A program made the translations under genes and the position numbers. From an uncultured Flavobacteriaceae bacterium (lineage in GTDB: Bacteria > Bacteroidota > Bacteroidia > Flavobacteriales > Flavobacteriaceae), in assembly GCA_943787295.1 (NCBI GenBank), contig CALSLW010000002.1:710189-774188 (forward strand): 64,000 nucleotides of DNA. The letters run 5' to 3'. The notes beneath the pieces are model-generated. The model was given only the letters and a program-made list of their open reading frames with translations, searched no databases and was not told the origin of the DNA. Positions 1 to 64,000 of this stretch are shown piece by piece (the stretch's first letter is position 1; every line of letters starts with the position of its first letter).

Positions 1-891
<891 letters not shown>

Positions 892-893
892 GC

Positions 894-1172
894 ATGTATT
901 TGGAAATCATTTCACCTGAAGCCACACTATTTACCGGGGAAGTTGAGTCACTCACCCTCCCCGGAACAAATGGTAGTTTTCAATTATTAGAAAACCACGC
1001 CCCTATTGTGTCTACTTTACAAGCGGGAGCAGTAAAAATAAAAGGTAATATTACTGTTGCCGAAAGTGTTCAAAATCAATTTGAAAGCATTTCAAAAGAG
1101 GAGACGCTTTTTACCATTTCGTCAGGAACAATCGAAATGCGTGACAATAAAATCATATTGTTGAGCGACTAA
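894..1172 (+). CDS. atpC: ATP synthase F1 subunit epsilon (short form)
   Basis: Central-stalk subunit that couples gamma rotation to the Fo ring. The sequence starts MYLEIISPEATLFTGEVESLTLPGTNGSFQLLENHAPIVSTL, the typical start of the epsilon beta-sandwich, including the GSFQLLENHAP turn. At 92 residues it is much shorter than the roughly 135 residues of the E. coli protein. It consists of the beta-sandwich alone and lacks the C-terminal helical hairpin that inhibits ATP hydrolysis in other bacteria. Short epsilon subunits are usual in Bacteroidota, so I read this as a lineage form and not a truncation. It follows atpD after two bases and is surely cotranscribed with it. Confidence 0.95.
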   Translation: MYLEIISPEATLFTGEVESLTLPGTNGSFQLLENHAPIVSTLQAGAVKIKGNITVAESVQNQFESISKEETLFTISSGTIEMRDNKIILLSD

Positions 1173-1214
1173 GGCTTCACAACATTCTACCCTCCCAAAT
1201 CCAAATTTAAAATT

Positions 1215-3035
1215 ATGAAAAAGTATCTCTCACTACTTTTGCTATGTTTATGTTTCAATGCACTAGCACAGCAAGAGCAAGATTCTATTGCTACTAAGCA
1301 ACTAAAAGAAGTGATTGTAAGTTCTACAAGAATTGATTTACCCTTGTCAGAAAATGCTCGTTCAATCCAAGTTATTACAAGAGAAAACATTCGTCAAGCG
1401 GGTGTAACCACCATTGCAGATTTATTACAGCAAGTCGCTGGGGTTGATATTCGCCGTCGCGGGATAGCGGGGATGCAGGTAGACCTTTACATTCGTGGAG
1501 GAAGTTTTGACCAAACCTTATTATTGATCGATGGGATTAAGCTAGACGACGCACAAACAGGACATCACACCCTTAATCTAGCGCTTCCACTAGAAGTGAT
1601 TGAGCGAATTGAAATTATCAAAGGGCCTGCGGCTAGAATCTTTGGTCAAAATGCTTTTACAGGAGCCATTAATATTGTGACTAAGTCAAGTCTCGACACC
1701 ACTGGAGTAGTTAATTTACAAGCGGGCTCATATAATCAAGTTAATGTAGAATCGACCGTAGGAACTTCGAAGGAAAATTTTAGCCTCTTAGCGCACTATT
1801 CTCACAAAAAGGCAGACGGTTATCGCTACAATACAGACTTTGAAAATCAAAATGTCTTTTTAAAAGGACAGTTTAACAAACAAAATTCTCCTATTGATTT
1901 TATCGCTTCATTTTCAGAGCGTAAGTTTGGGGCAAATGGGTTTTATGCCTTGCCTTCTTATGCAGATCAATATGAAGAAACCCAAGGGAGTTTAATCGCC
2001 TTTTCTTCTCGAATAAATAAAGGAAACTGGTTGTTGAAGCCCAGACTTTACTGGAGAAGAGGACAGGATGAGTACATTTTTGTACGAAGTAATCCAGCCA
2101 TTTATCGCAATCTTCATATTACCCATAAGGTCGGGTTTGCTTTTGATGCCTCTAATACCAATAAATTAGGACAAACAGGACTAGGAATAGATTTCGCTAA
2201 CGTAAGCATAGCGAGTAATAATCTAGGGGATCGCTCTCGTTTTATGACCACTGTTTTTGCAGAGCATCGTTTTCTTTTAAGCAACGATCAATTAGATATT
2301 ACACCAGGAGTAGCTGTGACAAATTATACCGATTTTGGGACGCAACTTTTCCCAGGAGTTGATATAAGCTATGCATTATCTGAGGCTTTACGCATTTATG
2401 GAAATGTGGGTTATACCTATCGCATCCCCACTTTTACAGATTTATATTACAGTGATTCCACCACTTTAGGGAACGAGGATTTAAAGCCAGAAGAAGCCTT
2501 AACCGAAGAGCTAGGTTTGCGTTTGATTATTAACAACTTTCAGTTCTCTGCAGCCGCTTTTTTACGTCAGGCAGAGAACCTTATTGACTACATTCGCCCT
2601 ACAGAAGAAGGTCGCTTTGAAGCGACCAATGTGCGCGAAGTCAATACCCACGGAGTGGAGTTAGAAGCAAAAACCCAATTTAAAATTGGCAACCAACCAC
2701 AGCAATTACAAGCAGGCTATGTTTATTTGAAGGACGATGTCAAGTCTATAGCAGTAAATACGTCTCGTTATACGATTAACAGTTTAAGGCATCATTTTAC
2801 GTTTAATTATCGCACAAATGTTACTAAGGATCTTTCAGGTAGCATTGCCTTTAAGCACGCACAGCGTCCAATGCAAGACAGCTATCAAGTGTTAGATTTG
2901 TTTGTGCAGTGGCAGATAAATAATTTGCGTTTGAGCTTTTCTGCCAATAATATTTTAAATGAAGTTTACAGCGAAAGCAACCTTGTCCCTATGCCTTTAG
3001 GGAACGGTTTAGTGGGAGTTCAAGTTGTTTTCTAG
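1215..3035 (+). CDS. TonB-dependent outer membrane receptor (BtuB-like size)
   Basis: Outer membrane gated channel for scarce nutrients such as siderophores, cobalamin or metals, energised by TonB-ExbBD. Residues 1-18 are a signal peptide ending NALA before QQ. Residues about 30-150 form the plug, with KEVIVSSTRI, the VDLYIRGGSFDQTLLLIDGIKL core and the IEIIKGPAARIFGQNAFTGAINIVTK end. The rest is a beta-barrel finishing in a terminal phenylalanine. At 606 residues it matches BtuB/vitamin-type receptors and is much smaller than SusC proteins. There is no SusD partner and no carboxypeptidase-like N-terminal domain. The substrate cannot be named. The 3' end overlaps the convergent recX by 27 bases. 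Confidence 0.9.
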   Translation: MKKYLSLLLLCLCFNALAQQEQDSIATKQLKEVIVSSTRIDLPLSENARSIQVITRENIRQAGVTTIADLLQQVAGVDIRRRGIAGMQVDLYIRGGSFDQTLLLIDGIKLDDAQTGHHTLNLALPLEVIERIEIIKGPAARIFGQNAFTGAINIVTKSSLDTTGVVNLQAGSYNQVNVESTVGTSKENFSLLAHYSHKKADGYRYNTDFENQNVFLKGQFNKQNSPIDFIASFSERKFGANGFYALPSYADQYEETQGSLIAFSSRINKGNWLLKPRLYWRRGQDEYIFVRSNPAIYRNLHITHKVGFAFDASNTNKLGQTGLGIDFANVSIASNNLGDRSRFMTTVFAEHRFLLSNDQLDITPGVAVTNYTDFGTQLFPGVDISYALSEALRIYGNVGYTYRIPTFTDLYYSDSTTLGNEDLKPEEALTEELGLRLIINNFQFSAAAFLRQAENLIDYIRPTEEGRFEATNVREVNTHGVELEAKTQFKIGNQPQQLQAGYVYLKDDVKSIAVNTSRYTINSLRHHFTFNYRTNVTKDLSGSIAFKHAQRPMQDSYQVLDLFVQWQINNLRLSFSANNILNEVYSESNLVPMPLGNGLVGVQVVF

Positions 3036-3497
3036 GGTTGTGACCATTTCATAAATCAAATGGCTTTCCCAGCCTCTGTATCGCAAAGCGTCGATCACCT
3101 TTTTTTTGCGTAGCAAAAGACTTCGATGTGCATTCGATTGCCAAAATTTCTCAGCTACAGCTGCAAGGGTTGTGAGATAATCCTCTTCAGGAATTTGTTT
3201 TAAAGCAATTTTAATGTTGTAAGGAGAAATATGACGCATTTTAAGTTCGCGTACAATGCGCTCTTTCCCCCATTTCTTAATACGGAATTTCCCGCGGGCA
3301 AAGCTTTGACAAAAGCGGGTTTCGTTGAGATAATTGTCTTGGATTAATTTCCCTATGATTAGTTCAATTGCTTGAGGAATCATCTTCATCTGCCGTAGTT
3401 TTTGTTCCACCTCTTGATGACAGCGCTCTTGATAGGCACAGTAATGCTCTATTTTTTTTTGAGCTTCCTCCAGAGAATAAGCAGTATGTTTTTGCAT
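3009..3497 (-). CDS. recX: Regulatory protein RecX
   Basis: RecX family proteins bind RecA filaments and limit recombination and SOS induction. The 162-residue protein is highly basic and helical, with the three-helix repeats of the family: AQKKIEHYCAYQERCHQEVEQKLRQM near residues 12-37, then LIQDNYLNETRFCQSFARGKFRIKKWGKERIVRELKMRHIS near 51-91, the most conserved block. Length is normal. It lies downstream of rng on the same strand but behind a strong hairpin, so it may have its own promoter. Its stop runs into the convergent TonB receptor gene. recA is not in the window, as is often the case in this phylum. Confidence 0.88.
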   Translation of the reverse strand: MQKHTAYSLEEAQKKIEHYCAYQERCHQEVEQKLRQMKMIPQAIELIIGKLIQDNYLNETRFCQSFARGKFRIKKWGKERIVRELKMRHISPYNIKIALKQIPEEDYLTTLAAVAEKFWQSNAHRSLLLRKKKVIDALRYRGWESHLIYEMVTTLENNLNSH

Positions 3498-3523
3498 GGC
3501 ATGAAGATACTTTATTTCATAAA

Positions 3524-3553
3524 AAAAGCGGCACTCAAAGGAGTACCGCTTTT
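3524..3553 (-). terminator. Intrinsic terminator after rng
   Basis: Inverted repeat with a 13-base stem (AAAAGCGGCACTC paired with GAGTACCGCTTTT, one mismatch) and a 4-base AAAG loop. A T tract flanks it on either strand because the stem ends in A/T runs. It begins four bases beyond the rng stop and lies upstream of recX, so on the minus strand it ends the rng transcript. Confidence 0.75.
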
Positions 3554-3556
3554 ATT

Positions 3557-5110
3557 TTAAGCACGTAACGCTTTATTGTTTTGATCACTAAAGCGATAGT
3601 GTAAATACTGGTAAGCATCTCTAGGAACAATTTTGATCCATTTTTTGTGCTCCCACCACCATTTTGTCCGAATGGAAAAGACGCCTTGGTTAAGGTAGGC
3701 TGCGATAAAAGGATGTACATGTAACTGCACTTTCTTTTTTCGATGCTTAGCATGCTTAACAATTTTGTTAAGGTCTGCGTTGATTTTATCAAGTAAAACA
3801 ATTGGAGCTTCGACTTCTCCATTAATATTAGGGTTGGGTTCTTTTGTTTTGATATTCATCTCTGGACGAACCCGTTGACGAGTAATTTGTATCAGACCAA
3901 ACTTTGAAGGGGGTAAAATCTTGTGTTTAGTTCTGTCACTACTCATCTCTTCTTTGAGATGTTCAAAAAGCTTTCGTCTGTTTTCACTAGAGGCGAGATC
4001 GATAAAATCGATCACAATAATGCCTCCCATATCGCGTAGACGCAATTGTCTTGCAATTTCTGTGGCAGAGATCATATTGACCTCCATAGCGGTGTCTTCT
4101 TGACTTTTTGCTTTATTGGATCGGTTTCCACTATTGACGTCTATCACGTGCAATGCTTCTGTGTGTTCTATCACCAAATAAGCTCCTTTTTGCATGGAAA
4201 CTGTTTTTCCAAAAGCGGTTTTGATTTGTCTTTCAATGCCGTATTTCTCAAATATTGGGAGAGAATTTGCATAGTGTTTGACAATCCCTTTCTTTTTAGG
4301 AGCGATGGTTTCAAGATAATCTTGGACTTCTTCCAACAGGCCTTTATCGTCTACATGAATTCCCGTAAAGGAATCGTCAAAAATATCCCTTAAAATAGAG
4401 GAAGATCGATTGATTTCGCTCAATACTTTAGTAGGGTACTTGTTGATTTTAGACAGACTAGCGCACATTTTCTTCCAGCGGGTTAGTAACTGCTGAAGGT
4501 CGGCGTCTAGTTCGGCCACTTTTTTGTCTTGTGCTACAGTGCGTATAATAACCCCAAAATTTTTGGGACGAATACTTTGCACTAAGCGTTTTAATCTGTT
4601 TTTTTCTTCGCGATCCTCAATTTTTTGAGAAATCGAAATGCGGTCAGAAAAGGGAACAAGCACCATATAGCGTCCTGCAAGTGATAGTTCTGAACTAATG
4701 CGAGGACCCTTTGTCGAAATGGGCTCTTTGACGACTTGAACAAGAATGTGTTGATTCGAGTTTAGGATGTCACTAACTTTCCCTGTTTTTTCTATTTCTG
4801 CTTCGAACTTAAAGTTCTTGAGTAAATAGTCTTTTGTTTTACCTGTACTTATTTGTTTAATAAATTTCAATAAAGAAGGCAGTTTTGGACCTAGGTCATG
4901 ATAGTGTAAAAAACCATCTTTTTCGTGACCTACATTGACAAATGCTGCGTTGAGACCTGACACAGATTTTCGGACTTTGGCATAAAATATGTCGCCTACC
5001 GAAAACTTGTTGTCTTCAACTTCTTTATTGAGCTCAATTAGTTTTCCATCCTTGAGTAAAGCAAAATCAACCGCAGAGGAATTTGATCGGATAATCAGTT
5101 CTTTATTCAC
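3557..5110 (-). CDS. rng: Ribonuclease G/E family endoribonuclease
   Basis: Cytoplasmic single-strand endonuclease for rRNA maturation and mRNA turnover. An S1-like RNA-binding region lies near residues 35-130. The DNase I-like catalytic region carries both metal aspartates, in HVIDVNSGN and GGIIVIDFIDL. At 517 residues it has RNase G size and lacks the long RNase E scaffold tail. The CPxC zinc-link of E. coli RNase E/G is absent: its place holds MNIKTKEPNPNINGEVEAPIVLLDKI, without cysteine. The next genes upstream on the same strand are a 29-residue ribosomal-type protein and HU, a common order in Flavobacteriia. The ATG start is followed directly by the conserved KELIIRSN start. Confidence 0.95.
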   Translation of the reverse strand: MNKELIIRSNSSAVDFALLKDGKLIELNKEVEDNKFSVGDIFYAKVRKSVSGLNAAFVNVGHEKDGFLHYHDLGPKLPSLLKFIKQISTGKTKDYLLKNFKFEAEIEKTGKVSDILNSNQHILVQVVKEPISTKGPRISSELSLAGRYMVLVPFSDRISISQKIEDREEKNRLKRLVQSIRPKNFGVIIRTVAQDKKVAELDADLQQLLTRWKKMCASLSKINKYPTKVLSEINRSSSILRDIFDDSFTGIHVDDKGLLEEVQDYLETIAPKKKGIVKHYANSLPIFEKYGIERQIKTAFGKTVSMQKGAYLVIEHTEALHVIDVNSGNRSNKAKSQEDTAMEVNMISATEIARQLRLRDMGGIIVIDFIDLASSENRRKLFEHLKEEMSSDRTKHKILPPSKFGLIQITRQRVRPEMNIKTKEPNPNINGEVEAPIVLLDKINADLNKIVKHAKHRKKKVQLHVHPFIAAYLNQGVFSIRTKWWWEHKKWIKIVPRDAYQYLHYRFSDQNNKALRA

Positions 5111-5249
5111 TCTGAGTTATTTTGTGGCAAAGGAGAATCTCCCTAGCCGATTAAACAATAATTTTTCAGGATTTTAACCTGTAGAGTAAACCTTGTGTTG
5201 TTTACTCTATGTCAAAGAACAATGAATTTTTTAAAGTGAATTCAGATCA

Positions 5250-5339
5250 CTATTTCTTTTTGTGGCGATTCGCTCTACGTCTTTTTTTACGTTTATGCGT
5301 TGCTACCTTGTGTCTTTTACGTTTTTTACCACTTGGCAT
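5250..5339 (-). CDS. Very small basic ribosomal-type protein (AURKAIP1/COX24 domain, bS22/mS38-like)
   Basis: A 29-codon gene that reads MPSGKKRKRHKVATHKRKKR and then RRANRHKKK before a TAG stop. About two thirds of the residues are Lys, Arg or His. The GKKRKRHKVATHKRKKRRR pattern is what I know from the AURKAIP1/COX24 C-terminal domain proteins of Bacteroidota, related to mycobacterial bS22 and mitochondrial mS38 of the small ribosomal subunit. Its position between rng and HU on the same strand is typical. It is too short for most gene callers. Ribosome binding is inferred from the family and was not shown by the sequence itself. Confidence 0.85.
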   Translation of the reverse strand: MPSGKKRKRHKVATHKRKKRRRANRHKKK

Positions 5340-5364
5340 AATAACTAGTTAATAGGGTTAATAA

Positions 5365-5655
5365 TTACTTGACGGCGACTTTTGATTTTACGCCATTCAT
5401 AAAAATTTTTGCAGGTTTGAATGCAGGAATATTGTGGGCTGGGATAATCACTGCGGTATTTTTAGAAATATTTCTTCCTGTTTTCTTTGCTCTGGTTTTA
5501 ATCACAAAACTCCCAAAACCTCTAAGATAAACGTTCTCTCCATTTTCTAAAGAACCTTTAACTTCTTCCATGAATTTTTCAACAGTTGCTTGCACATCGC
5601 CTTTATCAATACCTAATTGATCTGATATGTTCGAAACAATCTCTGCTTTTGTCAT
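5365..5655 (-). CDS. HU/IHF family DNA-binding protein
   Basis: Nucleoid-associated protein that bends DNA as a dimer. The 96 residues show the full HU fold: N-terminal helices (MTKAEIVSNISDQLGIDKGDVQATVEKFMEEVKGSLENGENVYLRGFGSF) followed by the beta-arm with KKTGRNISKNTAVIIPAHNIPAFKPAK, where Pro in the arm tip intercalates DNA. Length is close to the usual 90-100. It is the first gene of a likely HU-small protein-rng block on the minus strand, with a Bacteroidota -7 element about 50 bases upstream. HU and IHF subfamilies cannot be separated by eye. Confidence 0.95.
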   Translation of the reverse strand: MTKAEIVSNISDQLGIDKGDVQATVEKFMEEVKGSLENGENVYLRGFGSFVIKTRAKKTGRNISKNTAVIIPAHNIPAFKPAKIFMNGVKSKVAVK

Positions 5656-5704
5656 TGTATTAGAATTTAAATATTAAACAAACCCTCTTCAAATTTGAGG
5701 TTCG

Positions 5705-5712
5705 CAAATATA
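5705..5712 (-). promoter_or_regulatory. -7 element (TATATTTG) upstream of HU
   Basis: On the minus strand this reads TATATTTG, an exact match to the Bacteroidota TAnnTTTG element. It leaves a leader of about 45 bases before the HU start. A TTG lies upstream but the spacing is shorter than usual, so only the -7 half is supported. Confidence 0.5.
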
Positions 5713-5780
5713 TAAATTAAATATTACAATTATCCCCCCCTAAATCATTAATATTTATCAATTTAATCCTTGATATGCAG

Positions 5781-5788
5781 TAATTTTG
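5781..5788 (+). promoter_or_regulatory. -7 element (TAATTTTG) just upstream of mutY
   Basis: Exact TAnnTTTG match ending six bases before the mutY ATG. If used, the transcript would start at or within a few bases of the start codon, so mutY mRNA would be almost leaderless. No clear -33 TTG at normal spacing was seen. Confidence 0.45.
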
Positions 5789-5794
5789 TCCATA

Positions 5795-6838
5795 ATGGAG
5801 TGGACTAAAACACTGTTGGATTGGTATGTGGAAAATCGCCGCGATTTTCCATGGCGCAAATCTAAGGACCCTTATCGCATATGGTTGTCAGAAATTATCT
5901 TACAACAAACCCGTGTTCAACAGGGTCTACCTTATTATGAAACATTTCTTTTAAACTTTCCTACGATTTTTGATTTAGCCGCAGCCACAGAAGAGAAAGT
6001 GTTGAAGTTATGGCAAGGCTTAGGGTATTATTCAAGGGCGAGAAATCTTCATGCTTCTGCGCGCTGGGTGGTAAACGATCGCCAGGGAATATTTCCCAAC
6101 ACCTTTAAAGAGCTTATGTTATTAAAAGGAGTGGGAGACTATACTGCTAGCGCAATTGCCTCGATTTGTTTTGAAGAGCCACAAGCAGTAGTAGATGGGA
6201 ATGTATATCGCTTTTTGTCTCGATTTTTTGGCATTGAAATGCCTATTGATGCTTCTGGAGCACACAAGTATTTTAAAGAAAAAGCCACCTCTTTAATGCA
6301 GGGCGTTTCGCCCAATACTTTTAATCAGGCCATGATGGAGTTCGGGGCCTTACAATGCACCCCTAAGTTAACCGCCTGCGAAAAATGCCCTTTTGTTCAA
6401 AACTGTATCGCATATCAACAGGGAAAAGTCAATGTGTTTCCAATCAAAACAAAAAAAGTAAAAGTCAAGAACCGCTATTTTAACTACTTCGTCTTTACCA
6501 CCCCTTTAAAGCAAACCGTTGTTTGTCAAAGGCAAGCCAAAGGAATCTGGCAAAATCTGTATGAGTTTCCTTTGCTCGAAACAAGCCGTCTCATCTCAAA
6601 AAAAGATTTGATTAAGCATCCCGATTTTCTTCAATGGAAAAAATACGGCATAGAATCTTGCGAAATAATCTACCCCAAAGCGATTAAACACATCCTAACG
6701 CACCAGCATTTATTCATTCAATTTTGGAACATCAATGTAAAGCATGAAATCCCAGAATCAATTGATTATAAAACACTTAAAGCTCTTCCTGTCCCGGTAG
6801 TACTAGAACACTTTATCGATAAAAATTACGATGATTAA
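5795..6838 (+). CDS. mutY: A/G-specific adenine glycosylase MutY
   Basis: Removes adenine mispaired with 8-oxoguanine in base-excision repair. The catalytic Glu lies in WLSEIILQQTRVQQ (near residue 34). The helix-hairpin-helix is LLKGVGDYTASAIAS, followed by the catalytic Asp in AVVDGNVYRFLSR. The 4Fe-4S cluster cysteines are in CTPKLTACEKCPFVQNC. A C-terminal NUDIX-like domain for 8-oxoG recognition follows (VVCQRQAKGIWQNLYEFPL). The 347 residues are a normal length. I chose the ATG that gives MEWTKTLLDWY; a TTG nine bases earlier is also open but coincides with the promoter element. It leads into ssb-gldE-gldD, a hallmark order of Flavobacteriia. Confidence 0.96.
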   Translation: MEWTKTLLDWYVENRRDFPWRKSKDPYRIWLSEIILQQTRVQQGLPYYETFLLNFPTIFDLAAATEEKVLKLWQGLGYYSRARNLHASARWVVNDRQGIFPNTFKELMLLKGVGDYTASAIASICFEEPQAVVDGNVYRFLSRFFGIEMPIDASGAHKYFKEKATSLMQGVSPNTFNQAMMEFGALQCTPKLTACEKCPFVQNCIAYQQGKVNVFPIKTKKVKVKNRYFNYFVFTTPLKQTVVCQRQAKGIWQNLYEFPLLETSRLISKKDLIKHPDFLQWKKYGIESCEIIYPKAIKHILTHQHLFIQFWNINVKHEIPESIDYKTLKALPVPVVLEHFIDKNYDD

Positions 6839-6849
6839 AGTGACTTTAT

Positions 6850-6857
6850 TATATTTG
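6850..6857 (+). promoter_or_regulatory. -7 element (TATATTTG) upstream of ssb
   Basis: Exact TAnnTTTG match in the 48-base gap between mutY and ssb, about 29 bases before the ssb ATG. It could give ssb-gldE-gldD a promoter of its own besides read-through from mutY. Confidence 0.45.
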
Positions 6858-6886
6858 AATATGTATAACCCAATAAATCTTCCGTT

Positions 6887-7288
6887 ATGAGTGGAACACT
6901 AAACAAAGTTATGTTAATTGGCCACCTAGGGGATAATGTAAAAATGCACTACTTCGATGGAGGTGGATGCATTGGACGTTTTCCATTGGCCACAAACGAG
7001 ACCTACACCAAAAAAGATTCAGGTGAAAAAGTAACAAACACCGATTGGCACAATATCGTTGTGCGCAATAAGGCTGCAGAAATTTGCGAAAAGTATTTGA
7101 CCAAAGGGGACAAAGTATATCTCGAAGGAAAAATTAAAACCCGCAAATGGCAAGACGAAAGTGGAAACGATCGTTACAGTACAGAAGTTAATGTAGACGA
7201 GTTTACTTTCTTGACGACAAAAAACACTTCAGAAGGTACTCCTCCTACTTCTGAACCAAAAGGAAAAAAAGACGATTTACCCTTTTAA
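6887..7288 (+). CDS. ssb: Single-stranded DNA-binding protein
   Basis: Binds single-stranded DNA during replication and repair and recruits partners through its C-terminal tip. An OB fold covers residues 1-110 (NKVMLIGHLGDNVKMHYFDGGGCIGRFPLATNE, then DWHNIVVRNKAAEICEKYLTKGDKVYLEGKI). A short linker ends in the acidic tip KKDDLPF, the DDLPF form usual in this phylum. At 133 residues it is a little short because of a brief linker. It stands 16 bases before gldE. Confidence 0.96.
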   Translation: MSGTLNKVMLIGHLGDNVKMHYFDGGGCIGRFPLATNETYTKKDSGEKVTNTDWHNIVVRNKAAEICEKYLTKGDKVYLEGKIKTRKWQDESGNDRYSTEVNVDEFTFLTTKNTSEGTPPTSEPKGKKDDLPF

Positions 7289-7304
7289 TTTTTAAACCTA
7301 ATAT

Positions 7305-8609
7305 TTGGATCCAGAGCCCGCCTTATTTATTTCAATTAGTACAGTAACTACCATCACTTTTGTAAAATGGGCTTTACTAGGGATTTTATTAACGGCTTCT
7401 GCTCTAATTTCAGGGGCAGAAGTTGCTTTTTTTTCGCTAACCCCTTCTGTTCTTGAACAAGCAAAAGAAGAAGGAAAGCGTCAAGTAGCACGTATAGAAG
7501 CCATGCTTAAAAAGCCTAAAAGGCTTTTAGCGACTATTCTAGTAGCGAATAATTTTATCAATATTGCCATTGTAATTTTGTTTGCTAGTTTAAGCGAAGG
7601 GCTATTTATAGGAATAGAAAACGCCTACCTACAATTGTTTATTGAGGTGGTGGTTATCACTTTTATTATTCTCCTTTTTGGAGAAATCTTACCAAAGATT
7701 TATGCCAACCGTAACAATCTGGTTTTTTCACAGTTTATGGCGGGGACCCTTTATAAGTTAGACCATTATTTTTTGTTCTATCTCACCCTTCCTATGAGTA
7801 AACTGACCTTGTTTATCGAAGGTCGCTTTGGGCAACGATCAAAAACATTTTCTGTCGATCAATTGTCAGAAGCGCTAGAATTAACAGAGCAAAGTGACAC
7901 AACAAAAGAAGAAGATAAGATTCTCCAAGGAATAGTCTCCTTTGGGAATACAGACACCAAACAAGTAATGTGTCCGCGCATCGATGTATTTGCGTTATCC
8001 TCAACCATGTCTCTTAAAGAAATTGTCCCTTTGATTATAGAAAATGGTTATTCTAGGATTCCCGTTTACAAGGATCGTCTTGACGCCATAGAGGGAATCT
8101 TGTACTCTAAAGATTTAATGCCTAATCTTCATGATAAGGATTTTGATTGGACCACTTTATTAAGAGAACCTTATTTTGTGCCAGAGCACAAAAAACTAGA
8201 CGATCTTCTAAAAGAGTTTCAGCAAAAGAAAATTCACATTGCCATTGTTGTTGACGAATATGGAGGGACTTCTGGGGTGGTAACTTTAGAAGATTTAATC
8301 GAAGAAATTGTAGGAGATATTTCAGACGAGTTTGACGATGAAGATATAGAGTATTCAAAAATTGATCACAAGAATTATGTTTTTGAAGCTAAAGTAAGCC
8401 TAAGGGACTTCTATCGCATCACCGATTTAGACCTAGAAGAAAATTTTGAAAAAGCAAAAGGGGAAGCAGAAACCCTGGGAGGATTTATTTTAGAAACTGC
8501 TCAAAGCCTTCCTAAGTTAAGACAAAAAATTCATTTTGAAAATGTGTGTTTTACCATTGAATCTATCGATAAAAAACGCATTAAACGTGTAAAAGTTACT
8601 TTTCCATGA
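7305..8609 (+). CDS. gldE: Gliding motility-associated protein GldE (CNNM/CorC-type CBS membrane protein)
   Basis: Inner membrane protein linked to gliding and to stabilisation of GldD in Flavobacterium. Several membrane segments cover residues 15-150 in a CNNM domain (SALISGAEVAFFSLTPS, ATILVANNFINIAIVILF, FGEILPKIYANRN). Two CBS motifs follow at about 225-340 (VMCPRIDVFALSS, IHIAIVVDEYGGTSGVVTLEDLIEEIVGDI). A CorC-HlyC C-terminal domain is near 350-430. TTG is the likely start, giving the family-like MDPEPALF; no ATG lies nearby. The last four bases overlap gldD. Context decides GldE over a generic hemolysin-like transporter. Confidence 0.93.
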   Translation: MDPEPALFISISTVTTITFVKWALLGILLTASALISGAEVAFFSLTPSVLEQAKEEGKRQVARIEAMLKKPKRLLATILVANNFINIAIVILFASLSEGLFIGIENAYLQLFIEVVVITFIILLFGEILPKIYANRNNLVFSQFMAGTLYKLDHYFLFYLTLPMSKLTLFIEGRFGQRSKTFSVDQLSEALELTEQSDTTKEEDKILQGIVSFGNTDTKQVMCPRIDVFALSSTMSLKEIVPLIIENGYSRIPVYKDRLDAIEGILYSKDLMPNLHDKDFDWTTLLREPYFVPEHKKLDDLLKEFQQKKIHIAIVVDEYGGTSGVVTLEDLIEEIVGDISDEFDDEDIEYSKIDHKNYVFEAKVSLRDFYRITDLDLEENFEKAKGEAETLGGFILETAQSLPKLRQKIHFENVCFTIESIDKKRIKRVKVTFP

Positions 8610-9163
8610 TAAGACACATTTGTATACTACTACTATTCGTTGTTGCATTGTCCTGTAATGATAATGTGATGTTACCAAAACCAAAAGCGCAATTAAGTCT
8701 TCGCTACCCAACCCCTGTCTATACAGAAATCAACAGTGATTGCCCTTATCAATTCAAACACAACACAAGTGCCTTTTTTGAGCTGCTGAACAATTGTGAA
8801 AGCAAGCTGTTTTACCCAGAGATGCGAGCGACAATTTATCTTTCTTACCGCTCAATTGAAAACAATCTAGACTCTTTATTAGCAGACGCTTATCAAATGC
8901 CTAGCAAGCATATTATTAAGGCAGCAGAAATCCCTGAAAAGGTTTTTATTAACCCAGACAATCGCGCCTATGGCGCTTTGTTTCGTATCGTAGGAGAAGC
9001 GGCTTCACAAGCCCAGTTTTTTCTAACCGATAGTACAGATCACTTTTTAGTAGGCTCTCTGTATTTCTACACCCGCCCTAATTATGATTCTATCATGCCT
9101 GCCGCAAGATTTATTGAACAAGACATGGTGAAGCTAATGGAAAGTTTAACCTGGAAAGAATAA
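8606..9163 (+). CDS. gldD: Gliding motility lipoprotein GldD
   Basis: Lipoprotein needed for gliding and type IX secretion in Flavobacterium. A lipobox (VVALSC) ends at Cys17. The mature part has the family features RYPTPVYTEINSDCPYQFKHNTSAFF, YPEMRATIYLSYRSI and a C-terminal half with GALFRIVGEAASQAQFFLTDSTDHFLVGSLYF. At 185 residues it has normal length. Its start overlaps the gldE stop by four bases, which suggests translational coupling. Other gld and spr genes are not in the window, as expected, because gldDE is usually separate from gldKLMN. Confidence 0.93.
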   Translation: MIRHICILLLFVVALSCNDNVMLPKPKAQLSLRYPTPVYTEINSDCPYQFKHNTSAFFELLNNCESKLFYPEMRATIYLSYRSIENNLDSLLADAYQMPSKHIIKAAEIPEKVFINPDNRAYGALFRIVGEAASQAQFFLTDSTDHFLVGSLYFYTRPNYDSIMPAARFIEQDMVKLMESLTWKE

Positions 9164-9166
9164 GTT

Positions 9167-9517
9167 TTATTCTATCGAGAAAGCACTAACGGAATACGCC
9201 TCTCCCACCCCTTTAACTACATCAATAATCCCATTTGGATTAATTTGTGCGTCATCAAATTCGATTAAAGCGTTTTTTGAGGGAAAATCAACCCTTGCTT
9301 TTGAGATACCAAGGGTAGCATTGAGTTCCTTTTCTATCACTGCAGCACAGCCCATCGCACAAACCATTCCTTCAATGGTCATAGAAACGGTCGCAGTAGC
9401 AACCTCAACCCTAGTGCTTTCCTCTTGTTGTATAGGAGGGGTTTTCGTTTCGGGCTTTTTAGATTGACAACTACTGCCAAGGATTAAAGTCAGTAAAACA
9501 AGCAATGTTCTTTTCAT
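9167..9517 (-). CDS. Lipoprotein with a heavy-metal-associated (HMA) domain
   Basis: A signal peptide with lipobox (LILGSSC, Cys17) is followed by a Thr/Pro/Glu-rich linker and one HMA ferredoxin-like domain, residues about 45-115. The metal-binding loop reads GMVCAMGC; the usual HMA loop is GMTCxxC. The domain suggests periplasmic binding or delivery of copper or another soft metal. No P-type ATPase or copper operon lies beside it. It converges on gldD with a gap of three bases. The metal is not shown by the sequence. Confidence 0.82.
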   Translation of the reverse strand: MKRTLLVLLTLILGSSCQSKKPETKTPPIQQEESTRVEVATATVSMTIEGMVCAMGCAAVIEKELNATLGISKARVDFPSKNALIEFDDAQINPNGIIDVVKGVGEAYSVSAFSIE

Positions 9518-9589
9518 GGGATAAAATTAGTGAATTAATCAATAATGTGTTTTATAGAAAAGGCGCACATTTGTAAAAAAAAGTAGCGA

Positions 9590-10474
9590 ATGTCTGTCGC
9601 GGTTAAAAAGTGGGTTTATTTGATTGTCCTTTCGATTATTTGGGGAAGCTCATATATTCTCATTAAAAAGGGGCTGGTAGGTTTGACCCCGATTCAGCTG
9701 GGGACATTTCGCATTTTAATGACTACCATTATCTTGTTGTTAGTCGGTTATAAAAGTCTACGTGGTTGGTCTTTTGAGCAGTGGAAATGGTTGGTCTTTA
9801 CGGGTTTCTTTGGTACATTTTTTCCCTCTTTTCTCTTTGCTTTTTCTGAAACAGAAATCAATAGTTCTGTCGTGGCAGTACTCAATGGATTAACGCCGCT
9901 ATTTACCATTATTATTGCGTTTTTCTTCTTTCAACAACGGGTCAAGAAAAAACAACTGGGAGGTGTCCTAGTAGGGTTTTTAGGAACAGTCATCTTAGTG
10001 GCACAAGAGTTTAGTTTAAGCTCAACAGGAGATGGGAGATATGCCTTTTTAGTTGTTCTCGCGTCGATGTGCTACGCCATTAATGTAAATACGCTTAAAC
10101 ACAAACTAGAAGGTGTTGCCCCCATGGCAATTGCTTTGGCGAATTTTATCGCCATCTGTATCCCCGCATTGATTCTTTTATTGACTTCTCCTTTTCCATG
10201 GGACAGTTTTTATACCGATACAACTATTTTGACTTCGATGGGATACATCTTTATTTTATCTCTTTTTGGGACGGCATTCGCCAAAGTTTTATTCAACGAA
10301 TTACTCACTTTTTCTTCCACGGTGTTTTCCATTTCCATTACCTATCTATTGCCTATTGTTGCGATAGGATGGGGGGTGTTAGATGGCGAAAGTTTTGGTG
10401 GTATACAATGGCTTGCCTGTGGTTTGATTTTAGGTGGAATTTGCCTGGTTACTGAAACCAAAAAAGCGCCTTAA
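9590..10474 (+). CDS. DMT superfamily EamA transporter
   Basis: Inner membrane drug/metabolite exporter of 294 residues with ten predicted membrane helices in two EamA repeats. The first repeat starts at LIVLSIIWGSSYILIKKGLVGLTPIQLGTFRI, the second near YAFLVVLASMCYAINVNTLKHKL. The length is standard. The substrate cannot be inferred; family members export amino acids, nucleosides or other metabolites. It is a single gene with a hairpin across its stop codon, separated from the convergent M16 genes. A second, distinct EamA protein is at 20.1 kb. Confidence 0.88.
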   Translation: MSVAVKKWVYLIVLSIIWGSSYILIKKGLVGLTPIQLGTFRILMTTIILLLVGYKSLRGWSFEQWKWLVFTGFFGTFFPSFLFAFSETEINSSVVAVLNGLTPLFTIIIAFFFFQQRVKKKQLGGVLVGFLGTVILVAQEFSLSSTGDGRYAFLVVLASMCYAINVNTLKHKLEGVAPMAIALANFIAICIPALILLLTSPFPWDSFYTDTTILTSMGYIFILSLFGTAFAKVLFNELLTFSSTVFSISITYLLPIVAIGWGVLDGESFGGIQWLACGLILGGICLVTETKKAP

Positions 10475-10487
10475 AAAAGACGCTTTT
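10462..10487 (+). terminator. Intrinsic terminator overlapping the EamA stop codon
   Basis: AAAAGCG pairs with CGCTTTT around a 12-base loop. The A/T-rich flanks let it act for both the EamA gene and the convergent M16 genes. The EamA stop codon lies in the loop. Confidence 0.6.
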
Positions 10488-10516
10488 AATCCTCTGCATT
10501 TTTCCTCTTTCAAATG

Positions 10517-12592
10517 CTATTGAAAATCTTCGTCAGTAAAAGAGATGTTCAACTCAATGGTTGAAGTGACAAAATCTATTTTCTGTGGACCAAATGATTG
10601 GGTAACGGTATGTGGAAATAAAATTCCGTCAACCGCTTTATAGTCGCCTATCACAGTTTCTTGTGTGATAGTGTTTCCACCCATTTCTTGGGTTTCACTG
10701 ATCTTAATTTTTAAACCGCTATTTACGCTATAGAAATAAGATTTGCTTTCGCTCACTTTAATTTCATACGCTTTTGTCCCATCGACATCAACAATGCCAA
10801 TGAGATTAATTTGAGCAGGGTCTAAGGTTAATTCGGTAAAAACTGCCGTGTCTGGTAAAGCTTTAGCTAGAGCCGCAGCATCCATAGGCATGCGTTGTCC
10901 TTGTGCTTCATTATAGCCTTCGGTTTTATTGACAACCTGCTTCTGCACAATATTCCCCATCATTTTCACGGCGAGGAAAGATTGTTGTGCATTGGTCTTT
11001 TTGCTTTCGATTTCTAGGGTCATTCCTTGCATGCTGGCAGAGGCAATTTCTTTTTTCGATTGAACTGCTTTTGCTTTGTCTTTTCCGCCTATGGCTTCAA
11101 AATAAGCATTGATAACGCTACTTACATCTACTCCTTCTGATAGTGAGCTGTCATAATCTGGACGTTCCACTTTTCTTCCGTATTTATCATAAAATTTGAT
11201 GGGAAGTGTTTTATCAAATGGAGCCACTTTTTCTAGATTTTCGAGAACTTCACTTCCTTTTCCAGTGACAAAAATGCGGGCGTTATTAAGGTGAAAATAT
11301 TTTTGTGTTACACGCTGAATATCCTCGATGCTAACCGCATTAATCTTTTGTAAATAGGTGGTGTAAAAATCACTGGGTAACCCTTCTGTCAAAATAGAAA
11401 GTGCATATTGTGCAATGGTTGAAGGTTGCTCTAATGCAAGGACAAAATTCCCCACATATTTTGCTTTTGCTTGATCGAGCTCTTTCTGACTTACAGGGAG
11501 TTCTCTTATTTTATCAATCTCTTTTACCATTTCAACCACAGCACTATCAGTAACTGTGTTACGCACTTTTGCAGAAGCACGAAAACGAGCTTTGGTATAC
11601 TTTGGCACCGAAAAAGAAGAATAGGCACCATAAGTATAGCCTTTATCCTCTCTAAGATTAATAAACAATCTCGATTGACCTCCTCCACCTAAAATTCGAT
11701 TGGCTAGTAGGACTGCGAAATAATCGGGACTTGTCTTTTTAATTTCTGTTGTAAAAATTACTGCAATTTGTGATTGAACAGTGCTGGGCATATCGGTGAA
11801 ATAAACACTCAATTCACTCGCATTCTTTGCAGGAATAAAAGGCTCCCCAACATTTTTTTTCCCTTTCCATGATCCAAATAACTTTTTAATCTGCTGTTTT
11901 ATCTCATTAGGTTTTATATCCCCGATCAATATTAAATAAGCGTTTTCTGGAGTGAAATTAGATTCATAAAAGGTGGTAACATCTTCTAGTTTAGTGTTGG
12001 ATAGTTTTTCTACAGTAAGATATTCCGCATAAGGGTGTTTTTCCCCATAACTAATAATACGTTCCACACGCTTGGCAATGGCGGCAACTTGATTGTCTGC
12101 GTTTTTAAGGTTTTCTAATAGTTTTGCTTTTTCTTTTTCAAATTCTTCTGGACTAAAGCGAGGTTGTAAAGCGGCATTTGCCATCATGGTTAAAACACGA
12201 GGAAAATATCGCGAAAGTGAACTGCTAGATGCACTTGCTGCACCAAAATTCATTCGAGCGCCTAAAAAATCAATTTCTTCTTCAAAAACATCTTTTTCAA
12301 TGGTTAGAGAGCCTTTTCCAAGCATACGAGACAGCAGTGCATTCGCGCCTGCTTTTTCTCTTTCAAAAATGGGAGGAGTATCCACGTTAAGAACCGCTGT
12401 AACTCTAGGGAGTTTATGATTTTCTACCAATAAAACCTGAAGCCCATTCTCTAGTTTAAAGTAAACTGGTTCATCCAGTTGAATCTCTGGGGCTTTAGCT
12501 GCTGGCGGTTGTTGATTTCGGTCAATTTGACTATAAACAAAGCTTATGATAAAAAAGAATAAGCAGGATAAGGATAGTTTTTTCATCATCAA
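10517..12592 (-). CDS. M16 family peptidase, non-catalytic subunit with C-terminal extension
   Basis: Partner subunit of a two-gene periplasmic M16B protease. Signal peptide at residues 1-21. The two M16 repeats cover about 40-480 (YFKLENGLQVLLVENHKLPRVTAVLNVDTPP, later QKELDQAKAKYVGNFVLALEQPS). The zinc motif HxxEH is missing: the equivalent segment reads AGANALLSRMLGKGS. This matches the known pairing of an active and an inactive M16 subunit. The roughly 190-residue tail (from about 500) is an outer-membrane-lipoprotein-like region with YEIKVSESKSYFYSVNSGLKIKI. Two ATG codons in a row open the gene. It starts one base after its active partner ends. Confidence 0.9.
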   Translation of the reverse strand: MMMKKLSLSCLFFFIISFVYSQIDRNQQPPAAKAPEIQLDEPVYFKLENGLQVLLVENHKLPRVTAVLNVDTPPIFEREKAGANALLSRMLGKGSLTIEKDVFEEEIDFLGARMNFGAASASSSSLSRYFPRVLTMMANAALQPRFSPEEFEKEKAKLLENLKNADNQVAAIAKRVERIISYGEKHPYAEYLTVEKLSNTKLEDVTTFYESNFTPENAYLILIGDIKPNEIKQQIKKLFGSWKGKKNVGEPFIPAKNASELSVYFTDMPSTVQSQIAVIFTTEIKKTSPDYFAVLLANRILGGGGQSRLFINLREDKGYTYGAYSSFSVPKYTKARFRASAKVRNTVTDSAVVEMVKEIDKIRELPVSQKELDQAKAKYVGNFVLALEQPSTIAQYALSILTEGLPSDFYTTYLQKINAVSIEDIQRVTQKYFHLNNARIFVTGKGSEVLENLEKVAPFDKTLPIKFYDKYGRKVERPDYDSSLSEGVDVSSVINAYFEAIGGKDKAKAVQSKKEIASASMQGMTLEIESKKTNAQQSFLAVKMMGNIVQKQVVNKTEGYNEAQGQRMPMDAAALAKALPDTAVFTELTLDPAQINLIGIVDVDGTKAYEIKVSESKSYFYSVNSGLKIKISETQEMGGNTITQETVIGDYKAVDGILFPHTVTQSFGPQKIDFVTSTIELNISFTDEDFQ

Positions 12593-12593
12593 A

Positions 12594-13910
12594 TTATTGT
12601 TTTTCTGAAGTAGGTAAGTAGTCCAGTATTAAACGTTGTTGTGGGTTTAGATACTTTCTAGCTACACGACGAATGTCCTCTCTTGTAATCGAGCGGTAGA
12701 TGTCAATCTCCTTATTAATTAATTTTGTGTCTCTATAAAATGCATAATATTCTGCTAAAGAATTAGCAATGCCCTCGACCGAAGCATTAGCATTAACATA
12801 TTCTGTTTCAAATTTATTTTGAATTTTTTGGTGATCCCTTTTAGAAATTAGGCCTTCTTGAATTTTAACAATTTCCTCGTTGATGGCTAGAAGCAAGTCA
12901 TCAAAAGTGTTTTCCCCAAGTGGTAAGCCAAGGATTATGTATACTCCATAGTCTTCTTGATTAAGATTAAATGCGGCCACTTCTAAAGCGATTTTTTCTT
13001 TATCTACCATTCTCTTGTAGAGTCTAGAGCTTTTTCCATCGCTCAAGTAGGTTGAAATAATTTCCAATACTTTAGCGTCTCTGTTTGTCACCTCTGGGCT
13101 GCGGTAAGCGGTGATTAAAGCGGGAATTTGAATGTTTTTATCGTAGTAGGTTGCTTTTCTCTCCTTTTCAATCGGAGCTTCGGTTATGGCAATTCTCTCT
13201 ACAGGGGGTCCTTTAGGAATCCGTGAAAAATAATTTTCAATCCATTGCTTAGATTGATCAATATCAATGTCTCCAGCAACAACTAAGACGGCGTTATTGG
13301 GGACATAGTACTGATTTCTAAAGGCAATAAATTCTTCTAAAGAGGCAGCGTCAAGATCTTCCATTGATCCTATCGAAGCGCGTTTGTATGGGTGTAAATC
13401 AAAAATGTTTTTTTTCACTTCATCTTGATAATACGCATAAGGAGAGTTGTCGAAGTTGGCTCTTTTTTCTTCTTTTACAACTTCGTTTTGGGTTTTTATA
13501 CCCTCCTTGTTAATCACAGGATGTAACATGCGCTCTGCTTCCATCCAAAGACCTAGTTGGGTTTGATTTGAGGGGAAGATCTCATAATAATAAGTATAAT
13601 CATCTGTGGTGTAGGCGTTATTTGTTCCTCCTGCTGCTGCAACTATAGAAAACCATTCCCCACGCCCAATGTTTTTGGTCCCTTCAAAAAGCAAGTGTTC
13701 AAAAAAATGCGAAAAACCCGTTCTGTTTTCTTTTTCGTCCTTTCCTCCCACGTGATAAAGAACAGCAGTAGTAACGACTGGTGCTCCGTTATCTTGATGT
13801 AGAATAACATGCAACCCGTTCGCTAGATCATATTCTTCAAACTGTACTTGTTGGGCATAAAGAGTAATCCCAAAAAGCAGTATGAATAAAACAGTAAGCG
13901 CTTTTTTCAT
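12594..13910 (-). CDS. M16 family zinc peptidase, catalytic subunit
   Basis: Secreted zinc protease with a signal peptide ending LYAQ (residue 20). The inverted zinc motif HFFEH is at residues 68-72 and a downstream Glu cluster (NEVVKEEKRAN) supplies the third ligand. A second M16 domain lies at about 190-400 (VVAGDIDIDQSKQWIENYF). At 438 residues it has normal M16B length. It is upstream of the inactive 691-residue subunit, and the two are surely cotranslated. The likely role is degradation of small peptides in the periplasm. Substrates are unknown. Confidence 0.93.
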   Translation of the reverse strand: MKKALTVLFILLFGITLYAQQVQFEEYDLANGLHVILHQDNGAPVVTTAVLYHVGGKDEKENRTGFSHFFEHLLFEGTKNIGRGEWFSIVAAAGGTNNAYTTDDYTYYYEIFPSNQTQLGLWMEAERMLHPVINKEGIKTQNEVVKEEKRANFDNSPYAYYQDEVKKNIFDLHPYKRASIGSMEDLDAASLEEFIAFRNQYYVPNNAVLVVAGDIDIDQSKQWIENYFSRIPKGPPVERIAITEAPIEKERKATYYDKNIQIPALITAYRSPEVTNRDAKVLEIISTYLSDGKSSRLYKRMVDKEKIALEVAAFNLNQEDYGVYIILGLPLGENTFDDLLLAINEEIVKIQEGLISKRDHQKIQNKFETEYVNANASVEGIANSLAEYYAFYRDTKLINKEIDIYRSITREDIRRVARKYLNPQQRLILDYLPTSEKQ

Positions 13911-14019
13911 AAATTATAACTTTAATTATTTGACGTGAAATTAGTGAGGATGTTACAATCTTTAATTCTTTAAAGCAATAAAAATCATAAAAAGTCATTA
14001 TTAAATAAAGGTTAAATCG

Positions 14020-14928
14020 GTGTTTACAAAGTTATTTCCGTTATGGGTAAGTTTGAGTGCAATAATAGCACTTATTAATCCCGTTTTATTTATTTGGTTT
14101 TCAGGCCCATGGATTACCTATGGTCTTGGGGGAATTATGCTAGGGATGGGCTTGACCTTACAATGGCAAGATTTTAACCAAATTTTCCAAACACCAAAAT
14201 GGGTTTTCCTGGGTTTATTGCTTCAATTTAGTTTGATGCCCTTAATGGGTTGGTGCTTAGGTGTTTTCTTTGAGTTACCGCCTTTTTTTGCTGTAGGTTT
14301 GATTTTAGTAGCCAGTTGTCCCGGAGGGACCGCTTCTAACGTGATTGCTTATTTGGCTCGTGCAAATGTTGCGTTATCTGTCGCCATGACCACTTGTTCT
14401 ACCCTTGCAGGTATAATTTTGACCCCTTACTTAACGGCTAGTTTATCTGGAAATTATTTATCTGTTGACGCCTGGGGTTTGTTTTACAGTACCGTAAAAG
14501 TGGTTTTGCTTCCAGTGACTTTAGGCGTCATTTTCAATCAATATTTCCCAAAATTCACCAAAAAGGCGATCCCTTTTGCGCCCCCAGTAGCGGTATTATT
14601 AATTGTATTAATCGTTGCAAGTATTATAGGACAAGGAAAAGAGATTATTTTGAACGCTGGTTTAAATTTAATTTTAGCCATCATGATTTTACATCTTTTT
14701 GGTTTTATATTAGGCTTTGTGCTTAGTCGGCTATTTATTAAAGATATTGCCGCAAGTAAAACCATTGCGATAGAAGTTGGGATGCAAAACTCTGGTTTAG
14801 GGGCAGTTTTAGCGCGAGAAAACTTCACTAATCCAGCCACCGCAATCCCCTCGGCTATATCTAGTTTGGTACATTCTATTTACGGAAGTATCTTTGTTTC
14901 AGTTTTTAAAGAAAAAAGTAAAGTTTAA
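14020..14928 (+). CDS. Bile acid:sodium symporter (BASS) family transporter
   Basis: Inner membrane carrier of 302 residues with about nine to ten helices. Family signatures are GIMLGMGLTLQWQDF, LVASCPGGTASNVIAYLARANVALSVAMTTCSTLAGIILTP and AIEVGMQNSGLGAVLA. The two crossover helices that bind sodium and substrate are therefore present. Members carry bile acids, pantoate, pyruvate or other organic anions, so the substrate is open. The start is GTG. It lies three bases before the thiolase gene, so an organic acid linked to acyl-CoA metabolism is possible, but this is only context. Confidence 0.88.
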   Translation: MFTKLFPLWVSLSAIIALINPVLFIWFSGPWITYGLGGIMLGMGLTLQWQDFNQIFQTPKWVFLGLLLQFSLMPLMGWCLGVFFELPPFFAVGLILVASCPGGTASNVIAYLARANVALSVAMTTCSTLAGIILTPYLTASLSGNYLSVDAWGLFYSTVKVVLLPVTLGVIFNQYFPKFTKKAIPFAPPVAVLLIVLIVASIIGQGKEIILNAGLNLILAIMILHLFGFILGFVLSRLFIKDIAASKTIAIEVGMQNSGLGAVLARENFTNPATAIPSAISSLVHSIYGSIFVSVFKEKSKV

Positions 14929-14931
14929 CCT

Positions 14932-16104
14932 ATGCAAAAAGTTGTTGTTGTTTCGGCTAAAAGAACTCCGATAGGAAAATTTATGGGAGGTTTATCTACT
15001 GTGCCAGCGCCTACATTAGGGGCTATTGCTATTAAAGGAGCATTAGCAGCAGCTGGAGTAGAACCTTCTCAAGTAGAAGAAGTTTATATGGGAAATGTCC
15101 TGCAAGCGGGTGTGGGCCAAGCGCCAGCACGGCAAGCAGCCATACAAGCTGGAATTCCAGATACAGTACCTTGTACCACGGTCAATAAAGTGTGTTCTTC
15201 TGGGATGAAAACCATTGCAATGGCAGCACAAGCAATCGCTTTAGGCGATGTTGATGTAGTGGTTGCTGGCGGAATGGAAAACATGAGCCTAGCGCCACAC
15301 ATTGTTCCTATGCGAACAGGAGTAAAATTTGGCACAGCCCAATTAGAAGATGTCATGCAAAAAGACGGATTGATCGATGCCTTTGACCAAGTCGCCATGG
15401 GTACTTTTGCCGATGCTACTGCGGTAAAACACAGCATTTCTAGAGAAGAGCAAGATGCTTTTGCTGTCGAATCTTATACCCGTTCTGCCGCCGCATGGAC
15501 CAGTGGAGCGATGAAAAATGAAATTGTTCCAGTTGCTGTTCCACAGCGAAGAGGAGAAGATAAAATTGTCGCGGAAGATGAAGAGTACACTAACGTAATG
15601 ATGGAGAAAATTCCCAACTTACGTCCCGCTTTTACCAAAGGGGGAACCGTTACTGCCGCGAACGCCTCAACCATTAATGACGGGGCAGCTGCTGTAGTGT
15701 TGATGTCAGCAACGAAAGCAAAAAGCCTGGGGATAGAAGTCCTAGCGACCATAGAAAGTTATGCCGATGCCGCGCAAGATCCTAAATGGTTCACCACCGC
15801 CCCAGCAAAGGCATTGCCCATCGCTTTAGCAAAAGCGGGGGTCAGTCAAGAAGAGGTAGAACTCTTTGAATTTAACGAAGCCTTCTCTGTAGTAGGTTTA
15901 GCCAATATAAAAATCTTAGGCCTTGCGGCCGAAAAAGTGAATGTACACGGGGGAGCAGTTTCCTTAGGACACCCCTTAGGATGCTCTGGTGCGCGTATCG
16001 TGGTGACTTTATTAAATGCATTGCAAGTCAATCAAAAATCTTTAGGAGCAGCTGCCATTTGTAATGGTGGAGGCGGAGCTTCTGCACTAGTCATCCGTCG
16101 ATAA
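14932..16104 (+). CDS. Acetyl-CoA C-acetyltransferase (thiolase)
   Basis: Condenses two acetyl-CoA or cleaves 3-ketoacyl-CoA in the cytoplasm. Thiolase motifs are all present: the nucleophile Cys in NKVCSSGMKTI (about residue 88), the His of EFNEAFSV-downstream GGAVSLGHPLGCSGAR (near 348) and the second Cys in ICNGGGGASALVI near the C-terminus. The length (390) is exactly that of bacterial degradative/biosynthetic thiolases. Together with 3-hydroxyacyl-CoA dehydrogenase at 19.2 kb and ETF at 21 kb, it points to butanoyl/short-chain acyl-CoA metabolism. It is followed after three bases by a PorP-like gene. Confidence 0.96.
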   Translation: MQKVVVVSAKRTPIGKFMGGLSTVPAPTLGAIAIKGALAAAGVEPSQVEEVYMGNVLQAGVGQAPARQAAIQAGIPDTVPCTTVNKVCSSGMKTIAMAAQAIALGDVDVVVAGGMENMSLAPHIVPMRTGVKFGTAQLEDVMQKDGLIDAFDQVAMGTFADATAVKHSISREEQDAFAVESYTRSAAAWTSGAMKNEIVPVAVPQRRGEDKIVAEDEEYTNVMMEKIPNLRPAFTKGGTVTAANASTINDGAAAVVLMSATKAKSLGIEVLATIESYADAAQDPKWFTTAPAKALPIALAKAGVSQEEVELFEFNEAFSVVGLANIKILGLAAEKVNVHGGAVSLGHPLGCSGARIVVTLLNALQVNQKSLGAAAICNGGGGASALVIRR

Positions 16105-16107
16105 ATA

Positions 16108-16680
16108 GTGAAAAAATTCCTCTTCATAATCGTTTTCTATAGCAGTTTTGTTGCCGCTCAAGAAGCACATATTCTCTTTAATAGAAAGAATATGGCAGTT
16201 TACAACAATATTGATGTCAACCGTCTAGAGCGTTTATATGCCACTCATAACCCCGCACTGAAGCCAGTAACAAGTTATTTTAGCCCTATTCTGGGATTTG
16301 GGATGCATTATCTAACACCTGATTATTTTATTGGAATAGGCGTGCCCAGTTTATTCAACAACAAGCGTTTTCAAGACAATAGCGGTTGGGAAACCACCGC
16401 GACAGAACTAGCCTATGTTTATTTTTCTGGCGGAACAACGCTAGCTATAAATGAAAACTTCAAACTTGAACCCGTCTTGATTTATCGCGCTGTGCCCAAT
16501 AGTCCAAATCTTTTCTCGGGCACCTTTGCTGTCAACTTTAAAGAGCAATTTTCCATTGGTGGGGGTTATGCAAATAATAACAATATGGCCTTTTTTATCA
16601 CCTCAAAAAACGTAGAAAAAATCGAATGGGGTTATGGCTATGATGTTTTTACGTTTTTTAGAAAAAGTGTAACTTCATAG
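16108..16680 (+). CDS. PorP/SprF-like outer membrane protein, half length
   Basis: Signal peptide (residues 1-17, ending VAAQ) followed by beta-strand-rich sequence. The stretch FGMHYLTPDYFIGIGVPSLFNNKRFQDN, then LKLEP-like NFKLEPVLIYRAVPNSP and FKEQFSIGGGYANNNNMAFFI, matches the C-terminal half of type IX secretion PorP/SprF proteins. Those proteins are usually about 300 residues; this one has 190 and lacks the first half, though it keeps its own signal peptide. It may be a reduced, stand-alone relative or an old in-frame deletion. There is no adjacent gliding adhesin. The start is GTG. PorP/SprF assignment is by pattern only. Confidence 0.7.
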   Translation: MKKFLFIIVFYSSFVAAQEAHILFNRKNMAVYNNIDVNRLERLYATHNPALKPVTSYFSPILGFGMHYLTPDYFIGIGVPSLFNNKRFQDNSGWETTATELAYVYFSGGTTLAINENFKLEPVLIYRAVPNSPNLFSGTFAVNFKEQFSIGGGYANNNNMAFFITSKNVEKIEWGYGYDVFTFFRKSVTS

Positions 16681-16700
16681 CTATAAACCATAACACTGTC

Positions 16701-17090
16701 ATGCGAAGTATCGTTGTTATTTTCCTCTTTTCCCTTCAATTGGTTTGGGCACAAATTGACTTATCACCTTATGAATTGTCCATTACTTCTGAATTGGCTT
16801 TTGCTCCTGCAACAGAAGAAATCGATCAATTGCGTTTGAGTTTTGAGGCGCAAAAGTGGCCTGTAGAAGTGTTGCGATATACCTTATATCGCTTAAGACA
16901 AAATCCTTATTTAGTGAGTGCGTTTTTTATTCAGTTAACTATCGTGCATCCAGATCAATCAAAAAAGATTGTGATTCCAGTTCCAATAAATGAAAAATAC
17001 ATCAAAGCATTTAAAACAGAAGAAGGCTTTAATGAAAGCTATTACGATTTCTTGTCAGATACCTTTGAGTGGGTTTTAGAGCGTCTCTAG
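16701..17090 (+). CDS. Secreted protein of unknown function
   Basis: I do not recognise this 129-residue protein. A signal peptide ends at VWAQ (residue 18). The mature part is mixed alpha/beta with a conserved-looking core, EVLRYTLYRLRQNPYLVSAFFIQLTIVHPDQSKKIVIPVPIN, and an acidic helical end. No cysteine is present. It lies 20 bases after the PorP-like gene on the same strand and may belong to the same transcript. Its 3' end overlaps the convergent oxidoreductase pseudogene by 15 bases. Codon use looks like its neighbours. Confidence 0.65.
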   Translation: MRSIVVIFLFSLQLVWAQIDLSPYELSITSELAFAPATEEIDQLRLSFEAQKWPVEVLRYTLYRLRQNPYLVSAFFIQLTIVHPDQSKKIVIPVPINEKYIKAFKTEEGFNESYYDFLSDTFEWVLERL

Positions 17091-17460
17091 ATAGTCCCTC
17101 AAATGATCATTTTCAAAGAGTCTTTGTTTGGGTTGCTCTAGCCCGACACGAAACATTGCAAGGGCAAGTTCTTCTGAAGTGATGCTCCTTTTTTTCCCTA
17201 AAAGCTTTAAAATAGGATAGCGTTTCCGGCTAAGGACATAAGCAAAGCTGGTTTCTTTTCTAGGGGTCACGGGATAGATATAACCCGGGCGACAGCTATA
17301 GAAAGTCTTTCACAACAACTTCTTTCAATTTGGGATGCTCAAGGGAAGAAGGCTTTCGCACTATGCTAACGACCTCTTTGATGTTAGGCGCCGCTAGTGC
17401 ATGTTGTAAAATAAGTTGGCCTATCATTCCAGAGCTTCCTGCGAGGAGTGTTTTTTTCAT
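17076..17460 (-). pseudogene. NAD(P)-binding oxidoreductase remnant with internal deletion
   Basis: The 5' part encodes an intact Rossmann start (MKKTLLAGSSGMIGQLIL) and runs 54 codons to HPKLKEVVVKDFL, then hits TAG. Directly after, in another frame, the family C-terminus resumes with RPGYIYPVTPRKET and continues to ITSEELALAMFRVGLE and the normal stop. In intact atypical-SDR/NAD(P)H-binding proteins (about 215 residues) these two blocks are separated by roughly 90-100 residues. The middle of the gene has therefore been deleted, with loss of frame. A call of only the last 64 codons from a GTG would be misleading. The start abuts the next lipoprotein gene. Confidence 0.8.
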
Positions 17461-17712
17461 TTATTGGCAGTATTCTTCTCCTATTGAAAAAGCATCATAT
17501 ACACTTTTTGTAACCTCACCACTTAATCTATTATCGGGTAAAAAAGAGGCTATGTCATTATCAGTAGAAACATCAAGGCTGTAATTAGCGTCTAGGATAA
17601 AAAAGTAGCGACCATCTCGACTCACCTTATCATAAATGTCCCCACACCTTTCTGGGGTAGTGCAGTGACTAACCAGATATAAAAGTAGTATTAAAGACAG
17701 TGAGTGCCGCAT
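17461..17712 (-). CDS. Small hypothetical lipoprotein
   Basis: An 83-residue product with a hydrophobic N-terminus and probable lipobox (LYLVSHC, Cys17). The mature part (TTPERCGDIYDKVSRDGRYFFILDANYSLDV) carries two more cysteines, one near its start and one at the end (EEYCQ). They could form a disulfide in the periplasm. I do not recognise the family. Its stop directly precedes the ATG of the broken oxidoreductase gene, so both were probably cotranscribed. The call rests on the signal and the clean fit between neighbours. Confidence 0.6.
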   Translation of the reverse strand: MRHSLSLILLLYLVSHCTTPERCGDIYDKVSRDGRYFFILDANYSLDVSTDNDIASFLPDNRLSGEVTKSVYDAFSIGEEYCQ

Positions 17713-17730
17713 GCTAACAAGGTATAAAAT

Positions 17731-18333
17731 TTATGCGATAGAAGAGAAAATGTAATGCATCTCTGTGGCAATTTCTATGGATTTGTTGAGATATGCGATT
17801 GTTTCTTCTGGGGTATCATCAAAGGCTTTTGGATCTTTATATCGCACTGGAATACGTTTTTCTGTTCCTGGAATAAAGGGACAATTTTCGTCTGCATGAG
17901 CACAGGTCATTATGGCAGCAAAATCCTTTGAAGGGCTCGATGCATCGTCATAAAGCTTTGAGAAATATTGGCCATAATCCTCTCCTTCCATACTAATCTG
18001 ATAGTAAGGATTGTCGCCGTTTTCTTTGGTTTTGATGTCAAAACCTTGTGATAAAAGGGTGTTGATAACCCTTTCGTTACAAGCGGTAACTTCTACTCCG
18101 CCAGAATAAGTGTGGCAGTCAATCCCGTGATAGTGCGCCAGGACTTTTGCCCACAGTTGTGAGAATTGACTTCTTCTGGAATTGTGGGTACAAATAAAGT
18201 TGAGATGTAGGGGTTTATTTTGAGTTTTTTGAGTGTTGATATAGTCAATCAATACACCCAATTCCTTTTTGCGTTCTTGAGAAAGATCAGCAATAGGTAG
18301 TTTTTCAATAAGCTTGTTTAGTGTTGTTTTCAT
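17731..18333 (-). CDS. Low-molecular-weight protein-tyrosine-phosphatase / arsenate reductase-like protein
   Basis: Cytoplasmic LMW-PTP-fold enzyme of 200 residues. The P-loop is in LHLNFICTHNSRRSQFSQLWA, a C-x5-R form with one extra residue compared with classical FVCTGNICRS. An acidic residue in RYKDPKAFDDTPEE can act as general acid, as in ArsC-type LMW-PTP reductases. Additional cysteines (TCAHADENC) lie in the C-terminal half, where thioredoxin-linked arsenate reductases carry their shuttle cysteines. ArsR or Acr3 are not adjacent; a BASS-family transporter sits 3 kb away. I chose the ATG giving MKTTLNKL, because the upstream TTG has no support. Confidence 0.75.
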   Translation of the reverse strand: MKTTLNKLIEKLPIADLSQERKKELGVLIDYINTQKTQNKPLHLNFICTHNSRRSQFSQLWAKVLAHYHGIDCHTYSGGVEVTACNERVINTLLSQGFDIKTKENGDNPYYQISMEGEDYGQYFSKLYDDASSPSKDFAAIMTCAHADENCPFIPGTEKRIPVRYKDPKAFDDTPEETIAYLNKSIEIATEMHYIFSSIA

Positions 18334-18390
18334 AGGATGAAAATACAACTCTATTCAAGACTAAAACCTATAAGAATGATTAAAAAAAAG

Positions 18391-18768
18391 TTAACGCACT
18401 CTTTTGTGTAAGCGAACAATAATTAGGCACATGGCTAACATTCCAAAGGCAGGAACACTTCTTAACAAAGGGTCTGCTACTTTAAAGTGCATCCCGATGG
18501 CGCCGATCATTAGAACCGCAATAATTTGGGCCGAAGGTACAACGGTTTGTTTAACCCGTAACCCAAAAAACAATGCCAGTGCTGCCAGTAGTTTAATCCC
18601 CCCGATGAGGTAAAATATATTTTCACTTAGGCCATAGGCCAAAAATTCTTCTTTGAGGTTGGGCGCGGCACTTCCCCGATAAGGAGAGGCTTGATCCATG
18701 TTTAAAAGCCAAACGTTAAACACAGTCCCAGACACAAGGACAATAAAGAGACGATAGATCCAAATCAT
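18391..18768 (-). CDS. DoxX-like four-helix membrane protein
   Basis: A 125-residue inner membrane protein with four hydrophobic segments: 4-24, 49-69 (SENIFYLIGGIKLLAALALFFGL), 75-95 (VPSAQIIAVLMIGAIGMHF) and 100-120. The arrangement and the GGIKLLAALALFFG segment fit the DoxX/DoxX-like family, whose members are often redox-related but functionally vague. It starts six bases after the upstream thioesterase gene on the same strand, so they share a transcript. No partner oxidoreductase is adjacent. Confidence 0.7.
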   Translation of the reverse strand: MIWIYRLFIVLVSGTVFNVWLLNMDQASPYRGSAAPNLKEEFLAYGLSENIFYLIGGIKLLAALALFFGLRVKQTVVPSAQIIAVLMIGAIGMHFKVADPLLRSVPAFGMLAMCLIIVRLHKRVR

Positions 18769-18774
18769 AGTAAT

Positions 18775-19140
18775 TTATTTTATGGTTGTTTTATTTCCGT
18801 CTTGATCAATCGCTACAAACACGATTTCACAGGCGCAATTCTCCTTCTTCACTTGTTCAATTAAATTCTCACTTTGGACCTCAACATGTATGCGCATAGA
18901 AGTGTTTCCCACTTCGATTAGGGTAGCGGTCAAAAAGACCAAATCCCCGATATGAATCGCTTTTAAAAACTCGATATCATCGACAAATTTTGTCACACAA
19001 TTTTTTCTAGCATAACGAACGGCAAGGGCATAAGCCACTTCGTCAATCCACTTCATTACCTTTCCTCCATGCACATTCCCGTGATAATTTACATCAGTTG
19101 TTTGAGCGAGAAAAGACATGTTAAGCGTGTTTTCTTTCAT
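18775..19140 (-). CDS. Acyl-CoA thioesterase, hotdog fold (YciA-like)
   Basis: Hydrolyses acyl-CoA to free acid and CoA in the cytoplasm. The 121 residues show the hotdog core, with the catalytic region VNYHGNVHGGKVMKWIDEVAYALAVRYARKNCVTKFVDDIEFLKAIHIGDLVFLTATLIEVGNTSMRIHVEV. The NVHGGKVMKWID motif is the signature of YciA/BFIT-type acyl-CoA hydrolases. It diverges from the 3-hydroxyacyl-CoA dehydrogenase gene, which supports a place in acyl-CoA turnover. The chain-length preference is not visible. Confidence 0.88.
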   Translation of the reverse strand: MKENTLNMSFLAQTTDVNYHGNVHGGKVMKWIDEVAYALAVRYARKNCVTKFVDDIEFLKAIHIGDLVFLTATLIEVGNTSMRIHVEVQSENLIEQVKKENCACEIVFVAIDQDGNKTTIK

Positions 19141-19218
19141 ATCTTTTCAAGTTAGTATAAATTCTTTAACGGGGGATTAAGCCGAATGACAAAATTTACA
19201 CGGTCTTAGAAATCCTTT

Positions 19219-19226
19219 TATCTTTG
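19219..19226 (+). promoter_or_regulatory. -7 element (TATCTTTG) upstream of 3-hydroxyacyl-CoA dehydrogenase
   Basis: Exact TAnnTTTG match 17 bases before the ATG, in the divergent 103-base gap. No clear TTG at the -33 position. Confidence 0.5.
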
Positions 19227-19243
19227 AGCTAAGAATAAAACAC

Positions 19244-20125
19244 ATGAAAAATATTACAGTTGTTGGAAGCGGCGCCATGGGAAGTGGGATTGCTCATTGC
19301 TTTGCTCAATATGGGTATAACGTTAATCTGGTTGATCTTTCGAAAGAAGCTTTAGCCTTAGCGATGGTGAAAATTGAAAATAATTTAGACCGACAGCTCA
19401 AAAAGGAAGTCTTAACAGTAGAAGAAAAAACAGCGACCTTAGATAGGATTAGCCTGTTTACTGAATTAAAAGAGGCTATTAAAATTGCTGATTTAGTGGT
19501 AGAAGCTGTTGCTGAAGATCAAGCTGTTAAAGCCAAAATTTTTGCTCAATTAGATGCTCATGCTCCCCAAGACTGTATTTTAGCCACCAACACCTCTTCC
19601 CTTTCAATCACTACAATTGCGGCCTTTACAAAACGCCCCGAAAAAGTGATCGGGATGCATTTTATGAATCCGGTTCCAGTGATGCGATTAGTCGAAATCA
19701 TCAAAGGGCATCAAACCAGTAAAAATACAGTAGAAACAATTACTAGCCTTACAGAACAAATTGAAAAAGTCCCTTTAGTTGCAGCAGACTATCCTGGTTT
19801 TGTCGCTAACAGGATCTTACTCCCCATGATCAATGAGGCGATCGAAGCTTTATTTCAAGGTGTGGCAGAGGTAGAGGCCATCGACGAAATGATGAAACTA
19901 GGAATGGGCCATCCTATGGGGCCTTTGCGTCTAGCAGATTTTATTGGGTTAGATGTATGTCTTTCTGTACTAGAAGTATTGCACCAAGGATTTGGGAAAG
20001 ATAAATATGCCCCCTGTCCTTTATTGCGCAACCTTGTTGCTGCCGGAAATTTAGGCGTGAAGACTAAACGCGGTTTTTATGATTATAGCGATAACCCCAA
20101 ACAGCCGATTCCACTTCAATTTTAA
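19244..20125 (+). CDS. 3-hydroxybutyryl/3-hydroxyacyl-CoA dehydrogenase
   Basis: NAD-dependent oxidation of 3-hydroxyacyl-CoA (or the reverse). The Rossmann motif GSGAMGSGIAHCFAQYG opens the protein. The catalytic His lies in GMHFMNPVPVMRLVEII (near 138) and the substrate Ser/Asn segment in NTSSLSITTIAA. The C-terminal helical dimer domain carries GFVANRILLPMINEAIEAL and GMGHPMGPLRLADFIGLD. At 293 residues it is the stand-alone, single-domain form, without an enoyl-CoA hydratase fusion. It is followed after 12 bases by an EamA transporter. It probably works with the thiolase at 14.9 kb. Confidence 0.95.
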   Translation: MKNITVVGSGAMGSGIAHCFAQYGYNVNLVDLSKEALALAMVKIENNLDRQLKKEVLTVEEKTATLDRISLFTELKEAIKIADLVVEAVAEDQAVKAKIFAQLDAHAPQDCILATNTSSLSITTIAAFTKRPEKVIGMHFMNPVPVMRLVEIIKGHQTSKNTVETITSLTEQIEKVPLVAADYPGFVANRILLPMINEAIEALFQGVAEVEAIDEMMKLGMGHPMGPLRLADFIGLDVCLSVLEVLHQGFGKDKYAPCPLLRNLVAAGNLGVKTKRGFYDYSDNPKQPIPLQF

Positions 20126-20137
20126 GCTTCGTTTGAT

Positions 20138-20989
20138 TTGATAAAAGGCCATTCTTCTCATTTTATTTTACTCAACCTTTCGATTTTATTTATCAGCACT
20201 TCTGGGGTATTGGGAAGGTGGATTGACCTTCCGCCAGAGGTGAGTATCTTTTGGCGAAGCATTATTGCGATTCCATTACTTTTTGCGATCCTGAAATTGA
20301 GTAAGCAGTCTTTGCGTCCTGTTTTTCAATGGCAACCTAAACTAATTCTTGCAGGTTTATTTATGGGGGTCCACTGGGTCACTTATTTTTATGCCCTGCA
20401 ATGGTCAAATGTGGCGATTGGGATGTTGTCATTGTTTACTTATCCCGTCATTACGGCATTTTTAGAACCCTTATTTTATAAAACAGCTTTTGAAAAACGT
20501 CATCTATTTGTGGGGGGATTGACCCTTTTAGGGGTCTATTTTTTAGTGCCTTCTTTTGCTTTAGCACAAACCCATGGTGGGGCATTAGCAATAGGAATCT
20601 TTTCGGCCTTTTGTTATGCAATGCGAAATCTCTTATTAAAAGGGGCAGCTCAAGAGCAGAGTGGCTTGCAGTTGATGTTGTTTCAAGTTGTTATTATTAG
20701 CCTGTGTTTTTTTCCCTTGATGTCTTTTGAAAAATTTGAAATGAGTATCCCTTTTTGGTGGGCCCTGCTTTTCTTAGCTTTATTTACCACCGTTATCGGG
20801 CACAGTCTTTTTTTACACAGCCTTAAATATTTTACCGTCACCACTGCTAGTTTGATGTCGAGTATAAATCCCCTTTATGGGATTTTAATCGCCTATGTTT
20901 TTCTCAATGAGATTCCTCACTGGGGTGTTTACATAGGAGGGGCATTGATTCTTTTTGCGGTATTATTTGAAAACCGATTTTCACGCTAA
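20138..20989 (+). CDS. DMT superfamily EamA transporter
   Basis: A 283-residue inner membrane protein with ten hydrophobic segments in two EamA halves. The first begins LLNLSILFISTSGVLGRWIDLPPEVSIFWRSIIAIPLLFAIL, the second near GALAIGIFSAFCYAMRNLLLKGAAQ. The latter ends with YFTVTTASLMSSINPLYGILIAYVFLNE, the common EamA motif before the last helix. The only start upstream of the first helix is TTG, which I accept. The substrate is unknown. It may be cotranscribed with the dehydrogenase before it, since the gap is 12 bases. It is not a close copy of the EamA protein at 9.6 kb. Confidence 0.85.
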   Translation: MIKGHSSHFILLNLSILFISTSGVLGRWIDLPPEVSIFWRSIIAIPLLFAILKLSKQSLRPVFQWQPKLILAGLFMGVHWVTYFYALQWSNVAIGMLSLFTYPVITAFLEPLFYKTAFEKRHLFVGGLTLLGVYFLVPSFALAQTHGGALAIGIFSAFCYAMRNLLLKGAAQEQSGLQLMLFQVVIISLCFFPLMSFEKFEMSIPFWWALLFLALFTTVIGHSLFLHSLKYFTVTTASLMSSINPLYGILIAYVFLNEIPHWGVYIGGALILFAVLFENRFSR

Positions 20990-21078
20990 GCAAATCGTTG
21001 CAAAATACACAAACTGTTATATTTTATTTAATTGAAAAAAAATTAATCAAAGCGTTTTATTATGCAAGAATAATAGTT

Positions 21079-21086
21079 TACTTTTG
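21079..21086 (+). promoter_or_regulatory. -7 element (TACTTTTG) upstream of etfBA
   Basis: Exact TAnnTTTG match about 41 bases before the etfB ATG. The leader is AT-rich and includes AAAAAGGAA just before the start, a weak purine-rich ribosome-binding stretch. Confidence 0.5.
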
Positions 21087-21127
21087 GAATAGGAATAAAA
21101 ATGCATTAACCCTTAAATAAAAAGGAA

Positions 21128-21874
21128 ATGAAAATACTCGTATGTATTAGCCATGTACCAGACACTACCTCAAAAATCAATTTTGTTGAAAATGACACAA
21201 AATTTGACACAAATGGCGTGCAGTACATTATTAATCCAAATGATGAATTTGGTTTAACTCGTGCCATGTGGTTAAAAGAAAAATCTGGAGCAACAGTAGA
21301 TGTAATTAATGTCGGTGGAGCAGAAACAGAGTCTACCCTTAGAAAGGCATTAGCCATAGGAGCAGATAAAGCGATACGTATCAATACTGAAGCGGTAGAT
21401 GCAACCCAAGTAGCCAAAGAAATTGTAGCAGTAACCCAAAACGATGCATATGATTTAATCATTGCAGGTAGAGAGTCTATTGATTACAATGGTGGAATGG
21501 TGCCTGGAATGATTGCAGCCATGTTAGGGGCAAGTTATGTCAATAACTGTGTAGGTCTAGAAATAGAAGGTGATAAAGCCACTGCAGCAAGAGAAATAGA
21601 TGGCGGTAAAGAAACTGTATCGACAAGTTTACCCCTAGTGATCGGTGGACAAAAAGGTTTAGTAGAAGAAAGTGACCTAAAAATCCCTAATATGCGTGGG
21701 ATTATGATGGCGCGAAAAAAACCTTTAGAGGTGGTTGAGCCTAATGGCGCGACAGCTTTATCTACAACAACAAAATTTGAAAAATCAGCGCCAAAAGGTG
21801 AGGTCAAACTAGTAGATGCCGATAATGTAGATCAATTGATTGATCTATTACACAACGAAGCAAAAGTAATTTAA
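21128..21874 (+). CDS. etfB: Electron transfer flavoprotein subunit beta
   Basis: ETF accepts electrons from acyl-CoA dehydrogenases and passes them to ETF:quinone oxidoreductase. EtfB binds AMP and contacts the dehydrogenase. The sequence MKILVCISHVPDTTSKINF, the NPNDEFGLTRAMWLKEK block, DLIIAGRESIDYNGGMVPGMIAAMLG and the long arm with LPLVIGGQKGLVEESDLKIPNMRGIMMARKKPLEVV are all present. At 248 residues it has normal length. etfA follows after 21 bases. No acyl-CoA dehydrogenase is in the window. Confidence 0.96.
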   Translation: MKILVCISHVPDTTSKINFVENDTKFDTNGVQYIINPNDEFGLTRAMWLKEKSGATVDVINVGGAETESTLRKALAIGADKAIRINTEAVDATQVAKEIVAVTQNDAYDLIIAGRESIDYNGGMVPGMIAAMLGASYVNNCVGLEIEGDKATAAREIDGGKETVSTSLPLVIGGQKGLVEESDLKIPNMRGIMMARKKPLEVVEPNGATALSTTTKFEKSAPKGEVKLVDADNVDQLIDLLHNEAKVI

Positions 21875-21895
21875 CGATAAAAAAGTAGAGAAGAT

Positions 21896-22849
21896 ATGTC
21901 TGTATTAGTCTATGCCGAAACCGAAGCAGGTAAATTAAAGAAAGTTGCTTTTGAAGTAGCCTCTTATGGGAAAGCTGTTGCTGACCAAATGGGAACCGAA
22001 GTAATCGCAGTAACTTTTAATGCTGCAGATGCAAATGCCCTAGGAAACTATGGTGTGAGTAAAGTAATGAACATTAGCGCTGATGGAAACTTTGACGCAA
22101 AAATTTATGCAAGTGGAATCCAGCAAGCAGCTAGTGAGGCTGTAGCCAAAGTTGTTGTCGTTAGCTCAAGTGCTGACAGCCGCTACCTTACCCCCCTATT
22201 AGCTGTAGGATTAGATGCAGGTTATGCCACAAATGTTGTCGCTGCTCCTTCTAACCTAGCTCCATTTACCGTAAAACGTACTGCCTTTACCAATAAAGCC
22301 TTTACCCAAACAGAGATTTCTTCTGAAGTAAAAATCATTGGGGTTTCAAACAATGCCTTTGGTCTTGTAGAAAATGCTACTGCTTGTACGGTAGAGGATT
22401 TCGCTCCTAGCTTAGCCGCTTCAACTATTACCGTTGAATCTGTTGATAAGGCGACAGATAAAGTGACCATCGCAGATGCAGAAGTAGTTGTTTCTGGAGG
22501 TCGTGGATTAAAAGGTCCTGAAAACTGGCATTTAATCGAAGATTTAGCAGATACACTAGGGGCAGCAACAGCATGTTCTAAGCCTGTATCAGATATGGGA
22601 TGGCGCCCACACAGCGAACACGTGGGACAAACAGGAAAGCCTGTCGCCTCTAATTTATATATCGCCATTGGTGTTTCTGGAGCGATCCAGCACTTAGCAG
22701 GAATCAATTCTTCAAAAGTAAAGGTGGTGATCAATAACGATCCCGAAGCACCTTTCTTTAAAGCAGCAGACTATGGTATTGTAGGCGATGCTTTTGAGGT
22801 TGTTCCACAGTTAATTGAAAAGCTTAAAGCCTTTAAAGCTCAAGCTTAA
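21896..22849 (+). CDS. etfA: Electron transfer flavoprotein subunit alpha
   Basis: FAD-binding partner of EtfB. The N-terminal half (MSVLVYAETEAGKLKKVAFEVASYGKAVADQMG) is the ETF alpha/beta domain. The C-terminal FAD domain carries VVSGGRGLKGPENWHLIEDLADTLGAATACSKPVSDMGW, GQTGKPVASNLYIAIGVSGAIQHLAGI and KVKVVINNDPEAPFFKAADYGIVGD. At 317 residues the length is standard. The operon ends at a strong hairpin 15 bases after the stop, so etfBA is a two-gene transcript. Confidence 0.96.
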   Translation: MSVLVYAETEAGKLKKVAFEVASYGKAVADQMGTEVIAVTFNAADANALGNYGVSKVMNISADGNFDAKIYASGIQQAASEAVAKVVVVSSSADSRYLTPLLAVGLDAGYATNVVAAPSNLAPFTVKRTAFTNKAFTQTEISSEVKIIGVSNNAFGLVENATACTVEDFAPSLAASTITVESVDKATDKVTIADAEVVVSGGRGLKGPENWHLIEDLADTLGAATACSKPVSDMGWRPHSEHVGQTGKPVASNLYIAIGVSGAIQHLAGINSSKVKVVINNDPEAPFFKAADYGIVGDAFEVVPQLIEKLKAFKAQA

Positions 22850-22864
22850 GATTCTTTGATATCC

Positions 22865-22897
22865 AAAAAAAGGCGATGATAAACATCGCCTTTTTTT
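22865..22897 (+). terminator. Intrinsic terminator after etfBA
   Basis: AAAAAAAGGCGATG pairs perfectly with CATCGCCTTTTTTT around a five-base ATAAA loop, and seven T follow the GC part of the stem. This is the clearest terminator in the window. Confidence 0.88.
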
Positions 22898-22907
22898 ATG
22901 CCAAAAT

Positions 22908-23975
22908 ATGCCGTATTTTAGTGAGATGAAGCCCGGGATTACACAATACCATTTTGGCTCCCTCAAAACGCAAATAGACGTGAACGCCTATGTTTTAAAA
23001 AACAGCAACGGTCTTGAGGTTGAGGTCCTCAATTATGGGGGCATTATTCGCCGGTTATCACTCCCTGATCGAGCAGGTCAATGGGAGAATTGTGTTTTAG
23101 GCTTTGACCAAATAAGCGATTATGAAGAGCAAAGTCCTTATTTTGGTGCAATTGTCGGCCGTTTCGGTAATCGTATTGCGCATGGAAAGTTTATGCTTGA
23201 TGGAACAGAATATCGCTTGGCGAAAAATCATGGCGTACACCATTTGCACGGCGGAGAAAAGGGTTTTGACAAAGCCATTTGGCAAGTTCAAGAAGACATT
23301 ACAACAGAAGGGGTAGGTTTAATTTTAACCCACATTAGCCCTCATCTTGAAGAGGGTTATCCAGGAACACTAAGCACACAAGTTACTTATCGTCTAACAG
23401 AACAAAACACTTTAATGGTGGACTATATAGCGCATACAGATCGCCCCACCATATTAAATCTTACACAGCATAGTTATTTTAATCTGTCGGGTAATCCACA
23501 GCAAGACTGTTTAGATCATCACTTACAAATACAAGCCGACCACTTTTTAGCCGTTGATCAAAACATGATTCCTACAGGAGAAAAAACAGCGGTACACAAA
23601 ACCCCTTTCGATTTTACAACCGTTAAAAACATTGGCGAAGCCATAATAAAACCCCATATGCAACTAAGCATAGGCAAAGGTTTTGATCATTGTTATTGTT
23701 TTGATGTTACCCAAAAGGAATTCAAAAAAGTAGCCGCACTTTATCACCCGCAAAGTGGCAGGAAAATGGAAGTGTACACCAGCTCTCCAGGGATGCAATT
23801 GTATACTGCGAACCATCTCGAGACGCCTTTTGTGACGAATGGGGCTGTTTGTTTAGAAACTCAGGGCTATCCAGATAGCCCAAATCAAACGCACTTTCCC
23901 TCAACGATTTTAAGACCAGAAGAAACCTTTAAATCTTCCACCCACTTTCAATTTTCCATTGATAAAAACAGCTGA
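22908..23975 (+). CDS. galM: Galactose mutarotase (aldose 1-epimerase)
   Basis: Interconverts alpha and beta anomers of galactose/glucose. Family motifs are NGLEVEVLNYGGIIRRLSLPDR, YFGAIVGRFGNRIAHGKF (substrate Asn/Arg), the catalytic His in LNLTQHSYFNLSG, PTGEKTAVHKTPFDF and the catalytic Glu in AVCLETQGYPDSPNQTHFPS. The length (355 from the first ATG) is normal. A second ATG six codons later is equally possible, and the first lies very close to the upstream terminator. There is no signal peptide, so it is cytoplasmic. galK/galT are not adjacent; the next gene starts one base after the stop. Confidence 0.93.
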   Translation: MPYFSEMKPGITQYHFGSLKTQIDVNAYVLKNSNGLEVEVLNYGGIIRRLSLPDRAGQWENCVLGFDQISDYEEQSPYFGAIVGRFGNRIAHGKFMLDGTEYRLAKNHGVHHLHGGEKGFDKAIWQVQEDITTEGVGLILTHISPHLEEGYPGTLSTQVTYRLTEQNTLMVDYIAHTDRPTILNLTQHSYFNLSGNPQQDCLDHHLQIQADHFLAVDQNMIPTGEKTAVHKTPFDFTTVKNIGEAIIKPHMQLSIGKGFDHCYCFDVTQKEFKKVAALYHPQSGRKMEVYTSSPGMQLYTANHLETPFVTNGAVCLETQGYPDSPNQTHFPSTILRPEETFKSSTHFQFSIDKNS

Positions 23976-23976
23976 T

Positions 23977-24576
23977 ATGAAACAACCTCTTGTCTCCCCT
24001 TTAGACCGCAACGCAACGCCACAAGCCGAAGAAATGGCGCGGTTTTATGAAGAAACTTTAGGCTTTACGCCTAACAGCTTATTTACCATGATGCACCGCC
24101 CTCGCATCGCCAAAGCCTTTCTTGAAATGAATCAAGCGGTGATGGAGAATAAAGGAAGGGTGAGCAGTGCGTTAAAAAGAGAAATCGCTTACCTCTCTAG
24201 TATGACCACCGGTTGTCGTTATTGCGAGGCCCATGCTATTCGTGCTGCAGAACGCTATGGTTCTTCAGCAGATCGCATGCATCATCTCTGGGAGTATAAA
24301 ACCTATGCTGCTTTTACCGAAGGGGAAAGGGCTGCTTTTGACCTTGCCATTGCAGCTTCTCAAGTGCCTAATGCGGTAGACGAAACCTTAGCAGAAAATG
24401 CACGTCAACATTGGGAGGAAGGAGAAATTGTAGAGATCATGGGGGTGGTTGCGCTCTTTGGTTACCTCAATCGTTGGAATGATAGTATGGGAACTCAGTT
24501 AGAAGAGCCTGCTGCAGGTTCTGCACAAAGTTTACTAGGACATAAAGGCTGGACGCGCGGAAAACATCAATATTAG
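23977..24576 (+). CDS. Carboxymuconolactone decarboxylase / AhpD-like peroxidase-related protein
   Basis: A 199-residue all-helical protein. The AhpD-like core has LKREIAYLSSMTTGCRYCEAHAIRAAERYG, with the CxxC pair followed by a His three residues later, as in alkylhydroperoxidase-type CMD proteins. A second helical segment (GEIVEIMGVVALFGYLNRWNDSMG) is the family C-terminal helix pair. It may reduce peroxides through its CxxC. I chose the ATG one base after galM; the TTG inside galM is unlikely. The two are therefore translated from one transcript, though the functional link is unclear. Confidence 0.8.
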   Translation: MKQPLVSPLDRNATPQAEEMARFYEETLGFTPNSLFTMMHRPRIAKAFLEMNQAVMENKGRVSSALKREIAYLSSMTTGCRYCEAHAIRAAERYGSSADRMHHLWEYKTYAAFTEGERAAFDLAIAASQVPNAVDETLAENARQHWEEGEIVEIMGVVALFGYLNRWNDSMGTQLEEPAAGSAQSLLGHKGWTRGKHQY

Positions 24577-24733
24577 TTTAGCTCCCAAGGGGCTGCGAAA
24601 TATCCCCACGCTTACTACTGTACAATCAAGCAATCTCTCTTTTTAAAGCAACACAAAAAAGCGCAACTAGATATTAAAGCATGGAGAAATCAACATCTTT
24701 TAGTATTTTTAAGTAACCATAAACCTTTTTTGT

Positions 24734-25003
24734 ATGAAAACATTACTACTCATTTCGCTGTTTTCGCTTTATCCAACTTCCGCTGCTTTCCCCGATGATT
24801 GTCGCGTAAGACTGCGTTATCTCAACTTTAATGAGATGAGCGAAAAAGAACATTTACAATGGCTCAACTGTGCCTTTGATGCCTTAAAAGGCGGGGAAGA
24901 CCAGCACCTAAAAACCTATGAAGAGTGGCTGGGAAGCACCCCAGACTATGTCGCCTTTCAAAAAGCGTGGAAAGAAACTTTTATTGCAGAAAGTAAGAAA
25001 TAG
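24734..25003 (+). CDS. Small secreted protein of unknown function
   Basis: An 89-residue product with a signal peptide (MKTLLLISLFSLYPTSA, cleavage near residue 18-19). The mature part is about 70 residues, polar and mostly helical, with two cysteines (DDCRVR and LNCAFDAL) that could form one disulfide. It includes repeated acidic/aromatic helices (EEWLGSTPDYVAFQKAWKETF). I do not recognise the family. The 157-base gap before it has a T-rich stretch but no clear feature. It precedes the Crp/Fnr gene, but the 59-base gap and unlike nature suggest separate regulation. Confidence 0.55.
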   Translation: MKTLLLISLFSLYPTSAAFPDDCRVRLRYLNFNEMSEKEHLQWLNCAFDALKGGEDQHLKTYEEWLGSTPDYVAFQKAWKETFIAESKK

Positions 25004-25062
25004 GAAAATTCACAACTACCACTTTAATTGAGTACTTTTAGGTCAAATTAAGGTCGTTCGCT

Positions 25063-25698
25063 GTGATTGTTGCATTAAAAAGTCTTTTTGGAGAAATTTT
25101 TGAAGAAGCCTTACTCGAAGAAATTACTAGGGTTGGCACCCTAAGGGATGTCCCTGCAGACTTTGAGTTAATGGATATAGGCGAGCCAATTAAAGGAGTG
25201 CCATTGATGTTAAGTGGTGCCATTAAAATTTCTCGTGAAGACGTCAATGGCGATGAACTTCTGCTTTATTATCTAGAAGAAGGGGATTCTTGTACCATGA
25301 CGATGGCTTGGGAAATGGGCCAGCAAAAAAGTCAAATCCGTGCGGTGACAGAACTGCCCTCACAATTAATCATGGTGCCCTTAACTGCGGTAGAAGATTG
25401 GTCAACACGTTTCCCCAGCTGGCGAAAATTTATTTTTCAAAGCTATCACAAACGCATGGAAGAATTGTTAGCCACTGTCGACAGTATCGCTTTTGATCAA
25501 CTAGAAAAACGTCTCTGGGAATATTTATTGGAAAAGAAAAGGGTCGTAAAAGCGAACACCCTGTCCATTACCCATCAAACCATCGCCCAAGAAATGCACA
25601 GCTCTAGGGTGGTCATCTCCCGTTTGCTCAAACGCCTTGAGGTGGAAAATAAAATACGTTTGCATCGCAACGCCGTTGAGCTTTTTGAGCCAGTGTAA
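25063..25698 (+). CDS. Crp/Fnr family transcriptional regulator
   Basis: An N-terminal cyclic-nucleotide-binding-like beta-roll lies at residues 15-115 (FELMDIGEPIKGVPLMLSGAIKISREDVNGDELLLYYLEEGDSC), a dimer helix at about 118-140, and a Crp-type winged helix at 160-205 (LSITHQTIAQEMHSSRVVISRLLKRLEVENKIRLHRNAVEL). The 4Fe-4S cysteines of Fnr and the cAMP arginine-serine pair are not evident. A single cysteine (Cys77, in GDSCTMTMA) remains and might sense redox or sulfur species; that is inference. The start is GTG. Its stop codon lies inside a palindrome that precedes the SulP operon, which it probably controls. Confidence 0.9.
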   Translation: MIVALKSLFGEIFEEALLEEITRVGTLRDVPADFELMDIGEPIKGVPLMLSGAIKISREDVNGDELLLYYLEEGDSCTMTMAWEMGQQKSQIRAVTELPSQLIMVPLTAVEDWSTRFPSWRKFIFQSYHKRMEELLATVDSIAFDQLEKRLWEYLLEKKRVVKANTLSITHQTIAQEMHSSRVVISRLLKRLEVENKIRLHRNAVELFEPV

Positions 25699-25709
25699 CC
25701 TGGGTTACA
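25694..25709. promoter_or_regulatory. Crp/Fnr-type operator (perfect 7-2-7 palindrome)
   Basis: TGTAACC-TG-GGTTACA is a perfect inverted repeat with the length and two-fold symmetry of a Crp/Fnr dimer site. It overlaps the stop codon of the regulator gene. Its centre lies about 40-41 bases upstream of the start point expected from the TACTTTTG element, the position of class II activation. I saw no second full copy in the window. Confidence 0.75.
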
Positions 25710-25730
25710 TTAAGTCTGGGGTGGCTATCG

Positions 25731-25738
25731 TACTTTTG
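25731..25738 (+). promoter_or_regulatory. -7 element (TACTTTTG) of the SulP-CstB operon
   Basis: Exact TAnnTTTG match with no TTG at -33, where the activator palindrome lies instead. The element ends only five bases before the ATG of the SulP gene, so the transcript should be leaderless or nearly so. Confidence 0.6.
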
Positions 25739-25743
25739 TGCTA

Positions 25744-27477
25744 ATGATGAACCTGATAAAACAATTCTTTCCGGTTTTTGAATGGGCAAAAGACTATTCT
25801 TCTTCTGCCTTTAAAAATGATGCCTTTGCTGGGTTAACGGTGGGAATCATGCTAATCCCTCAAGGAATGGCCTATGCCATGATTGCTGGCTTACCTCCTG
25901 TTTATGGTTTATATGCTGCCCTTTTTCCACAAGTGGTTTATGCGCTTATGGGCACTTCTAGACAGCTGGCCGTGGGGCCTGTGGCCATGGACTCCCTTTT
26001 AGTCGCAGCAGGTTTGGGAGCGCTCTCTTTAAGTTCTACCTCAGAGTATATTGCTTTAGCTACTTTTCTCGCCCTGTTTATGGGGGGGATTCAACTGCTT
26101 TTAGGAAGTCTAAAACTAGGCTTTCTTGTCAACTTTTTATCAAAGCCGGTCATTAGCGGGTTTACCTCTGCGGCAGCCATTATCATCGCATTAAGTCAAC
26201 TCAATCATATTTTAGGAATTGACCTTCCTAGAAGCAACAAACTACATGAACTTTTTTCCTTTTTGTTGGAATTAGGCCCTCAAGCACATTTATTAAGCGT
26301 CCTTATTAGTGTCTTGGGGGTTTCTTTTTTGCTCCTTGTCAAACGCTTCTTTCCCCAACTACCCGGCGCGTTAATTTTGGTGCTGTTAGGCACCTTTATC
26401 GCAGCGCAAAACAATTGGGAGGCACTAGGGGTTAAAGTCGTAAAAGAAATCCCAGAAGGCCTTCCTGCCTTTCAACTCCCCAGCGCTAGTTTAAGTCAGG
26501 CCTATGATTTAATTCCATTGGCCCTTACTTTAGCCTTGATTGCTTTTATGGAAGCCATCTCTGTCGCAAAAGCCATCGAAGAAAAAGAAAAAACCAATCA
26601 CCTCAACGCAAACCAAGAATTAATCGCCTTAGGAACGGCGAATATTATTGGCTCCTTATTTCAATCTTACCCAACAACAGGAGGGTTTTCTCGCACCGCA
26701 GTCAATCACGATACAGGAGCTAAGTCTGGCGTTGCTGCCTTGTTTAGTGCTGCTGTTGTAGGGCTTACACTGCTCTTTTTTACCACTTTCTTTTATCATC
26801 TTCCCACCGCAATTTTAGGTGCCATTATCCTAGTAGCTGTTGGAAAATTAATCGATTTAAGCTACCCTAAACAGTTGTGGAAAAACAACCGAAATGAGTT
26901 TTACATCCTAGTCTTTACTTTTTGCATCACCTTATTTGTAGGGATTAAAGAAGGTATTATGCTGGGCGTTTTTGTCGCTTTACTATATATGATCTATCAA
27001 AACACTCAGCCACATATTGCTGTTTTAGGCCGCATCAAAGACACCCATTATTTTAAAAACATCGATCGTTTTACAAAAGATGTGGTGACTTATCCCCAGG
27101 TGCTTATCCTTCGTTTTGACGGACAACTTTTCTTTGGAAATCAACGCTATTTTATTCAAGAATTTTCAGCCTTAATTGAGGCACAAGAGCAGCCCATAAA
27201 ACACCTCGTCATTGCCGCAGCACCCATTAGCTATATCGATGCAACAGCTTTTGAAATGCTCTCCAGTTGGATGGAAGAGTTAAACGTTCAAGGCATCACC
27301 ATTCACTGGACAGGGTTAAACGGTCCATTGCGGGATCGTTTTCATAAAAAAGGAGTGTTTGGCACTTCTAATAAAACCTCTATTTATTCCTCTTTAGATG
27401 CAGCCTTAAATGCCATCCAAGGATCTGCTCCTTCTGAGATCGAAAAAACAATCGCTTCACAACGAAATAAAATTTAA
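25744..27477 (+). CDS. SulP family inorganic anion transporter with STAS domain
   Basis: Inner membrane sulfate/anion permease of 577 residues. The membrane domain (about 25-420) contains the SulP signatures GLTVGIMLIPQGMAYAMIAGLPPVYGLYAALFP and LIALGTANIIGSLFQSYPTTGGFSRTAVNHDTGAKSGVAALF. A cytoplasmic STAS domain covers about 440-550 (VLILRFDGQLFFGNQRYFIQEF). GTG two codons earlier is also open; the ATG lies just after the -7 element. It is the first gene of an operon with a persulfide dioxygenase-rhodanese and two YeeE-type channels. It may export sulfite, thiosulfate or sulfate made during sulfide detoxification, or import a sulfur anion. The direction is not given by sequence. Confidence 0.92.
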   Translation: MMNLIKQFFPVFEWAKDYSSSAFKNDAFAGLTVGIMLIPQGMAYAMIAGLPPVYGLYAALFPQVVYALMGTSRQLAVGPVAMDSLLVAAGLGALSLSSTSEYIALATFLALFMGGIQLLLGSLKLGFLVNFLSKPVISGFTSAAAIIIALSQLNHILGIDLPRSNKLHELFSFLLELGPQAHLLSVLISVLGVSFLLLVKRFFPQLPGALILVLLGTFIAAQNNWEALGVKVVKEIPEGLPAFQLPSASLSQAYDLIPLALTLALIAFMEAISVAKAIEEKEKTNHLNANQELIALGTANIIGSLFQSYPTTGGFSRTAVNHDTGAKSGVAALFSAAVVGLTLLFFTTFFYHLPTAILGAIILVAVGKLIDLSYPKQLWKNNRNEFYILVFTFCITLFVGIKEGIMLGVFVALLYMIYQNTQPHIAVLGRIKDTHYFKNIDRFTKDVVTYPQVLILRFDGQLFFGNQRYFIQEFSALIEAQEQPIKHLVIAAAPISYIDATAFEMLSSWMEELNVQGITIHWTGLNGPLRDRFHKKGVFGTSNKTSIYSSLDAALNAIQGSAPSEIEKTIASQRNKI

Positions 27478-27490
27478 TTTTACACCTATT

Positions 27491-28900
27491 ATGATTATTG
27501 AACAAATCTACACCGGATGCCTTTCTCAAGGGGCGTATTATATCGAAAGTCAAGGAGAAGTAGCCATTATTGATCCTTTAAGAGAGGTCAAACCTTATTT
27601 GGATCGTGTGGCTAAAGCCAAAGCGAAAGTGAAATACATTTTTGAAACGCATTTTCACGCCGACTTTGTCAGTGGACACCTTACGCTCTCTAAGGAAACC
27701 AAAGCGCCTATTGTTTATGGGCCTAATGCTAATCCAGACTTTGAGGTTATTATCGCAAAAGACGAGCAGGTTTTCCCGCTTGGAGAAGTAAGCATTGTCG
27801 CTTTACACACGCCTGGGCATACCATGGAAAGCACCACCTATTTATTAAGAGATAAAGACGGGAAAGACCACGCTATTTTTAGTGGTGACACTCTTTTTCT
27901 AGGCGATGTTGGCCGTCCAGATTTAGCCCAAAAAGCGAATAGTATTACCCAAGAAGATCTCGCTGGCTATTTATTTGATAGCCTTCGAAATAAAATCATG
28001 CCCCTTGCAGATGACGTAACCGTTTATCCCGCACACGGTGCCGGTTCTGCCTGCGGAAAAAACATGATGAAAGAAACCGTTGACTCTTTAGGGAACCAAA
28101 AGAAGATGAACTATGCTTTGAGAGCAGACATGACCAAGGAAGAGTTCATCAAAGAGGTCACTGACGGTCTTATGCCCCCTCCTTCTTATTTTCCTCTAAA
28201 TGTAAAGATGAACAAATCTGGTTATGAAGACATTGACCAAGTGCTTGAAAGAGGAACACGCGCTTTAAACCCAGAAGAGTTTGAAGCGATGGCAAATGCA
28301 CAAGACGCCTTGATCTTAGATGTGCGTCATCAAAACGACTTTGTACAAGGACACATTCCGCAGTCGATCTTTATCGGGATTGACGGAGGCTTTGCACCGT
28401 GGGTAGGCGCTTTAATTGCCGATGTCAAACAACCCCTACTCCTGATCACCCCAGAAGGAAGAGAAGAAGAAACCATTACCCGCTTATCACGCGTTGGTTT
28501 TGATCAATCGCTGGGCTATCTCGACGGAAGTTTCGCTGCCTGGAAAGCCGCTGGAAAAGAATATGACAGCATTAGCAGTGTAGAGGCTCAAAGCCTTGAA
28601 ACAGCCATTGCTCAAAACGAAGCAACTGTTTTTGATGTTCGTAAAGACGGAGAGTTTTTATCAGAACACATTGAAGGTGCAACTAACACTCCCCTAGATT
28701 TCTTAAACGATCACTTAGGAGCGTTTCCAGAAAACGGAAGCTTTTTCTTGCACTGTGCTGGTGGGTACCGCTCTGTCATTGCTGCCTCTGTACTTAAAAA
28801 AAGAGGCATCCACAATATGATCGATGTTAAGGGTGGCTTTAAAGCCATCAAAGAAACTAATATTACACTAACGGACTATGTTTGTCCTTCCACACTTTAA
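27491..28900 (+). CDS. CstB-like persulfide dioxygenase-pseudorhodanese-rhodanese fusion
   Basis: Three domains in 469 residues. Residues 1-235 are a metallo-beta-lactamase/ETHE1-type persulfide dioxygenase with iron ligands in THFHADFVSGH (H54, H56, D58), TPGHT (H110), FSGDT (D133) and YPAHGAG (H182). A cysteine follows at 188 in GSACGK. Residues 265-355 are a rhodanese fold without catalytic Cys (LLITPEGREEE). Residues 365-460 are an active-looking rhodanese with C422 in HCAGGYRS. This order is that of Staphylococcus CstB, which turns persulfides into thiosulfate. The start is ATG 13 bases after the SulP stop. Two YeeE/YedE genes follow directly. Confidence 0.9.
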   Translation: MIIEQIYTGCLSQGAYYIESQGEVAIIDPLREVKPYLDRVAKAKAKVKYIFETHFHADFVSGHLTLSKETKAPIVYGPNANPDFEVIIAKDEQVFPLGEVSIVALHTPGHTMESTTYLLRDKDGKDHAIFSGDTLFLGDVGRPDLAQKANSITQEDLAGYLFDSLRNKIMPLADDVTVYPAHGAGSACGKNMMKETVDSLGNQKKMNYALRADMTKEEFIKEVTDGLMPPPSYFPLNVKMNKSGYEDIDQVLERGTRALNPEEFEAMANAQDALILDVRHQNDFVQGHIPQSIFIGIDGGFAPWVGALIADVKQPLLLITPEGREEETITRLSRVGFDQSLGYLDGSFAAWKAAGKEYDSISSVEAQSLETAIAQNEATVFDVRKDGEFLSEHIEGATNTPLDFLNDHLGAFPENGSFFLHCAGGYRSVIAASVLKKRGIHNMIDVKGGFKAIKETNITLTDYVCPSTL

Positions 28901-28906
28901 TTCATT

Positions 28907-29467
28907 ATGATAGAATTTTTACTACAACCATGGCCCTGGTATTTTAGTGGCCCTATGATCGCTTTTGTTCTTTTCTTGCTGCTATGGACAGGGAAAACCT
29001 TTGGCATGTCCTCCAACTTACGCACTTTATGTGCGGCCTTAGGCGCAGGAAAAAAAGTGTCCTTTTTTCAATTTGACTGGAAAGCGCAACGCTGGAATCT
29101 AGTCGTTGCCTTAGGCGCTGTTGTGGGAGGATATATTGCCGCAAACTTTCTAAGCGTTTCAACTGCAGTCGCGATTTCAGAAAGCATCATCGCACAATTA
29201 AACAGCATGGGAATTCAAGACGCTGGACAAGCCTATATGCCCGCTTCGCTTTTTAGTTTAGAGGCGTTTAGCACGCCAAAGTCACTCTTGATTTTAAGCC
29301 TTGGAGGTTTCTTTGTGGGCTTTGGTGCTCGTTATGCCGGGGGCTGTACTTCTGGTCATGCCATCTCTGGATTGAGTAATTTCCAGTTGCCGTCTTTAAT
29401 CGCTGTCATCGGTTTCTTTATCGGTGGCTTATTTGTTAATCACTTTTTATTACCCTACTTATTATAA
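28907..29467 (+). CDS. YeeE/YedE family sulfur transporter, first half-protein
   Basis: A 186-residue inner membrane protein with about five helices. The conserved cysteine motif GARYAGGCTSGHAISGLSNFQLPSLIAV is present in the C-terminal half. Full-length YeeE proteins (thiosulfate uptake) are about 350 residues with two such halves; here the halves are two genes, like pmpAB. The gene starts six bases after the CstB-like gene, and its last base is the first base of the next gene. It likely carries thiosulfate or another reduced sulfur species as a heterodimer with the next product. Confidence 0.88.
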   Translation: MIEFLLQPWPWYFSGPMIAFVLFLLLWTGKTFGMSSNLRTLCAALGAGKKVSFFQFDWKAQRWNLVVALGAVVGGYIAANFLSVSTAVAISESIIAQLNSMGIQDAGQAYMPASLFSLEAFSTPKSLLILSLGGFFVGFGARYAGGCTSGHAISGLSNFQLPSLIAVIGFFIGGLFVNHFLLPYLL

Positions 29468-29883
29468 TGCGCACTATCGTCTATTTCGCCATCGGAATCC
29501 TTTTTGGAATCACCATGTTTAAATCAGAAGCCGCTTCGTGGTTTCGCATCTATGAGATGTTTCAATTCAAGGCCTTCCATATGTATGGCATTATTGGCTC
29601 TGCTTTATTTTGCGGAGCAATCATTACTTACTTATTGAAAAAATTTAAGGCAAAATCTATTCTTGACGGAAGCGAAATCGTCATTGCTGATAAAGCAAGT
29701 GGCTGGAAACGCTACCTCTTTGGGGGCATGTTTTTTGGCTTTGGCTGGGCCATTTCTGGCGCCTGCCCAGGGCCGATGTTTACCACATTAGGTGCTGGCT
29801 TTTATCCTATTCTAGTGGTTATTGCGACGGCTACCCTAGGAACATTTTGCTACGGTTTACTGCAAAAACACCTGCCGCACTAA
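29467..29883 (+). CDS. YeeE/YedE family (DUF6691-type) sulfur transporter, second half-protein
   Basis: A 138-residue membrane protein with four to five helices. The cysteine motif GFGWAISGACPGPMFTTLGAGFYPILVV corresponds to the second conserved Cys motif of YeeE. It follows the first half-protein with a one-base overlap, so the two are translationally coupled. It ends the sulfur operon and overlaps the convergent CaCA exchanger by four bases. Confidence 0.88.
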   Translation: MRTIVYFAIGILFGITMFKSEAASWFRIYEMFQFKAFHMYGIIGSALFCGAIITYLLKKFKAKSILDGSEIVIADKASGWKRYLFGGMFFGFGWAISGACPGPMFTTLGAGFYPILVVIATATLGTFCYGLLQKHLPH

Positions 29884-31025
29884 AGTGCACTGGGGATCCA
29901 CGAAGCAATGGTTTGCCCTACTTGTATCGCCCAGTCATATGCATAGGCTTTGGCAAAAATAAAGCCGATAAATGCCACATATAGGGATAACAAAAGAAAG
30001 GCGTGTGTTTGCTTTAAGCCATTGTTGAAATAGTAAATCAAAAAAGCAACGATGGTCAAAATGACCAAACTGGCCTGTAATTCAGCGACATTTGCAACAG
30101 TCTCTGGTGTCATGACGATAGGGCCATTAAAGAGCGTAAACGCAAATAAGGGAAAGCCTAAGGCAAAACAGATATCAAAGATATTGCTCCCTAGCGCATT
30201 CGCCACAGCGTCGTCATATTGTCCTGCAACCGCATCGCGATAAGATAAGATGGTGTCTGGAACAGAGGTGGCCGCAGAGGCTAAAACAACCGCAATAAAA
30301 TAAGGCGCAATCCCCAACTCTTCTGAAAGTAATTCGCAAGAATGTATCAAAACAATACAGGCTAAACCGATCACTAACATCGAAAAGAGCAAAAGCATCC
30401 AGGCGTTAGCGGTGTTGATTTTTTTACGCACAAAAACATCTTCAAAGTCTAACAGCATTAGTGCTTTTAAAACCGACTGCTTTCGCTCTATGTTTTTTTC
30501 TTCTAGTCCTTCTGGCTCTTCTTCTACTGCTGTGGTCTCTTCCTTTTTTTTCATGGTGCCAAACATATAGGCGACATAAACCACATAGGTCAACATGAGC
30601 ACTAAACCATGGACCCAAGTAAGGTGGTTTCCAGAGACCATGTAGATCAGGATCAATTCTGCAATGATTAATCCTATCCCATCTCTAAGAATGACCTTTC
30701 TAGACACATTTACTTTATGGGCAATCCCATAGCCGATTACAGCTAAAATGGCTACGGCAGGAATAATCATTCCGTTAAAAATCGCACTGCCCGCTGTTGT
30801 CCCAATCCCGAAGGCAAAGTTGTCTACCTCGCCTAAAAGCATTAAACTAAATAAGGTCGTAAAGAGTTCTGGGATCGAACTACCCACCGCATTAATGGTT
30901 GCCCCGCGAACACCATCGGTTAAGTTTCTTCCTAAGTATCCAGAGGCGACTTCAAAGCCGTCACTTGATCGCCAAATAATAAGCATTGCTAGGGTGATGG
31001 CAAAAAGAGCAGAAAGTGTAACCAT
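29880..31025 (-). CDS. Sodium/calcium exchanger (CaCA) family membrane protein
   Basis: Inner membrane cation antiporter of 381 residues with about eleven helices in two inverted repeats. The alpha-1 repeat is GATINAVGSSIPELFTTLFSLML and the alpha-2 repeat is VVLASAATSVPDTILSYRDAVAGQYDDAVANALGSNIFDICFALGFPLF. Between them is a charged cytoplasmic loop (KKKEETTAVEEEPEGLEEKNIERKQ). These are the ion-binding signatures of the family, although the alpha-1 GSS-PE and alpha-2 TSVPD differ slightly from YrbG. It probably exports Ca2+ (or another cation) against Na+ or H+. It is a single gene, convergent with the sulfur operon, with no visible functional link. Confidence 0.87.
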   Translation of the reverse strand: MVTLSALFAITLAMLIIWRSSDGFEVASGYLGRNLTDGVRGATINAVGSSIPELFTTLFSLMLLGEVDNFAFGIGTTAGSAIFNGMIIPAVAILAVIGYGIAHKVNVSRKVILRDGIGLIIAELILIYMVSGNHLTWVHGLVLMLTYVVYVAYMFGTMKKKEETTAVEEEPEGLEEKNIERKQSVLKALMLLDFEDVFVRKKINTANAWMLLLFSMLVIGLACIVLIHSCELLSEELGIAPYFIAVVLASAATSVPDTILSYRDAVAGQYDDAVANALGSNIFDICFALGFPLFAFTLFNGPIVMTPETVANVAELQASLVILTIVAFLIYYFNNGLKQTHAFLLLSLYVAFIGFIFAKAYAYDWAIQVGQTIASWIPSAL

Positions 31026-31131
31026 TTAGTGTGTTTGATGAACAAATTTACAGTTAAATTTTATCTTTTTAAGGCTTTCCTACAAGAAGAGCGTATAGCA
31101 TAAACGGTGAATTTTTTGTAAATTTAAAGTC

Positions 31132-31233
31132 ATGGGATATTTTTTAAGCAACATACTGGTTTACGGCTTTCTCTTTTTTTTGGTCGTTGTGGGATATAAT
31201 GCTTTACGCGAAATGCGTAACAAAAAGAAATAA
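31132..31233 (+). CDS. Possible 33-residue single-span membrane peptide
   Basis: A short open frame that encodes one hydrophobic helix (residues 4-22, FLSNILVYGFLFFLVVVGY) with a basic tail (REMRNKKK), as in genuine small membrane proteins. It lies 40 bases upstream of the DUF2452 gene on the same strand, in an otherwise empty 250-base gap. Its shape recalls CcoQ-like or other single-span peptides, but there is no partner oxidase nearby. It could be a chance frame. Confidence 0.4.
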   Translation: MGYFLSNILVYGFLFFLVVVGYNALREMRNKKK

Positions 31234-31273
31234 TCGTTAGGAAGTCCGTACTTTTGCTAAAAAAGCTAGAAAA

Positions 31274-31678
31274 ATGAAATCTTCCAAAAAACCCGATGGG
31301 GTGGCATGGGACGAAGAAAACCAAGCGTATATCGCTAAACTTCTTCCTTATGCAACCAGCAATAGTAGCCCCGTGATTAGCGTTCCTAATGTGGATGCTT
31401 TTAAACAAAAAGGGGTTGAAAAAGTTTCTAAACAGTTCCAGGCAGAACTTGAAGACTTACAAAATAAAATCAAACAGTTTGTAACACTTGCGTCAGACAC
31501 CCAAGAAGTCTATTCTGCTAAGTTTAAATTTGAACCCATAGTAGGGGAAAGTTATCACCTCTATGCTGGGAAAAATGGAGAAAACTTTTTATCCCTTATT
31601 TCCCCCGATAGCTGGAACAAGGAGTTTTTGGGTACCTTTAGACTCAACGGAGAGTATAAGTGGGAACGTCAAGATTAA
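31274..31678 (+). CDS. DUF2452 family protein
   Basis: A 134-residue cytoplasmic protein of unknown function, conserved in Bacteroidota. The pattern KKPDGVAWDEENQAYIAKLLPYATSNSSPVISVPNVDAFK, a central coiled helix (KVSKQFQAELEDLQNKIKQF) and the C-terminal FKFEPIVGESYHLYAGKNGENFLSLISPDSW, then FRLNGEYKWE, is what I associate with DUF2452. No cysteine, no signal peptide. Its stop overlaps the convergent CAP gene by four bases. Function is not known to me. Confidence 0.78.
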   Translation: MKSSKKPDGVAWDEENQAYIAKLLPYATSNSSPVISVPNVDAFKQKGVEKVSKQFQAELEDLQNKIKQFVTLASDTQEVYSAKFKFEPIVGESYHLYAGKNGENFLSLISPDSWNKEFLGTFRLNGEYKWERQD

Positions 31679-32196
31679 CGAAAAACCTGGGTGCCATAAC
31701 CCACCCCTTTTTCGTCAAATTGTATCCCAACGCCTAGATAAATATAATCTCCCATCATGTTTTTATAATGTGGGGGGCTGTTTTTCCAGCCTTCTACCAT
31801 GCATTCTGCTAAGGCTTCAGAAGAACGCGTGTCGCCACAAGTAGACACGTTTTGAAACCATGGCACTTGTGCAATGTTTTCTGCCACCCCTATAAAGCTG
31901 TTCCCTACTCTTCTCCAGGGCTGGATCTTTAACTTCTCTGCTCGAGTAACCGGCGTTAAGCCGTCGGGGTCAACATGACTGTAAAAACTTTTGGCCACCA
32001 TATTATCGCTATGATATTGCGCTAATTGGTCTAAGCTATCTAAGGCTTTATACGGTTTAAGCCCTTTAGCAAGCCTAATGCGGTTCGTTTTTTCAAAAAT
32101 CAAACGTGATATCTCTTCGGTGTTTTGTTGTGCAATCCCTTGAAAAGAAAGCAACAATAGCAAGAATAAAGCAGTATGCATTAAAGGGTTTTTCAT
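31675..32196 (-). CDS. Secreted CAP/SCP (PR-1-like) domain protein
   Basis: A signal peptide (MKNPLMHTALFLLLLLSFQGIAQQ) is followed by a CAP domain over most of the 173 residues. CAP motifs are IFEKTNRIRLAKGLKPYKALDSLDQLAQYHSDNM, FYSHVDPDG, GVAENIAQVPWF and EGWKNSPPHYKNMMGDYIYLGVGIQFDEKGVGYGTQVF. The two His and acidic residues of the CAP cavity are present (YHSDN, SHVDP, PPHYKN). Bacterial members are exported and of uncertain role, perhaps cell-envelope or lipid binding. I chose the ATG at the signal peptide over an upstream frame extension. Confidence 0.87.
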   Translation of the reverse strand: MKNPLMHTALFLLLLLSFQGIAQQNTEEISRLIFEKTNRIRLAKGLKPYKALDSLDQLAQYHSDNMVAKSFYSHVDPDGLTPVTRAEKLKIQPWRRVGNSFIGVAENIAQVPWFQNVSTCGDTRSSEALAECMVEGWKNSPPHYKNMMGDYIYLGVGIQFDEKGVGYGTQVFR

Positions 32197-32248
32197 AATA
32201 GAAATATTAGTCCAACAAATATGCTTAATTTTACACAATAATCACGCC

Positions 32249-32641
32249 ATGGAAAGTCCAAGACAAAAAAAGATTGCCGCATTACTGCAACAAGAAATCG
32301 CTCAACTTTTACAGGGAGCCGTTCGAAAAGAAGGCGTAAGCAATCTTTTGGTTTCTGTTACAAAAGTGAATGTTACCGTTGACCTTTCAATTGCAAAGGT
32401 TTATTTAAGTCTGTTCCCGTCTAAAGACGCCGCAACTTGGCTTGAAGGAATTCAATCTAACGCTTTTCAAGTAAAGCACGACCTTGCTCAGATTCTTAAA
32501 AATGAGTTGAGGCGCGTTCCTGAACTCCTTTTTTTTATGGATGACTCCTTAGACTATATTGAAGGGATTGATGCTGCATTGCAATCCCCAGAAAACCCCA
32601 TTATTGAACGAGAAAAACTAGCGAAACGCAAAAAGAAATAA
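32249..32641 (+). CDS. rbfA: 30S ribosome-binding factor RbfA
   Basis: Maturation factor for the 16S rRNA 5' end and for late 30S assembly. A single KH-like domain in 130 residues: MESPRQKKIAALLQQEIAQLLQG, then LLVSVTKVNVTVDLSIAKVYLSLFPSKD and LKNELRRVPELLFFMDDSLDYIEGIDAAL. The VPEL-F-DDSLDY block is the RbfA signature. The gene diverges from the CAP protein and overlaps no gene. It stands three bases before a LolC/E-type permease, a common flavobacterial pair. Confidence 0.95.
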   Translation: MESPRQKKIAALLQQEIAQLLQGAVRKEGVSNLLVSVTKVNVTVDLSIAKVYLSLFPSKDAATWLEGIQSNAFQVKHDLAQILKNELRRVPELLFFMDDSLDYIEGIDAALQSPENPIIEREKLAKRKKK

Positions 32642-32644
32642 ACA

Positions 32645-33847
32645 GTGCAGGTCCCCTTTTTTATTGCATTGCGTTACTTTTTTACCAAAAGCAAACAAAG
32701 TATTATCAACTTGATTAACCTCATTTCTATTGGGGTCGTTCTGGTTGCCACCGCATCTCTCTTTATCGTCTTAAGTGCCTTTAGTGGCTTGAAAGACTTT
32801 GGCCTTTCGTTTAGCAATTCCTTTGACCCAGATATACGTGTTAGTGCCACTTTTGGGAAAATACTAACTGTTGATTCTCTTCAACTTAATGCGATTAATC
32901 AACTCGAAGATGTGATGTTCGCGACTCCTATCTTAGAAGAAAAGGTCTTTTTGTCGTTTAACAATAAAAATCAAGTCGCCCTTTTAAAAGGGGTCGATAA
33001 AGGCTATACAGACGTTGTTCAAATTGAGGAGTTAATCGTTAGTGGGAATTGGTTTAGAAACGATTTTGACGAAGTCGTTGTCGGCGGCGGTATCGCCAAT
33101 AATTTAAGCCTTGGGGTGTATGATTATACCTCCTTCTTAACCCTTTCAGCCCCAAAACGCAAAGGAGGCTTAGGCCTGGGGAAAAACCCCTTTAAAAAAG
33201 AAACAGCCCTTGTTTCTGGGATCTATTTTGCTAATGAAGAGCTGGATAAAAAGTACCTCTTTGCTAAAATTGATCTAGCACAACGTTTACTGCAACGGTC
33301 CCCTACAGACTATAGCGCGATTGAAATTAAAACTTCTGGTAATCCCGACTTAGGCTTGTTGTCCCAAAAAATAAAAACAATCTTAAAACAAGAGGTTAAT
33401 GTCCTTAACAGAGCACAACTCAACGCCGCTTTGTACAAAATGCTCAACACAGAAAACTTAGCGGTTTATCTGATTTTTAGTTTAATCATCATCATTGCAT
33501 TGTTCAATGTTGTGGGCTCTTTAATCATGATGTTTTTAGACAAAAAACCTCAACTAAACATTTTCTTTGCTATGGGGCTAACGCCCAAAGAGATCCAACG
33601 TGTCTTCTTTTATCTAGGCGGTTTAATTAGCTGGGTGGGCGGTTTACTGGGAATCTTAGTAGGAACGATTTTAGTCCTCTTTCAATACTACTTCCCCTTT
33701 TTATATGTCCCGGGAACGAGCCTGGCCTATCCTGTACTTTTTGAGATCAAAAATTTTATCATTGTGATCTCTACCATTTTGGTATTAGGGGTTTTAACCA
33801 CTGCCTGGGCAACAAGAAATATGGATAAAAAAGTGGGTGTAATTTAA
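32645..33847 (+). CDS. ABC transporter permease, LolC/LolE (FtsX) family
   Basis: Inner membrane permease of the type IV/MacB-like group, which in the Lol system extracts lipoproteins from the inner membrane. There is an N-terminal helix (INLINLISIGVVLVATASLFIVLSAFSGLKDF), a roughly 230-residue periplasmic domain, then three C-terminal helices with YLIFSLIIIIALFNVVGSLIMMFLDKKPQLNIFFAMGLTPKEIQRVFFYLGG. At 400 residues it has LolE-like size. The start is GTG. Neither LolD nor other Lol genes are adjacent; in Bacteroidota one permease gene often serves. It converges on dusB with a four-base overlap. Confidence 0.88.
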   Translation: MQVPFFIALRYFFTKSKQSIINLINLISIGVVLVATASLFIVLSAFSGLKDFGLSFSNSFDPDIRVSATFGKILTVDSLQLNAINQLEDVMFATPILEEKVFLSFNNKNQVALLKGVDKGYTDVVQIEELIVSGNWFRNDFDEVVVGGGIANNLSLGVYDYTSFLTLSAPKRKGGLGLGKNPFKKETALVSGIYFANEELDKKYLFAKIDLAQRLLQRSPTDYSAIEIKTSGNPDLGLLSQKIKTILKQEVNVLNRAQLNAALYKMLNTENLAVYLIFSLIIIIALFNVVGSLIMMFLDKKPQLNIFFAMGLTPKEIQRVFFYLGGLISWVGGLLGILVGTILVLFQYYFPFLYVPGTSLAYPVLFEIKNFIIVISTILVLGVLTTAWATRNMDKKVGVI

Positions 33848-34836
33848 GCCATTACATAATCTCCCCACTCTCTTTCGACATCTGCTAAAGTAGCAAAAAC
33901 ATCTTCAGAAGCGTTAGAGGTAACTAATCTTGTACGGTATTCTTTAAAATGTGGAATCCCTTTAAAATAGTTGGTGTAATGACGTCTCGTTTCAAGGACT
34001 CCCAGGGTTTCTCCTTTCCAATCAATCGACATTTGTAGATGTCTCCTGGCGGCTTCTACCCTTTGTAGAATGGTGGGAGTGGGCATATGCTCTCCTGTTT
34101 TAAAAAAGTGTTTTACTTGATTAAAAAACCAGGGGTTTCCTATACTTGCTCGACCAATCATAGCGCCGTCAAGACCGTATTCATCACGCATTTCAACTGC
34201 GCGTTCTGGGGTGTTTACATCTCCATTCCCAAAGACAGGAATATGCATGCGTGGATTGTTCTTTACTGCAGCAATGGGTTTCCAGTCGGCGTCGCCTTTA
34301 TACATCTGTGCGCGGGTGCGCCCGTGAATCGATATAGCCGCACAACCCACATCTTGTAAGCGTTCTGCCACCTCAACAATTTTAATGGAATCGTGATCCC
34401 AGCCTAAACGCGTTTTTACCGTTACCGGCAAGTGGGTGTGTTCGACCATGGCTTTTGTTAGCTCAACCATTAAAGGGATGTCTTTGAGAATACCTGCGCC
34501 GGCACCTTTACAAACCACCTTCTTTACTGGGCAGCCAAAGTTGATGTCGATAATGTCTGGTTTTGTCGCTTCAACAATCTCAACAGAACGCAACATTGAA
34601 TCAATATTAGAACCAAAGATTTGAATCCCTACGGGGCGTTCTTTTTCATAAATATCTAGCTTTTGAACACTTTTTGCGGCATCGCGAATCAAGCCTTCAC
34701 TCGAGATAAATTCGGTATAAACAACATCGGCACCGTTTTCTTTGCACAGGGCGCGAAAAGGTGGATCACTAACGTCCTCCATGGGAGCGAGTAATAAAGG
34801 AAAGTCCTCTAATGTTATGTTTCCGATTTTAACCAT
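33844..34836 (-). CDS. dusB: tRNA-dihydrouridine synthase DusB
   Basis: FMN- and NADPH-dependent reduction of uridines in the tRNA D-loop. Motifs are LLLAPMEDVSDPPFRALCKENGADVVYTEFIS, the catalytic Cys in INFGCPVKKVVCKGAGAGIL (second cysteine), VTVKTRLGWD, SIHGRTRAQMYKGDADW, VFGNGDVNTPE and DGAMIGRASIGNPW. The C-terminal helical domain follows (HFKEYRTRLVTS). At 330 residues it is of normal length. I chose the ATG giving MVKIGNI; an upstream in-frame ATG adds 14 atypical residues. Confidence 0.93.
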   Translation of the reverse strand: MVKIGNITLEDFPLLLAPMEDVSDPPFRALCKENGADVVYTEFISSEGLIRDAAKSVQKLDIYEKERPVGIQIFGSNIDSMLRSVEIVEATKPDIIDINFGCPVKKVVCKGAGAGILKDIPLMVELTKAMVEHTHLPVTVKTRLGWDHDSIKIVEVAERLQDVGCAAISIHGRTRAQMYKGDADWKPIAAVKNNPRMHIPVFGNGDVNTPERAVEMRDEYGLDGAMIGRASIGNPWFFNQVKHFFKTGEHMPTPTILQRVEAARRHLQMSIDWKGETLGVLETRRHYTNYFKGIPHFKEYRTRLVTSNASEDVFATLADVEREWGDYVMA

Positions 34837-34883
34837 TGCTAAAATTTTTACAAAAGTAACTAAAAGATTGCGTTTCAATCGTT

Positions 34884-35744
34884 TTAATCTAATTCAAAAC
34901 GCTCTTTTACTGCTTCTAAAATGGCTTTATCCCAGATGTTAACAACCGTTCCGTTTGATAAATGATATAATCGCGGTGGGGAATCTCCGATAAGATCAAA
35001 AAAAGTATTTACCTCAATCATCTGGTAAGGAAAGTCACTATTGGTCATGGCGTCAAAGTCTTTTGGGCGAGTACTTCCTTCGCTAAAAAAAAGGACGTAG
35101 ATGGAGGGAAGCGATTCGTTCTTTCGCTGCAACGCAGCTAACTCTTTTGCAGCCTCTTGACAATGTTCGCAGTCTAGATTAAAAACCGCGACTAAGCGTT
35201 CTCCCTGAGATAGATCTACTCGCCCTGCTTTTGCAAAATGCGTGTATTCGCTAAAACTCATGCTGGCGTGATCTGGCATGGGTAAGAAGAGCCACATACT
35301 AGGAATTAGAAGAGTAAATAAGAGCAGGCGAGGGTTGTGCTTGTCTACACCTGACTTGATATATACCCCAAAAGCAAGTAGCATTAATGCAATGTTTTTG
35401 AAGATAGATTCTTCTGGAGTCATCGAAATCATTTCGCCAAAACAACCACAGTTTTCAGTGTTTCCTATACTCCACAAATAAATTAAATGTACGGTAAAAC
35501 CCAGGAGTAAAAATTGAGAAAACAACAGTAATTTTCGCGTGTAAAAAGGGAGTAGTAAAGCCGCTCCTAGGGCAAATTCTAAGCCGATAAAAAAGCGGCT
35601 TAAGTGCCCTGCCAAATTTCGGCTACTGGCTATACCTTGATCCATCAAGGTGATTTCGAAATATCCAGGGGCAATAAATTTTGTGTAGGCTGAAAAGAGA
35701 AAACTTAGAGCGAATAAGATTCTTAAAAAACTTACTTTTCCCAT
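34884..35744 (-). CDS. MauE/DoxX-type membrane protein fused to a thioredoxin-like domain
   Basis: Residues 1-145 are a four-helix DoxX/MauE membrane domain ([42 protein letters not shown] with the Cys-Gly-Cys pair). Residues about 170-286 are a periplasmic thioredoxin-like domain with a single-site motif [19 protein letters not shown] redox role in disulfide chemistry of secreted proteins is likely, but unproven. This fusion is found widely in Bacteroidota (BT_3928-like). The length of 286 residues fits. The start was placed at MGKVSFLR, and a -7 element lies 22 bases upstream. It diverges from lepA. Confidence 0.85.
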
Positions 35745-35765
35745 AATGTCTTTGGTTTTACACCT

Positions 35766-35773
35766 CAAAGCTA
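35766..35773 (-). promoter_or_regulatory. -7 element (TAGCTTTG) upstream of the MauE-thioredoxin gene
   Basis: Minus-strand TAGCTTTG, an exact TAnnTTTG match about 22 bases before the chosen start codon. This supports the later ATG, because the upstream extension would begin within the promoter. Confidence 0.55.
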
Positions 35774-35814
35774 CAAAACTTTAGTTTTAAGGAAAAAGCC
35801 ATCTTTCAAAGCCT

Positions 35815-35822
35815 TATATTTG
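35815..35822 (+). promoter_or_regulatory. -7 element (TATATTTG) upstream of lepA
   Basis: Exact TAnnTTTG match 24 bases before the lepA ATG. It lies in the divergent region shared with the MauE-thioredoxin gene. Confidence 0.55.
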
Positions 35823-35846
35823 CATTGCTATGAAAGACGGCGCCGT

Positions 35847-37643
35847 ATGAAACACATTAGAAATTTTTGCATTATCGCACATATCGACCACGGGAAAAGC
35901 ACCCTGGCCGACCGCCTGCTCGATTTTACAGGAGCAGTAAGTGATCGTGAAAAGCAAGATCAGCTCTTAGACAATATGGATTTAGAACGCGAACGCGGGA
36001 TTACCATTAAGTCACATGCCATTCAAATGGAATACACCCACGAAGGGCAAGAATATGTACTCAATTTAATTGACACCCCTGGCCACGTGGACTTTTCTTA
36101 TGAAGTCTCTCGTTCTATTGCCGCCTGTGAAGGTGCTTTATTAATTGTTGATGCGGCACAAAGTATACAAGCGCAAACCATTTCAAATCTTTATCTAGCC
36201 CTAGACAATGATTTAGAAATTATTCCCGTGCTAAATAAAGTTGATTTACCCTCTGCTAACCCAGAAGAGGTAACAGACGACATCGTTGATCTATTAGGCT
36301 GTAAGCCTGAAGAAGTGATTCCTGCATCTGCAAAAACAGGACTAGGGATTCAAGATATATTAACCGCAATTATTGACCGTGTCCCAGCTCCAAAAGGGAG
36401 TATAGACGAACCGCTTCAAGCCTTGATTTTTGACTCGGTATACAATCCTTTTCGCGGAGTAGAGACTTATTTCCGTGTGATTAATGGGTCCATTAAAAAG
36501 GGACAGAAGATTCAATTTATTGCCACCGAAAAAAACTATAACGCCGACGAGATTGGAACGCTAAAGCTTAATCAAGAACCCAAAAAAGAAATCTTTGCAG
36601 GAGACGTAGGCTACCTAATCACTGGAATCAAAGAAGCCAAAGAAGTTAAGGTAGGAGATACCATTACCACACCAGATAACCCCACACAAAATGCCATTGA
36701 AGGTTTTGAAGAAGTCAAGCCCATGGTCTTTGCTGGAATTTATCCTGTGGACACAGAGGATTATGAAGAGTTGCGTGCTTCTATGGAAAAACTGCAACTT
36801 AACGATGCGTCTTTAGTCTTTTTGCCAGAAAGTTCTGCGGCCCTAGGTTTTGGTTTCCGTTGTGGGTTTTTAGGGATGTTACACCTTGAAATCATTCAAG
36901 AGCGTCTAGAGCGAGAATTCAATATGACCGTTATCACAACCGTGCCTAACGTGTCTTATAAGGCTTACACCAAAAAAGATCCCGATGCTGTTATCATGGT
37001 CAATAACCCTTCTGACCTTCCAGACCCTTCTGGGATGGATCGCGTTGAGGAGCCATATATTCGTGCAAGCATCATTACAAAATCAGATTTTGTTGGAAAC
37101 GTAATGTCGCTTTGTATTGAAAAACGCGGGCAGATTACTAACCAAACTTATTTAACGCCAGAGCGTGTTGAATTGACTTTTGATATGCCGCTGGCCGAGA
37201 TTGTCTTTGACTTTTATGACCGTTTAAAAACGGTTTCTAAAGGCTATGCTTCTTTCGATTATTCTCCCATTGGGATGCGTGCCTCTAAACTGGTCAAAGT
37301 CGATATCTTGTTAAACGCCAATCAAGTGGATGCGCTTTCGGCATTAATCCACGCAAACAATGCCTATACCATAGGAAAAAAGATGTGCGAAAAACTGCGC
37401 GAGTTGATTCCGCGTCAGCAATTTGATATTCCGATTCAAGCGGCCATTGGTGCGAAAATCATTTCGCGTGAAACCATCAAAGCCCTGCGAAAAGATGTTA
37501 CGGCAAAATGTTATGGGGGAGATATTTCGCGTAAGCGTAAACTCCTTGAAAAACAGAAAAAAGGGAAAAAGAAAATGCGCCAAGTTGGAAATGTAGAGAT
37601 CCCTCAACAGGCCTTTATGGCGGTATTGAAGTTGAATGACTAA
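35847..37643 (+). CDS. lepA: Elongation factor 4 (LepA)
   Basis: Translational GTPase that back-translocates or helps assemble ribosomes under stress. G motifs are [24 protein letters not shown] (P-loop), the RGITIK switch [13 protein letters not shown] (G3) and LNKVDLP (G4). EF-G-like domains II, III and V follow. The LepA-specific C-terminal domain ends in [47 protein letters not shown]. At 598 residues it is of normal length. I chose ATG for MKHIRNFC over an upstream ATG nine codons earlier, because of the promoter position. Confidence 0.97.
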
Positions 37644-37645
37644 TC

Positions 37646-38197
37646 ATGTTGATTCGACTAGTCGAAACTACGCTTGATTTAACTCGTATTCTCACGCTTC
37701 AAAAAAAGAATACCAAAACGGCTGTTCCCGTAGCAGAAGTAGAGCAGCAAGGTTTTATAACGGTTGAACACAGTCTTGCGCAGCTTGAAAAAATGCAAGC
37801 ACATATCCCACAGATTATCGCTGTTGAGCAAGATCGCCTTGCAGGATATGCCCTGGTGATGTCGCGAGAATTAAAAACAAGCATTCCTGTACTGAAGCCC
37901 ATGTTTGAGCTATTAGACACATTGCACTACAATGGCAAGGCAGTAAAAGACCTCTCTTATTATGTGATGGGACAGATTTGTGTAGCCAAAGATTATAGAG
38001 GACAAGGGGTTTTTCGGCAACTCTATACCGCGCACAAAACCATTCTTTCAAAACAATACGACTACTGTATTACAGAAATTTCAACCAGTAATCTACGGTC
38101 GATGCAAGCTCATTCTGCTGTAGGTTTTAAACAATTGCATCGCTTTACAGATGCTCAAGACGAGTGGAATATCGTGATCTGGGATTGGACAAAATAA
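37646..38197 (+). CDS. GNAT family N-acetyltransferase
   Basis: A 183-residue acetyltransferase. The acetyl-CoA binding loop is in YVMGQICVAKDYRGQGVFRQLYTAHKTILSK (pattern RGQGVF), followed by EISTSNLRSMQAHSAVGFKQLHRF, the usual beta-alpha end. The N-terminal part (TAVPVAEVEQQGFITVEHSLAQLEKM) would hold the acceptor site. The acceptor cannot be named. It is two bases after lepA, so the transcript is shared, but this is probably fortuitous. A second GNAT gene lies 1.4 kb downstream. Confidence 0.85.
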   Translation: MLIRLVETTLDLTRILTLQKKNTKTAVPVAEVEQQGFITVEHSLAQLEKMQAHIPQIIAVEQDRLAGYALVMSRELKTSIPVLKPMFELLDTLHYNGKAVKDLSYYVMGQICVAKDYRGQGVFRQLYTAHKTILSKQYDYCITEISTSNLRSMQAHSAVGFKQLHRFTDAQDEWNIVIWDWTK

Positions 38198-38238
38198 CAG
38201 AACTTTTCCTACCTTAGACGGAAAGCTCAAACAGCTCT

Positions 38239-39576
38239 ATGGAACTTATTTTACTTGGAATCATTGCCCTTTTAGTAGGGGTTAACCTCTTTCTTTTGCT
38301 CAAACAAAAAGGTAAGGGTGAGGGAACTAATGCGCTTAATGCGTTGATTAAATTCGAACAGCAATTAGCGCAAATTGAAAAACAGGTCAAAGATGATGCG
38401 CAACGCAATCGCGAAGAAAGTCAAGGGGCCTTTAAGCTGCAACGAGAAGAATTAACCAAGTCTCTCGCACAGTTTGAAGAGCGTTTTGAAAACAATTCAA
38501 GGCGATTAAATGAAATCCTCAAAGAGCGTTTTACTGCGCTTAATGAAAAACAAACCCAACTTAATGCAGAGGCAGAAAAGCGCATTAAAGACGTAAGGGA
38601 TATCGTAGAAAAACAACTAAAAGAATTACGTGAAGACAACAGCAAACAACTGGCTGAAGTCAATAAAACGGTGAATGAAAAGCTGCAAAAGACCCTTAAT
38701 GATCGTTTAAGCCAATCTTTTGAAACGGTAGGAAAACAACTCAAATCTGTACAAGAAGGTTTAGGCGAAATGAAAACTTTGGCCACAGATGTGGGTGGCC
38801 TTAAAAAAGTGCTGAGTAATGTAAAAATGCGCGGTGGTTTAGGAGAAGTTCAACTCGCTATGCTATTAGAAAATATTTTAGCCCCAGATCAATATGAAGC
38901 GAATGTGAAAACGAAAGCCGGTAGCGATGCCAATGTCGAATTCGCGATCAAGTTACCCGGGAAAGACGACATCAACTCTACCGTGTGGATTCCTGTGGAT
39001 GCTAAGTTCCCTAAGGATGTCTATGAACACCTGCAAAACGCTTATGATGATGGGAATCCAGTGCTTGTAGAACAAGCCCAAAAGGAATTGGAAAATACCA
39101 TTAAAAAAATGGCCAAAGACATTCGGGATAAATATCTAGACCCACCCAATACAACAGACTTTGGAATCATGTTCTTGCCCTTTGAAGGCATCTATGCAGA
39201 GGTGGTTCGAAAAGCCGCTTTGTTGGAAACCTTACAACGCGATTACAAGATTATCGTAACTGGCCCCACTACCCTTGCGGCCATACTCAACAGTTTGCAA
39301 ATGGGCTTTAAAACCCTGGCCATTCAAAAGCGATCTAGTGAGGTGTGGACCGTGTTAGGAGAGGTGAAAAAAGAGTTTACCAACTTTGGGGGAATGATGC
39401 AAAAAGCACAAAAGAATATACAAACCGGTTTAAATCAACTGGATGATGTGATGGGCGTAAGAACCCGCGCCATTGAAAGAAAATTAAAAGATGTAAGCTC
39501 TTTAGACGAAGGGTCTGCACAAGCAAAAATAAGCAGCCCTATTGAAGATAACTTGCTCGACTTTGATCAAGATTAA
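38239..39576 (+). CDS. rmuC: DNA recombination protein RmuC
   Basis: Nuclease-like protein that limits DNA inversions at short inverted repeats. There is one N-terminal membrane helix (MELILLGIIALLVGVNLFLLL). A long coiled coil covers residues about 30-180. The RmuC domain covers about 200-420 (MRGGLGEVQLAMLLENILAPDQYE, FAIKLPG, WIPVDAKFPKDVYEHL, IMFLPFEGIYAEVVR and ITGPTTLAAILNSLQMGFK). At 445 residues it is the usual length. The next gene starts three bases on. Confidence 0.93.
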   Translation: MELILLGIIALLVGVNLFLLLKQKGKGEGTNALNALIKFEQQLAQIEKQVKDDAQRNREESQGAFKLQREELTKSLAQFEERFENNSRRLNEILKERFTALNEKQTQLNAEAEKRIKDVRDIVEKQLKELREDNSKQLAEVNKTVNEKLQKTLNDRLSQSFETVGKQLKSVQEGLGEMKTLATDVGGLKKVLSNVKMRGGLGEVQLAMLLENILAPDQYEANVKTKAGSDANVEFAIKLPGKDDINSTVWIPVDAKFPKDVYEHLQNAYDDGNPVLVEQAQKELENTIKKMAKDIRDKYLDPPNTTDFGIMFLPFEGIYAEVVRKAALLETLQRDYKIIVTGPTTLAAILNSLQMGFKTLAIQKRSSEVWTVLGEVKKEFTNFGGMMQKAQKNIQTGLNQLDDVMGVRTRAIERKLKDVSSLDEGSAQAKISSPIEDNLLDFDQD

Positions 39577-39579
39577 AGA

Positions 39580-40065
39580 ATGAAACTGGTTCAGACCAAT
39601 CAAACCTCAAAAAACTTTCAACAGTTTGTAGCGCTTTTAGACGCAGAGCTGGCGATTCGCGATGGAGACGATCACGATTTCTATCACCAGTTCAATGGGA
39701 TTGATGCTTTGGATCATGTTGTTGTGGCTTATTCAAACAATAAGGCCATAGGCTGTGGTGCTTTTAAAGCCCGAAACAGAGAGCAAATTGAAATCAAACG
39801 CATGTATGTTTTGCCCGCTTCGCGGAAAAAAGGCTATGCCGCCACTATTTTAAAAGCCTTAGAAGAGTGGAGTGCCGAAATTGGCTTTGGCGAAGCCATC
39901 TTAGAAACAGGAAAAGCACAAATTGAAGCCCTTTCTTTTTATCCTAAACAAGGCTATCTAGTAGTCCCTAACTTTCCTCCCTATAAAGGGATTGAAAATT
40001 CTGTTTGCTTTAAAAAACCCTTTAGAAAGAAGCCCTTTCTCTTTCTGGAGCTTATCTTTACTTAA
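39580..40065 (+). CDS. GNAT family N-acetyltransferase
   Basis: A 161-residue acetyltransferase. Motif A reads EIKRMYVLPASRKKGYAATILKALEEWSAEIGFGEAILETG, with the acetyl-CoA loop SRKKGYA. It is followed by the typical QIEALSFYPKQGYLVVPNFPPYKG, as in PhnO-like or YjgM-like proteins. Substrate unknown. It lies between rmuC and a PhnA-type protein gene with almost no gaps (its stop is adjacent to the next reading frame). Confidence 0.86.
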   Translation: MKLVQTNQTSKNFQQFVALLDAELAIRDGDDHDFYHQFNGIDALDHVVVAYSNNKAIGCGAFKARNREQIEIKRMYVLPASRKKGYAATILKALEEWSAEIGFGEAILETGKAQIEALSFYPKQGYLVVPNFPPYKGIENSVCFKKPFRKKPFLFLELIFT

Positions 40066-40074
40066 ATGCTCATT

Positions 40075-40281
40075 ATGGATGTAAAAGACGCTAACGGAAA
40101 CAAACTGCTAGACGGAGATACCGTTAAATTGATAAAGGATTTAAAACTCAAGGGAACCTCAACAATATTAAAAAGAGGCACGACAGTAAAAAACATTCGT
40201 TTAACCGATGATGCTAATGAGATTGATTGTCGTATAAATAAGATGAGTCTTGTCTTAAGAACAGAATTTGTCAAAAAATAA
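40075..40281 (+). CDS. PhnA-domain protein (C-terminal domain only)
   Basis: A 68-residue protein made of the PhnA/YjdM C-terminal SH3-like domain: [68 protein letters not shown]. The N-terminal zinc ribbon of full-size PhnA proteins is absent. The name comes from an Escherichia phosphonate operon, but PhnA-type proteins have no shown role in phosphonate use. Function is therefore open. An ATG three codons earlier is possible (MLIMDVK); the family start argues for the later one. Overlaps nothing. Confidence 0.85.
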
Positions 40282-40323
40282 CTGCTTCTTTTTTATTATC
40301 TTTCTTCTATAAAAGAAATACTA

Positions 40324-41187
40324 TTGAAACAGTCTCATTTTAAAAACATCCTCGTTGGTTTTGCGTTTTCCCCTAACCTTAAGGCAAATGTGTTTGAAGC
40401 CATGCGCATGGCTTCATTCTTAAAAGGAAACCTGTATTTTCTTCACGTTGGAGAAAAAACCGCAGCAAAAGAAAAAACCTTTCAAGACATTTTAGGCGAA
40501 GCACCTGAAAATCCTGATAAAATAACTGTTTTGTGGGAAGAAGGTAAAGCAGTAGACACCATTCTCAACCATTGTAAACTACATCAAATAGACCTCTTGT
40601 TGTTAGGGGCACTGCAGCGAGAAAATATGGTGAAGTTTTACTTAGGTTCGATTGCCCGTAAAATTACCCGTAAAGCCCCTTGCTCTGTCTTGTTACTGAT
40701 TAAGCCTTCTGTCGAAAGAGTCCCCTCTCAACATATCGTTGTCAATGCCTTTGAAAACCCGCAAACAGAAGACACCATTTGCTCTGCCTTTGAATTTGCT
40801 TATGCGCTGGGTACCCCAAAAATAACTTTAGTTGAAGAAATTAGTCGATCTGAGGTTGACGTCGCTGTAGACGATGACCGCAGTCTGCGTCGCGCCACCC
40901 TAAAAAAAGAAAAAATCAAACGGCGTGAAATTTCTCGTGTCAACGATATCCTAGCGCGTGTACCAACAGAAATTAAAGAAAACATTACGATTGCTTCTCA
41001 AAGTATTTTTGGCACTAGAGGTTATTCTATTGGTCATTATGCTCGAATCGCTAGAGCAGATCTCTTAGTCATGAATGCAAAAGAAAGTCGTACTTCTTTT
41101 CTCTCTCGCATCTTCCCCAAAGATTTAGAACATATCCTCTCTGAAATACCGACAGATGTATTAATCGTTCAAAATAATAAAACATGA
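40324..41187 (+). CDS. Universal stress protein (UspA) family, tandem domains
   Basis: A 287-residue two-domain cytoplasmic UspA protein. The first domain (residues 1-135) ends in LLLLGALQRENMVKFYLGSIARKITRKAPCSVLLLIKPS, the second in ADLLVMNAKESRTSFLSRIFPKDLEHILSEIPTDVLIVQ. The G-2x-G-9x-G-S/T ATP motif is incomplete in the first (GALQREN...GSIARK) and weak in the second. The only start for the full first domain is TTG. The stop codon overlaps the ATG of the SulP gene. This USP-SulP coupling suggests a regulatory or energy-sensing partnership. Confidence 0.85.
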   Translation: MKQSHFKNILVGFAFSPNLKANVFEAMRMASFLKGNLYFLHVGEKTAAKEKTFQDILGEAPENPDKITVLWEEGKAVDTILNHCKLHQIDLLLLGALQRENMVKFYLGSIARKITRKAPCSVLLLIKPSVERVPSQHIVVNAFENPQTEDTICSAFEFAYALGTPKITLVEEISRSEVDVAVDDDRSLRRATLKKEKIKRREISRVNDILARVPTEIKENITIASQSIFGTRGYSIGHYARIARADLLVMNAKESRTSFLSRIFPKDLEHILSEIPTDVLIVQNNKT

Positions 41188-43397
41188 GTAGAAAAGCGTC
41201 TCTTCAAGGGTTTTTAGGAGATTTACCCAAAAACCTCTTTGCCGGTTTTGTGGTTTCTCTTGTCGCTTTACCACTGGGCTTAGGACTAGCCCTCGCTTCT
41301 GAAGCTCCTCCTATCTCCGGGGTGATTGCTGCTGTAGTAGGAGGGGCTGTTGTGGCCCTTTTAGGAGGATCTCAACTCACCATTACTGGTCCAGGAAATG
41401 GCCTTGTCATTGTATTATTATCTGCCATTACTACCTTGGGGGGTGGAGATTTATATCAAGGTTACCTCTTTACGCTGGCTGCCATTGTTTGCTCTGGTGC
41501 ATTAATGTTCTTATTTGGTGTTTTTAGACTCGGTGCTTTAAGTGAGTTTTTTCCTTCTTCTTCACTACAAGGAATGCTGGCAGCGATTGGGGTGGGTATC
41601 TTAGCCAAACAAGTTCATGTGATGCTAGGAGTTACAAGTATTAGTGGTGCCCCTCTTGATATTTTGGCACAAGTGCCAAAAACACTACAATACTTAGTCA
41701 ACAACCCCAGCATTAATATCCTTCTGCCCGCTGCACTAGGGTTGTTTTCGCTTTTAATTTTGGTCTTTTATTCTAAGCTAAGAAGTCCGATTTTCCAGCT
41801 TGTCCCAGCGCCTATGTGGGTGGTTTTAGTCGCCATAAGTTTAACGTATTATTATGAAATCATTGTACAGTCGCCTTTTCCTATTGCTCCTGCATTAATG
41901 ATTCAATTACCCGAAAATGTTTTGAGTAATCTCCCTTTTCCTGATTTTAGCTTACTCTTTACCATGCCTTTTATTGGTACAGTTCTTTCTATTACACTTA
42001 TCGCAAGTATTGAAACCCTTTTAAGTATAAAAGCCGTGGATAAACTCGATCCCGAAAAAAGGCGATCAAATGTCAATAAAGACCTTAGAGCACTAGGAAT
42101 CGCTACAACTCTTAGTGGTCTTGTCGGAGGGCTAAATGTTGTGACGGTCATTGCGCGTAGTTCTGTTAATGTAAATAACGGCGGTAGTAATCGCTCTGCA
42201 AACATGGCACATGCCCTTTTCTTGTTAGCGTTTATTTTATTGTTTCAAGATCAAATTCAACGTATCGCGCTTCCGGCTTTAGCCGCAATATTAGTATTTA
42301 CAGGGTATAAACTTGCTGCTCCTCAAAACCTATTGCGAATTCTTACCATTGGGAAAGAGCAAGCGGCTATTTTTGGTATTACCTTGTTTATCACCTTGAC
42401 CAATGGACTAATCACGGGGATCTCTGTAGGGATTTTTGCGACTTTTTTAATTCATGTGTGGATTAATAAAGACCTCTTTTTATTTACTAGAAACTGGCTA
42501 AAACCGAATGTTTTAATGTACCGTGAAGAAGAAAGCGGAAACTATTATGTGAGTGTCAAAAACTTTTGTTCCTTCCTGAATTTGTATAAACTAAAAGGAA
42601 AATTAGATGAAATTCCTCCCACTGAACACACCATTGTTGATTTTAGTCTTTGTCAATTTGTAGACCACACAGTAATGGAAGGGTTAGGGGACTATAGTCG
42701 CAGCTTTGAGCGCAAAGGAGGCTCTTTTGAAGTAATCGGGCTTGATGCACATGATGCAGATACCCAACACCCTTTTGCTATCCGTAAAAGCCTTCCGTCA
42801 AATGATTTTTTCAATCTAGGGCGTAACTTGACAAAGCGTCAAATGGCACTGCAAAGCTTAGCGGATACCCTTGAGTGGGATTATCGATCTGAATTGACCT
42901 CAGACACAAAAGCATTAGAACGATTTGACTATTTCCAAACAAAAGTCGTCAACTATCAATACAACGAATTGGTTTCAAAAGACGAGCATCTACACATCTT
43001 TGACTTATCTTATTCTGAAGGAGCTTTTATCGCAAAAGACGATATTAAAGCCACCTTTGTTTTAGTTGAACTCGATAAAGAGATTCCTCAATTTGTCCTT
43101 GACCGAGAAAATATTTTAGGCGGTATCAATGAACAAACCAGCTATCAAGATCTTGATTTTGAAACAGCGCCTGATTTTTCACGCCGTTTTTTCTTAGGAG
43201 GGAAAAAGCCCGAAACAATTCGTGCATTCTTTAATGCAGAACTCATTTTCTTCTTTGAAAGTCACCCATATTATCGCGTAGAATCTATTGGAAACAGCCT
43301 CTTAATTAAAGGTAAAAATCGTCTTTCAGCGCTACAAGAAATAAAGCGACTAATGGCTTTTACAAATGAATTAACTGTCCTAATTAATAAATCATGA
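41184..43397 (+). CDS. SulP family anion permease with long C-terminal region
   Basis: The membrane domain (about 15-430) shows GDLPKNLFAGFVVSLVALPLGLGLALASEAPPISGVIAAVVGGAVVALLGGSQLTITGPGNGL, the SulP bicarbonate/sulfate-type pattern, and GLVGGLNVVTVIARSSVNVNNGGSN. A STAS-like domain is near 460-560 (KLDEIPPTEHTIVDFSLCQFVDHTVMEGLGDYSRSFERKGG). About 175 extra residues follow that I do not recognise. At 737 residues it is longer than the other SulP (577). The pattern of the first helices resembles SulP members proposed to carry bicarbonate. The four-base overlaps on both sides show tight coupling with USP and the SMP-30 gene. Confidence 0.9.
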   Translation: MSRKASLQGFLGDLPKNLFAGFVVSLVALPLGLGLALASEAPPISGVIAAVVGGAVVALLGGSQLTITGPGNGLVIVLLSAITTLGGGDLYQGYLFTLAAIVCSGALMFLFGVFRLGALSEFFPSSSLQGMLAAIGVGILAKQVHVMLGVTSISGAPLDILAQVPKTLQYLVNNPSINILLPAALGLFSLLILVFYSKLRSPIFQLVPAPMWVVLVAISLTYYYEIIVQSPFPIAPALMIQLPENVLSNLPFPDFSLLFTMPFIGTVLSITLIASIETLLSIKAVDKLDPEKRRSNVNKDLRALGIATTLSGLVGGLNVVTVIARSSVNVNNGGSNRSANMAHALFLLAFILLFQDQIQRIALPALAAILVFTGYKLAAPQNLLRILTIGKEQAAIFGITLFITLTNGLITGISVGIFATFLIHVWINKDLFLFTRNWLKPNVLMYREEESGNYYVSVKNFCSFLNLYKLKGKLDEIPPTEHTIVDFSLCQFVDHTVMEGLGDYSRSFERKGGSFEVIGLDAHDADTQHPFAIRKSLPSNDFFNLGRNLTKRQMALQSLADTLEWDYRSELTSDTKALERFDYFQTKVVNYQYNELVSKDEHLHIFDLSYSEGAFIAKDDIKATFVLVELDKEIPQFVLDRENILGGINEQTSYQDLDFETAPDFSRRFFLGGKKPETIRAFFNAELIFFFESHPYYRVESIGNSLLIKGKNRLSALQEIKRLMAFTNELTVLINKS

Positions 43398-44368
43398 AAA
43401 CACCTCTTTTTATCGGTCTTGTCCTACTAATGACCACTAGCTTTGGGCAAAAAACCATTGGTGGTGTAGAACGACTTGACCCTTTATTAGACAACTTAAT
43501 TGATTCTTCCGCTAAAGTAGAAATCCTTGCCGATGGCTTTAGCTGGTCAGAGGGACCTGTCTGGGTGCCTCAACTCAATGCTGTTTTATTTACAGATGTC
43601 CCCAAAAACAAATTATACCAATGGGATGAAACCAATGGTTTGACCATTTATCTGGACCCAAGTGGTTATACCGGCTATGCGCCCAATGAAAAAAAAGCTG
43701 GCGGAAATGGATTAATCCTTGATCCAGAGGGGAACCTATTAATCGCCCAACACGGCGATAGAAGAATCGCAAAAGTAATGGCGCCGCTTGATCAACCGGG
43801 AGCCTTTACAACTGAGGTCGACCGTTTTGAAGGAAAGCGCTTTCATTCTCCGAATGACCTCATTCTACACAGCAATGGGGACCTCTATTTTACAGATCCA
43901 CCTTATGGTTTAAAAGGGGATGATGACCCCCTTAGAGAACTCCTAACAAATGGGGTATATCGCTTAAGCAAAAACGGGGAGCTTTCTCTCCTTTATAGCC
44001 AACTCAACCGACCCAATGGACTAGCCCTATCACCCGATGAAAAAACTTTATATGTAGCCAACTCTGACGCAAAACGCAATCTATGGATGGCTTTTGATCT
44101 TGTCGAAGGAAAACTCCTTAACGAGCGCGTCTTTTTTGATGCCACGTCAATTGATCGCCCAGGACTGGCTGATGGGTTGAAAGTCAACAAAAACGGCTAT
44201 GTCTTTGCTACTGGTCCTGGTGGGGTACTTGTCTTAAGCCCTGAAGGGAAACACTTAGGCACTATTCTCACCGAAGAGCGCACCGCAAACTGCGCCTTTA
44301 ATGAAGATGAATCTGTCTTGTACATGACCTCTCACCGTTATTTAACCAGAATCAAACTAAAAAAATAA
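43394..44368 (+). CDS. SMP-30/gluconolactonase family secreted lactonase
   Basis: A signal peptide (MKTPLFIGLVLLMTTSFGQ) precedes a six-bladed beta-propeller of about 300 residues. Metal-site motifs are GFSWSEGPVWVPQLNAVLFTDVPKNKLYQWDE (Glu ligand), FHSPNDLILHSNGDLYFTDPPYG (Asn and Asp) and RPNGLALSPDEKTLYVANSDAKRN. Members hydrolyse sugar lactones or related esters in the periplasm. The substrate is not evident. It overlaps the SulP stop by four bases and ends one base before an MBL-fold hydrolase gene, another possible lactonase. Confidence 0.89.
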   Translation: MKTPLFIGLVLLMTTSFGQKTIGGVERLDPLLDNLIDSSAKVEILADGFSWSEGPVWVPQLNAVLFTDVPKNKLYQWDETNGLTIYLDPSGYTGYAPNEKKAGGNGLILDPEGNLLIAQHGDRRIAKVMAPLDQPGAFTTEVDRFEGKRFHSPNDLILHSNGDLYFTDPPYGLKGDDDPLRELLTNGVYRLSKNGELSLLYSQLNRPNGLALSPDEKTLYVANSDAKRNLWMAFDLVEGKLLNERVFFDATSIDRPGLADGLKVNKNGYVFATGPGGVLVLSPEGKHLGTILTEERTANCAFNEDESVLYMTSHRYLTRIKLKK

Positions 44369-45208
44369 ATGCGACTCCACGCCATAGAAACAGGACACTT
44401 TAAACTAGATGGTGGTGCCATGTTTGGTGTGGTGCCAAAAGCGCTTTGGGAAAGAACAAACCCAGCAGACGAGTACAATCGCATTGATATGGCTGCGCGC
44501 TCTTTGTTGATTGAAGACGGCAATCGACTGATTCTTATTGACACTGGCCTTGGCAATAAACAAAGTGATAAATTCTTTTCTCACTATGCCTTGTGGGGCG
44601 GATATGACTTAGTGAGTTCTCTCGCCAAAGCGGGCTTTCATCCAGACGACATCACAGATGTTGTCTTTACGCACTTACACTTTGATCATTGTGGTGGCGC
44701 CATTGTGCGCAATAAAAAGGGCGTTTATGAGCCGGCCTTTAAAAATGCACGCTTTTGGTCACATAAAGATCATTGGCAGTGGGCTACTGAACCCAATGTA
44801 AGAGAAAAAGCATCCTTTCTTCCAGAAAATATTCAACCCATTCAAGAAAGTGGACAATTGAATTTACTGGATAGTAGTGCTACTCCCTTAGGCTTTGAAG
44901 TCTTGTTAATGGATGGTCATACCGAAAAACAAATGCTCCCAGTAATCGAGTATAAAGGGAAAACCATTGTCTTTGCAGCAGACCTTATCCCCACTGCTGG
45001 TCACCTGCCTATTCCCTATGTTATGGGATATGATACTAGGCCATTATTAACCTTAACCGAAAAAGAAAGTTTTCTAAAAGCCGCGGTTGAAAAAGACTAC
45101 CTTTTGTTCCTAGAACACGATGCTCACAACGAACTTATTTCCCTTAAAAACACCGAAAAAGGGGTGCGCTTAGACAAGACATTTACCTTAAATTCTTATT
45201 TCCATTAA
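44369..45208 (+). CDS. MBL-fold metallohydrolase (lactonase-like, AttM/AhlD group pattern)
   Basis: A 279-residue cytoplasmic di-zinc hydrolase. The metal motif is VVFTHLHFDHCGGAI (HLHFDH), with further ligands in MDGHTEKQM (His), FAADLIPTAGH (Asp) and FLEHDAHNE (His). N-terminal MRLHAIETGHFKLDGGAMFGVVPKALWERTNPADEYNRIDMAARSLLIEDGNRLILIDTG is the pattern of Bacteroidota proteins annotated as MBL-fold or N-acyl homoserine lactonase-like. Homoserine lactone hydrolysis is not shown. It starts directly after the SMP-30 gene. Confidence 0.88.
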   Translation: MRLHAIETGHFKLDGGAMFGVVPKALWERTNPADEYNRIDMAARSLLIEDGNRLILIDTGLGNKQSDKFFSHYALWGGYDLVSSLAKAGFHPDDITDVVFTHLHFDHCGGAIVRNKKGVYEPAFKNARFWSHKDHWQWATEPNVREKASFLPENIQPIQESGQLNLLDSSATPLGFEVLLMDGHTEKQMLPVIEYKGKTIVFAADLIPTAGHLPIPYVMGYDTRPLLTLTEKESFLKAAVEKDYLLFLEHDAHNELISLKNTEKGVRLDKTFTLNSYFH

Positions 45209-45249
45209 AGAGGAACTCCTTATCTTTAAATGCTTTAAACATTTCACAC

Positions 45250-47072
45250 ATGAAAAACATGTTCTTTGCCCTTACGCTGCTGTATACTAGTCTCGTTTCT
45301 GCACAATACTGGCAACAGGCCGTGGATTATACCATAGCGGTTGAACTGGATCATGAAACAGCACAATACGAAGGTACCCAAAGCGTTGTTTACACCAACA
45401 ACTCTCCTGAAACCCTACACAAGGTTTTCTTTCACCAATACTTTAACGCTTTTAAACCCGGAAGCGAAATGGCCATTCGTCTTAAAAATGCTGGTGATAA
45501 AAACGGTCGTTTTAATGTAGACATTGATTCCCTTAGTCCAAAACAACAAGGCTTTTTAAAAGTAAGTGGACTAACCCAAGATGGTGCAAAGACAACGGTT
45601 GTCGATAGCGAAACCATCCTTGAAGTAAGCTTAGCCAAGGCTTTAGCGCCTGGAGAAAGTACCACTTTTAAAATGTCGTTTGAAGGACAAGTCCCTGATG
45701 TGATTCGTCGAGCGGGAAAAAACTCAAAAGAAGGCATCGCTTTTTCTATGGCACAGTGGTATCCTAAAATGGCGGAATATGACTATGAAGGATGGAACGC
45801 TGATCCTTACACCGGGAGAGAGTTTCACGGGGTATGGGGGGATTTTGATGTGAAAATAACCCTTGATAAAGACTTTACTGTCGCGGCAAGTGGATATTTA
45901 CAAAACGCTGACGATATAGGACGTGGCTACAGCGACCGCAAAAAAGCCAAAAGCAAAAAAGGAAAAATCACCTGGCATTATATCGCGCCTAATGTACATG
46001 ATTTTACTTGGGCCGCTGATACTGACTACATTCATGATACCTACCCTGGGCCAAATGATGTTAGCCTTCATTTTTTCTATAAAAACAATCCAGATATTAT
46101 TGAAAACTGGAAGAAGTTGCAGCCCATCACGACTAAGTTGATGGAGTATTTCAACGAGAAAATAGGTCCCTATCCTTACAAACAATATTCTGTTGTTCAC
46201 GGTGGAGACGGCGGTATGGAATATGCCATGCTAACTTTAATTACAGGAAACAGAAAGTTTGGCTCTTTAGTGGGGGTAACTGCACACGAGCTAGCCCACT
46301 CATGGTTTCAACATATATTAGCCACAAATGAAACCAAACACGAATGGATGGACGAAGGCTTTACTTCTTTTATTTCTACCCTTGCGGAAAATGAAGTGTT
46401 AGAAGAGAATAAAGAATTTCCGCTTGCGGGTTCTTATCGTGGATATTATGGTTAGCAACTTCTGGCGTTGAAATGCCTCAAGCAACTAATGCGAATCGTT
46501 ATGAACACAACTATGCTTATGAAAGCAGCCGCCTATAGCAAAGGGGCGGTGTTCTTAGGGCAGCTGGGCTACATCATTGGGCAAGACAAGCTTGTTTGAA
46601 ACCCTGCAAACCTATTATGATCAATGGAAGTTCAAACACCCGCTACCCAATGATCTTAGGGTAATTGCCGAGCGTGTTTCTGGCATACAATTACAATGGT
46701 ATTTAACCGACTGGACCCAAACCACCAATACAATTGATTATGCCATTGAGGCCGTAAATGCGACAGAAAACGGGACCGAAATTCATTTAGAGCGCAAAGA
46801 ATTAATGCCCATGCCACAAGAGGTGTTAATTCAATTTAAAGATGGAAGTACTGCCTTGCATTACATCCCGATTTCTTTGATGAGAGGGGAAAAAGAAAAC
46901 ACCTATGAGCTTGCGTGGGCGCAGGAAAAAGACTGGCCTGTGGGCGAATCCTAAATACTCTTTTACCATTGATCAACCGAAAGAAAACATTGAAGCCATC
47001 GTTTTAGACCCTAGTAATTTAATGGCCGATATCGACAAGAGTAACAACTATTATGTCGCAGACGAAAAGTGA
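45250..47072 (+). pseudogene. M1 family metallopeptidase (frameshifted in this sequence)
   Basis: Secreted zinc aminopeptidase, signal peptide MKNMFFALTLLYTSLVSAQ. The active site is intact (HELAHSWFQHILATNETKHEWMDEGF; HExxH with the downstream Glu). After residue 401 the frame breaks. The rest is found by four single-base shifts: near 46452 (LATSGVEMPQATNANRYEHNYAYESS), 46527 (AAYSKGAVFLGQLGYIIGQDKL), 46594 (LFETLQTYYDQWKFKHPLPND) and 46940 (WANPKYSFTIDQP, ending at 47072). A gene with four shifts is either decayed or badly called. The normal product would be near 600 residues. Its end overlaps the rnpA start, as in other Flavobacteriia. Confidence 0.85.
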
Positions 47073-47400
47073 TTTCAACCTTAAACGGTTAAAAAGTAAA
47101 TATGCTATTGAGCACCTTTTCACTACGAAGGAAGGGTGCTGAGTACAAAGCATTTAATTTTTCGCGTCGCAAAGCAAAGTGAAGCGGTCGGCGTTTTATG
47201 CTGGGGTTTCTGTTTCTAAAAGAAACTTTAAAAAAGCGGTGGACCGCAACCGTATTAAGAGACAATTAAGGGTTGCGTTAAAAGCACAGGAACACCTTTT
47301 GTCTTTCCCTGGAAATGGAATGCTTATCTTTAAGGGAAGAAAACAATTGTCCACCCCATCGATCATAGCAGAAACTCAGCGCCTACTTGAACAGCTTTAA
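47053..47400 (+). pseudogene. rnpA: Ribonuclease P protein component (frameshifted in this sequence)
   Basis: Protein subunit of RNase P, which trims tRNA 5' ends. The core YAGVSVSKRNFKKAVDRNRIKRQLRVALKAQEHLL is unmistakable (RNR motif). The N-terminal part is readable only with two single-base shifts: MSQTKSDFNLKRLKSKYAIEHLFTTKEG (from an ATG inside the M1 gene), then VLSTKHLIFRVAKQS (shift near 47135) and KRSAFYAGV (shift near 47181). The last 73 codons alone would lack half of the protein. As rnpA is usually essential and single-copy, indel errors are more likely than loss. Confidence 0.82.
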
Positions 47401-47402
47401 CG

Positions 47403-48159
47403 ATGGAAAGTGTTTCTCCCTTAGAATTTATCTTGTATGCTTTTACAGCGAACATAAGTCGCTACCTCATCATTTCTGGGGGCTTCTTTTTGGTTTTTTA
47501 CCTCTTGATCAAAAAACGCATTAAACACAAAAAACTTCAATCAAAATTCCCCGAAAACAAAGATTACCTTAGAGAAATTAGTTCCTCTATTTTAACCCTT
47601 AGTGTTTTTGTGGGCGTTGGTTATTTAATCTTTAAGACTCCTTTGTCGGCCTATAATCTTACGGTATGAAAACATCTCAGAATGGGGTTGGGGCTATTGG
47701 TGGATCAGTGTGATCGCGATGATCTTTATCCACGATACTTATTTCTACTGGACCCATCGAGCAATGCATCATCCCAAACTGTATCGCTTTGTGCATTTGG
47801 TACATCATCAATCGCGTAATCCCTCTCCCTGGGCGGCCTTTGCTTTCCACCCGCTAGAAGCGGTGGTTGAAGCAGGGATTGTTTTTGTAATCGCCTTTAT
47901 ACTGCCTTTCCATGGAACGGCTTTATTGGCTTTTTTAATTTTTATGACTTTTTACAATGCCTATGGGCATCTGGGCTATGAATTGTATTCTAAAAACTTT
48001 CTTCGCTCTGCCTTGGGGCGCTGGGTAAATACCTCTGTCGCCCACAACCATCACCACGAAAAGTTTAACGGCAACTATGGTTTGTACTTTTTGTTTTGGG
48101 ATCGATGGATGGGAACCTTAAGAGAAGACTATGATGCTGTTTTTGTTGAACAGAAATAA
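47403..48159 (+). pseudogene. Sterol desaturase/fatty acid hydroxylase family protein (one frameshift)
   Basis: Integral membrane di-iron hydroxylase. The first 88 codons (MESVSPLEFILYAFTANISRYLIIS) run into a stop at 47669. A one-base shift near 47664 restores YENISEWGWGYWWISVIAMIFIHDTYFYWTHRAMHHPKLYRFVHLVHHQSRNPSPWAAFAFHP. The three His boxes are HDTYFYWTHRAMHH, HLVHHQ and NTSVAHNHHHEKFNGNYG. About 250 residues are expected, the normal length. The product may hydroxylate or desaturate lipids. It follows rnpA closely. The shift may be an error or a real lesion. Confidence 0.82.
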
Positions 48160-48232
48160 GGTGTTCTGTGTTTTTTAGAAGAAAACGTTAAACGGTTTGA
48201 TATAAGGAGAATATCTGTTTTCTTTGCGCTAT

Positions 48233-49057
48233 ATGAAAACACCTTTCTCTTCCTTGCTTTTATCAGCACAATTGTTTTGTCTATTACTCCTCTCTTGTGG
48301 TGAAGAAAACAACAATGATCCTTTAGACGATTCTCCTGCAGCTTTGCACCCTGCGTTTGCTGCTTTTGATCAAGACAGTTTTGATATTGTCTTAAACGGA
48401 AATCAAGTCACCATAGAGACCAACGGCTTGCCTAATCACACTTCTCCTTATTGGTCAAATACAACCGCGCGAAGCTCTAACGGACCTAATGGTGGAGCGT
48501 TAGTTACACCAGCTGCTGCACAAAACCACCCCCTATTTGTTCCGCCTATTGCAACAGACTATCAACGCATGTCTCCCGGAAATATTGATGATTTTAACGG
48601 CTCTTACAGCCTTACGGTCTCTGCTAATCCATCAAAAGCCAGCTCCTCTTCTAGAACGGGTCTTGGTGCAATAGGAATGGCGGTAAGTGGTGCGGTGATC
48701 TATAACGATCAAGAAGGACCTAATGTCCCGCTAGACAATGCCATTGGCTCTTTTGATTATTCTGCAGCACATACTGGTCCGCAAAGTTATCACTACCACC
48801 TTGAACCAAAAGCCTTTTCAAATGATGACGATGCATTGATCGGTATTATCGCAGATGGCTTCTTTATCTATGGCAGAAAATGTACTTCAACAGGAGGCTA
48901 TCCTACAGACTTAGATACTTCTGGAGGGCATAGCAGTACAACCGCTTACAACAGCGAAAAAGAATACCATTACCATATCATGAACGAGCGTTATCTAAAT
49001 CAATATTACGTTTTATTCCCAGGAAATTATCAAGGCAATGCAACTGCGATTCGTTAG
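48233..49057 (+). CDS. YHYH-domain lipoprotein
   Basis: A 274-residue exported lipoprotein (lipobox FCLLLLSC, Cys 22-23 region). The YHYH domain lies in the second half, with two copies of the eponymous motif: GPQSYHYHLEPKAF and SEKEYHYHIMNERY, and the GIIADGFFIYGRKC segment. The N-terminal part is Asn/Asp/Ser-rich (PNHTSPYWSNTTARSSNGPNGG). The family role is unclear. The start is the ATG nine bases after an open TTG. Its end overlaps the MORN lipoprotein by 20 bases, and SCO overlaps the latter, so the three are coupled. Confidence 0.85.
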   Translation: MKTPFSSLLLSAQLFCLLLLSCGEENNNDPLDDSPAALHPAFAAFDQDSFDIVLNGNQVTIETNGLPNHTSPYWSNTTARSSNGPNGGALVTPAAAQNHPLFVPPIATDYQRMSPGNIDDFNGSYSLTVSANPSKASSSSRTGLGAIGMAVSGAVIYNDQEGPNVPLDNAIGSFDYSAAHTGPQSYHYHLEPKAFSNDDDALIGIIADGFFIYGRKCTSTGGYPTDLDTSGGHSSTTAYNSEKEYHYHIMNERYLNQYYVLFPGNYQGNATAIR

Positions 49058-49613
49058 TCTTTTATTTCTCCTCTACTGCTTTTCTGCGTGTAAAGAAAAG
49101 CCGCAAGATGCAGCTGTAATCACTGTAGAAAAATCTTCTTTAAAGCGGGATGCAAAAACAGGCGTTCTCTTCAATAATCAGACCCCCTTTACTGGGAAAG
49201 CCCAACGCCATTATCCCACAGGAACACTAGCAGAAGCAACCCACTATGTCAATGGAATTAAGCAGGGTCTAATGTTAAAATGGTTCCCTGGAGGGAACCA
49301 AAGTTACTCAGCCTACTATCAAAACGGACAGCGATCTGGGGAGGTGAAAAGCTGGTGGAGCAATGGTCAGCTGCGTTCTTTAGCGCAGTATGAAAATGGC
49401 ATTGCTCATGGCATCCAACAAGAATGGTACAAAAGCGGACAAATATTTAAACAATATACCTTAGTCAAGGGACAAGAAGAAGGCCTGCAACAAGCGTGGA
49501 GAGAAAACGGAAAACTGTATAATAACTATGAAGCAAAAGAGGGTCGCATCTATGGACTAAAGCGATCAAACTTGTGCTTTGAATTACAAGATGAACAGAT
49601 TACAGCAAATTAG
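49038..49613 (+). CDS. MORN-repeat lipoprotein (YwqK-like)
   Basis: A lipoprotein signal (LYCFSAC, Cys 17) is followed by a run of MORN-variant repeats: TPFTGKAQRHYPTGTLAEATHYVNGIKQGLMLKWFPGGNQSYSAYYQNGQRSGEVKSWWSNGQLRSLAQYENGIAHGIQQEWYKSGQIFKQYTLVKGQEEGLQQAWRENGKLYNNYEAKEGRIYG. Four to five repeats of about 22 residues. Such modules are called toxin-antitoxin YwqK by some pipelines, but no toxin is near and the export signal argues against it. The gene links YHYH and SCO by overlaps on both sides. Confidence 0.85.
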   Translation: MQLRFVSLLFLLYCFSACKEKPQDAAVITVEKSSLKRDAKTGVLFNNQTPFTGKAQRHYPTGTLAEATHYVNGIKQGLMLKWFPGGNQSYSAYYQNGQRSGEVKSWWSNGQLRSLAQYENGIAHGIQQEWYKSGQIFKQYTLVKGQEEGLQQAWRENGKLYNNYEAKEGRIYGLKRSNLCFELQDEQITAN

Positions 49614-50235
49614 TTTTGGGATATACTTTGTTTTTTTGGCTGCTTGCCAGCCTCAAAAAAACACTGCTTTGCCTTATTATAACGATCCTTTTTTTACGCC
49701 ACAATGGATTTCAAAAGACGATAAACAACTCGATACTTTTCACCGCATTGCGCCTTTTTCTCTGCTCAATCAAGCGGGTGATGCGGTGACCAATTCCACC
49801 TTTGCCAACAAGATTTATGTCGCAGATTTCTTTTTTACACGTTGCCCCGGAATATGTCCAAAAATGACCGAAAATATGTCCCTTGTGCAAGCGGCATTTC
49901 TTGACGATCCAGAGGTGCTTTTAATATCGCATTCTGTTACGCCAAATCAAGACAGTGTAGAAGTGCTTAAAAAATATGCTAAGGCGAAAGGAGTGCTAAG
50001 TGGAAAATGGCATTTGGTTACGGGAAACCGTGCAGAGATCTATCGCTTAGGAAGAGAGGATTATTTTGTCGAAGAAGATTTAGGGTTGGATAAAAAGGAA
50101 GATGATTTTATTCACACCGAAAACTTCGTGTTGATCGACTTTAATGGTCATATCAGGGGAATCTATAATGGGCTGAATAAAGCCTCTGTCAATCAATTGA
50201 TCGCAGATATTGGGCAATTGAAAGACGACCACTAG
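49591..50235 (+). CDS. SCO family protein (copper/thiol, PrrC-like)
   Basis: A thioredoxin-fold protein exported by a lipobox-like signal (YFVFLAAC). The copper site is the CxxxC of FFFTRCPGICPKMTENMSL together with the His of DFIHTENFVLIDFNGHIRGIYNG. The core ISHSVTPNQDSVEVLKKYAKAKGVLSGKWHLVTG matches Sco1/SenC proteins. They deliver copper to cytochrome oxidase or reduce its thiols. No oxidase gene is adjacent. I chose the ATG giving MNRLQQIS, 23 bases inside the MORN gene. Confidence 0.88.
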   Translation: MNRLQQISFGIYFVFLAACQPQKNTALPYYNDPFFTPQWISKDDKQLDTFHRIAPFSLLNQAGDAVTNSTFANKIYVADFFFTRCPGICPKMTENMSLVQAAFLDDPEVLLISHSVTPNQDSVEVLKKYAKAKGVLSGKWHLVTGNRAEIYRLGREDYFVEEDLGLDKKEDDFIHTENFVLIDFNGHIRGIYNGLNKASVNQLIADIGQLKDDH

Positions 50236-50346
50236 TCTCCTTCGTTTTAAAAGCTAACTCCTTTTTTATTACTTTTATATTGATTGTTTATCCCCATCTA
50301 AACAATTGATTGTCCCTATTATTGTTATAACCTTAAATCTTAACCT

Positions 50347-51231
50347 ATGAAATTCGCTTTTTCCTTACTGTTTTTTGGTGCATTTGCCTTTGCACAAAGT
50401 CCTTCAAATTATCTCAATGATCGTAATGAAGGTCACCTGTGTGGACCTTTTCAAATTGAAGCCATTGAAAAGAACAGTCTCTATGCGTCATGGTTTCAAA
50501 AAAACTACACTGCTATCGAAGCCCCTTCAAACATCCCTAAATGGGTAGAAAAACTAGATGACACCACCGTTGAAATTTATATGGGTACCTGGTGCGGAGA
50601 CAGTAAAAAGTGGGTGCCTCGCTTTTTAAAGCTGTGGGATGCTTATGGTCTCGACCGATCAAAGCTTCAATTTACTGCGCTGTATGATACAGATGAAAAA
50701 TACAAGCAAGGGCCAAACGGAGAGGAAAAAGGAAAGAAAATTCACCGTGTACCCACCTTTATTTTTAAAAGAGACGGAACAGAGTTTGCGCGTATTGTTG
50801 AATCGCCGAGAAATGATTTAAAAACCGATCTCCAACAAATCGCCTTAGGAGTTTCCTCTGAACCCAATTATAGAGGCGCAAGCTATCTGATCGATGTATT
50901 AGAAAATATGACACCAGAAGAAATCTATAAAGATGTTAACCATTACTTTTCAGAGTGCTATGATCTTGTTTGTAAAAGCCGAGAATTAAATACGCTAGGA
51001 TTTGTTTTTTTACGCGCAGGGGAAATTGAAAAAGCGTTTTTAACCTTTAACTTTAATCGTCACTATTTTAAAAACGAGGCTTATGTACATGCGAGTATGG
51101 CAGAAGCTTTTCAGATTAATAATGACAAAGAAAAAGCCATTAATAACTATAAGAAAGCACTCGAGCTTGATCCCGAAAACAAAAAAATAAAAGAAAAAAT
51201 AGCTGTCTTAGAAAAAGAGATTCAAAAATAA
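50347..51231 (+). CDS. Secreted thioredoxin-like protein with TPR repeats
   Basis: A signal peptide (MKFAFSLLFFGAFAFAQ) precedes a thioredoxin-like domain (about 60-175) with the motif YMGTWCGDSKKWVPRFLKLW, which has one cysteine where a dithiol CxxC would sit, and a cis-Pro loop HRVPTFIF. Residues about 190-294 form helical TPR-like repeats, the last being YVHASMAEAFQINNDKEKAINNYKKALELDPENKK. A single-Cys site suggests a redox-limited role or a chaperone. The gene has its own 110-base leader and ends next to the convergent ElaA gene. Confidence 0.82.
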   Translation: MKFAFSLLFFGAFAFAQSPSNYLNDRNEGHLCGPFQIEAIEKNSLYASWFQKNYTAIEAPSNIPKWVEKLDDTTVEIYMGTWCGDSKKWVPRFLKLWDAYGLDRSKLQFTALYDTDEKYKQGPNGEEKGKKIHRVPTFIFKRDGTEFARIVESPRNDLKTDLQQIALGVSSEPNYRGASYLIDVLENMTPEEIYKDVNHYFSECYDLVCKSRELNTLGFVFLRAGEIEKAFLTFNFNRHYFKNEAYVHASMAEAFQINNDKEKAINNYKKALELDPENKKIKEKIAVLEKEIQK

Positions 51232-51232
51232 T

Positions 51233-51679
51233 TTACGCTAAAATCATCCCAATATGAGGGATGTCGTCTTCTAAATAACTTTCGCCGGTGGCCTTAAAAC
51301 CGTGCTCATTATAAAACTTTTCTAAATGAGCCTGCGCCGATATTTTGACGGCCTGGCCAGGAAAATTTTTTTTACATACAGCTATAGAAAAGTCAACTAA
51401 GGCATGGCCGTAGCTTTTTCCGCGAACAGATGGAGAAGTTACTACTCTACCGATTGAAGCGTAGTCTTTATAAGAGATGCCTTGCTCCAACAAGCGAGCG
51501 TAGGCGACCAATTGATTGTCTAAATAGCCTAAGACGTGAATACTTTTAGGGTCTTTACCGTCGACATCTTGATAAGGACAGTTTTGTTCTACCACAAATA
51601 CTTCGGCGCGAAGCGCCAAAACTTGATACAACTCTTGAGTTGTTAATTCTTGGAAGTTTTTGCTGCTAAAAGCAATCAT
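51233..51679 (-). CDS. ElaA-type GNAT acetyltransferase
   Basis: A 148-residue acetyltransferase with the ElaA pattern LTTQELYQVLALRAEVFVVEQNCPYQDVDGKDPKSIHVLGY, then IGRVVTSPSVRGKSYGHALVDFSI (acetyl-CoA loop RGKSYG) and the terminal FYNEHGFKATGESYLEDDIPHIGM. The EQNCPYQDVDGKD block is diagnostic of ElaA. The acceptor is unknown. The start codon overlaps the rpiB stop by one base, so it is cotranslated with rpiB. Confidence 0.88.
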   Translation of the reverse strand: MIAFSSKNFQELTTQELYQVLALRAEVFVVEQNCPYQDVDGKDPKSIHVLGYLDNQLVAYARLLEQGISYKDYASIGRVVTSPSVRGKSYGHALVDFSIAVCKKNFPGQAVKISAQAHLEKFYNEHGFKATGESYLEDDIPHIGMILA

Positions 51680-52110
51680 TAGCTACAAAGCATTTTATCA
51701 ATACGGCCTTGATGACGACCTCCTTCAAAGTCTGTACTTATATAAGTTTCTACCATTGCTAAAGCTTGTGGGATTGAAATAAAGCGAGCAGGTAAACTTA
51801 AAATATTAGCATTATTGTGTTCTCTCGCTAACGCAACAATTTCTTTTGTCCAACACAAAGCAGCGCGAACTTTTTGGTGTTTGTTTGCTGTCATAGCAGC
51901 TCCATTTCCACTGCCACAAATAATGATCCCTAGATCAACCTTTTGTTCTGAAACATCTTCTGCAACTGGATGGATAAAGTCTGGATAATCCACACTATCT
52001 GGTGCATCTGTTCCGTGATTTAAAACGTTGTGCCCTTTAGATTGAAGAAAATCTATGATAGCGTTTTTATAATCTACTCCTGCGTGGTCGTTTCCGATAG
52101 AAAATGTCAT
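51679..52110 (-). CDS. rpiB: Ribose 5-phosphate isomerase B
   Basis: Interconverts ribose 5-phosphate and ribulose 5-phosphate. MTFSIGNDHAGVDYKNAIIDFLQSKGHNV opens the RpiB/LacAB fold, and the catalytic Cys lies in LGIIICGSGNGAAMTANKH. Conserved phosphate-binding His/Arg occur in DHAG and GGRHQGRIDKM. At 143 residues the length is typical. An in-frame extension of 49 codons upstream exists but is not family-like, and I start at MTFSIG. It borders the 500-base non-coding region described separately. Confidence 0.93.
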   Translation of the reverse strand: MTFSIGNDHAGVDYKNAIIDFLQSKGHNVLNHGTDAPDSVDYPDFIHPVAEDVSEQKVDLGIIICGSGNGAAMTANKHQKVRAALCWTKEIVALAREHNNANILSLPARFISIPQALAMVETYISTDFEGGRHQGRIDKMLCS

Positions 52111-52139
52111 TTGCTGTGTTTTTAACAAAGGTAAGCATT

Positions 52140-52612
52140 GCCAATAAGTATGTGAATAAGTGCCCAAATGAATTGAAGAAAATGTTAATAAGTTCTCATA
52201 AGGTTGAGGGCTTAATTGATCGCTGTTTTTGCTTGTAAAAATTACCGGATAAAACAAAAGAAGTTGTTGTTATCCATTCACTTTTTATTGACGAAAAGGG
52301 TCTAGTTTGTTAACGGCTAAATATAAATTAGAAGCGTGAACTTATGCGCAATTGAAATTGTGAACAAGGGTTAATAAATAGATTAACTCTCATCCATAGA
52401 ACGGTTTAAACTATTGATAACTCAAAATAAAAAGTTTAAAAATATATTTATTTATCTTAACCAAAGCTTCTCTTTAAAAGTAATACCGCTATTAACAAGC
52501 AATAATAAGCATCATGATTTTATTTAATTTTAAAAAATAATAATTAATTATAATATAGTTGTGAATAAAAGCGGTCTTGTTGTTATTTTAAAGAAGTAGC
52601 TTTGTAAAAGAG
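52140..52612. other. Candidate chromosomal replication origin (DnaA-box cluster, AT-rich)
   Basis: The only gene-free stretch over 300 bases in the window. On the minus strand TTATTCACA occurs at 52151-52159 and 52560-52568 (both 9/9 matches to TTATnCACA). TTGTTCACA at 52359-52367 (minus) and TTATGCGCA at 52342-52350 (plus) match 8/9, TTATCCATT at 52270-52278 matches 7/9. Between them lie strongly AT-rich blocks (about 52420-52455 and 52515-52560) that could unwind. The parS sites at 60.6 and 62.5 kb lend support. Against it: no dnaA here and the genes to the left mostly point toward this site. It may instead be only the divergent rpiB/rnr control region. Confidence 0.45.
52577..52604 (+). 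promoter_or_regulatory. Promoter of rnr (TTG, 17 bases, TAGCTTTG)
   Basis: A TTG at 52577-52579 is followed after 17 bases by TAGCTTTG at 52597-52604, the Bacteroidota -33/-7 arrangement. The ATG of rnr lies nine bases beyond the -7 element, so the leader is only a few bases. Confidence 0.6.
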
Positions 52613-54789
52613 ATGGGAAAAGCAAAAAACAAGTACCGCCACATTGAAAAAAAGATGCTTTCTTTCTTTCGAGAAAATCCAGGCAAAGAATATAACTACA
52701 AGCAAATAGCAGCAGTACTAAATCTGCGAGATACTAGAGGAAGAAATGAACTCATTAAATTCCTCAACCTCAATGTAGCCAGTAAGCAATTGTTGAGTCC
52801 TAGTAGAGGGAAGTATGCTTTAGCCGTCACAAAAAAGCAATATCATCAAGGAATTTTAGATGTCACCTCTTCTGGAAGAGGCTTTGTGATTTGTGAAGAA
52901 TTAGAACAGGATATTAGTATTCCAAAAAACGGAATTAATAAAGCGTTTAATGGAGATCTAGTAGAAGTCTATTGTTATAAACGTAAAAAGAATGGAAGTC
53001 TAGAAGGCGAGATAGTCAATATCATCGAACGAAAGAAAACCACCTTTGTTGGGACTTTACAAATTGATAAAAATTATGCCTTTGTTTTAACGAGAGGGGC
53101 GAGAATGTATACCGACTTTTTTATTGATAAAAAGCAAATCACCCCAGACTATAATGATGGGGATAAAGTTTTGGTTCGTTTTGATGAATGGCCAAAACGC
53201 GCCGAATCTCCTTTTGGAACATTAATTGAAAACTTTGGTCCTCCTGGCGAAACAGCGACAGAAATGCACGCCATTTTATCGGATTATGGATTGCCCTTGC
53301 GCTTCCCTGAAGAAGTAGAAGCCGCTGCTGCAGAGATAGATCAACGTATCACAGCGGAAGAAATTAAAAAAAGAAGGGACTTTAGAGATGTACTTACTTT
53401 TACGATAGATCCTAAAACAGCCAAAGATTTTGACGATGCTTTATCGTTTGAAGTTTTAGGAGAAGATTTATATGAAGTTGGAATTCATATTGCCGATGTT
53501 TCCCATTACGTCCAGCCCGGGAGTATCCTTGATCAAGAGGCATTGGACAGAGCAACCTCTGTTTATTTAGTGGATCGAGTTGTCCCCATGTTACCGGAAG
53601 TTTTATCTAATGGGGTTTGTTCTTTACGCCCCCATGAAGAAAAATACACCTTTCTCTGCTGTTTTCCAAATCAATGGTAAAGGTGAGATAAAGAAGGAGT
53701 GGTTTGGGAGAACAGTAATTTATTCTGATCATCGATTTGCTTACGAAGAGGCACAGGACATGATTGAGTCCCAAACACCTATCGTTTCAGAAAAGCACTC
53801 TTTACGCAATGGATCTTATACCGTTGATGATGCCACTTTTACTGCTGTTATTACCTTAGATAAAATCGCTAGAAATTTGAGAAAAGATCGCATGAAAAGT
53901 GGAGCACTTTCTTTCGATCGTGTCGAAGTTAATTTCAATTTAAAAGAAGATAATACTCCAGAAAGTGTTTTTTTTAAAACCTTCAAAAGATGCTAATAAG
54001 TTAATTGAAGAATTTATGCTTTTAGCGAATAAGCAAGTGGCTCGCTTTGCTGGAAAAAGAGATAAACCCCTACCGATGGTTTATAGAATTCACGACGAGC
54101 CAGATCCTGAAAAGCTCAATAACTTACAAACGGTTGTAGCTGGTTTTGGTTATCAATTGAATTTAAAAACCAAAAACGTTAGTCAGTCGATTAATAAGCT
54201 TCTTTTGGATACCCAAGGGAAACAAGAGCAAAATATGATCGATACCTTAACCATACGATGTATGAGTAAGGCAGAATATACGACACAAAATATTGGTCAT
54301 TACGGATTAGCTTTTGACTATTATGCACATTTTACCTCTCCTATTCGTCGTTATCCAGATGTTATGGTGCATCGCTTATTAGCACAGCATCTAAACAAAG
54401 AAAAATGGCCCTCAATTGACCAACTTGAAGAAGCGAGTACACATTCTTCTCAGCGAGAACAATTAGCTACAAAAGCAGAACGTGATTCCATTAAGTTTAT
54501 GCAAATTAAATTTATGGAAAACCATATTGGCGAAGAATTTGCAGGAGTAATATCTGGGGTAACTGATCGCGGGATTTATGTAGAAATTATTGAAAATAAA
54601 TGTGAAGGTATGGTGCGGATCAAAGATGTTCCTGGTGATTATTTTTTCTTCGATGATAGAAATCATGCCCTTGTAGGAGAAAGAACAAAAAAGATTTACC
54701 AACTAGGAGACACTGTAACTGTAACTGTTGCAAAAGCAGATTTGATAAAACGACATTTAGATTTTACCATGGTTCAAGAAGACCAATAA
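52613..54789 (+). pseudogene. rnr: Ribonuclease R (two frameshifts in this sequence)
   Basis: 3'-5' exoribonuclease for structured RNA. N-terminal HTH/cold-shock region (residues 1-230: YNYKQIAAVLNLRDTRGRNELIKFLN, GRGFVICEELEQDISIPKNGINKAFNGD), RNB catalytic domain (TFTIDPKTAKDFDDALSFE, IHIADVSHYVQPGS; IRRYPDVMVHRLL later) and C-terminal S1 (ISGVTDRGIYVEIIENKCEGMVRI). One extra base near 53656 turns YTFSAVFQING into YTFLCCFPNQW and a stop. A second, in a T8-A4 run near 53985, breaks SVFFK-SKDANKLIEEFMLLANKQVARF. Corrected length is about 725 residues. Both shifts look like indel errors. Confidence 0.87.
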
Positions 54790-54819
54790 TTATTATATTT
54801 AAACTCAATCTTTCACGAT

Positions 54820-55494
54820 ATGAAAAAGCTTTTCTTTCTTTTCTTTTTAATCTCGGTAACAACTTTGGCACAAAAATCTAAAGAGGTCTCTATTTCTCCA
54901 TTTAATGGCGTAAAAGTTTATTCAGGAATTCATGTAAAACTAATTCCATCAGACACCAATAAGATGGTTATTTTTGGTGATAACATAGAAACAGTAGTAT
55001 TTACCTTAAAGAAAGACGTTCTAAAAATTCGACACAGTATCGATCAACTTCTAAACCCCTCAACAACTTATGTTGAATTATATTTTACAGAAGATCTAGA
55101 TGCTTTGCACACTTACCAAGGAAGTACCCTAGAATCCACAGCAGAAATTAATACGACCAGTATTATTTTAAAAGCCCATGAAGGTTCGAGACAAACCTTA
55201 AATATTACTTCAGAAAAAATAGATTCTCGCGTAAAATCGGGAGGCTTTTTAAATATTTCTGGGAAAGCTACTTCACATCGAGTGTCAATTCTGGGCGGAG
55301 GGATTTGCGAAGGTGAAAAACTTTTAACCGAACAAACAACGGTTAAAGTAACTGCTGGCGGTCTAGCTTATCTACACGCTTCTGAATTATTAGAAGCAAC
55401 CGTTAGTGTTGGTGGTACAGTTCGTATACACGGGAAACCCACAAAATTGATTCGTAAAAAAGTGATCGGTGGGACAATTGTAGAAATGAATTAA
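54820..55494 (+). CDS. Head GIN domain (DUF2807) exported protein
   Basis: A signal peptide (MKKLFFLFFLISVTTLAQ) precedes a beta-helix-like repeat protein of about 205 residues. The pattern SISPFNGVKVYSGIHVKLIPSDTNKMVIFGDN, then LEIRHS-like DVLKIRHSIDQLL, ELYFTEDLDALHTYQGSTLES and the repeated I-x-V/A strands fit the putative auto-transporter adhesin head GIN family (DUF2807). Function is unknown, perhaps surface-associated. Thirty bases after rnr; a hairpin follows. Confidence 0.83.
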   Translation: MKKLFFLFFLISVTTLAQKSKEVSISPFNGVKVYSGIHVKLIPSDTNKMVIFGDNIETVVFTLKKDVLKIRHSIDQLLNPSTTYVELYFTEDLDALHTYQGSTLESTAEINTTSIILKAHEGSRQTLNITSEKIDSRVKSGGFLNISGKATSHRVSILGGGICEGEKLLTEQTTVKVTAGGLAYLHASELLEATVSVGGTVRIHGKPTKLIRKKVIGGTIVEMN

Positions 55495-55498
55495 AATA

Positions 55499-55525
55499 AA
55501 AAACCCCTCAAAAAGAAGGGTTTTT
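55499..55525 (+). terminator. Intrinsic terminator after the GIN-domain gene
   Basis: AAAAACCC pairs with GGGTTTTT around an 11-base loop. It lies four bases past the stop and ends just before the tRNA-Cys gene, so it may serve transcripts on both strands. Confidence 0.7.
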
Positions 55526-55529
55526 AAAG

Positions 55530-55600
55530 AGGCACCGAGCGGATTCGAACCGCTGTACAAGCTTTTGCAGAGCTCTGCCTAGCCACTCGGCCACGGTGCC
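55530..55600 (-). tRNA. tRNA-Cys (anticodon GCA)
   Basis: Read on the minus strand, a 7-bp acceptor stem (GGCACCG/CGGTGCC), D-arm GCCG...GGC, anticodon stem GAGCT/AGCTT with loop CTGCAAA (anticodon GCA), a short variable region and T-arm AGCGG-TTCGAAT-CCGCT are all visible. The discriminator is U. No CCA is encoded. The anticodon identifies it as cysteine. It stands alone, between the GIN gene and folB. Confidence 0.95.
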
Positions 55601-55631
55601 ATGCTGCAAAAATACGTTTTTTATTTTTTTA

Positions 55632-55994
55632 TCAAGAAGCTCTTTTACCTTTTCTTTCTACACTAACATAACCTACATTTCCACCTATAGGAGGGTTTAA
55701 TTTTTGTACCTCAATCGTTACTTCTTCTACGCTTTTATGTTCTTTTAAGATGCGATCGATAATTCTTTGCACAACTGTTTCTAATAATTTAGCCCTTATT
55801 TTCATCTCTTCAAAAACGATGTTATAAATCGCTACATAATCAACGGTATCCTTTAAATCATCGGTCTGAGCAGATAGATCTAAGTCTGTTTTTACAACAG
55901 CATTAACAATATAATCATTTCCAATTTTTGCTTCTTCCTCCATACAGCCGTGATTGGTATGGATTTTTATATCGTGAACCTTAATAATGCCCAT
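55632..55994 (-). CDS. folB: Dihydroneopterin aldolase
   Basis: Folate synthesis enzyme that cleaves dihydroneopterin to hydroxymethyl-dihydropterin. In 120 residues: IKVHDIKIHTNHGCMEEEAKIGNDYIVNAVV (with the catalytic Glu and Tyr), DTVDYVAIYNIV (pterin-binding) and VTIEVQKLNPPIGGNVGYVSVE (catalytic Lys). Length is standard. The neighbouring folate genes are absent. It diverges from glnS. Confidence 0.94.
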   Translation of the reverse strand: MGIIKVHDIKIHTNHGCMEEEAKIGNDYIVNAVVKTDLDLSAQTDDLKDTVDYVAIYNIVFEEMKIRAKLLETVVQRIIDRILKEHKSVEEVTIEVQKLNPPIGGNVGYVSVERKGKRAS

Positions 55995-56075
55995 TTATTT
56001 TTTTGTTAAAGATATAATTCATCTATTAATCTCAAGCACCCCAGCCTTTTTAATATCTTTGCCAAAAGTTTTTTT

Positions 56076-57752
56076 ATGTCTGAAGAGAAAGCAACTTTAC
56101 ACTTTATCGAACATATCATCGAAGAAGATCTAGCGAATGGATTTGATCAAAATCAAATTCGCTTTAGATTTCCGCCAGAACCTAATGGTTATCTTCATGT
56201 AGGACATTTAAAAGCAATCGCATTAAATTTCAATTTAGGGAAGCGTTATAATGCTCCAGTAAATTTAAGATTTGATGACACTAACCCTGTTAAAGAAAAT
56301 CAAGTTTTTGTCGACGCGATCAAAGAAAATATTGAATGGTTAGGTTATCAATGGGACAAAGAATGTTATGCTTCTGATTACTTCGAACAACTTTACCAAT
56401 GGGCGGTTTTCCTTATCAAAGAAGGGAAGGCTTATATCGATCCACAAGATTCTACCACCATTGCCGAGCAAAAAGGAACACCAACCCAAGCCGGAGTAAA
56501 CAGTCCTTTTCGTGATCGGCCGGCAGATGAAAACCTTGCACTTTTCGAAGAAATGAAGGCAGGAAAGCATCCAGAAGGATCTCATGTATTACGTGCTAAA
56601 ATTGATATGGCTTCGCCAAATATGTTAATGCGTGATCCAGTCATGTATCGTATTCTCTTTAAGCACCATCATAGAACTGGTGATGCTTGGTGCATTTATC
56701 CAATGTATGATTGGACACACGGTGAATCAGATTTTATTGAGCAAGTATCTCATTCTTTGTGTACGCTCGAATTCAAGCCCCACAGAGAGCTGTATGACTG
56801 GTTTTTAGACCAACTCCCCTCTTCAGACGACTTACGTCCTTATCAGCGTGAATTTGCCCGTTTAAACTTATCTTATACGGTAACATCAAAACGTAAGCTT
56901 GCCCAATTAGTCGATGAGCAACATGTTAGTGGTTGGGATGATCCTAGAATGCCAACCATTTCTGGGATGCGCCGTAGAGGCTACCCTCCGCAAGCACTCA
57001 TTAATTTTGTAACTACTGCAGGAATTTCTAAACGTGAAAATGTTATTGACGTATCTTTACTCGAATATTGTGTACGCGAAGAGCTCAATAAAACTTCTGC
57101 CAGAGTTATGGCTGTTGTTAATCCTGTCAAATTAATTATTACAAATTATCCTGAAGGACAGACAGAAGAACTGTCCGCGATTAATAATCCAGAAGACGAA
57201 TCTCAAGGTTCAAGAACACTTCCTTTTTCTAAGGAATTATACATTGAAAGAGAAGACTTTAAAGAAGAAGCAAATCGTAAATTTTTCCGTCTTACATTAG
57301 GGAAAGAAGTTCGTTTAAAAAACGCCTATATAGTTAAGGGTGAGTCTGTTATAAAAGACTCTGAAGGTAATATTATTGAAATCCATTGTACTTATGATCC
57401 AGAAAGTAAAAGCGGATCTGGCTCAGAAGCTAGTATGCGAAAAGTGAAAGGAACAATCCATTGGGTTAGTGTTGATCATGCAGTCGATGCTGAGGTAAGA
57501 AATTACGATCGTTTGTTTAGCGACGAAAGTCCAGATCAACATAAAGAGCAATCTTTTTTAGATTTTGTCAATCCTGATTCTTTAACCATACAAAACGCTA
57601 AAGTTGAACCTTCATTAGCTGTATTGGCTATGGGAAAAAGAATTCAATTTCAGCGTTTAGGTTATTATACACTTGATACAGATGCAACAGCATCTAATTT
57701 AGTGTTCAATAAAATCGTTGGTTTAAGAGATACCTGGGCTAAGAAGCAGTAG
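56076..57752 (+). CDS. glnS: Glutaminyl-tRNA synthetase
   Basis: Class I synthetase. The HIGH-type motif is FPPEPNGYLHVGHLKAIALNF (HVGH), the KMSKS-type motif is SYTVTSKRKLAQLV. The catalytic domain and anticodon-binding beta-barrels (after about residue 340, for example IHWVSVDHAVDAEVRNYDRLF) are complete. At 558 residues the length matches bacterial GlnRS. It is a distinct gene from gltX below. Its stop overlaps the convergent SPFH gene by 14 bases. Confidence 0.96.
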   Translation: MSEEKATLHFIEHIIEEDLANGFDQNQIRFRFPPEPNGYLHVGHLKAIALNFNLGKRYNAPVNLRFDDTNPVKENQVFVDAIKENIEWLGYQWDKECYASDYFEQLYQWAVFLIKEGKAYIDPQDSTTIAEQKGTPTQAGVNSPFRDRPADENLALFEEMKAGKHPEGSHVLRAKIDMASPNMLMRDPVMYRILFKHHHRTGDAWCIYPMYDWTHGESDFIEQVSHSLCTLEFKPHRELYDWFLDQLPSSDDLRPYQREFARLNLSYTVTSKRKLAQLVDEQHVSGWDDPRMPTISGMRRRGYPPQALINFVTTAGISKRENVIDVSLLEYCVREELNKTSARVMAVVNPVKLIITNYPEGQTEELSAINNPEDESQGSRTLPFSKELYIEREDFKEEANRKFFRLTLGKEVRLKNAYIVKGESVIKDSEGNIIEIHCTYDPESKSGSGSEASMRKVKGTIHWVSVDHAVDAEVRNYDRLFSDESPDQHKEQSFLDFVNPDSLTIQNAKVEPSLAVLAMGKRIQFQRLGYYTLDTDATASNLVFNKIVGLRDTWAKKQ

Positions 57753-58683
57753 GTTTATTACCGCCCTTATTTTTTTGATTTTGTTGTTTCATTGCCTCGC
57801 CTATTTGATTACTTGCAGTAAAAGAAGCAACCATATTATTCAGCATATCACTTCCCGCTTGAGGAGAATTAGGGAGTAAAATAAGATTACTATTGGTTTC
57901 TTCTCCTATAGATTGGAGTGTGTCATAATGTTGCGTTACTACAATCAAAGCAGAGGCTTCTTGCGAGTTAATCCCAACCCCGTTCAAAACGTCCACAGAT
58001 TCTTCAAGCCCTCTAGCGATTTCTCTACGTTGATCTGCGATCCCTTGTCCTTGTAATCTTTTGCTTTCAGCTTCAGCTTTTGCTTTCTCAACGATTAGGA
58101 TACGCGCAGCGTCTCCTTCATATTGCGCTGCAACTTTTTCGCGTTCTGCAGCATTGATACGATTCATCGCTTCCTTTACTTGTTGGTCAGGATCAATGTC
58201 TGTTACTAAGGCTTTGATGATATCATACCCATAATTAATCATGGCATCATTTAATTCTCTTTTAACCGCATTGGCAATATCATCTTTCTTTTCAAAGACA
58301 TCGTCCAATTTCATTTTGGGAACCTCTGCTCTAACCACATCAAAGACATAAGAGGTGATTTGGTCTTGTGGAAAGTCTAACTTATAGAAAGCATCATATA
58401 CTTTATCTGCTAAGACTTTATACTGCACAGAAACCTTCAGTTTAACGAAGACATCATCTTTCGTTTTTGTTTCTACAATAACATCTAATTGTAATATTTT
58501 TAGACTCATTCTCCCAGCGACACGATCAATCAGTGGAATTTTAATATGGAGTCCAGACTGACGAATTGCCAAGAATCTACCAAAGCGTTCTATTATCGCA
58601 GAAGTCTGTTGCTTGACGATAAATAGTCCAGACAAAATGATCAGGACTAAGAAAAATATTAGGATATAAGAAGTAATACTCAT
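57739..58683 (-). CDS. SPFH domain/stomatin-like membrane protein
   Basis: An N-terminal membrane helix (YILIFFLVLIILSGLFIV) precedes the SPFH domain (residues 25-220: TSAIIERFGRFLAIRQSGLHIKIPLIDRVAGRMSLKILQLDVIVETKTKDDVFVKLKVSVQYKV). A long helical region (DAARILIVEKAKAEAESKRLQGQGIADQRREIARGLEESVDVL) and a hydrophilic tail follow. Members scaffold membrane microdomains; the QmcA/HflK-like group is closest in shape. No NfeD partner is adjacent. It probably shares a transcript with gltX, which starts upstream on the same strand. Confidence 0.9.
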   Translation of the reverse strand: MSITSYILIFFLVLIILSGLFIVKQQTSAIIERFGRFLAIRQSGLHIKIPLIDRVAGRMSLKILQLDVIVETKTKDDVFVKLKVSVQYKVLADKVYDAFYKLDFPQDQITSYVFDVVRAEVPKMKLDDVFEKKDDIANAVKRELNDAMINYGYDIIKALVTDIDPDQQVKEAMNRINAAEREKVAAQYEGDAARILIVEKAKAEAESKRLQGQGIADQRREIARGLEESVDVLNGVGINSQEASALIVVTQHYDTLQSIGEETNSNLILLPNSPQAGSDMLNNMVASFTASNQIGEAMKQQNQKNKGGNKPTAS

Positions 58684-58695
58684 TTGGGTAATGTT

Positions 58696-60168
58696 TTAAG
58701 ATTGTTCACTAATTAGACGTTCTAATCTTCTTAAAGTTACATCTTTTCCTAGAATTGTCAACAAGGGTATTAAATTAGGGCCAGACAGCGATCCAACAAC
58801 AGCAACGCGTAGGACTTGCATAAATGCACCCATTCCTATTTCATTTTCCTCACCACACTGTTGCATAAAGTCTTTAAGTTCGCTTAATTCATTCTTTAGA
58901 ATTCCTTTTTTTAGAAGTGCTCCAACATTTGCAACATCAATTTTGGCAATTCGTTTAATTGATTTAGCGTCATATTCGTTTGGGTCGTTAATAAAACAAT
59001 CGCTTTCTGCATCGACATCATTTAATAAGACCAGACGTTCTTTGATTAAACCAACAGCATCAATTAATTTATCCCCTACGGCTTCTTTCAGTTTATCAAA
59101 ATAGTTGGGATAAGTTTCGATTAATATGGATTCGCCAAAAGCGGCTAAGTGTTGTTGATTGACCCACTTTGCTTTCTCATAATCAAAGCGAGCTCCACCT
59201 TTCTGAATGGCCTTAACGTCAAAAGTCTTCTCCATTTCCTCTAAGGACATGATTTCCTTTTCTCCTAAACTCCATCCTAGCTGAGCAATATAGTTCAGAT
59301 GTGCCTGAGGGAGAAAACCATTTTCTTTATATCCCGTAGATTCGTTCCAAGCCATTGGAAATACAGGATAACCATTTTTATCCCCATCGCGTTTGCTTAA
59401 TTTCCCCTTTCCAGAAGGGTTAAGAATTAGGGGTAGATGCATGAATTTGGGTGCATCCCATCCAAAGGCATCATATAACAATTGATGGATAGGCAAGGAC
59501 GGTAACCATTCCTCACCACGAATAACAGTGGTAATCTTCATCAAATGATCGTCCACCACATTAGCAAAGTGATAGGTTGGCATCCCATCTTTTTTCATTA
59601 GTATTTTATCTTCTAATTCATTTGAGTTGACTCTAACAGTGCCTCTTACTAAGTCTGATGTAAGAACATCGATATCGCTTTCTGTTTTAAGACGAATAAC
59701 GTAGTTGCCCTCTTCAATTAATTGAGCTGTTTCCTGCTGTGTTAAACCCAAACTATTTTTAAAAGCATTTCTGTTTTCAGCATTATATTTGAATCCCCCT
59801 TTTTCTTTCTCTGCTATATCTCTGGCTGTCGCAAGTTCTTCACTCGAATCAAAAGCATAATAGGCCTTGTCATTATCAATCAATTTTTGAATATAATCGG
59901 CATATATTTCTTTTCGTTCGCTTTGGCGATAAGGACCAAATTCGCCTCCTTTAGTAGGATCTTCATCAGGGGTTATATTACACCAGGCTAAGCTTTGATG
60001 AATATATTCTTCACTTCCTTCTACTTTTCTGGTTTGATCGGTATCCTCCACCCTAAGGATAAACACTCCATTATGTTTTCTAGCATATAAATAATTAAAC
60101 AGCGCAGTTCTTAAACCTCCGATATGTAGTGGTCCAGTTGGACTAGGTGCAAATCGTACTCTTTCCAT
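58696..60168 (-). CDS. gltX: Glutamyl-tRNA synthetase
   Basis: Charges tRNA-Glu. The HIGH motif is VRFAPSPTGPLHIGGLRTALFNYL, the KMSKS motif is GKGKLSKRDGDKNG, and the linking segment YHFANVVDDHLMKITTVIRGEEWLPSLPIHQLLYDAFGW is typical. At 490 residues it is of normal length. I chose the ATG giving MERVRFAPS; an upstream in-frame ATG adds 13 residues and is not supported. A promoter element lies 16 bases before this start. Downstream follows the SPFH gene after 12 bases. Confidence 0.96.
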   Translation of the reverse strand: MERVRFAPSPTGPLHIGGLRTALFNYLYARKHNGVFILRVEDTDQTRKVEGSEEYIHQSLAWCNITPDEDPTKGGEFGPYRQSERKEIYADYIQKLIDNDKAYYAFDSSEELATARDIAEKEKGGFKYNAENRNAFKNSLGLTQQETAQLIEEGNYVIRLKTESDIDVLTSDLVRGTVRVNSNELEDKILMKKDGMPTYHFANVVDDHLMKITTVIRGEEWLPSLPIHQLLYDAFGWDAPKFMHLPLILNPSGKGKLSKRDGDKNGYPVFPMAWNESTGYKENGFLPQAHLNYIAQLGWSLGEKEIMSLEEMEKTFDVKAIQKGGARFDYEKAKWVNQQHLAAFGESILIETYPNYFDKLKEAVGDKLIDAVGLIKERLVLLNDVDAESDCFINDPNEYDAKSIKRIAKIDVANVGALLKKGILKNELSELKDFMQQCGEENEIGMGAFMQVLRVAVVGSLSGPNLIPLLTILGKDVTLRRLERLISEQS

Positions 60169-60184
60169 CAAAAAATATTTTCTG

Positions 60185-60192
60185 CAAAGATA
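60185..60192 (-). promoter_or_regulatory. -7 element (TATCTTTG) upstream of gltX
   Basis: Minus-strand TATCTTTG, an exact TAnnTTTG match 16 bases before the chosen gltX ATG. It supports that ATG over the upstream one. No -33 TTG at the right distance was seen. Confidence 0.5.
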
Positions 60193-60229
60193 CATGCTAT
60201 ACCCCACTTCTGCATACTTCTAGTTTGGC

Positions 60230-60237
60230 TATATTTG
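60230..60237 (+). promoter_or_regulatory. -7 element (TATATTTG) upstream of ybeY
   Basis: Exact TAnnTTTG match nine bases before the ybeY ATG. It rules against the TTG that overlaps it as a start. A TTTG five bases upstream does not fit the -33 spacing. Confidence 0.45.
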
Positions 60238-60246
60238 CATCAGCTT

Positions 60247-60675
60247 ATGATTTATTTTAACGACATACCAAAGCTCTCCTTAATCCAATCTGATTTAATT
60301 AGTTGGCTTAATCGTCTTGCGATTGAATTTAATGTTTCAATTGACCAACTCCAATACAATTTTGTAGACGAGAACAGTCTCTTAAAAATGAATCAAGAAT
60401 TTTTGAAACATGACACCCATACTGATATCATTACTTTTTCATACAGAGATGCTGCTGCTATTGAGGCCGAGATCTATATTTCTATTGACCGCATGCTTGA
60501 AAACGCCAAATTAAATCATGAAACAGTTGAAAATGAACTTCTTAGGCTTCTATCACATGGTTTTCTACACTGTATTGGCCACAATGACCACACAGAAGAG
60601 GAAAAATCAGCTATGAGAACCCAAGAAAATCGTTGTATAGAGATGTTCCACGTGAAACAAATGAAGAATGTTTGA
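60247..60675 (+). CDS. ybeY: Endoribonuclease YbeY (rRNA maturation RNase)
   Basis: Zinc-dependent RNase for 16S rRNA 3' end processing. The metal site HGFLHCIGHNDHTEEE (H-x3-H-x5-H) is present, preceded by DTHTDIITFSYRDAAAIEAEIYISIDRM. At 142 residues the length is normal. The C-terminal FHVKQMKNV is encoded by an exact parS site. It starts after a promoter element and its stop overlaps the mnmG start by eight bases. Confidence 0.93.
   Translation: MIYFNDIPKLSLIQSDLISWLNRLAIEFNVSIDQLQYNFVDENSLLKMNQEFLKHDTHTDIITFSYRDAAAIEAEIYISIDRMLENAKLNHETVENELLRLLSHGFLHCIGHNDHTEEEKSAMRTQENRCIEMFHVKQMKNV
60644..60659. promoter_or_regulatory. parS site, exact consensus match (ParB binding)
   Basis: TGTTCCACGTGAAACA equals the ParB-binding consensus TGTTnCACGTGAAACA at every fixed position. 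It lies inside the last codons of ybeY, eight bases before mnmG. parS sites cluster near the chromosomal origin, so this is a marker for it. Confidence 0.9.
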
Positions 60676-62539
60676 TAATGTATATGATGTTGTTGTTGTA
60701 GGAGGTGGTCATGCTGGTGCTGAAGCTGCAGCTGCAGCTGCCAATATGGGAAGTAAAACTTTATTGGTTACCATGAACCTGCAGAATATTGCACAGATGT
60801 CTTGTAACCCTGCTATGGGCGGAATTGCAAAAGGACAAATTATTTGTGAAATTGATGCCATGGGTGGCTATAGTGGAATTGTTTCAGATAAATCAGCGAT
60901 TCAATTCAAGATGTTGAACCGCTCTAAAGGCCCAGCCATGTGGAGCCCTAGAGTACAATCCGATCGTATGATGTTTGCGCAAACCTGGCGTGATATGCTA
61001 GAGCAAACTCCTCTTTTAGACTTCTATCAAGAGATGGTCACCGACCTTATTTTTGATAAAGATGTTATCGCGGGGGTAGTGACGAGTACTGGGATTAACA
61101 TTCATGCTAAAACAGTTGTCTTAACCAACGGCACTTTCTTGAACGGATTAATTCATATCGGAGAAAAGAATTTTGGAGGGGGTCGCGCAGGAGAAAGCGC
61201 TGCAACGGGCCTAACCGCAACTTTGCAAAACCGTGGTTTTGAATCTGGAAGAATGAAGACAGGGACTCCGCCTAGAGTAGACGGAAGATCTTTAGATTTC
61301 TCTAAAATGGAAGAACAACCTGGGGATGAAAAACCAGATAAGTTTTCCTATTCAAACTTAACAAAACCATTAACCAATCAACGTTCTTGTCATATCACCT
61401 ATACCTCTGACGAAGTTCATGACGCTTTGAGAACGGGATTCGATCGTTCCCCTATGTTTAATGGCGCGATCAAAAGTACGGGGCCGCGTTATTGTCCCTC
61501 TATCGAGGACAAGATTAACCGCTTCGCGGATAAAAATCGACACCAAATATTTGTAGAACCAGAAGGATGGAACACCATTGAATATTATATTAATGGTTTT
61601 TCTACTTCACTTCCACAAGACGTACAGTTTGAAGCGTTAAAAAAAGTAAAAGGCTTCGAACAGGTTAAGTTCTTTCGTGCGGGTTACGCTATTGAATACG
61701 ATTACTTTCCTCCCACTCAGTTGACCCACAGTTTAGAAACAAAGTTAGTTAAAGGCTTGTTCTTTGCAGGTCAAATCAACGGAACTACTGGTTATGAAGA
61801 AGCCGCTGCCCAAGGAATGATGGCAGGGATCAACGCTCACCTTTATCATAAAGGAGAAGACCGTTTTATTTTACAGCGGAACGAAGCTTATATAGGCGTT
61901 TTGATTGATGACTTAATCACCAAAGGAACAGAAGAGCCCTATCGTATGTTTACCAGCCGTGCAGAATACCGAACCCTCTTAAGACAAGACAATGCAGACT
62001 TTAGATTAACTGAAAAAGCATATCATTTAGGCTTAGCCAAAGAAGATCGTCTGCAAGCGGTACATCAAAAAGAAGAGCAGACGCGTACACTAAAAGCGTA
62101 TTATGAAAAGACCAGCATTAGCCCAGAAGAAGCCAATGGCTTTTTAGAGGCCAAAAACTCTTCCCTGATTAAGCAATCAGATAAGATGGCGAAGATTTAT
62201 TCTCGTCCAAATATTACCAGTGCAGAAATGACTTCTGTCCCTAAGGTTGCTGCATACATTGAAGAGAATGACTTTTCAAAAGCTGTGCAAGAGCAAGTTG
62301 AAATACAAATCAAATATGCAGGTTATATCGAGAAGGAAAAGCTAAATGCTGACAAACTTAACCGACTAGAAGCGGTCAAGATCCCGGCTGACTTTGACTA
62401 TCATTGCTTAGCCTCCTTGTCACACGAAGCCAAGGAAAAGCTGAGTAATATACAGCCACAAACAATCTCTCAAGCATCGCGGATTAGCGGGATTAACCCG
62501 AGTGATATATCCGTTCTGTTGGTAAAACTTGGCCGATAA
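60668..62539 (+). CDS. mnmG: tRNA uridine-5-carboxymethylaminomethyl modification enzyme MnmG (GidA)
   Basis: FAD-dependent enzyme that, with MnmE, modifies the wobble uridine of several tRNAs. The FAD motif YDVVVVGGGHAGAEAAAAAANMG opens it. The conserved blocks are MSCNPAMGGIAKGQIICEIDAMGG, GRMKTGTPPRVDGRSLDF, FFAGQINGTTGYEEAAAQGMMAGINAHL and FTSRAEYRTLLRQDNADFRLT. At 623 residues it is full-length. It is flanked by two parS sequences, and in many bacteria gidA is next to the origin and parAB. mnmE and parAB are not in the window. Confidence 0.97.
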   Translation: MFDNVYDVVVVGGGHAGAEAAAAAANMGSKTLLVTMNLQNIAQMSCNPAMGGIAKGQIICEIDAMGGYSGIVSDKSAIQFKMLNRSKGPAMWSPRVQSDRMMFAQTWRDMLEQTPLLDFYQEMVTDLIFDKDVIAGVVTSTGINIHAKTVVLTNGTFLNGLIHIGEKNFGGGRAGESAATGLTATLQNRGFESGRMKTGTPPRVDGRSLDFSKMEEQPGDEKPDKFSYSNLTKPLTNQRSCHITYTSDEVHDALRTGFDRSPMFNGAIKSTGPRYCPSIEDKINRFADKNRHQIFVEPEGWNTIEYYINGFSTSLPQDVQFEALKKVKGFEQVKFFRAGYAIEYDYFPPTQLTHSLETKLVKGLFFAGQINGTTGYEEAAAQGMMAGINAHLYHKGEDRFILQRNEAYIGVLIDDLITKGTEEPYRMFTSRAEYRTLLRQDNADFRLTEKAYHLGLAKEDRLQAVHQKEEQTRTLKAYYEKTSISPEEANGFLEAKNSSLIKQSDKMAKIYSRPNITSAEMTSVPKVAAYIEENDFSKAVQEQVEIQIKYAGYIEKEKLNADKLNRLEAVKIPADFDYHCLASLSHEAKEKLSNIQPQTISQASRISGINPSDISVLLVKLGR

Positions 62540-63399
62540 TGTTTCACGTGGAACCAAAACACTCCTTTACCCTTATAGCAAAAACCAAAGATTATTTGGT
62601 TACAGGAAGCTCTTTCGAAGTGCGACTGGATCAGCAAACACAAATTGCCCACACCTACCCCCAACCAAGCGAGGACGAACTAGGGAAGTATTACGCATCA
62701 GAAGAATACATTTCTCACGGGAATAAAAAACGCTCTGTCATAGAACGCGTTTATGCTATAGCACAAAAGATTATGCTAAAGCAAAAGGAACAATGGCTTA
62801 CAAAACACAGCAAACAAAACAAACGCTATTTAGATTTTGGCTGTGGAACAGCCGCGCTTGTGCAACACCTTATTCAAAAAAACTGGGAAGCCTATGGTGT
62901 CGAGCCAAGCGAAAAAGCGCGCAATTTTTCGATAGTAAAAGAACGGCTCTACCCTAGTCTAGAAGAACTTCCTCAAAAAGATTTTGATGTTATTGCGCTA
63001 TGGCACGTTTTGGAACATCTATCAGACCCTGCTAAATCTCTCAAGGCATTTTATGATCGCTTAGATCATCAAGGCCATTTGTTTTTAGCCTTGCCTAACT
63101 TTAATTCTTATGACGCGAAGTATTATGAAAATTTTTGGGCTGCTTATGATGTGCCCAGACATCTCTGGCATTTTTCAACCAAAGGAATAATTGGATTGTG
63201 TGAAGAAAACGGCTTTGAGTTTGTCGAAAGTAAAGGCTTAGGGTTTGATGCATTTTACGTTAGCTATTTATCAGAACGGCACCAAAAAAACAAAGTTGCG
63301 TTTATCAAAGGAATGATAGTGGGTTGTTGGTCAAATCTTTTGGCCTTGTTTACCCAGGAGTATTCTTCAAAACTTTATGTCTTTAAAAAGAACACTTAA
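62539..63399 (+). CDS. Class I SAM-dependent methyltransferase
   Basis: A 286-residue methyltransferase. The N-terminal zinc-like segment is absent, and residues 1-85 contain a segment (EDELGKYYASEEYISH) seen in UbiG/Coq3-like fused proteins. The SAM-binding motif RYLDFGCGTAALVQHLIQKNWEAYGVEPSEKA lies near 98-130. The motif VIALWHVLEHLSDPAKSLKAF is the classic post-II block, followed by a C-terminal helical region. The substrate is unknown. The ATG overlaps the second parS site and the stop of mnmG by one base, giving FHVEP after the start Met. Confidence 0.88.
   Translation: MFHVEPKHSFTLIAKTKDYLVTGSSFEVRLDQQTQIAHTYPQPSEDELGKYYASEEYISHGNKKRSVIERVYAIAQKIMLKQKEQWLTKHSKQNKRYLDFGCGTAALVQHLIQKNWEAYGVEPSEKARNFSIVKERLYPSLEELPQKDFDVIALWHVLEHLSDPAKSLKAFYDRLDHQGHLFLALPNFNSYDAKYYENFWAAYDVPRHLWHFSTKGIIGLCEENGFEFVESKGLGFDAFYVSYLSERHQKNKVAFIKGMIVGCWSNLLALFTQEYSSKLYVFKKNT
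62540..62555. promoter_or_regulatory. parS-like site, one mismatch (ParB binding)
   Basis: TGTTTCACGTGGAACC differs from the palindromic consensus TGTTTCACGTGnAACA only in the last base. It begins on the last base of the mnmG stop codon and covers codons 1-6 of the methyltransferase. It is 1.9 kb from the exact site and in reverse orientation to it. Confidence 0.75.
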
Positions 63400-64000
63400 G
63401 ATTCTTTTACGTTTAATTGACGGCTTAGTTCTAAACAAAAATCTGAAAACAAGATTTTCCCATTTGCGTTTCTTTCAATCGCATAAATGGAGTCATTGAA
63501 TAGCTGGATTAGCGCCGCTATGTTTTTGCTGTTTACATAAGGCGCAAATTTTTCTAAAGAGAAGCTGTTCTTTGGTTGATAGGTTACAATATTCGGACTT
63601 TGATAAGAAACTAACATGGCTTGGCGAATAAACCCTAGTCCAAAGTGTAAAAACTGTTTTTGTAGTGGTCGTCCCATTTGGCCTAATTTATTGGCCCATT
63701 GCATAAGTTCAACCCCGATTGCTTTATTTCCACTCGCACGAAAAGCACAACGCAAACATTCGATCAATAAAGCTTCAATTTCTTGGGTGTGTGTAGAAGA
63801 AGACAATAAAGACAAAGCTGTTGCCCAGTTTCCTTCGGCTTCTACCGCCATGTTTTTTGCTTCTTGTCCAGAAACACCTTTTTCGATTAAGGCATTTTCA
63901 ATTATCGATGGCTTTATTGGCGGAAAAGGAACCATTTGGCACCTAGATCGAATCGTGCTGATAAGATCTTCGGCACTTTGTGCCACTAAAATAAAATAAG
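63396..64000 (-). CDS. holB: DNA polymerase III subunit delta' (holB), C-terminal part, runs off window
   Basis: Clamp-loader subunit. The frame continues to the last base, so the N-terminus is outside. Visible are FILVAQSAEDLISTIRSRCQMVPFPPI, the AAA+ sensor 1 and arginine-finger region (SRCQ), and the C-terminal helical domain (EGNWATALSLLSSS through the final QLNVKES). At least 200 residues are present of the usual about 380. The apparent GTG start within is not a real start. It converges on the methyltransferase gene with a four-base overlap. Confidence 0.88.
   Translation of the reverse strand, partial: YFILVAQSAEDLISTIRSRCQMVPFPPIKPSIIENALIEKGVSGQEAKNMAVEAEGNWATALSLLSSSTHTQEIEALLIECLRCAFRASGNKAIGVELMQWANKLGQMGRPLQKQFLHFGLGFIRQAMLVSYQSPNIVTYQPKNSFSLEKFAPYVNSKNIAALIQLFNDSIYAIERNANGKILFSDFCLELSRQLNVKES

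Follow-up and report, generated by a model that had tools for sequence, protein, structure and literature searches.

The question raised by this locus is whether two 16-bp sequences that bracket mnmG in a flavobacterial draft genome constitute a chromosomal centromere (parS), and whether they lie near the replication origin. The genes and predicted sites are listed below in coordinates of the window, i.e., the whole 64,000-nucleotide stretch of DNA that was analyzed.

60235..60675, plus strand: ybeY (rRNA maturation RNase), above the cut-off of NCBIfam TIGR00043; TTG start as listed
60644..60659, no strand assigned: predicted parS site 1, TGTTCCACGTGAAACA, in the final ybeY codons, starting 24 bp ahead of the mnmG start codon
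60668..62539, plus strand: mnmG (gidA), bracketed by the predicted sites, above the cut-off of NCBIfam TIGR00136
62539..63399, plus strand: putative SAM-dependent methyltransferase, for which no methyltransferase model, UbiG-like or other, reached its cut-off
62540..62555, no strand assigned: predicted parS site 2, TGTTTCACGTGGAACC, in the first methyltransferase codons, immediately past the mnmG stop codon

The 16-mers occupy the two gene junctions at which the initial annotation had placed them; relative to the consensus TGTTNCACGTGNAACA, site 1 has no mismatch and site 2 has one, at the last base. Both are also coding, as had been noted, site 1 (FHVKQ) in the YbeY C-terminus, which ends in EMFHVKQMKNV, and site 2 (FHVEP) in the methyltransferase N-terminus, which begins with MFHVEPK. 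The further description of the sites as oppositely oriented holds only in the sense of which half bears the asymmetric base, since parS is a near-palindrome. At ≤1 mismatch these were the only matches in the window, and none of 100 dinucleotide shuffles of the window yielded two matches (mean 0.00, largest 0), which agrees with the earlier judgement that such a pair is unlikely by chance. At ≤3 mismatches the window held five matches, i.e., three extra ones, a number reached by 12 of 100 shuffles and within chance. In the 2.20 Mb draft genome, the two sites flanking mnmG were the only credible matches at ≤1 mismatch, although the assembly is 89% complete and a further site is possible in the missing sequence. 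One other match with a single mismatch (C2:131940, TGTTGCACCTGTAACA) has its central CACGTG broken. The two credible sites are ≤1.9 kb apart, few and clustered rather than scattered, and the many equal matches over the genome that the initial annotation had proposed to look for did not turn up.

The same annotation suggested locating parAB, and we found parA and parB adjacent to each other at C1:732298-733966, on a different contig from the parS sites. The ParB protein matched solved ParB/Spo0J chains (best E 6e-51) and keeps both the GERR CTP motif and R173, N178, G201 and R204 (Caulobacter numbering, assigned by ungapped spacing; residues taken from passages of PMC7383237), of which R173 and G201 are of the parS type. 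Its best-scoring NCBIfam model was that for nucleoid occlusion, TIGR04285, yet at 238 vs 315 bits this was below cut-off; TIGR00180 (ParB/RepB/Spo0J) was above its own cut-off. Like Noc, the protein has K at position 184. Every ParA model shown was below cut-off.

To assess conservation, we analyzed mnmG loci from related bacteria. Of the 76 related loci with enough flanking sequence, 61 had a site no more than 200 bp from mnmG on each side, and three of the 76 (L077, L082 and L084) had no site near mnmG at ≤2 mismatches. Across the full set of 80 loci, 152 matches fell in the 32,692 positions of the 200-bp flanks, compared with 26 in the remaining 699,850 and none for the reversed-pattern control. 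In 20 single-contig genomes of the order that encode ParB, each of the 27 exact matches was within 600 bp of mnmG, and 15 genomes had a site (≤1 mismatch) no more than 200 bp away on each side. Genome G027 had no match at ≤1 mismatch, but carries two perfect palindromes, AGTTTCACGTGAAACT, just past mnmG; its ParB, read separately, carries S and A at the positions of G170 and G201 in the other proteins. Among 28 genomes at the class and phylum level, 34 of 40 exact matches lay within 2 kb of mnmG; 24 genomes had a site ≤2 kb from the gene, eight had sites on both sides, and G164, G174, G192 and G194 had none within 2 kb. When the upstream site nearest mnmG was considered for each locus, 44 of 69 lay outside the ORFs called on the plus strand; of 65 downstream sites, 20 were coding, with all three frames used. 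Because many upstream sites are outside such ORFs and the coding downstream ones occur in all three frames, it is the DNA and not the peptide that is conserved.

The position of the origin was examined by GC skew. Uncorrected fourfold-site skew is confounded by gene strand, and therefore the strand-corrected residual was used. In the single-contig genomes G153, G110 and G124, the skew switched in the interval that holds mnmG (0/500 shuffles each), and dnaA was 1.4-1.7 Mb from mnmG, i.e., 34-45% of the chromosome away. A minimum near mnmG in G110 was seen only in the strand-corrected skew. The skew of G034 was weak (9/500 shuffles), with origin positions ranging from 2.3 to 3.2 Mb among its five best models. 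On contig C2 of the draft genome itself, the skew was negative in 9 of the 13 50-kb bins that precede 650 kb, flat from 660 to 780 kb (~120 kb) and positive over the rest; between 600 and 871 kb of this contig, the minimum was at 675 kb (corrected) or ~710 kb (raw), with mnmG at 771 kb. Both G034 and the draft genome thus agree with an origin near mnmG, but only imprecisely. Across the 20 single-contig genomes, dnaA lay 21-50% of the chromosome from mnmG, and in nine it was within the first kilobase. The skew in three relatives, along with the presence of parS beside mnmG in most relatives examined, supports the proposal that these sites are origin-proximal.

Altogether, we conclude with high confidence (a probability of roughly 0.93) that the two 16-mers are a chromosomal parS centromere near the replication origin and are predicted ParB sites. 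This reading is based on their sequence, rarity and conservation, on a ParAB pair with parS-type residues, and on the GC-skew position in relatives; from here we infer ParB binding, spreading, segregation and, below, the identity of oriC. ParB, encoded with ParA on the other contig, would bind both 16-mers, close as a CTP-dependent clamp and spread across mnmG and neighbouring genes, and ParA would then move ParB-bound copies apart, such that the freshly replicated origin region is the first to separate.

We considered whether the palindromes might instead act as an operator or RNA hairpin in the expression of ybeY, mnmG or the methyltransferase, with the likeness to parS being coincidental or arising via ParB recruited as a local regulator. 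The sites do remain beside mnmG in lineages with parAB and dnaA elsewhere, as this explanation would have it. However, the whole parS consensus is preserved, beyond a mere palindrome; the distance from mnmG varies from 21 to 168 bp upstream and from 2 to 123 bp downstream; and locus L028 has a dozen parS copies upstream of the gene. Furthermore, seven small genomes retain mnmG with neither ParB nor a parS match, although reduced genomes erode much else. We consider a role in expression unlikely.

The sites might also be leftovers of an ancestral origin gene cluster that are now out of use. Consistent with this idea, gidA (mnmG) and parAB are described as classical origin-cluster genes in the part of PMC2099444 consulted, and parB is now far from mnmG, at 17-46% of the chromosome in 19 of the 20 single-contig genomes and at 9% in the other, G027. 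However, unused 16-mers are not expected to persist at the observed match rates, two copies in G027 have undergone a joint change of the outer base pair in their two halves, and the parS-type residues are kept in 20 of 20 parsed ParB proteins (that of G027 not among these). We regard disuse as very improbable, and chance matching, given the window shuffles and the recurrence of sites beside mnmG in relatives, as having a negligible probability.

The predicted centromere resembles the chromosomal ParABS systems of Bacillus (Spo0J) and Caulobacter (ParB), with parS consensus TGTTNCACGTGAAACA, in its 16-bp site, in a ParB with the CTP motif and parS-type residues, and in its origin-proximal position, as judged from the skew of relatives. 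Unlike in those systems, parB here is not beside parS, as the single-contig relatives show, and there are only two sites, which bracket one gene and overlap coding ends. Livny et al. are said to have studied the distribution of parS in 2007. Among the literature matches listed, taken by titles and abstract openings, no publication described parS beside mnmG in Bacteroidota. According to passages of a study of mouse-gut bacteria, including Bacteroides caecimuris, parS clusters and GC skew mark ori, with support from read coverage; ori is not systematically with dnaA, and Hi-C shows an origin domain in B. caecimuris (PMC10197239). In contrast to our analysis, these passages concern gut species only and do not mention mnmG. 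An origin at mnmG has already been published for two relatives, both Flavobacteriaceae. In the sections consulted, Ori-Finder and GC skew put the origin at or beside mnmG in Mariniflexile litorale, expressly not at dnaA (PMC11278836; the figure legend swaps oriC and ter relative to the text), and in Algorimicrobium (PMC12843772). These sections contain no parS. In our analysis, the best oriC candidate is a gap between rpiB and rnr near mnmG.

This candidate, which was absent from the initial annotation, is in the same window, ~8 kb from the parS sites, and comprises the following features.

51679..52257, minus strand: rpiB, left border of the gap
52490-52568: candidate oriC as a whole, made up of the next three features
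52490..52515, plus strand: candidate oriC core, the conserved 26-bp motif TATTAACANNCTATNATAANCANCAT, 1 mismatch here
52516..52559, no strand assigned: AT-rich tract between motif and box, a possible unwinding element
52560..52568, minus strand: DnaA-box-like site TTATTCACA, which differs from TTATCCACA at one base and lies 70 bp from where the motif starts
52613..54789, plus strand: rnr (RNase R), bordering the gap on the right, three overlapping ORFs here

The motif was first spotted in four genomes and then loosened after the best matches in 31 rnr upstream regions had been viewed. It was found in 20 of 21 genomes of family f1 (G054 being without it), a count that is not independent for genomes used in making the motif; G087, G134 and G143 were outside those, and in G158 the match beside rnr was chosen though another scores equally. 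At ≤3 mismatches there were 30 matches in the family, 20 at this place and 10 elsewhere, the latter all with 3 mismatches. The 13 genomes given from other families had three stray 3-mismatch matches, none near rnr, and the reversed pattern gave 11 matches in 34 genomes. Among the f1 genomes in which motif and mnmG share a contig, G087 alone has the two on opposite strands. In G153 and G110 the corrected skew reaches its minimum 5.3 kb from the motif, and the skew-switch interval of G124 contains the motif. The gap is AT-rich (GC 22-25% in G000, G153 and G110). A DnaA-box-like 9-mer occurred at +69 to +72 in 20 of 20 cases when TTATCAACA, an alternative added after the sequences had been viewed, was also allowed, and in 6 of 20 with TTATCCACA alone.

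A search for classical DnaA-box clusters (≤1 mismatch to TTATCCACA) in G153, G110 and G000 found none above shuffles: the best 300-bp segments held 2, 2 and 3 boxes, respectively, and 10 composition shuffles of each reached 2-4. The three boxes of the best G000 cluster are within the rpiB ORF. A separate scan likewise showed no cluster. We rejected the motif as an rnr control element, as it is 2.2 kb from rnr in G017 and G139, and as a known RNA, as positions 48-64 kb of the window had no above-threshold Rfam match except a tRNA. Folding of the motif stretch of the draft genome gave a z of -2.8, with 3 of 200 shuffles equally good.

We infer that the rpiB/rnr gap, 8-10 kb from the parS sites, is the best oriC candidate. 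We lean, by a small margin over even odds, toward a joint proposal: that the window contains a complete flavobacterial origin region, in which an oriC built from a family-specific 26-bp motif, an AT-rich tract and, at constant spacing, a DnaA-box-like site lies near a two-site ParB centromere bracketing mnmG; that in this family the two stay together, with dnaA and parAB far off, and the motif may be recognized by a dedicated initiation factor; and that the centromere beside mnmG, which occurs through much of the phylum, predates the family.

Our findings raise the questions of why the centromere stays by mnmG in particular and whether the 26-bp motif belongs to oriC. They also make parS beside mnmG a simple marker for the surroundings of the origin in these bacteria, for which dnaA points to the wrong place, with consequences for replication-rate estimates and genome numbering.

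The initial annotation had described two parS-like 16-mers, both coding, at the two ends of mnmG, and the window sequence confirmed their positions as well as their coding character:

60644-60659: site 1, at the ybeY end before mnmG, within ...EMFHVKQMKNV*, the C-terminal end of YbeY
62540-62555: site 2, after mnmG, coding for MFHVEP, the start of a putative methyltransferase

With TGTTNCACGTGNAACA as the pattern, site 1 had no mismatch and site 2 had one. At ≤1 mismatch they were the sole matches in the window, and 100 dinucleotide shuffles of the window gave none. The annotation's reading was also upheld by a scan of the window's own draft genome (G000; 2,202,245 bases, 4 contigs, 89% complete; window at C2:710189-774188), in which the same threshold yielded, beyond the pair, a single match (C2:131940, 1 mismatch) with a broken core.

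At order level (148 genomes), we scanned seven of the 20 genomes of family f16 and, from the remaining families, the 20 single-contig genomes. Every exact match in the single-contig genomes outside f16 (27/27) lay ≤600 bp from mnmG; of their 25 one-mismatch matches, 16 were in this same range or inside the gene and 9 elsewhere, and in 15/20 genomes mnmG had a site (≤1 mismatch) no more than 200 bp away on each side. The 7 f16 genomes, probably endosymbionts judging by their size (0.3-0.6 Mb), contained mnmG and gave no match to parS, ParB or DnaA. In 15 named genomes, a biased sample picked after the locus survey results were seen, all 24 exact matches were ≤1.2 kb from mnmG. From a wider set of 60 genomes, all 8 at class level and 20 of 45 at phylum level were scanned, and 34 of 40 exact matches fell ≤2 kb from mnmG. 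At ≤1 mismatch, a site accompanied mnmG within 200 bp in 21/28 and within 2 kb in 24/28 (none ≤2 kb in G164, G174, G192 and G194); a site on both sides within 200 bp was seen in 8/28, from seven families. Comparison of the order-level counts with the class- and phylum-level counts thus indicates that one site beside mnmG is found through the phylum, and that sites on each side of the gene are the norm within the order and occur sporadically outside it. Two genomes (G135:C1:496791 and G095:C1:2876886) have a degenerate third site in common, TGTTTTACGTGAAACA, ~11-13 kb downstream of mnmG.

A locus survey used the best 80 of 589 mnmG relatives from named genome records, whose titles were nearly all Bacteroidota, with one Limnohabitans (L023). 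Among the 76 of these loci with ≥200 bp on either side, a site (≤1 mismatch, within 200 bp) occurred upstream in 67, downstream in 63 and on both sides in 61. Over all 80 loci there were 86 upstream matches, 66 downstream, 2 within mnmG and 24 elsewhere, and the reversed pattern, used as a control, gave 0. Several of the 15 loci missing one or both sites have sites with 2 mismatches; L077, L082 and L084 have none near mnmG even at 2 mismatches. When the site nearest mnmG in each of the best 80 loci was compared with plus-strand ORFs of ≥80 codons, 25/69 upstream sites lay inside an ORF, 24 of them in one shared frame, and 20/65 downstream sites did so, spread over all three frames. Locus L028 carries twelve parS-like sites (≤2 mismatches) 78-1189 bp upstream of mnmG, four of which are the variant TGTTCCACATGGAACA, evenly spaced at 116-118 bp and also present in L018 and L060. 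An extra parS-like site lies within the mnmG coding sequence, at +1387, in G074 and G120, with similar sites in L083 and L086 (some Flavobacteriales).

In the own genome, a ParB_N match was found at C1:733192 (E 1e-33), and a second, weaker one inside a longer protein at C1:1079039. A ParA-like ORF with KGGVGKTT immediately precedes the ParB gene; among the matches listed, all ParA-type models scored below their cut-offs. ParB aligned to ParB/Spo0J chains of known structure (best E 6e-51), and in the NCBIfam search the top score was that of the Noc model, below its cut-off, with the general ParB model over its cut-off. With residue positions from parts of PMC7383237, assigned by ungapped spacing rather than by alignment to the Caulobacter sequence, R173, N178, G201 and R204 stood at equal spacing in 20/20 ParBs parsed (21 given, own genome among them); position 184 was K or R, and is K in Noc proteins. 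Genome G027 (loci L166 and L329) had zero parS matches at ≤1 mismatch genome-wide. Its two perfect palindromes AGTTTCACGTGAAACT, 4 and 231 bp past mnmG, are two copies of parS with both outer bases altered symmetrically, and its ParB differs at the residues corresponding to G170 and G201, a possible co-variation of site and protein.

The annotation had further judged this end of the window likely to be near oriC. In the 20 single-contig genomes, mnmG and dnaA were separated by 21-50% of the chromosome (median 35%), and mnmG and parB by 9-46%, with lengths rounded to 0.1 Mb in all but four genomes. GC skew, computed from 20 samples of 20 kb in each genome and adjusted for coding strand, clearly resolved two arms in G153, G110 and G124, with negative-to-positive switches at 1.42-1.575, 1.25-1.435 and 1.58-1.755 Mb and mnmG at 1.553, 1.376 and 1.587 Mb, respectively; shuffles fitted equally well in 0/500 cases each. 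The skew signal of G034 was weak (9/500). With finer sampling, the corrected minimum was at 1.530 Mb in G153, 23 kb ahead of mnmG, where raw skew agrees, and at 1.349 Mb in G110, 27 kb ahead, where raw skew disagrees. An origin near mnmG is supported in G153, G110 and G124, whose switch intervals include the gene. Skew on C2 of the own genome (mixed to negative below ~655 kb, flat until ~780 kb, positive after) is consistent with an origin near mnmG, without being precise.

A synteny block corresponding to window ~51-56 kb contains the G110 minimum and has the G153 minimum at its edge; within this block the divergent genes rpiB and rnr flank a gap of 22-25% GC. This gap holds the 26-bp motif TATTAACANNCTATNATAANCANCAT (window 52490-52515, with one mismatch there), 5.3 kb from the skew minimum in both genomes. 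At ≤3 mismatches it was present here in 20/21 genomes of f1, the window's own family (probably Flavobacteriaceae, judging by named mnmG relatives), and near rnr in 0 of 13 genomes given from other families. In the 17 f1 genomes with rnr placed, the motif always shared the strand of rnr and lay 123-2237 bp upstream of that gene; in G087, G134 and G143, with rnr not placed, it was 9-18 kb from mnmG on one contig. In 19/20 single-contig genomes rnr was ≤100 kb from mnmG (median 19 kb). A 9-mer within one mismatch of TTATCCACA or TTATCAACA followed at +69 to +72 in 20/20, as against 40/400 random 45-bp stretches from the same loci; TTATCCACA as sole box pattern gave 6/20. Because one conserved box falls short of a classical oriC, and because TATTAACANNCTATNATAANCANCAT and the second box TTATCAACA were both fitted to sequences previously seen, the gap is a candidate oriC. 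In the window, rnr (RNase R, 52613-54789) is split into three overlapping ORFs, so the draft has frameshifts or assembly errors here; the relatives compared have open frames of 663-760 aa. A tRNA gene lies at 55530-55600, minus strand, between the DUF2807 and folB genes.

Portions of earlier reports bear on this arrangement. Gut species including Bacteroidetes have parS clusters at ori, which is not systematically at dnaA, and the two Bacteroidetes lack a known condensin homologue (sections of PMC10197239). Ori-Finder and GC skew placed the origin at or beside mnmG in two Flavobacteriaceae (extracts of PMC11278836 and PMC12843772; the Figure 3 legend of the former reverses the oriC/ter labels relative to its text), and the Elizabethkingia oriC, judged by coordinates, is far from dnaA (part of PMC8994065). 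A Blattabacterium genome lacks dnaA, in a report whose relevant passages count gidA and parA with the genes usually situated close to an origin (PMC2768785); classical origin genes include gidA and parAB (excerpt of PMC2099444). Neither parS sites bracketing mnmG nor the 26-bp motif were found described in the literature searched, so both are possibly new. On sequence grounds, the simplest reading is that the two sites would be a chromosomal parS pair, presumably bound by ParB, forming a standard ParABS centromere close to the origin.
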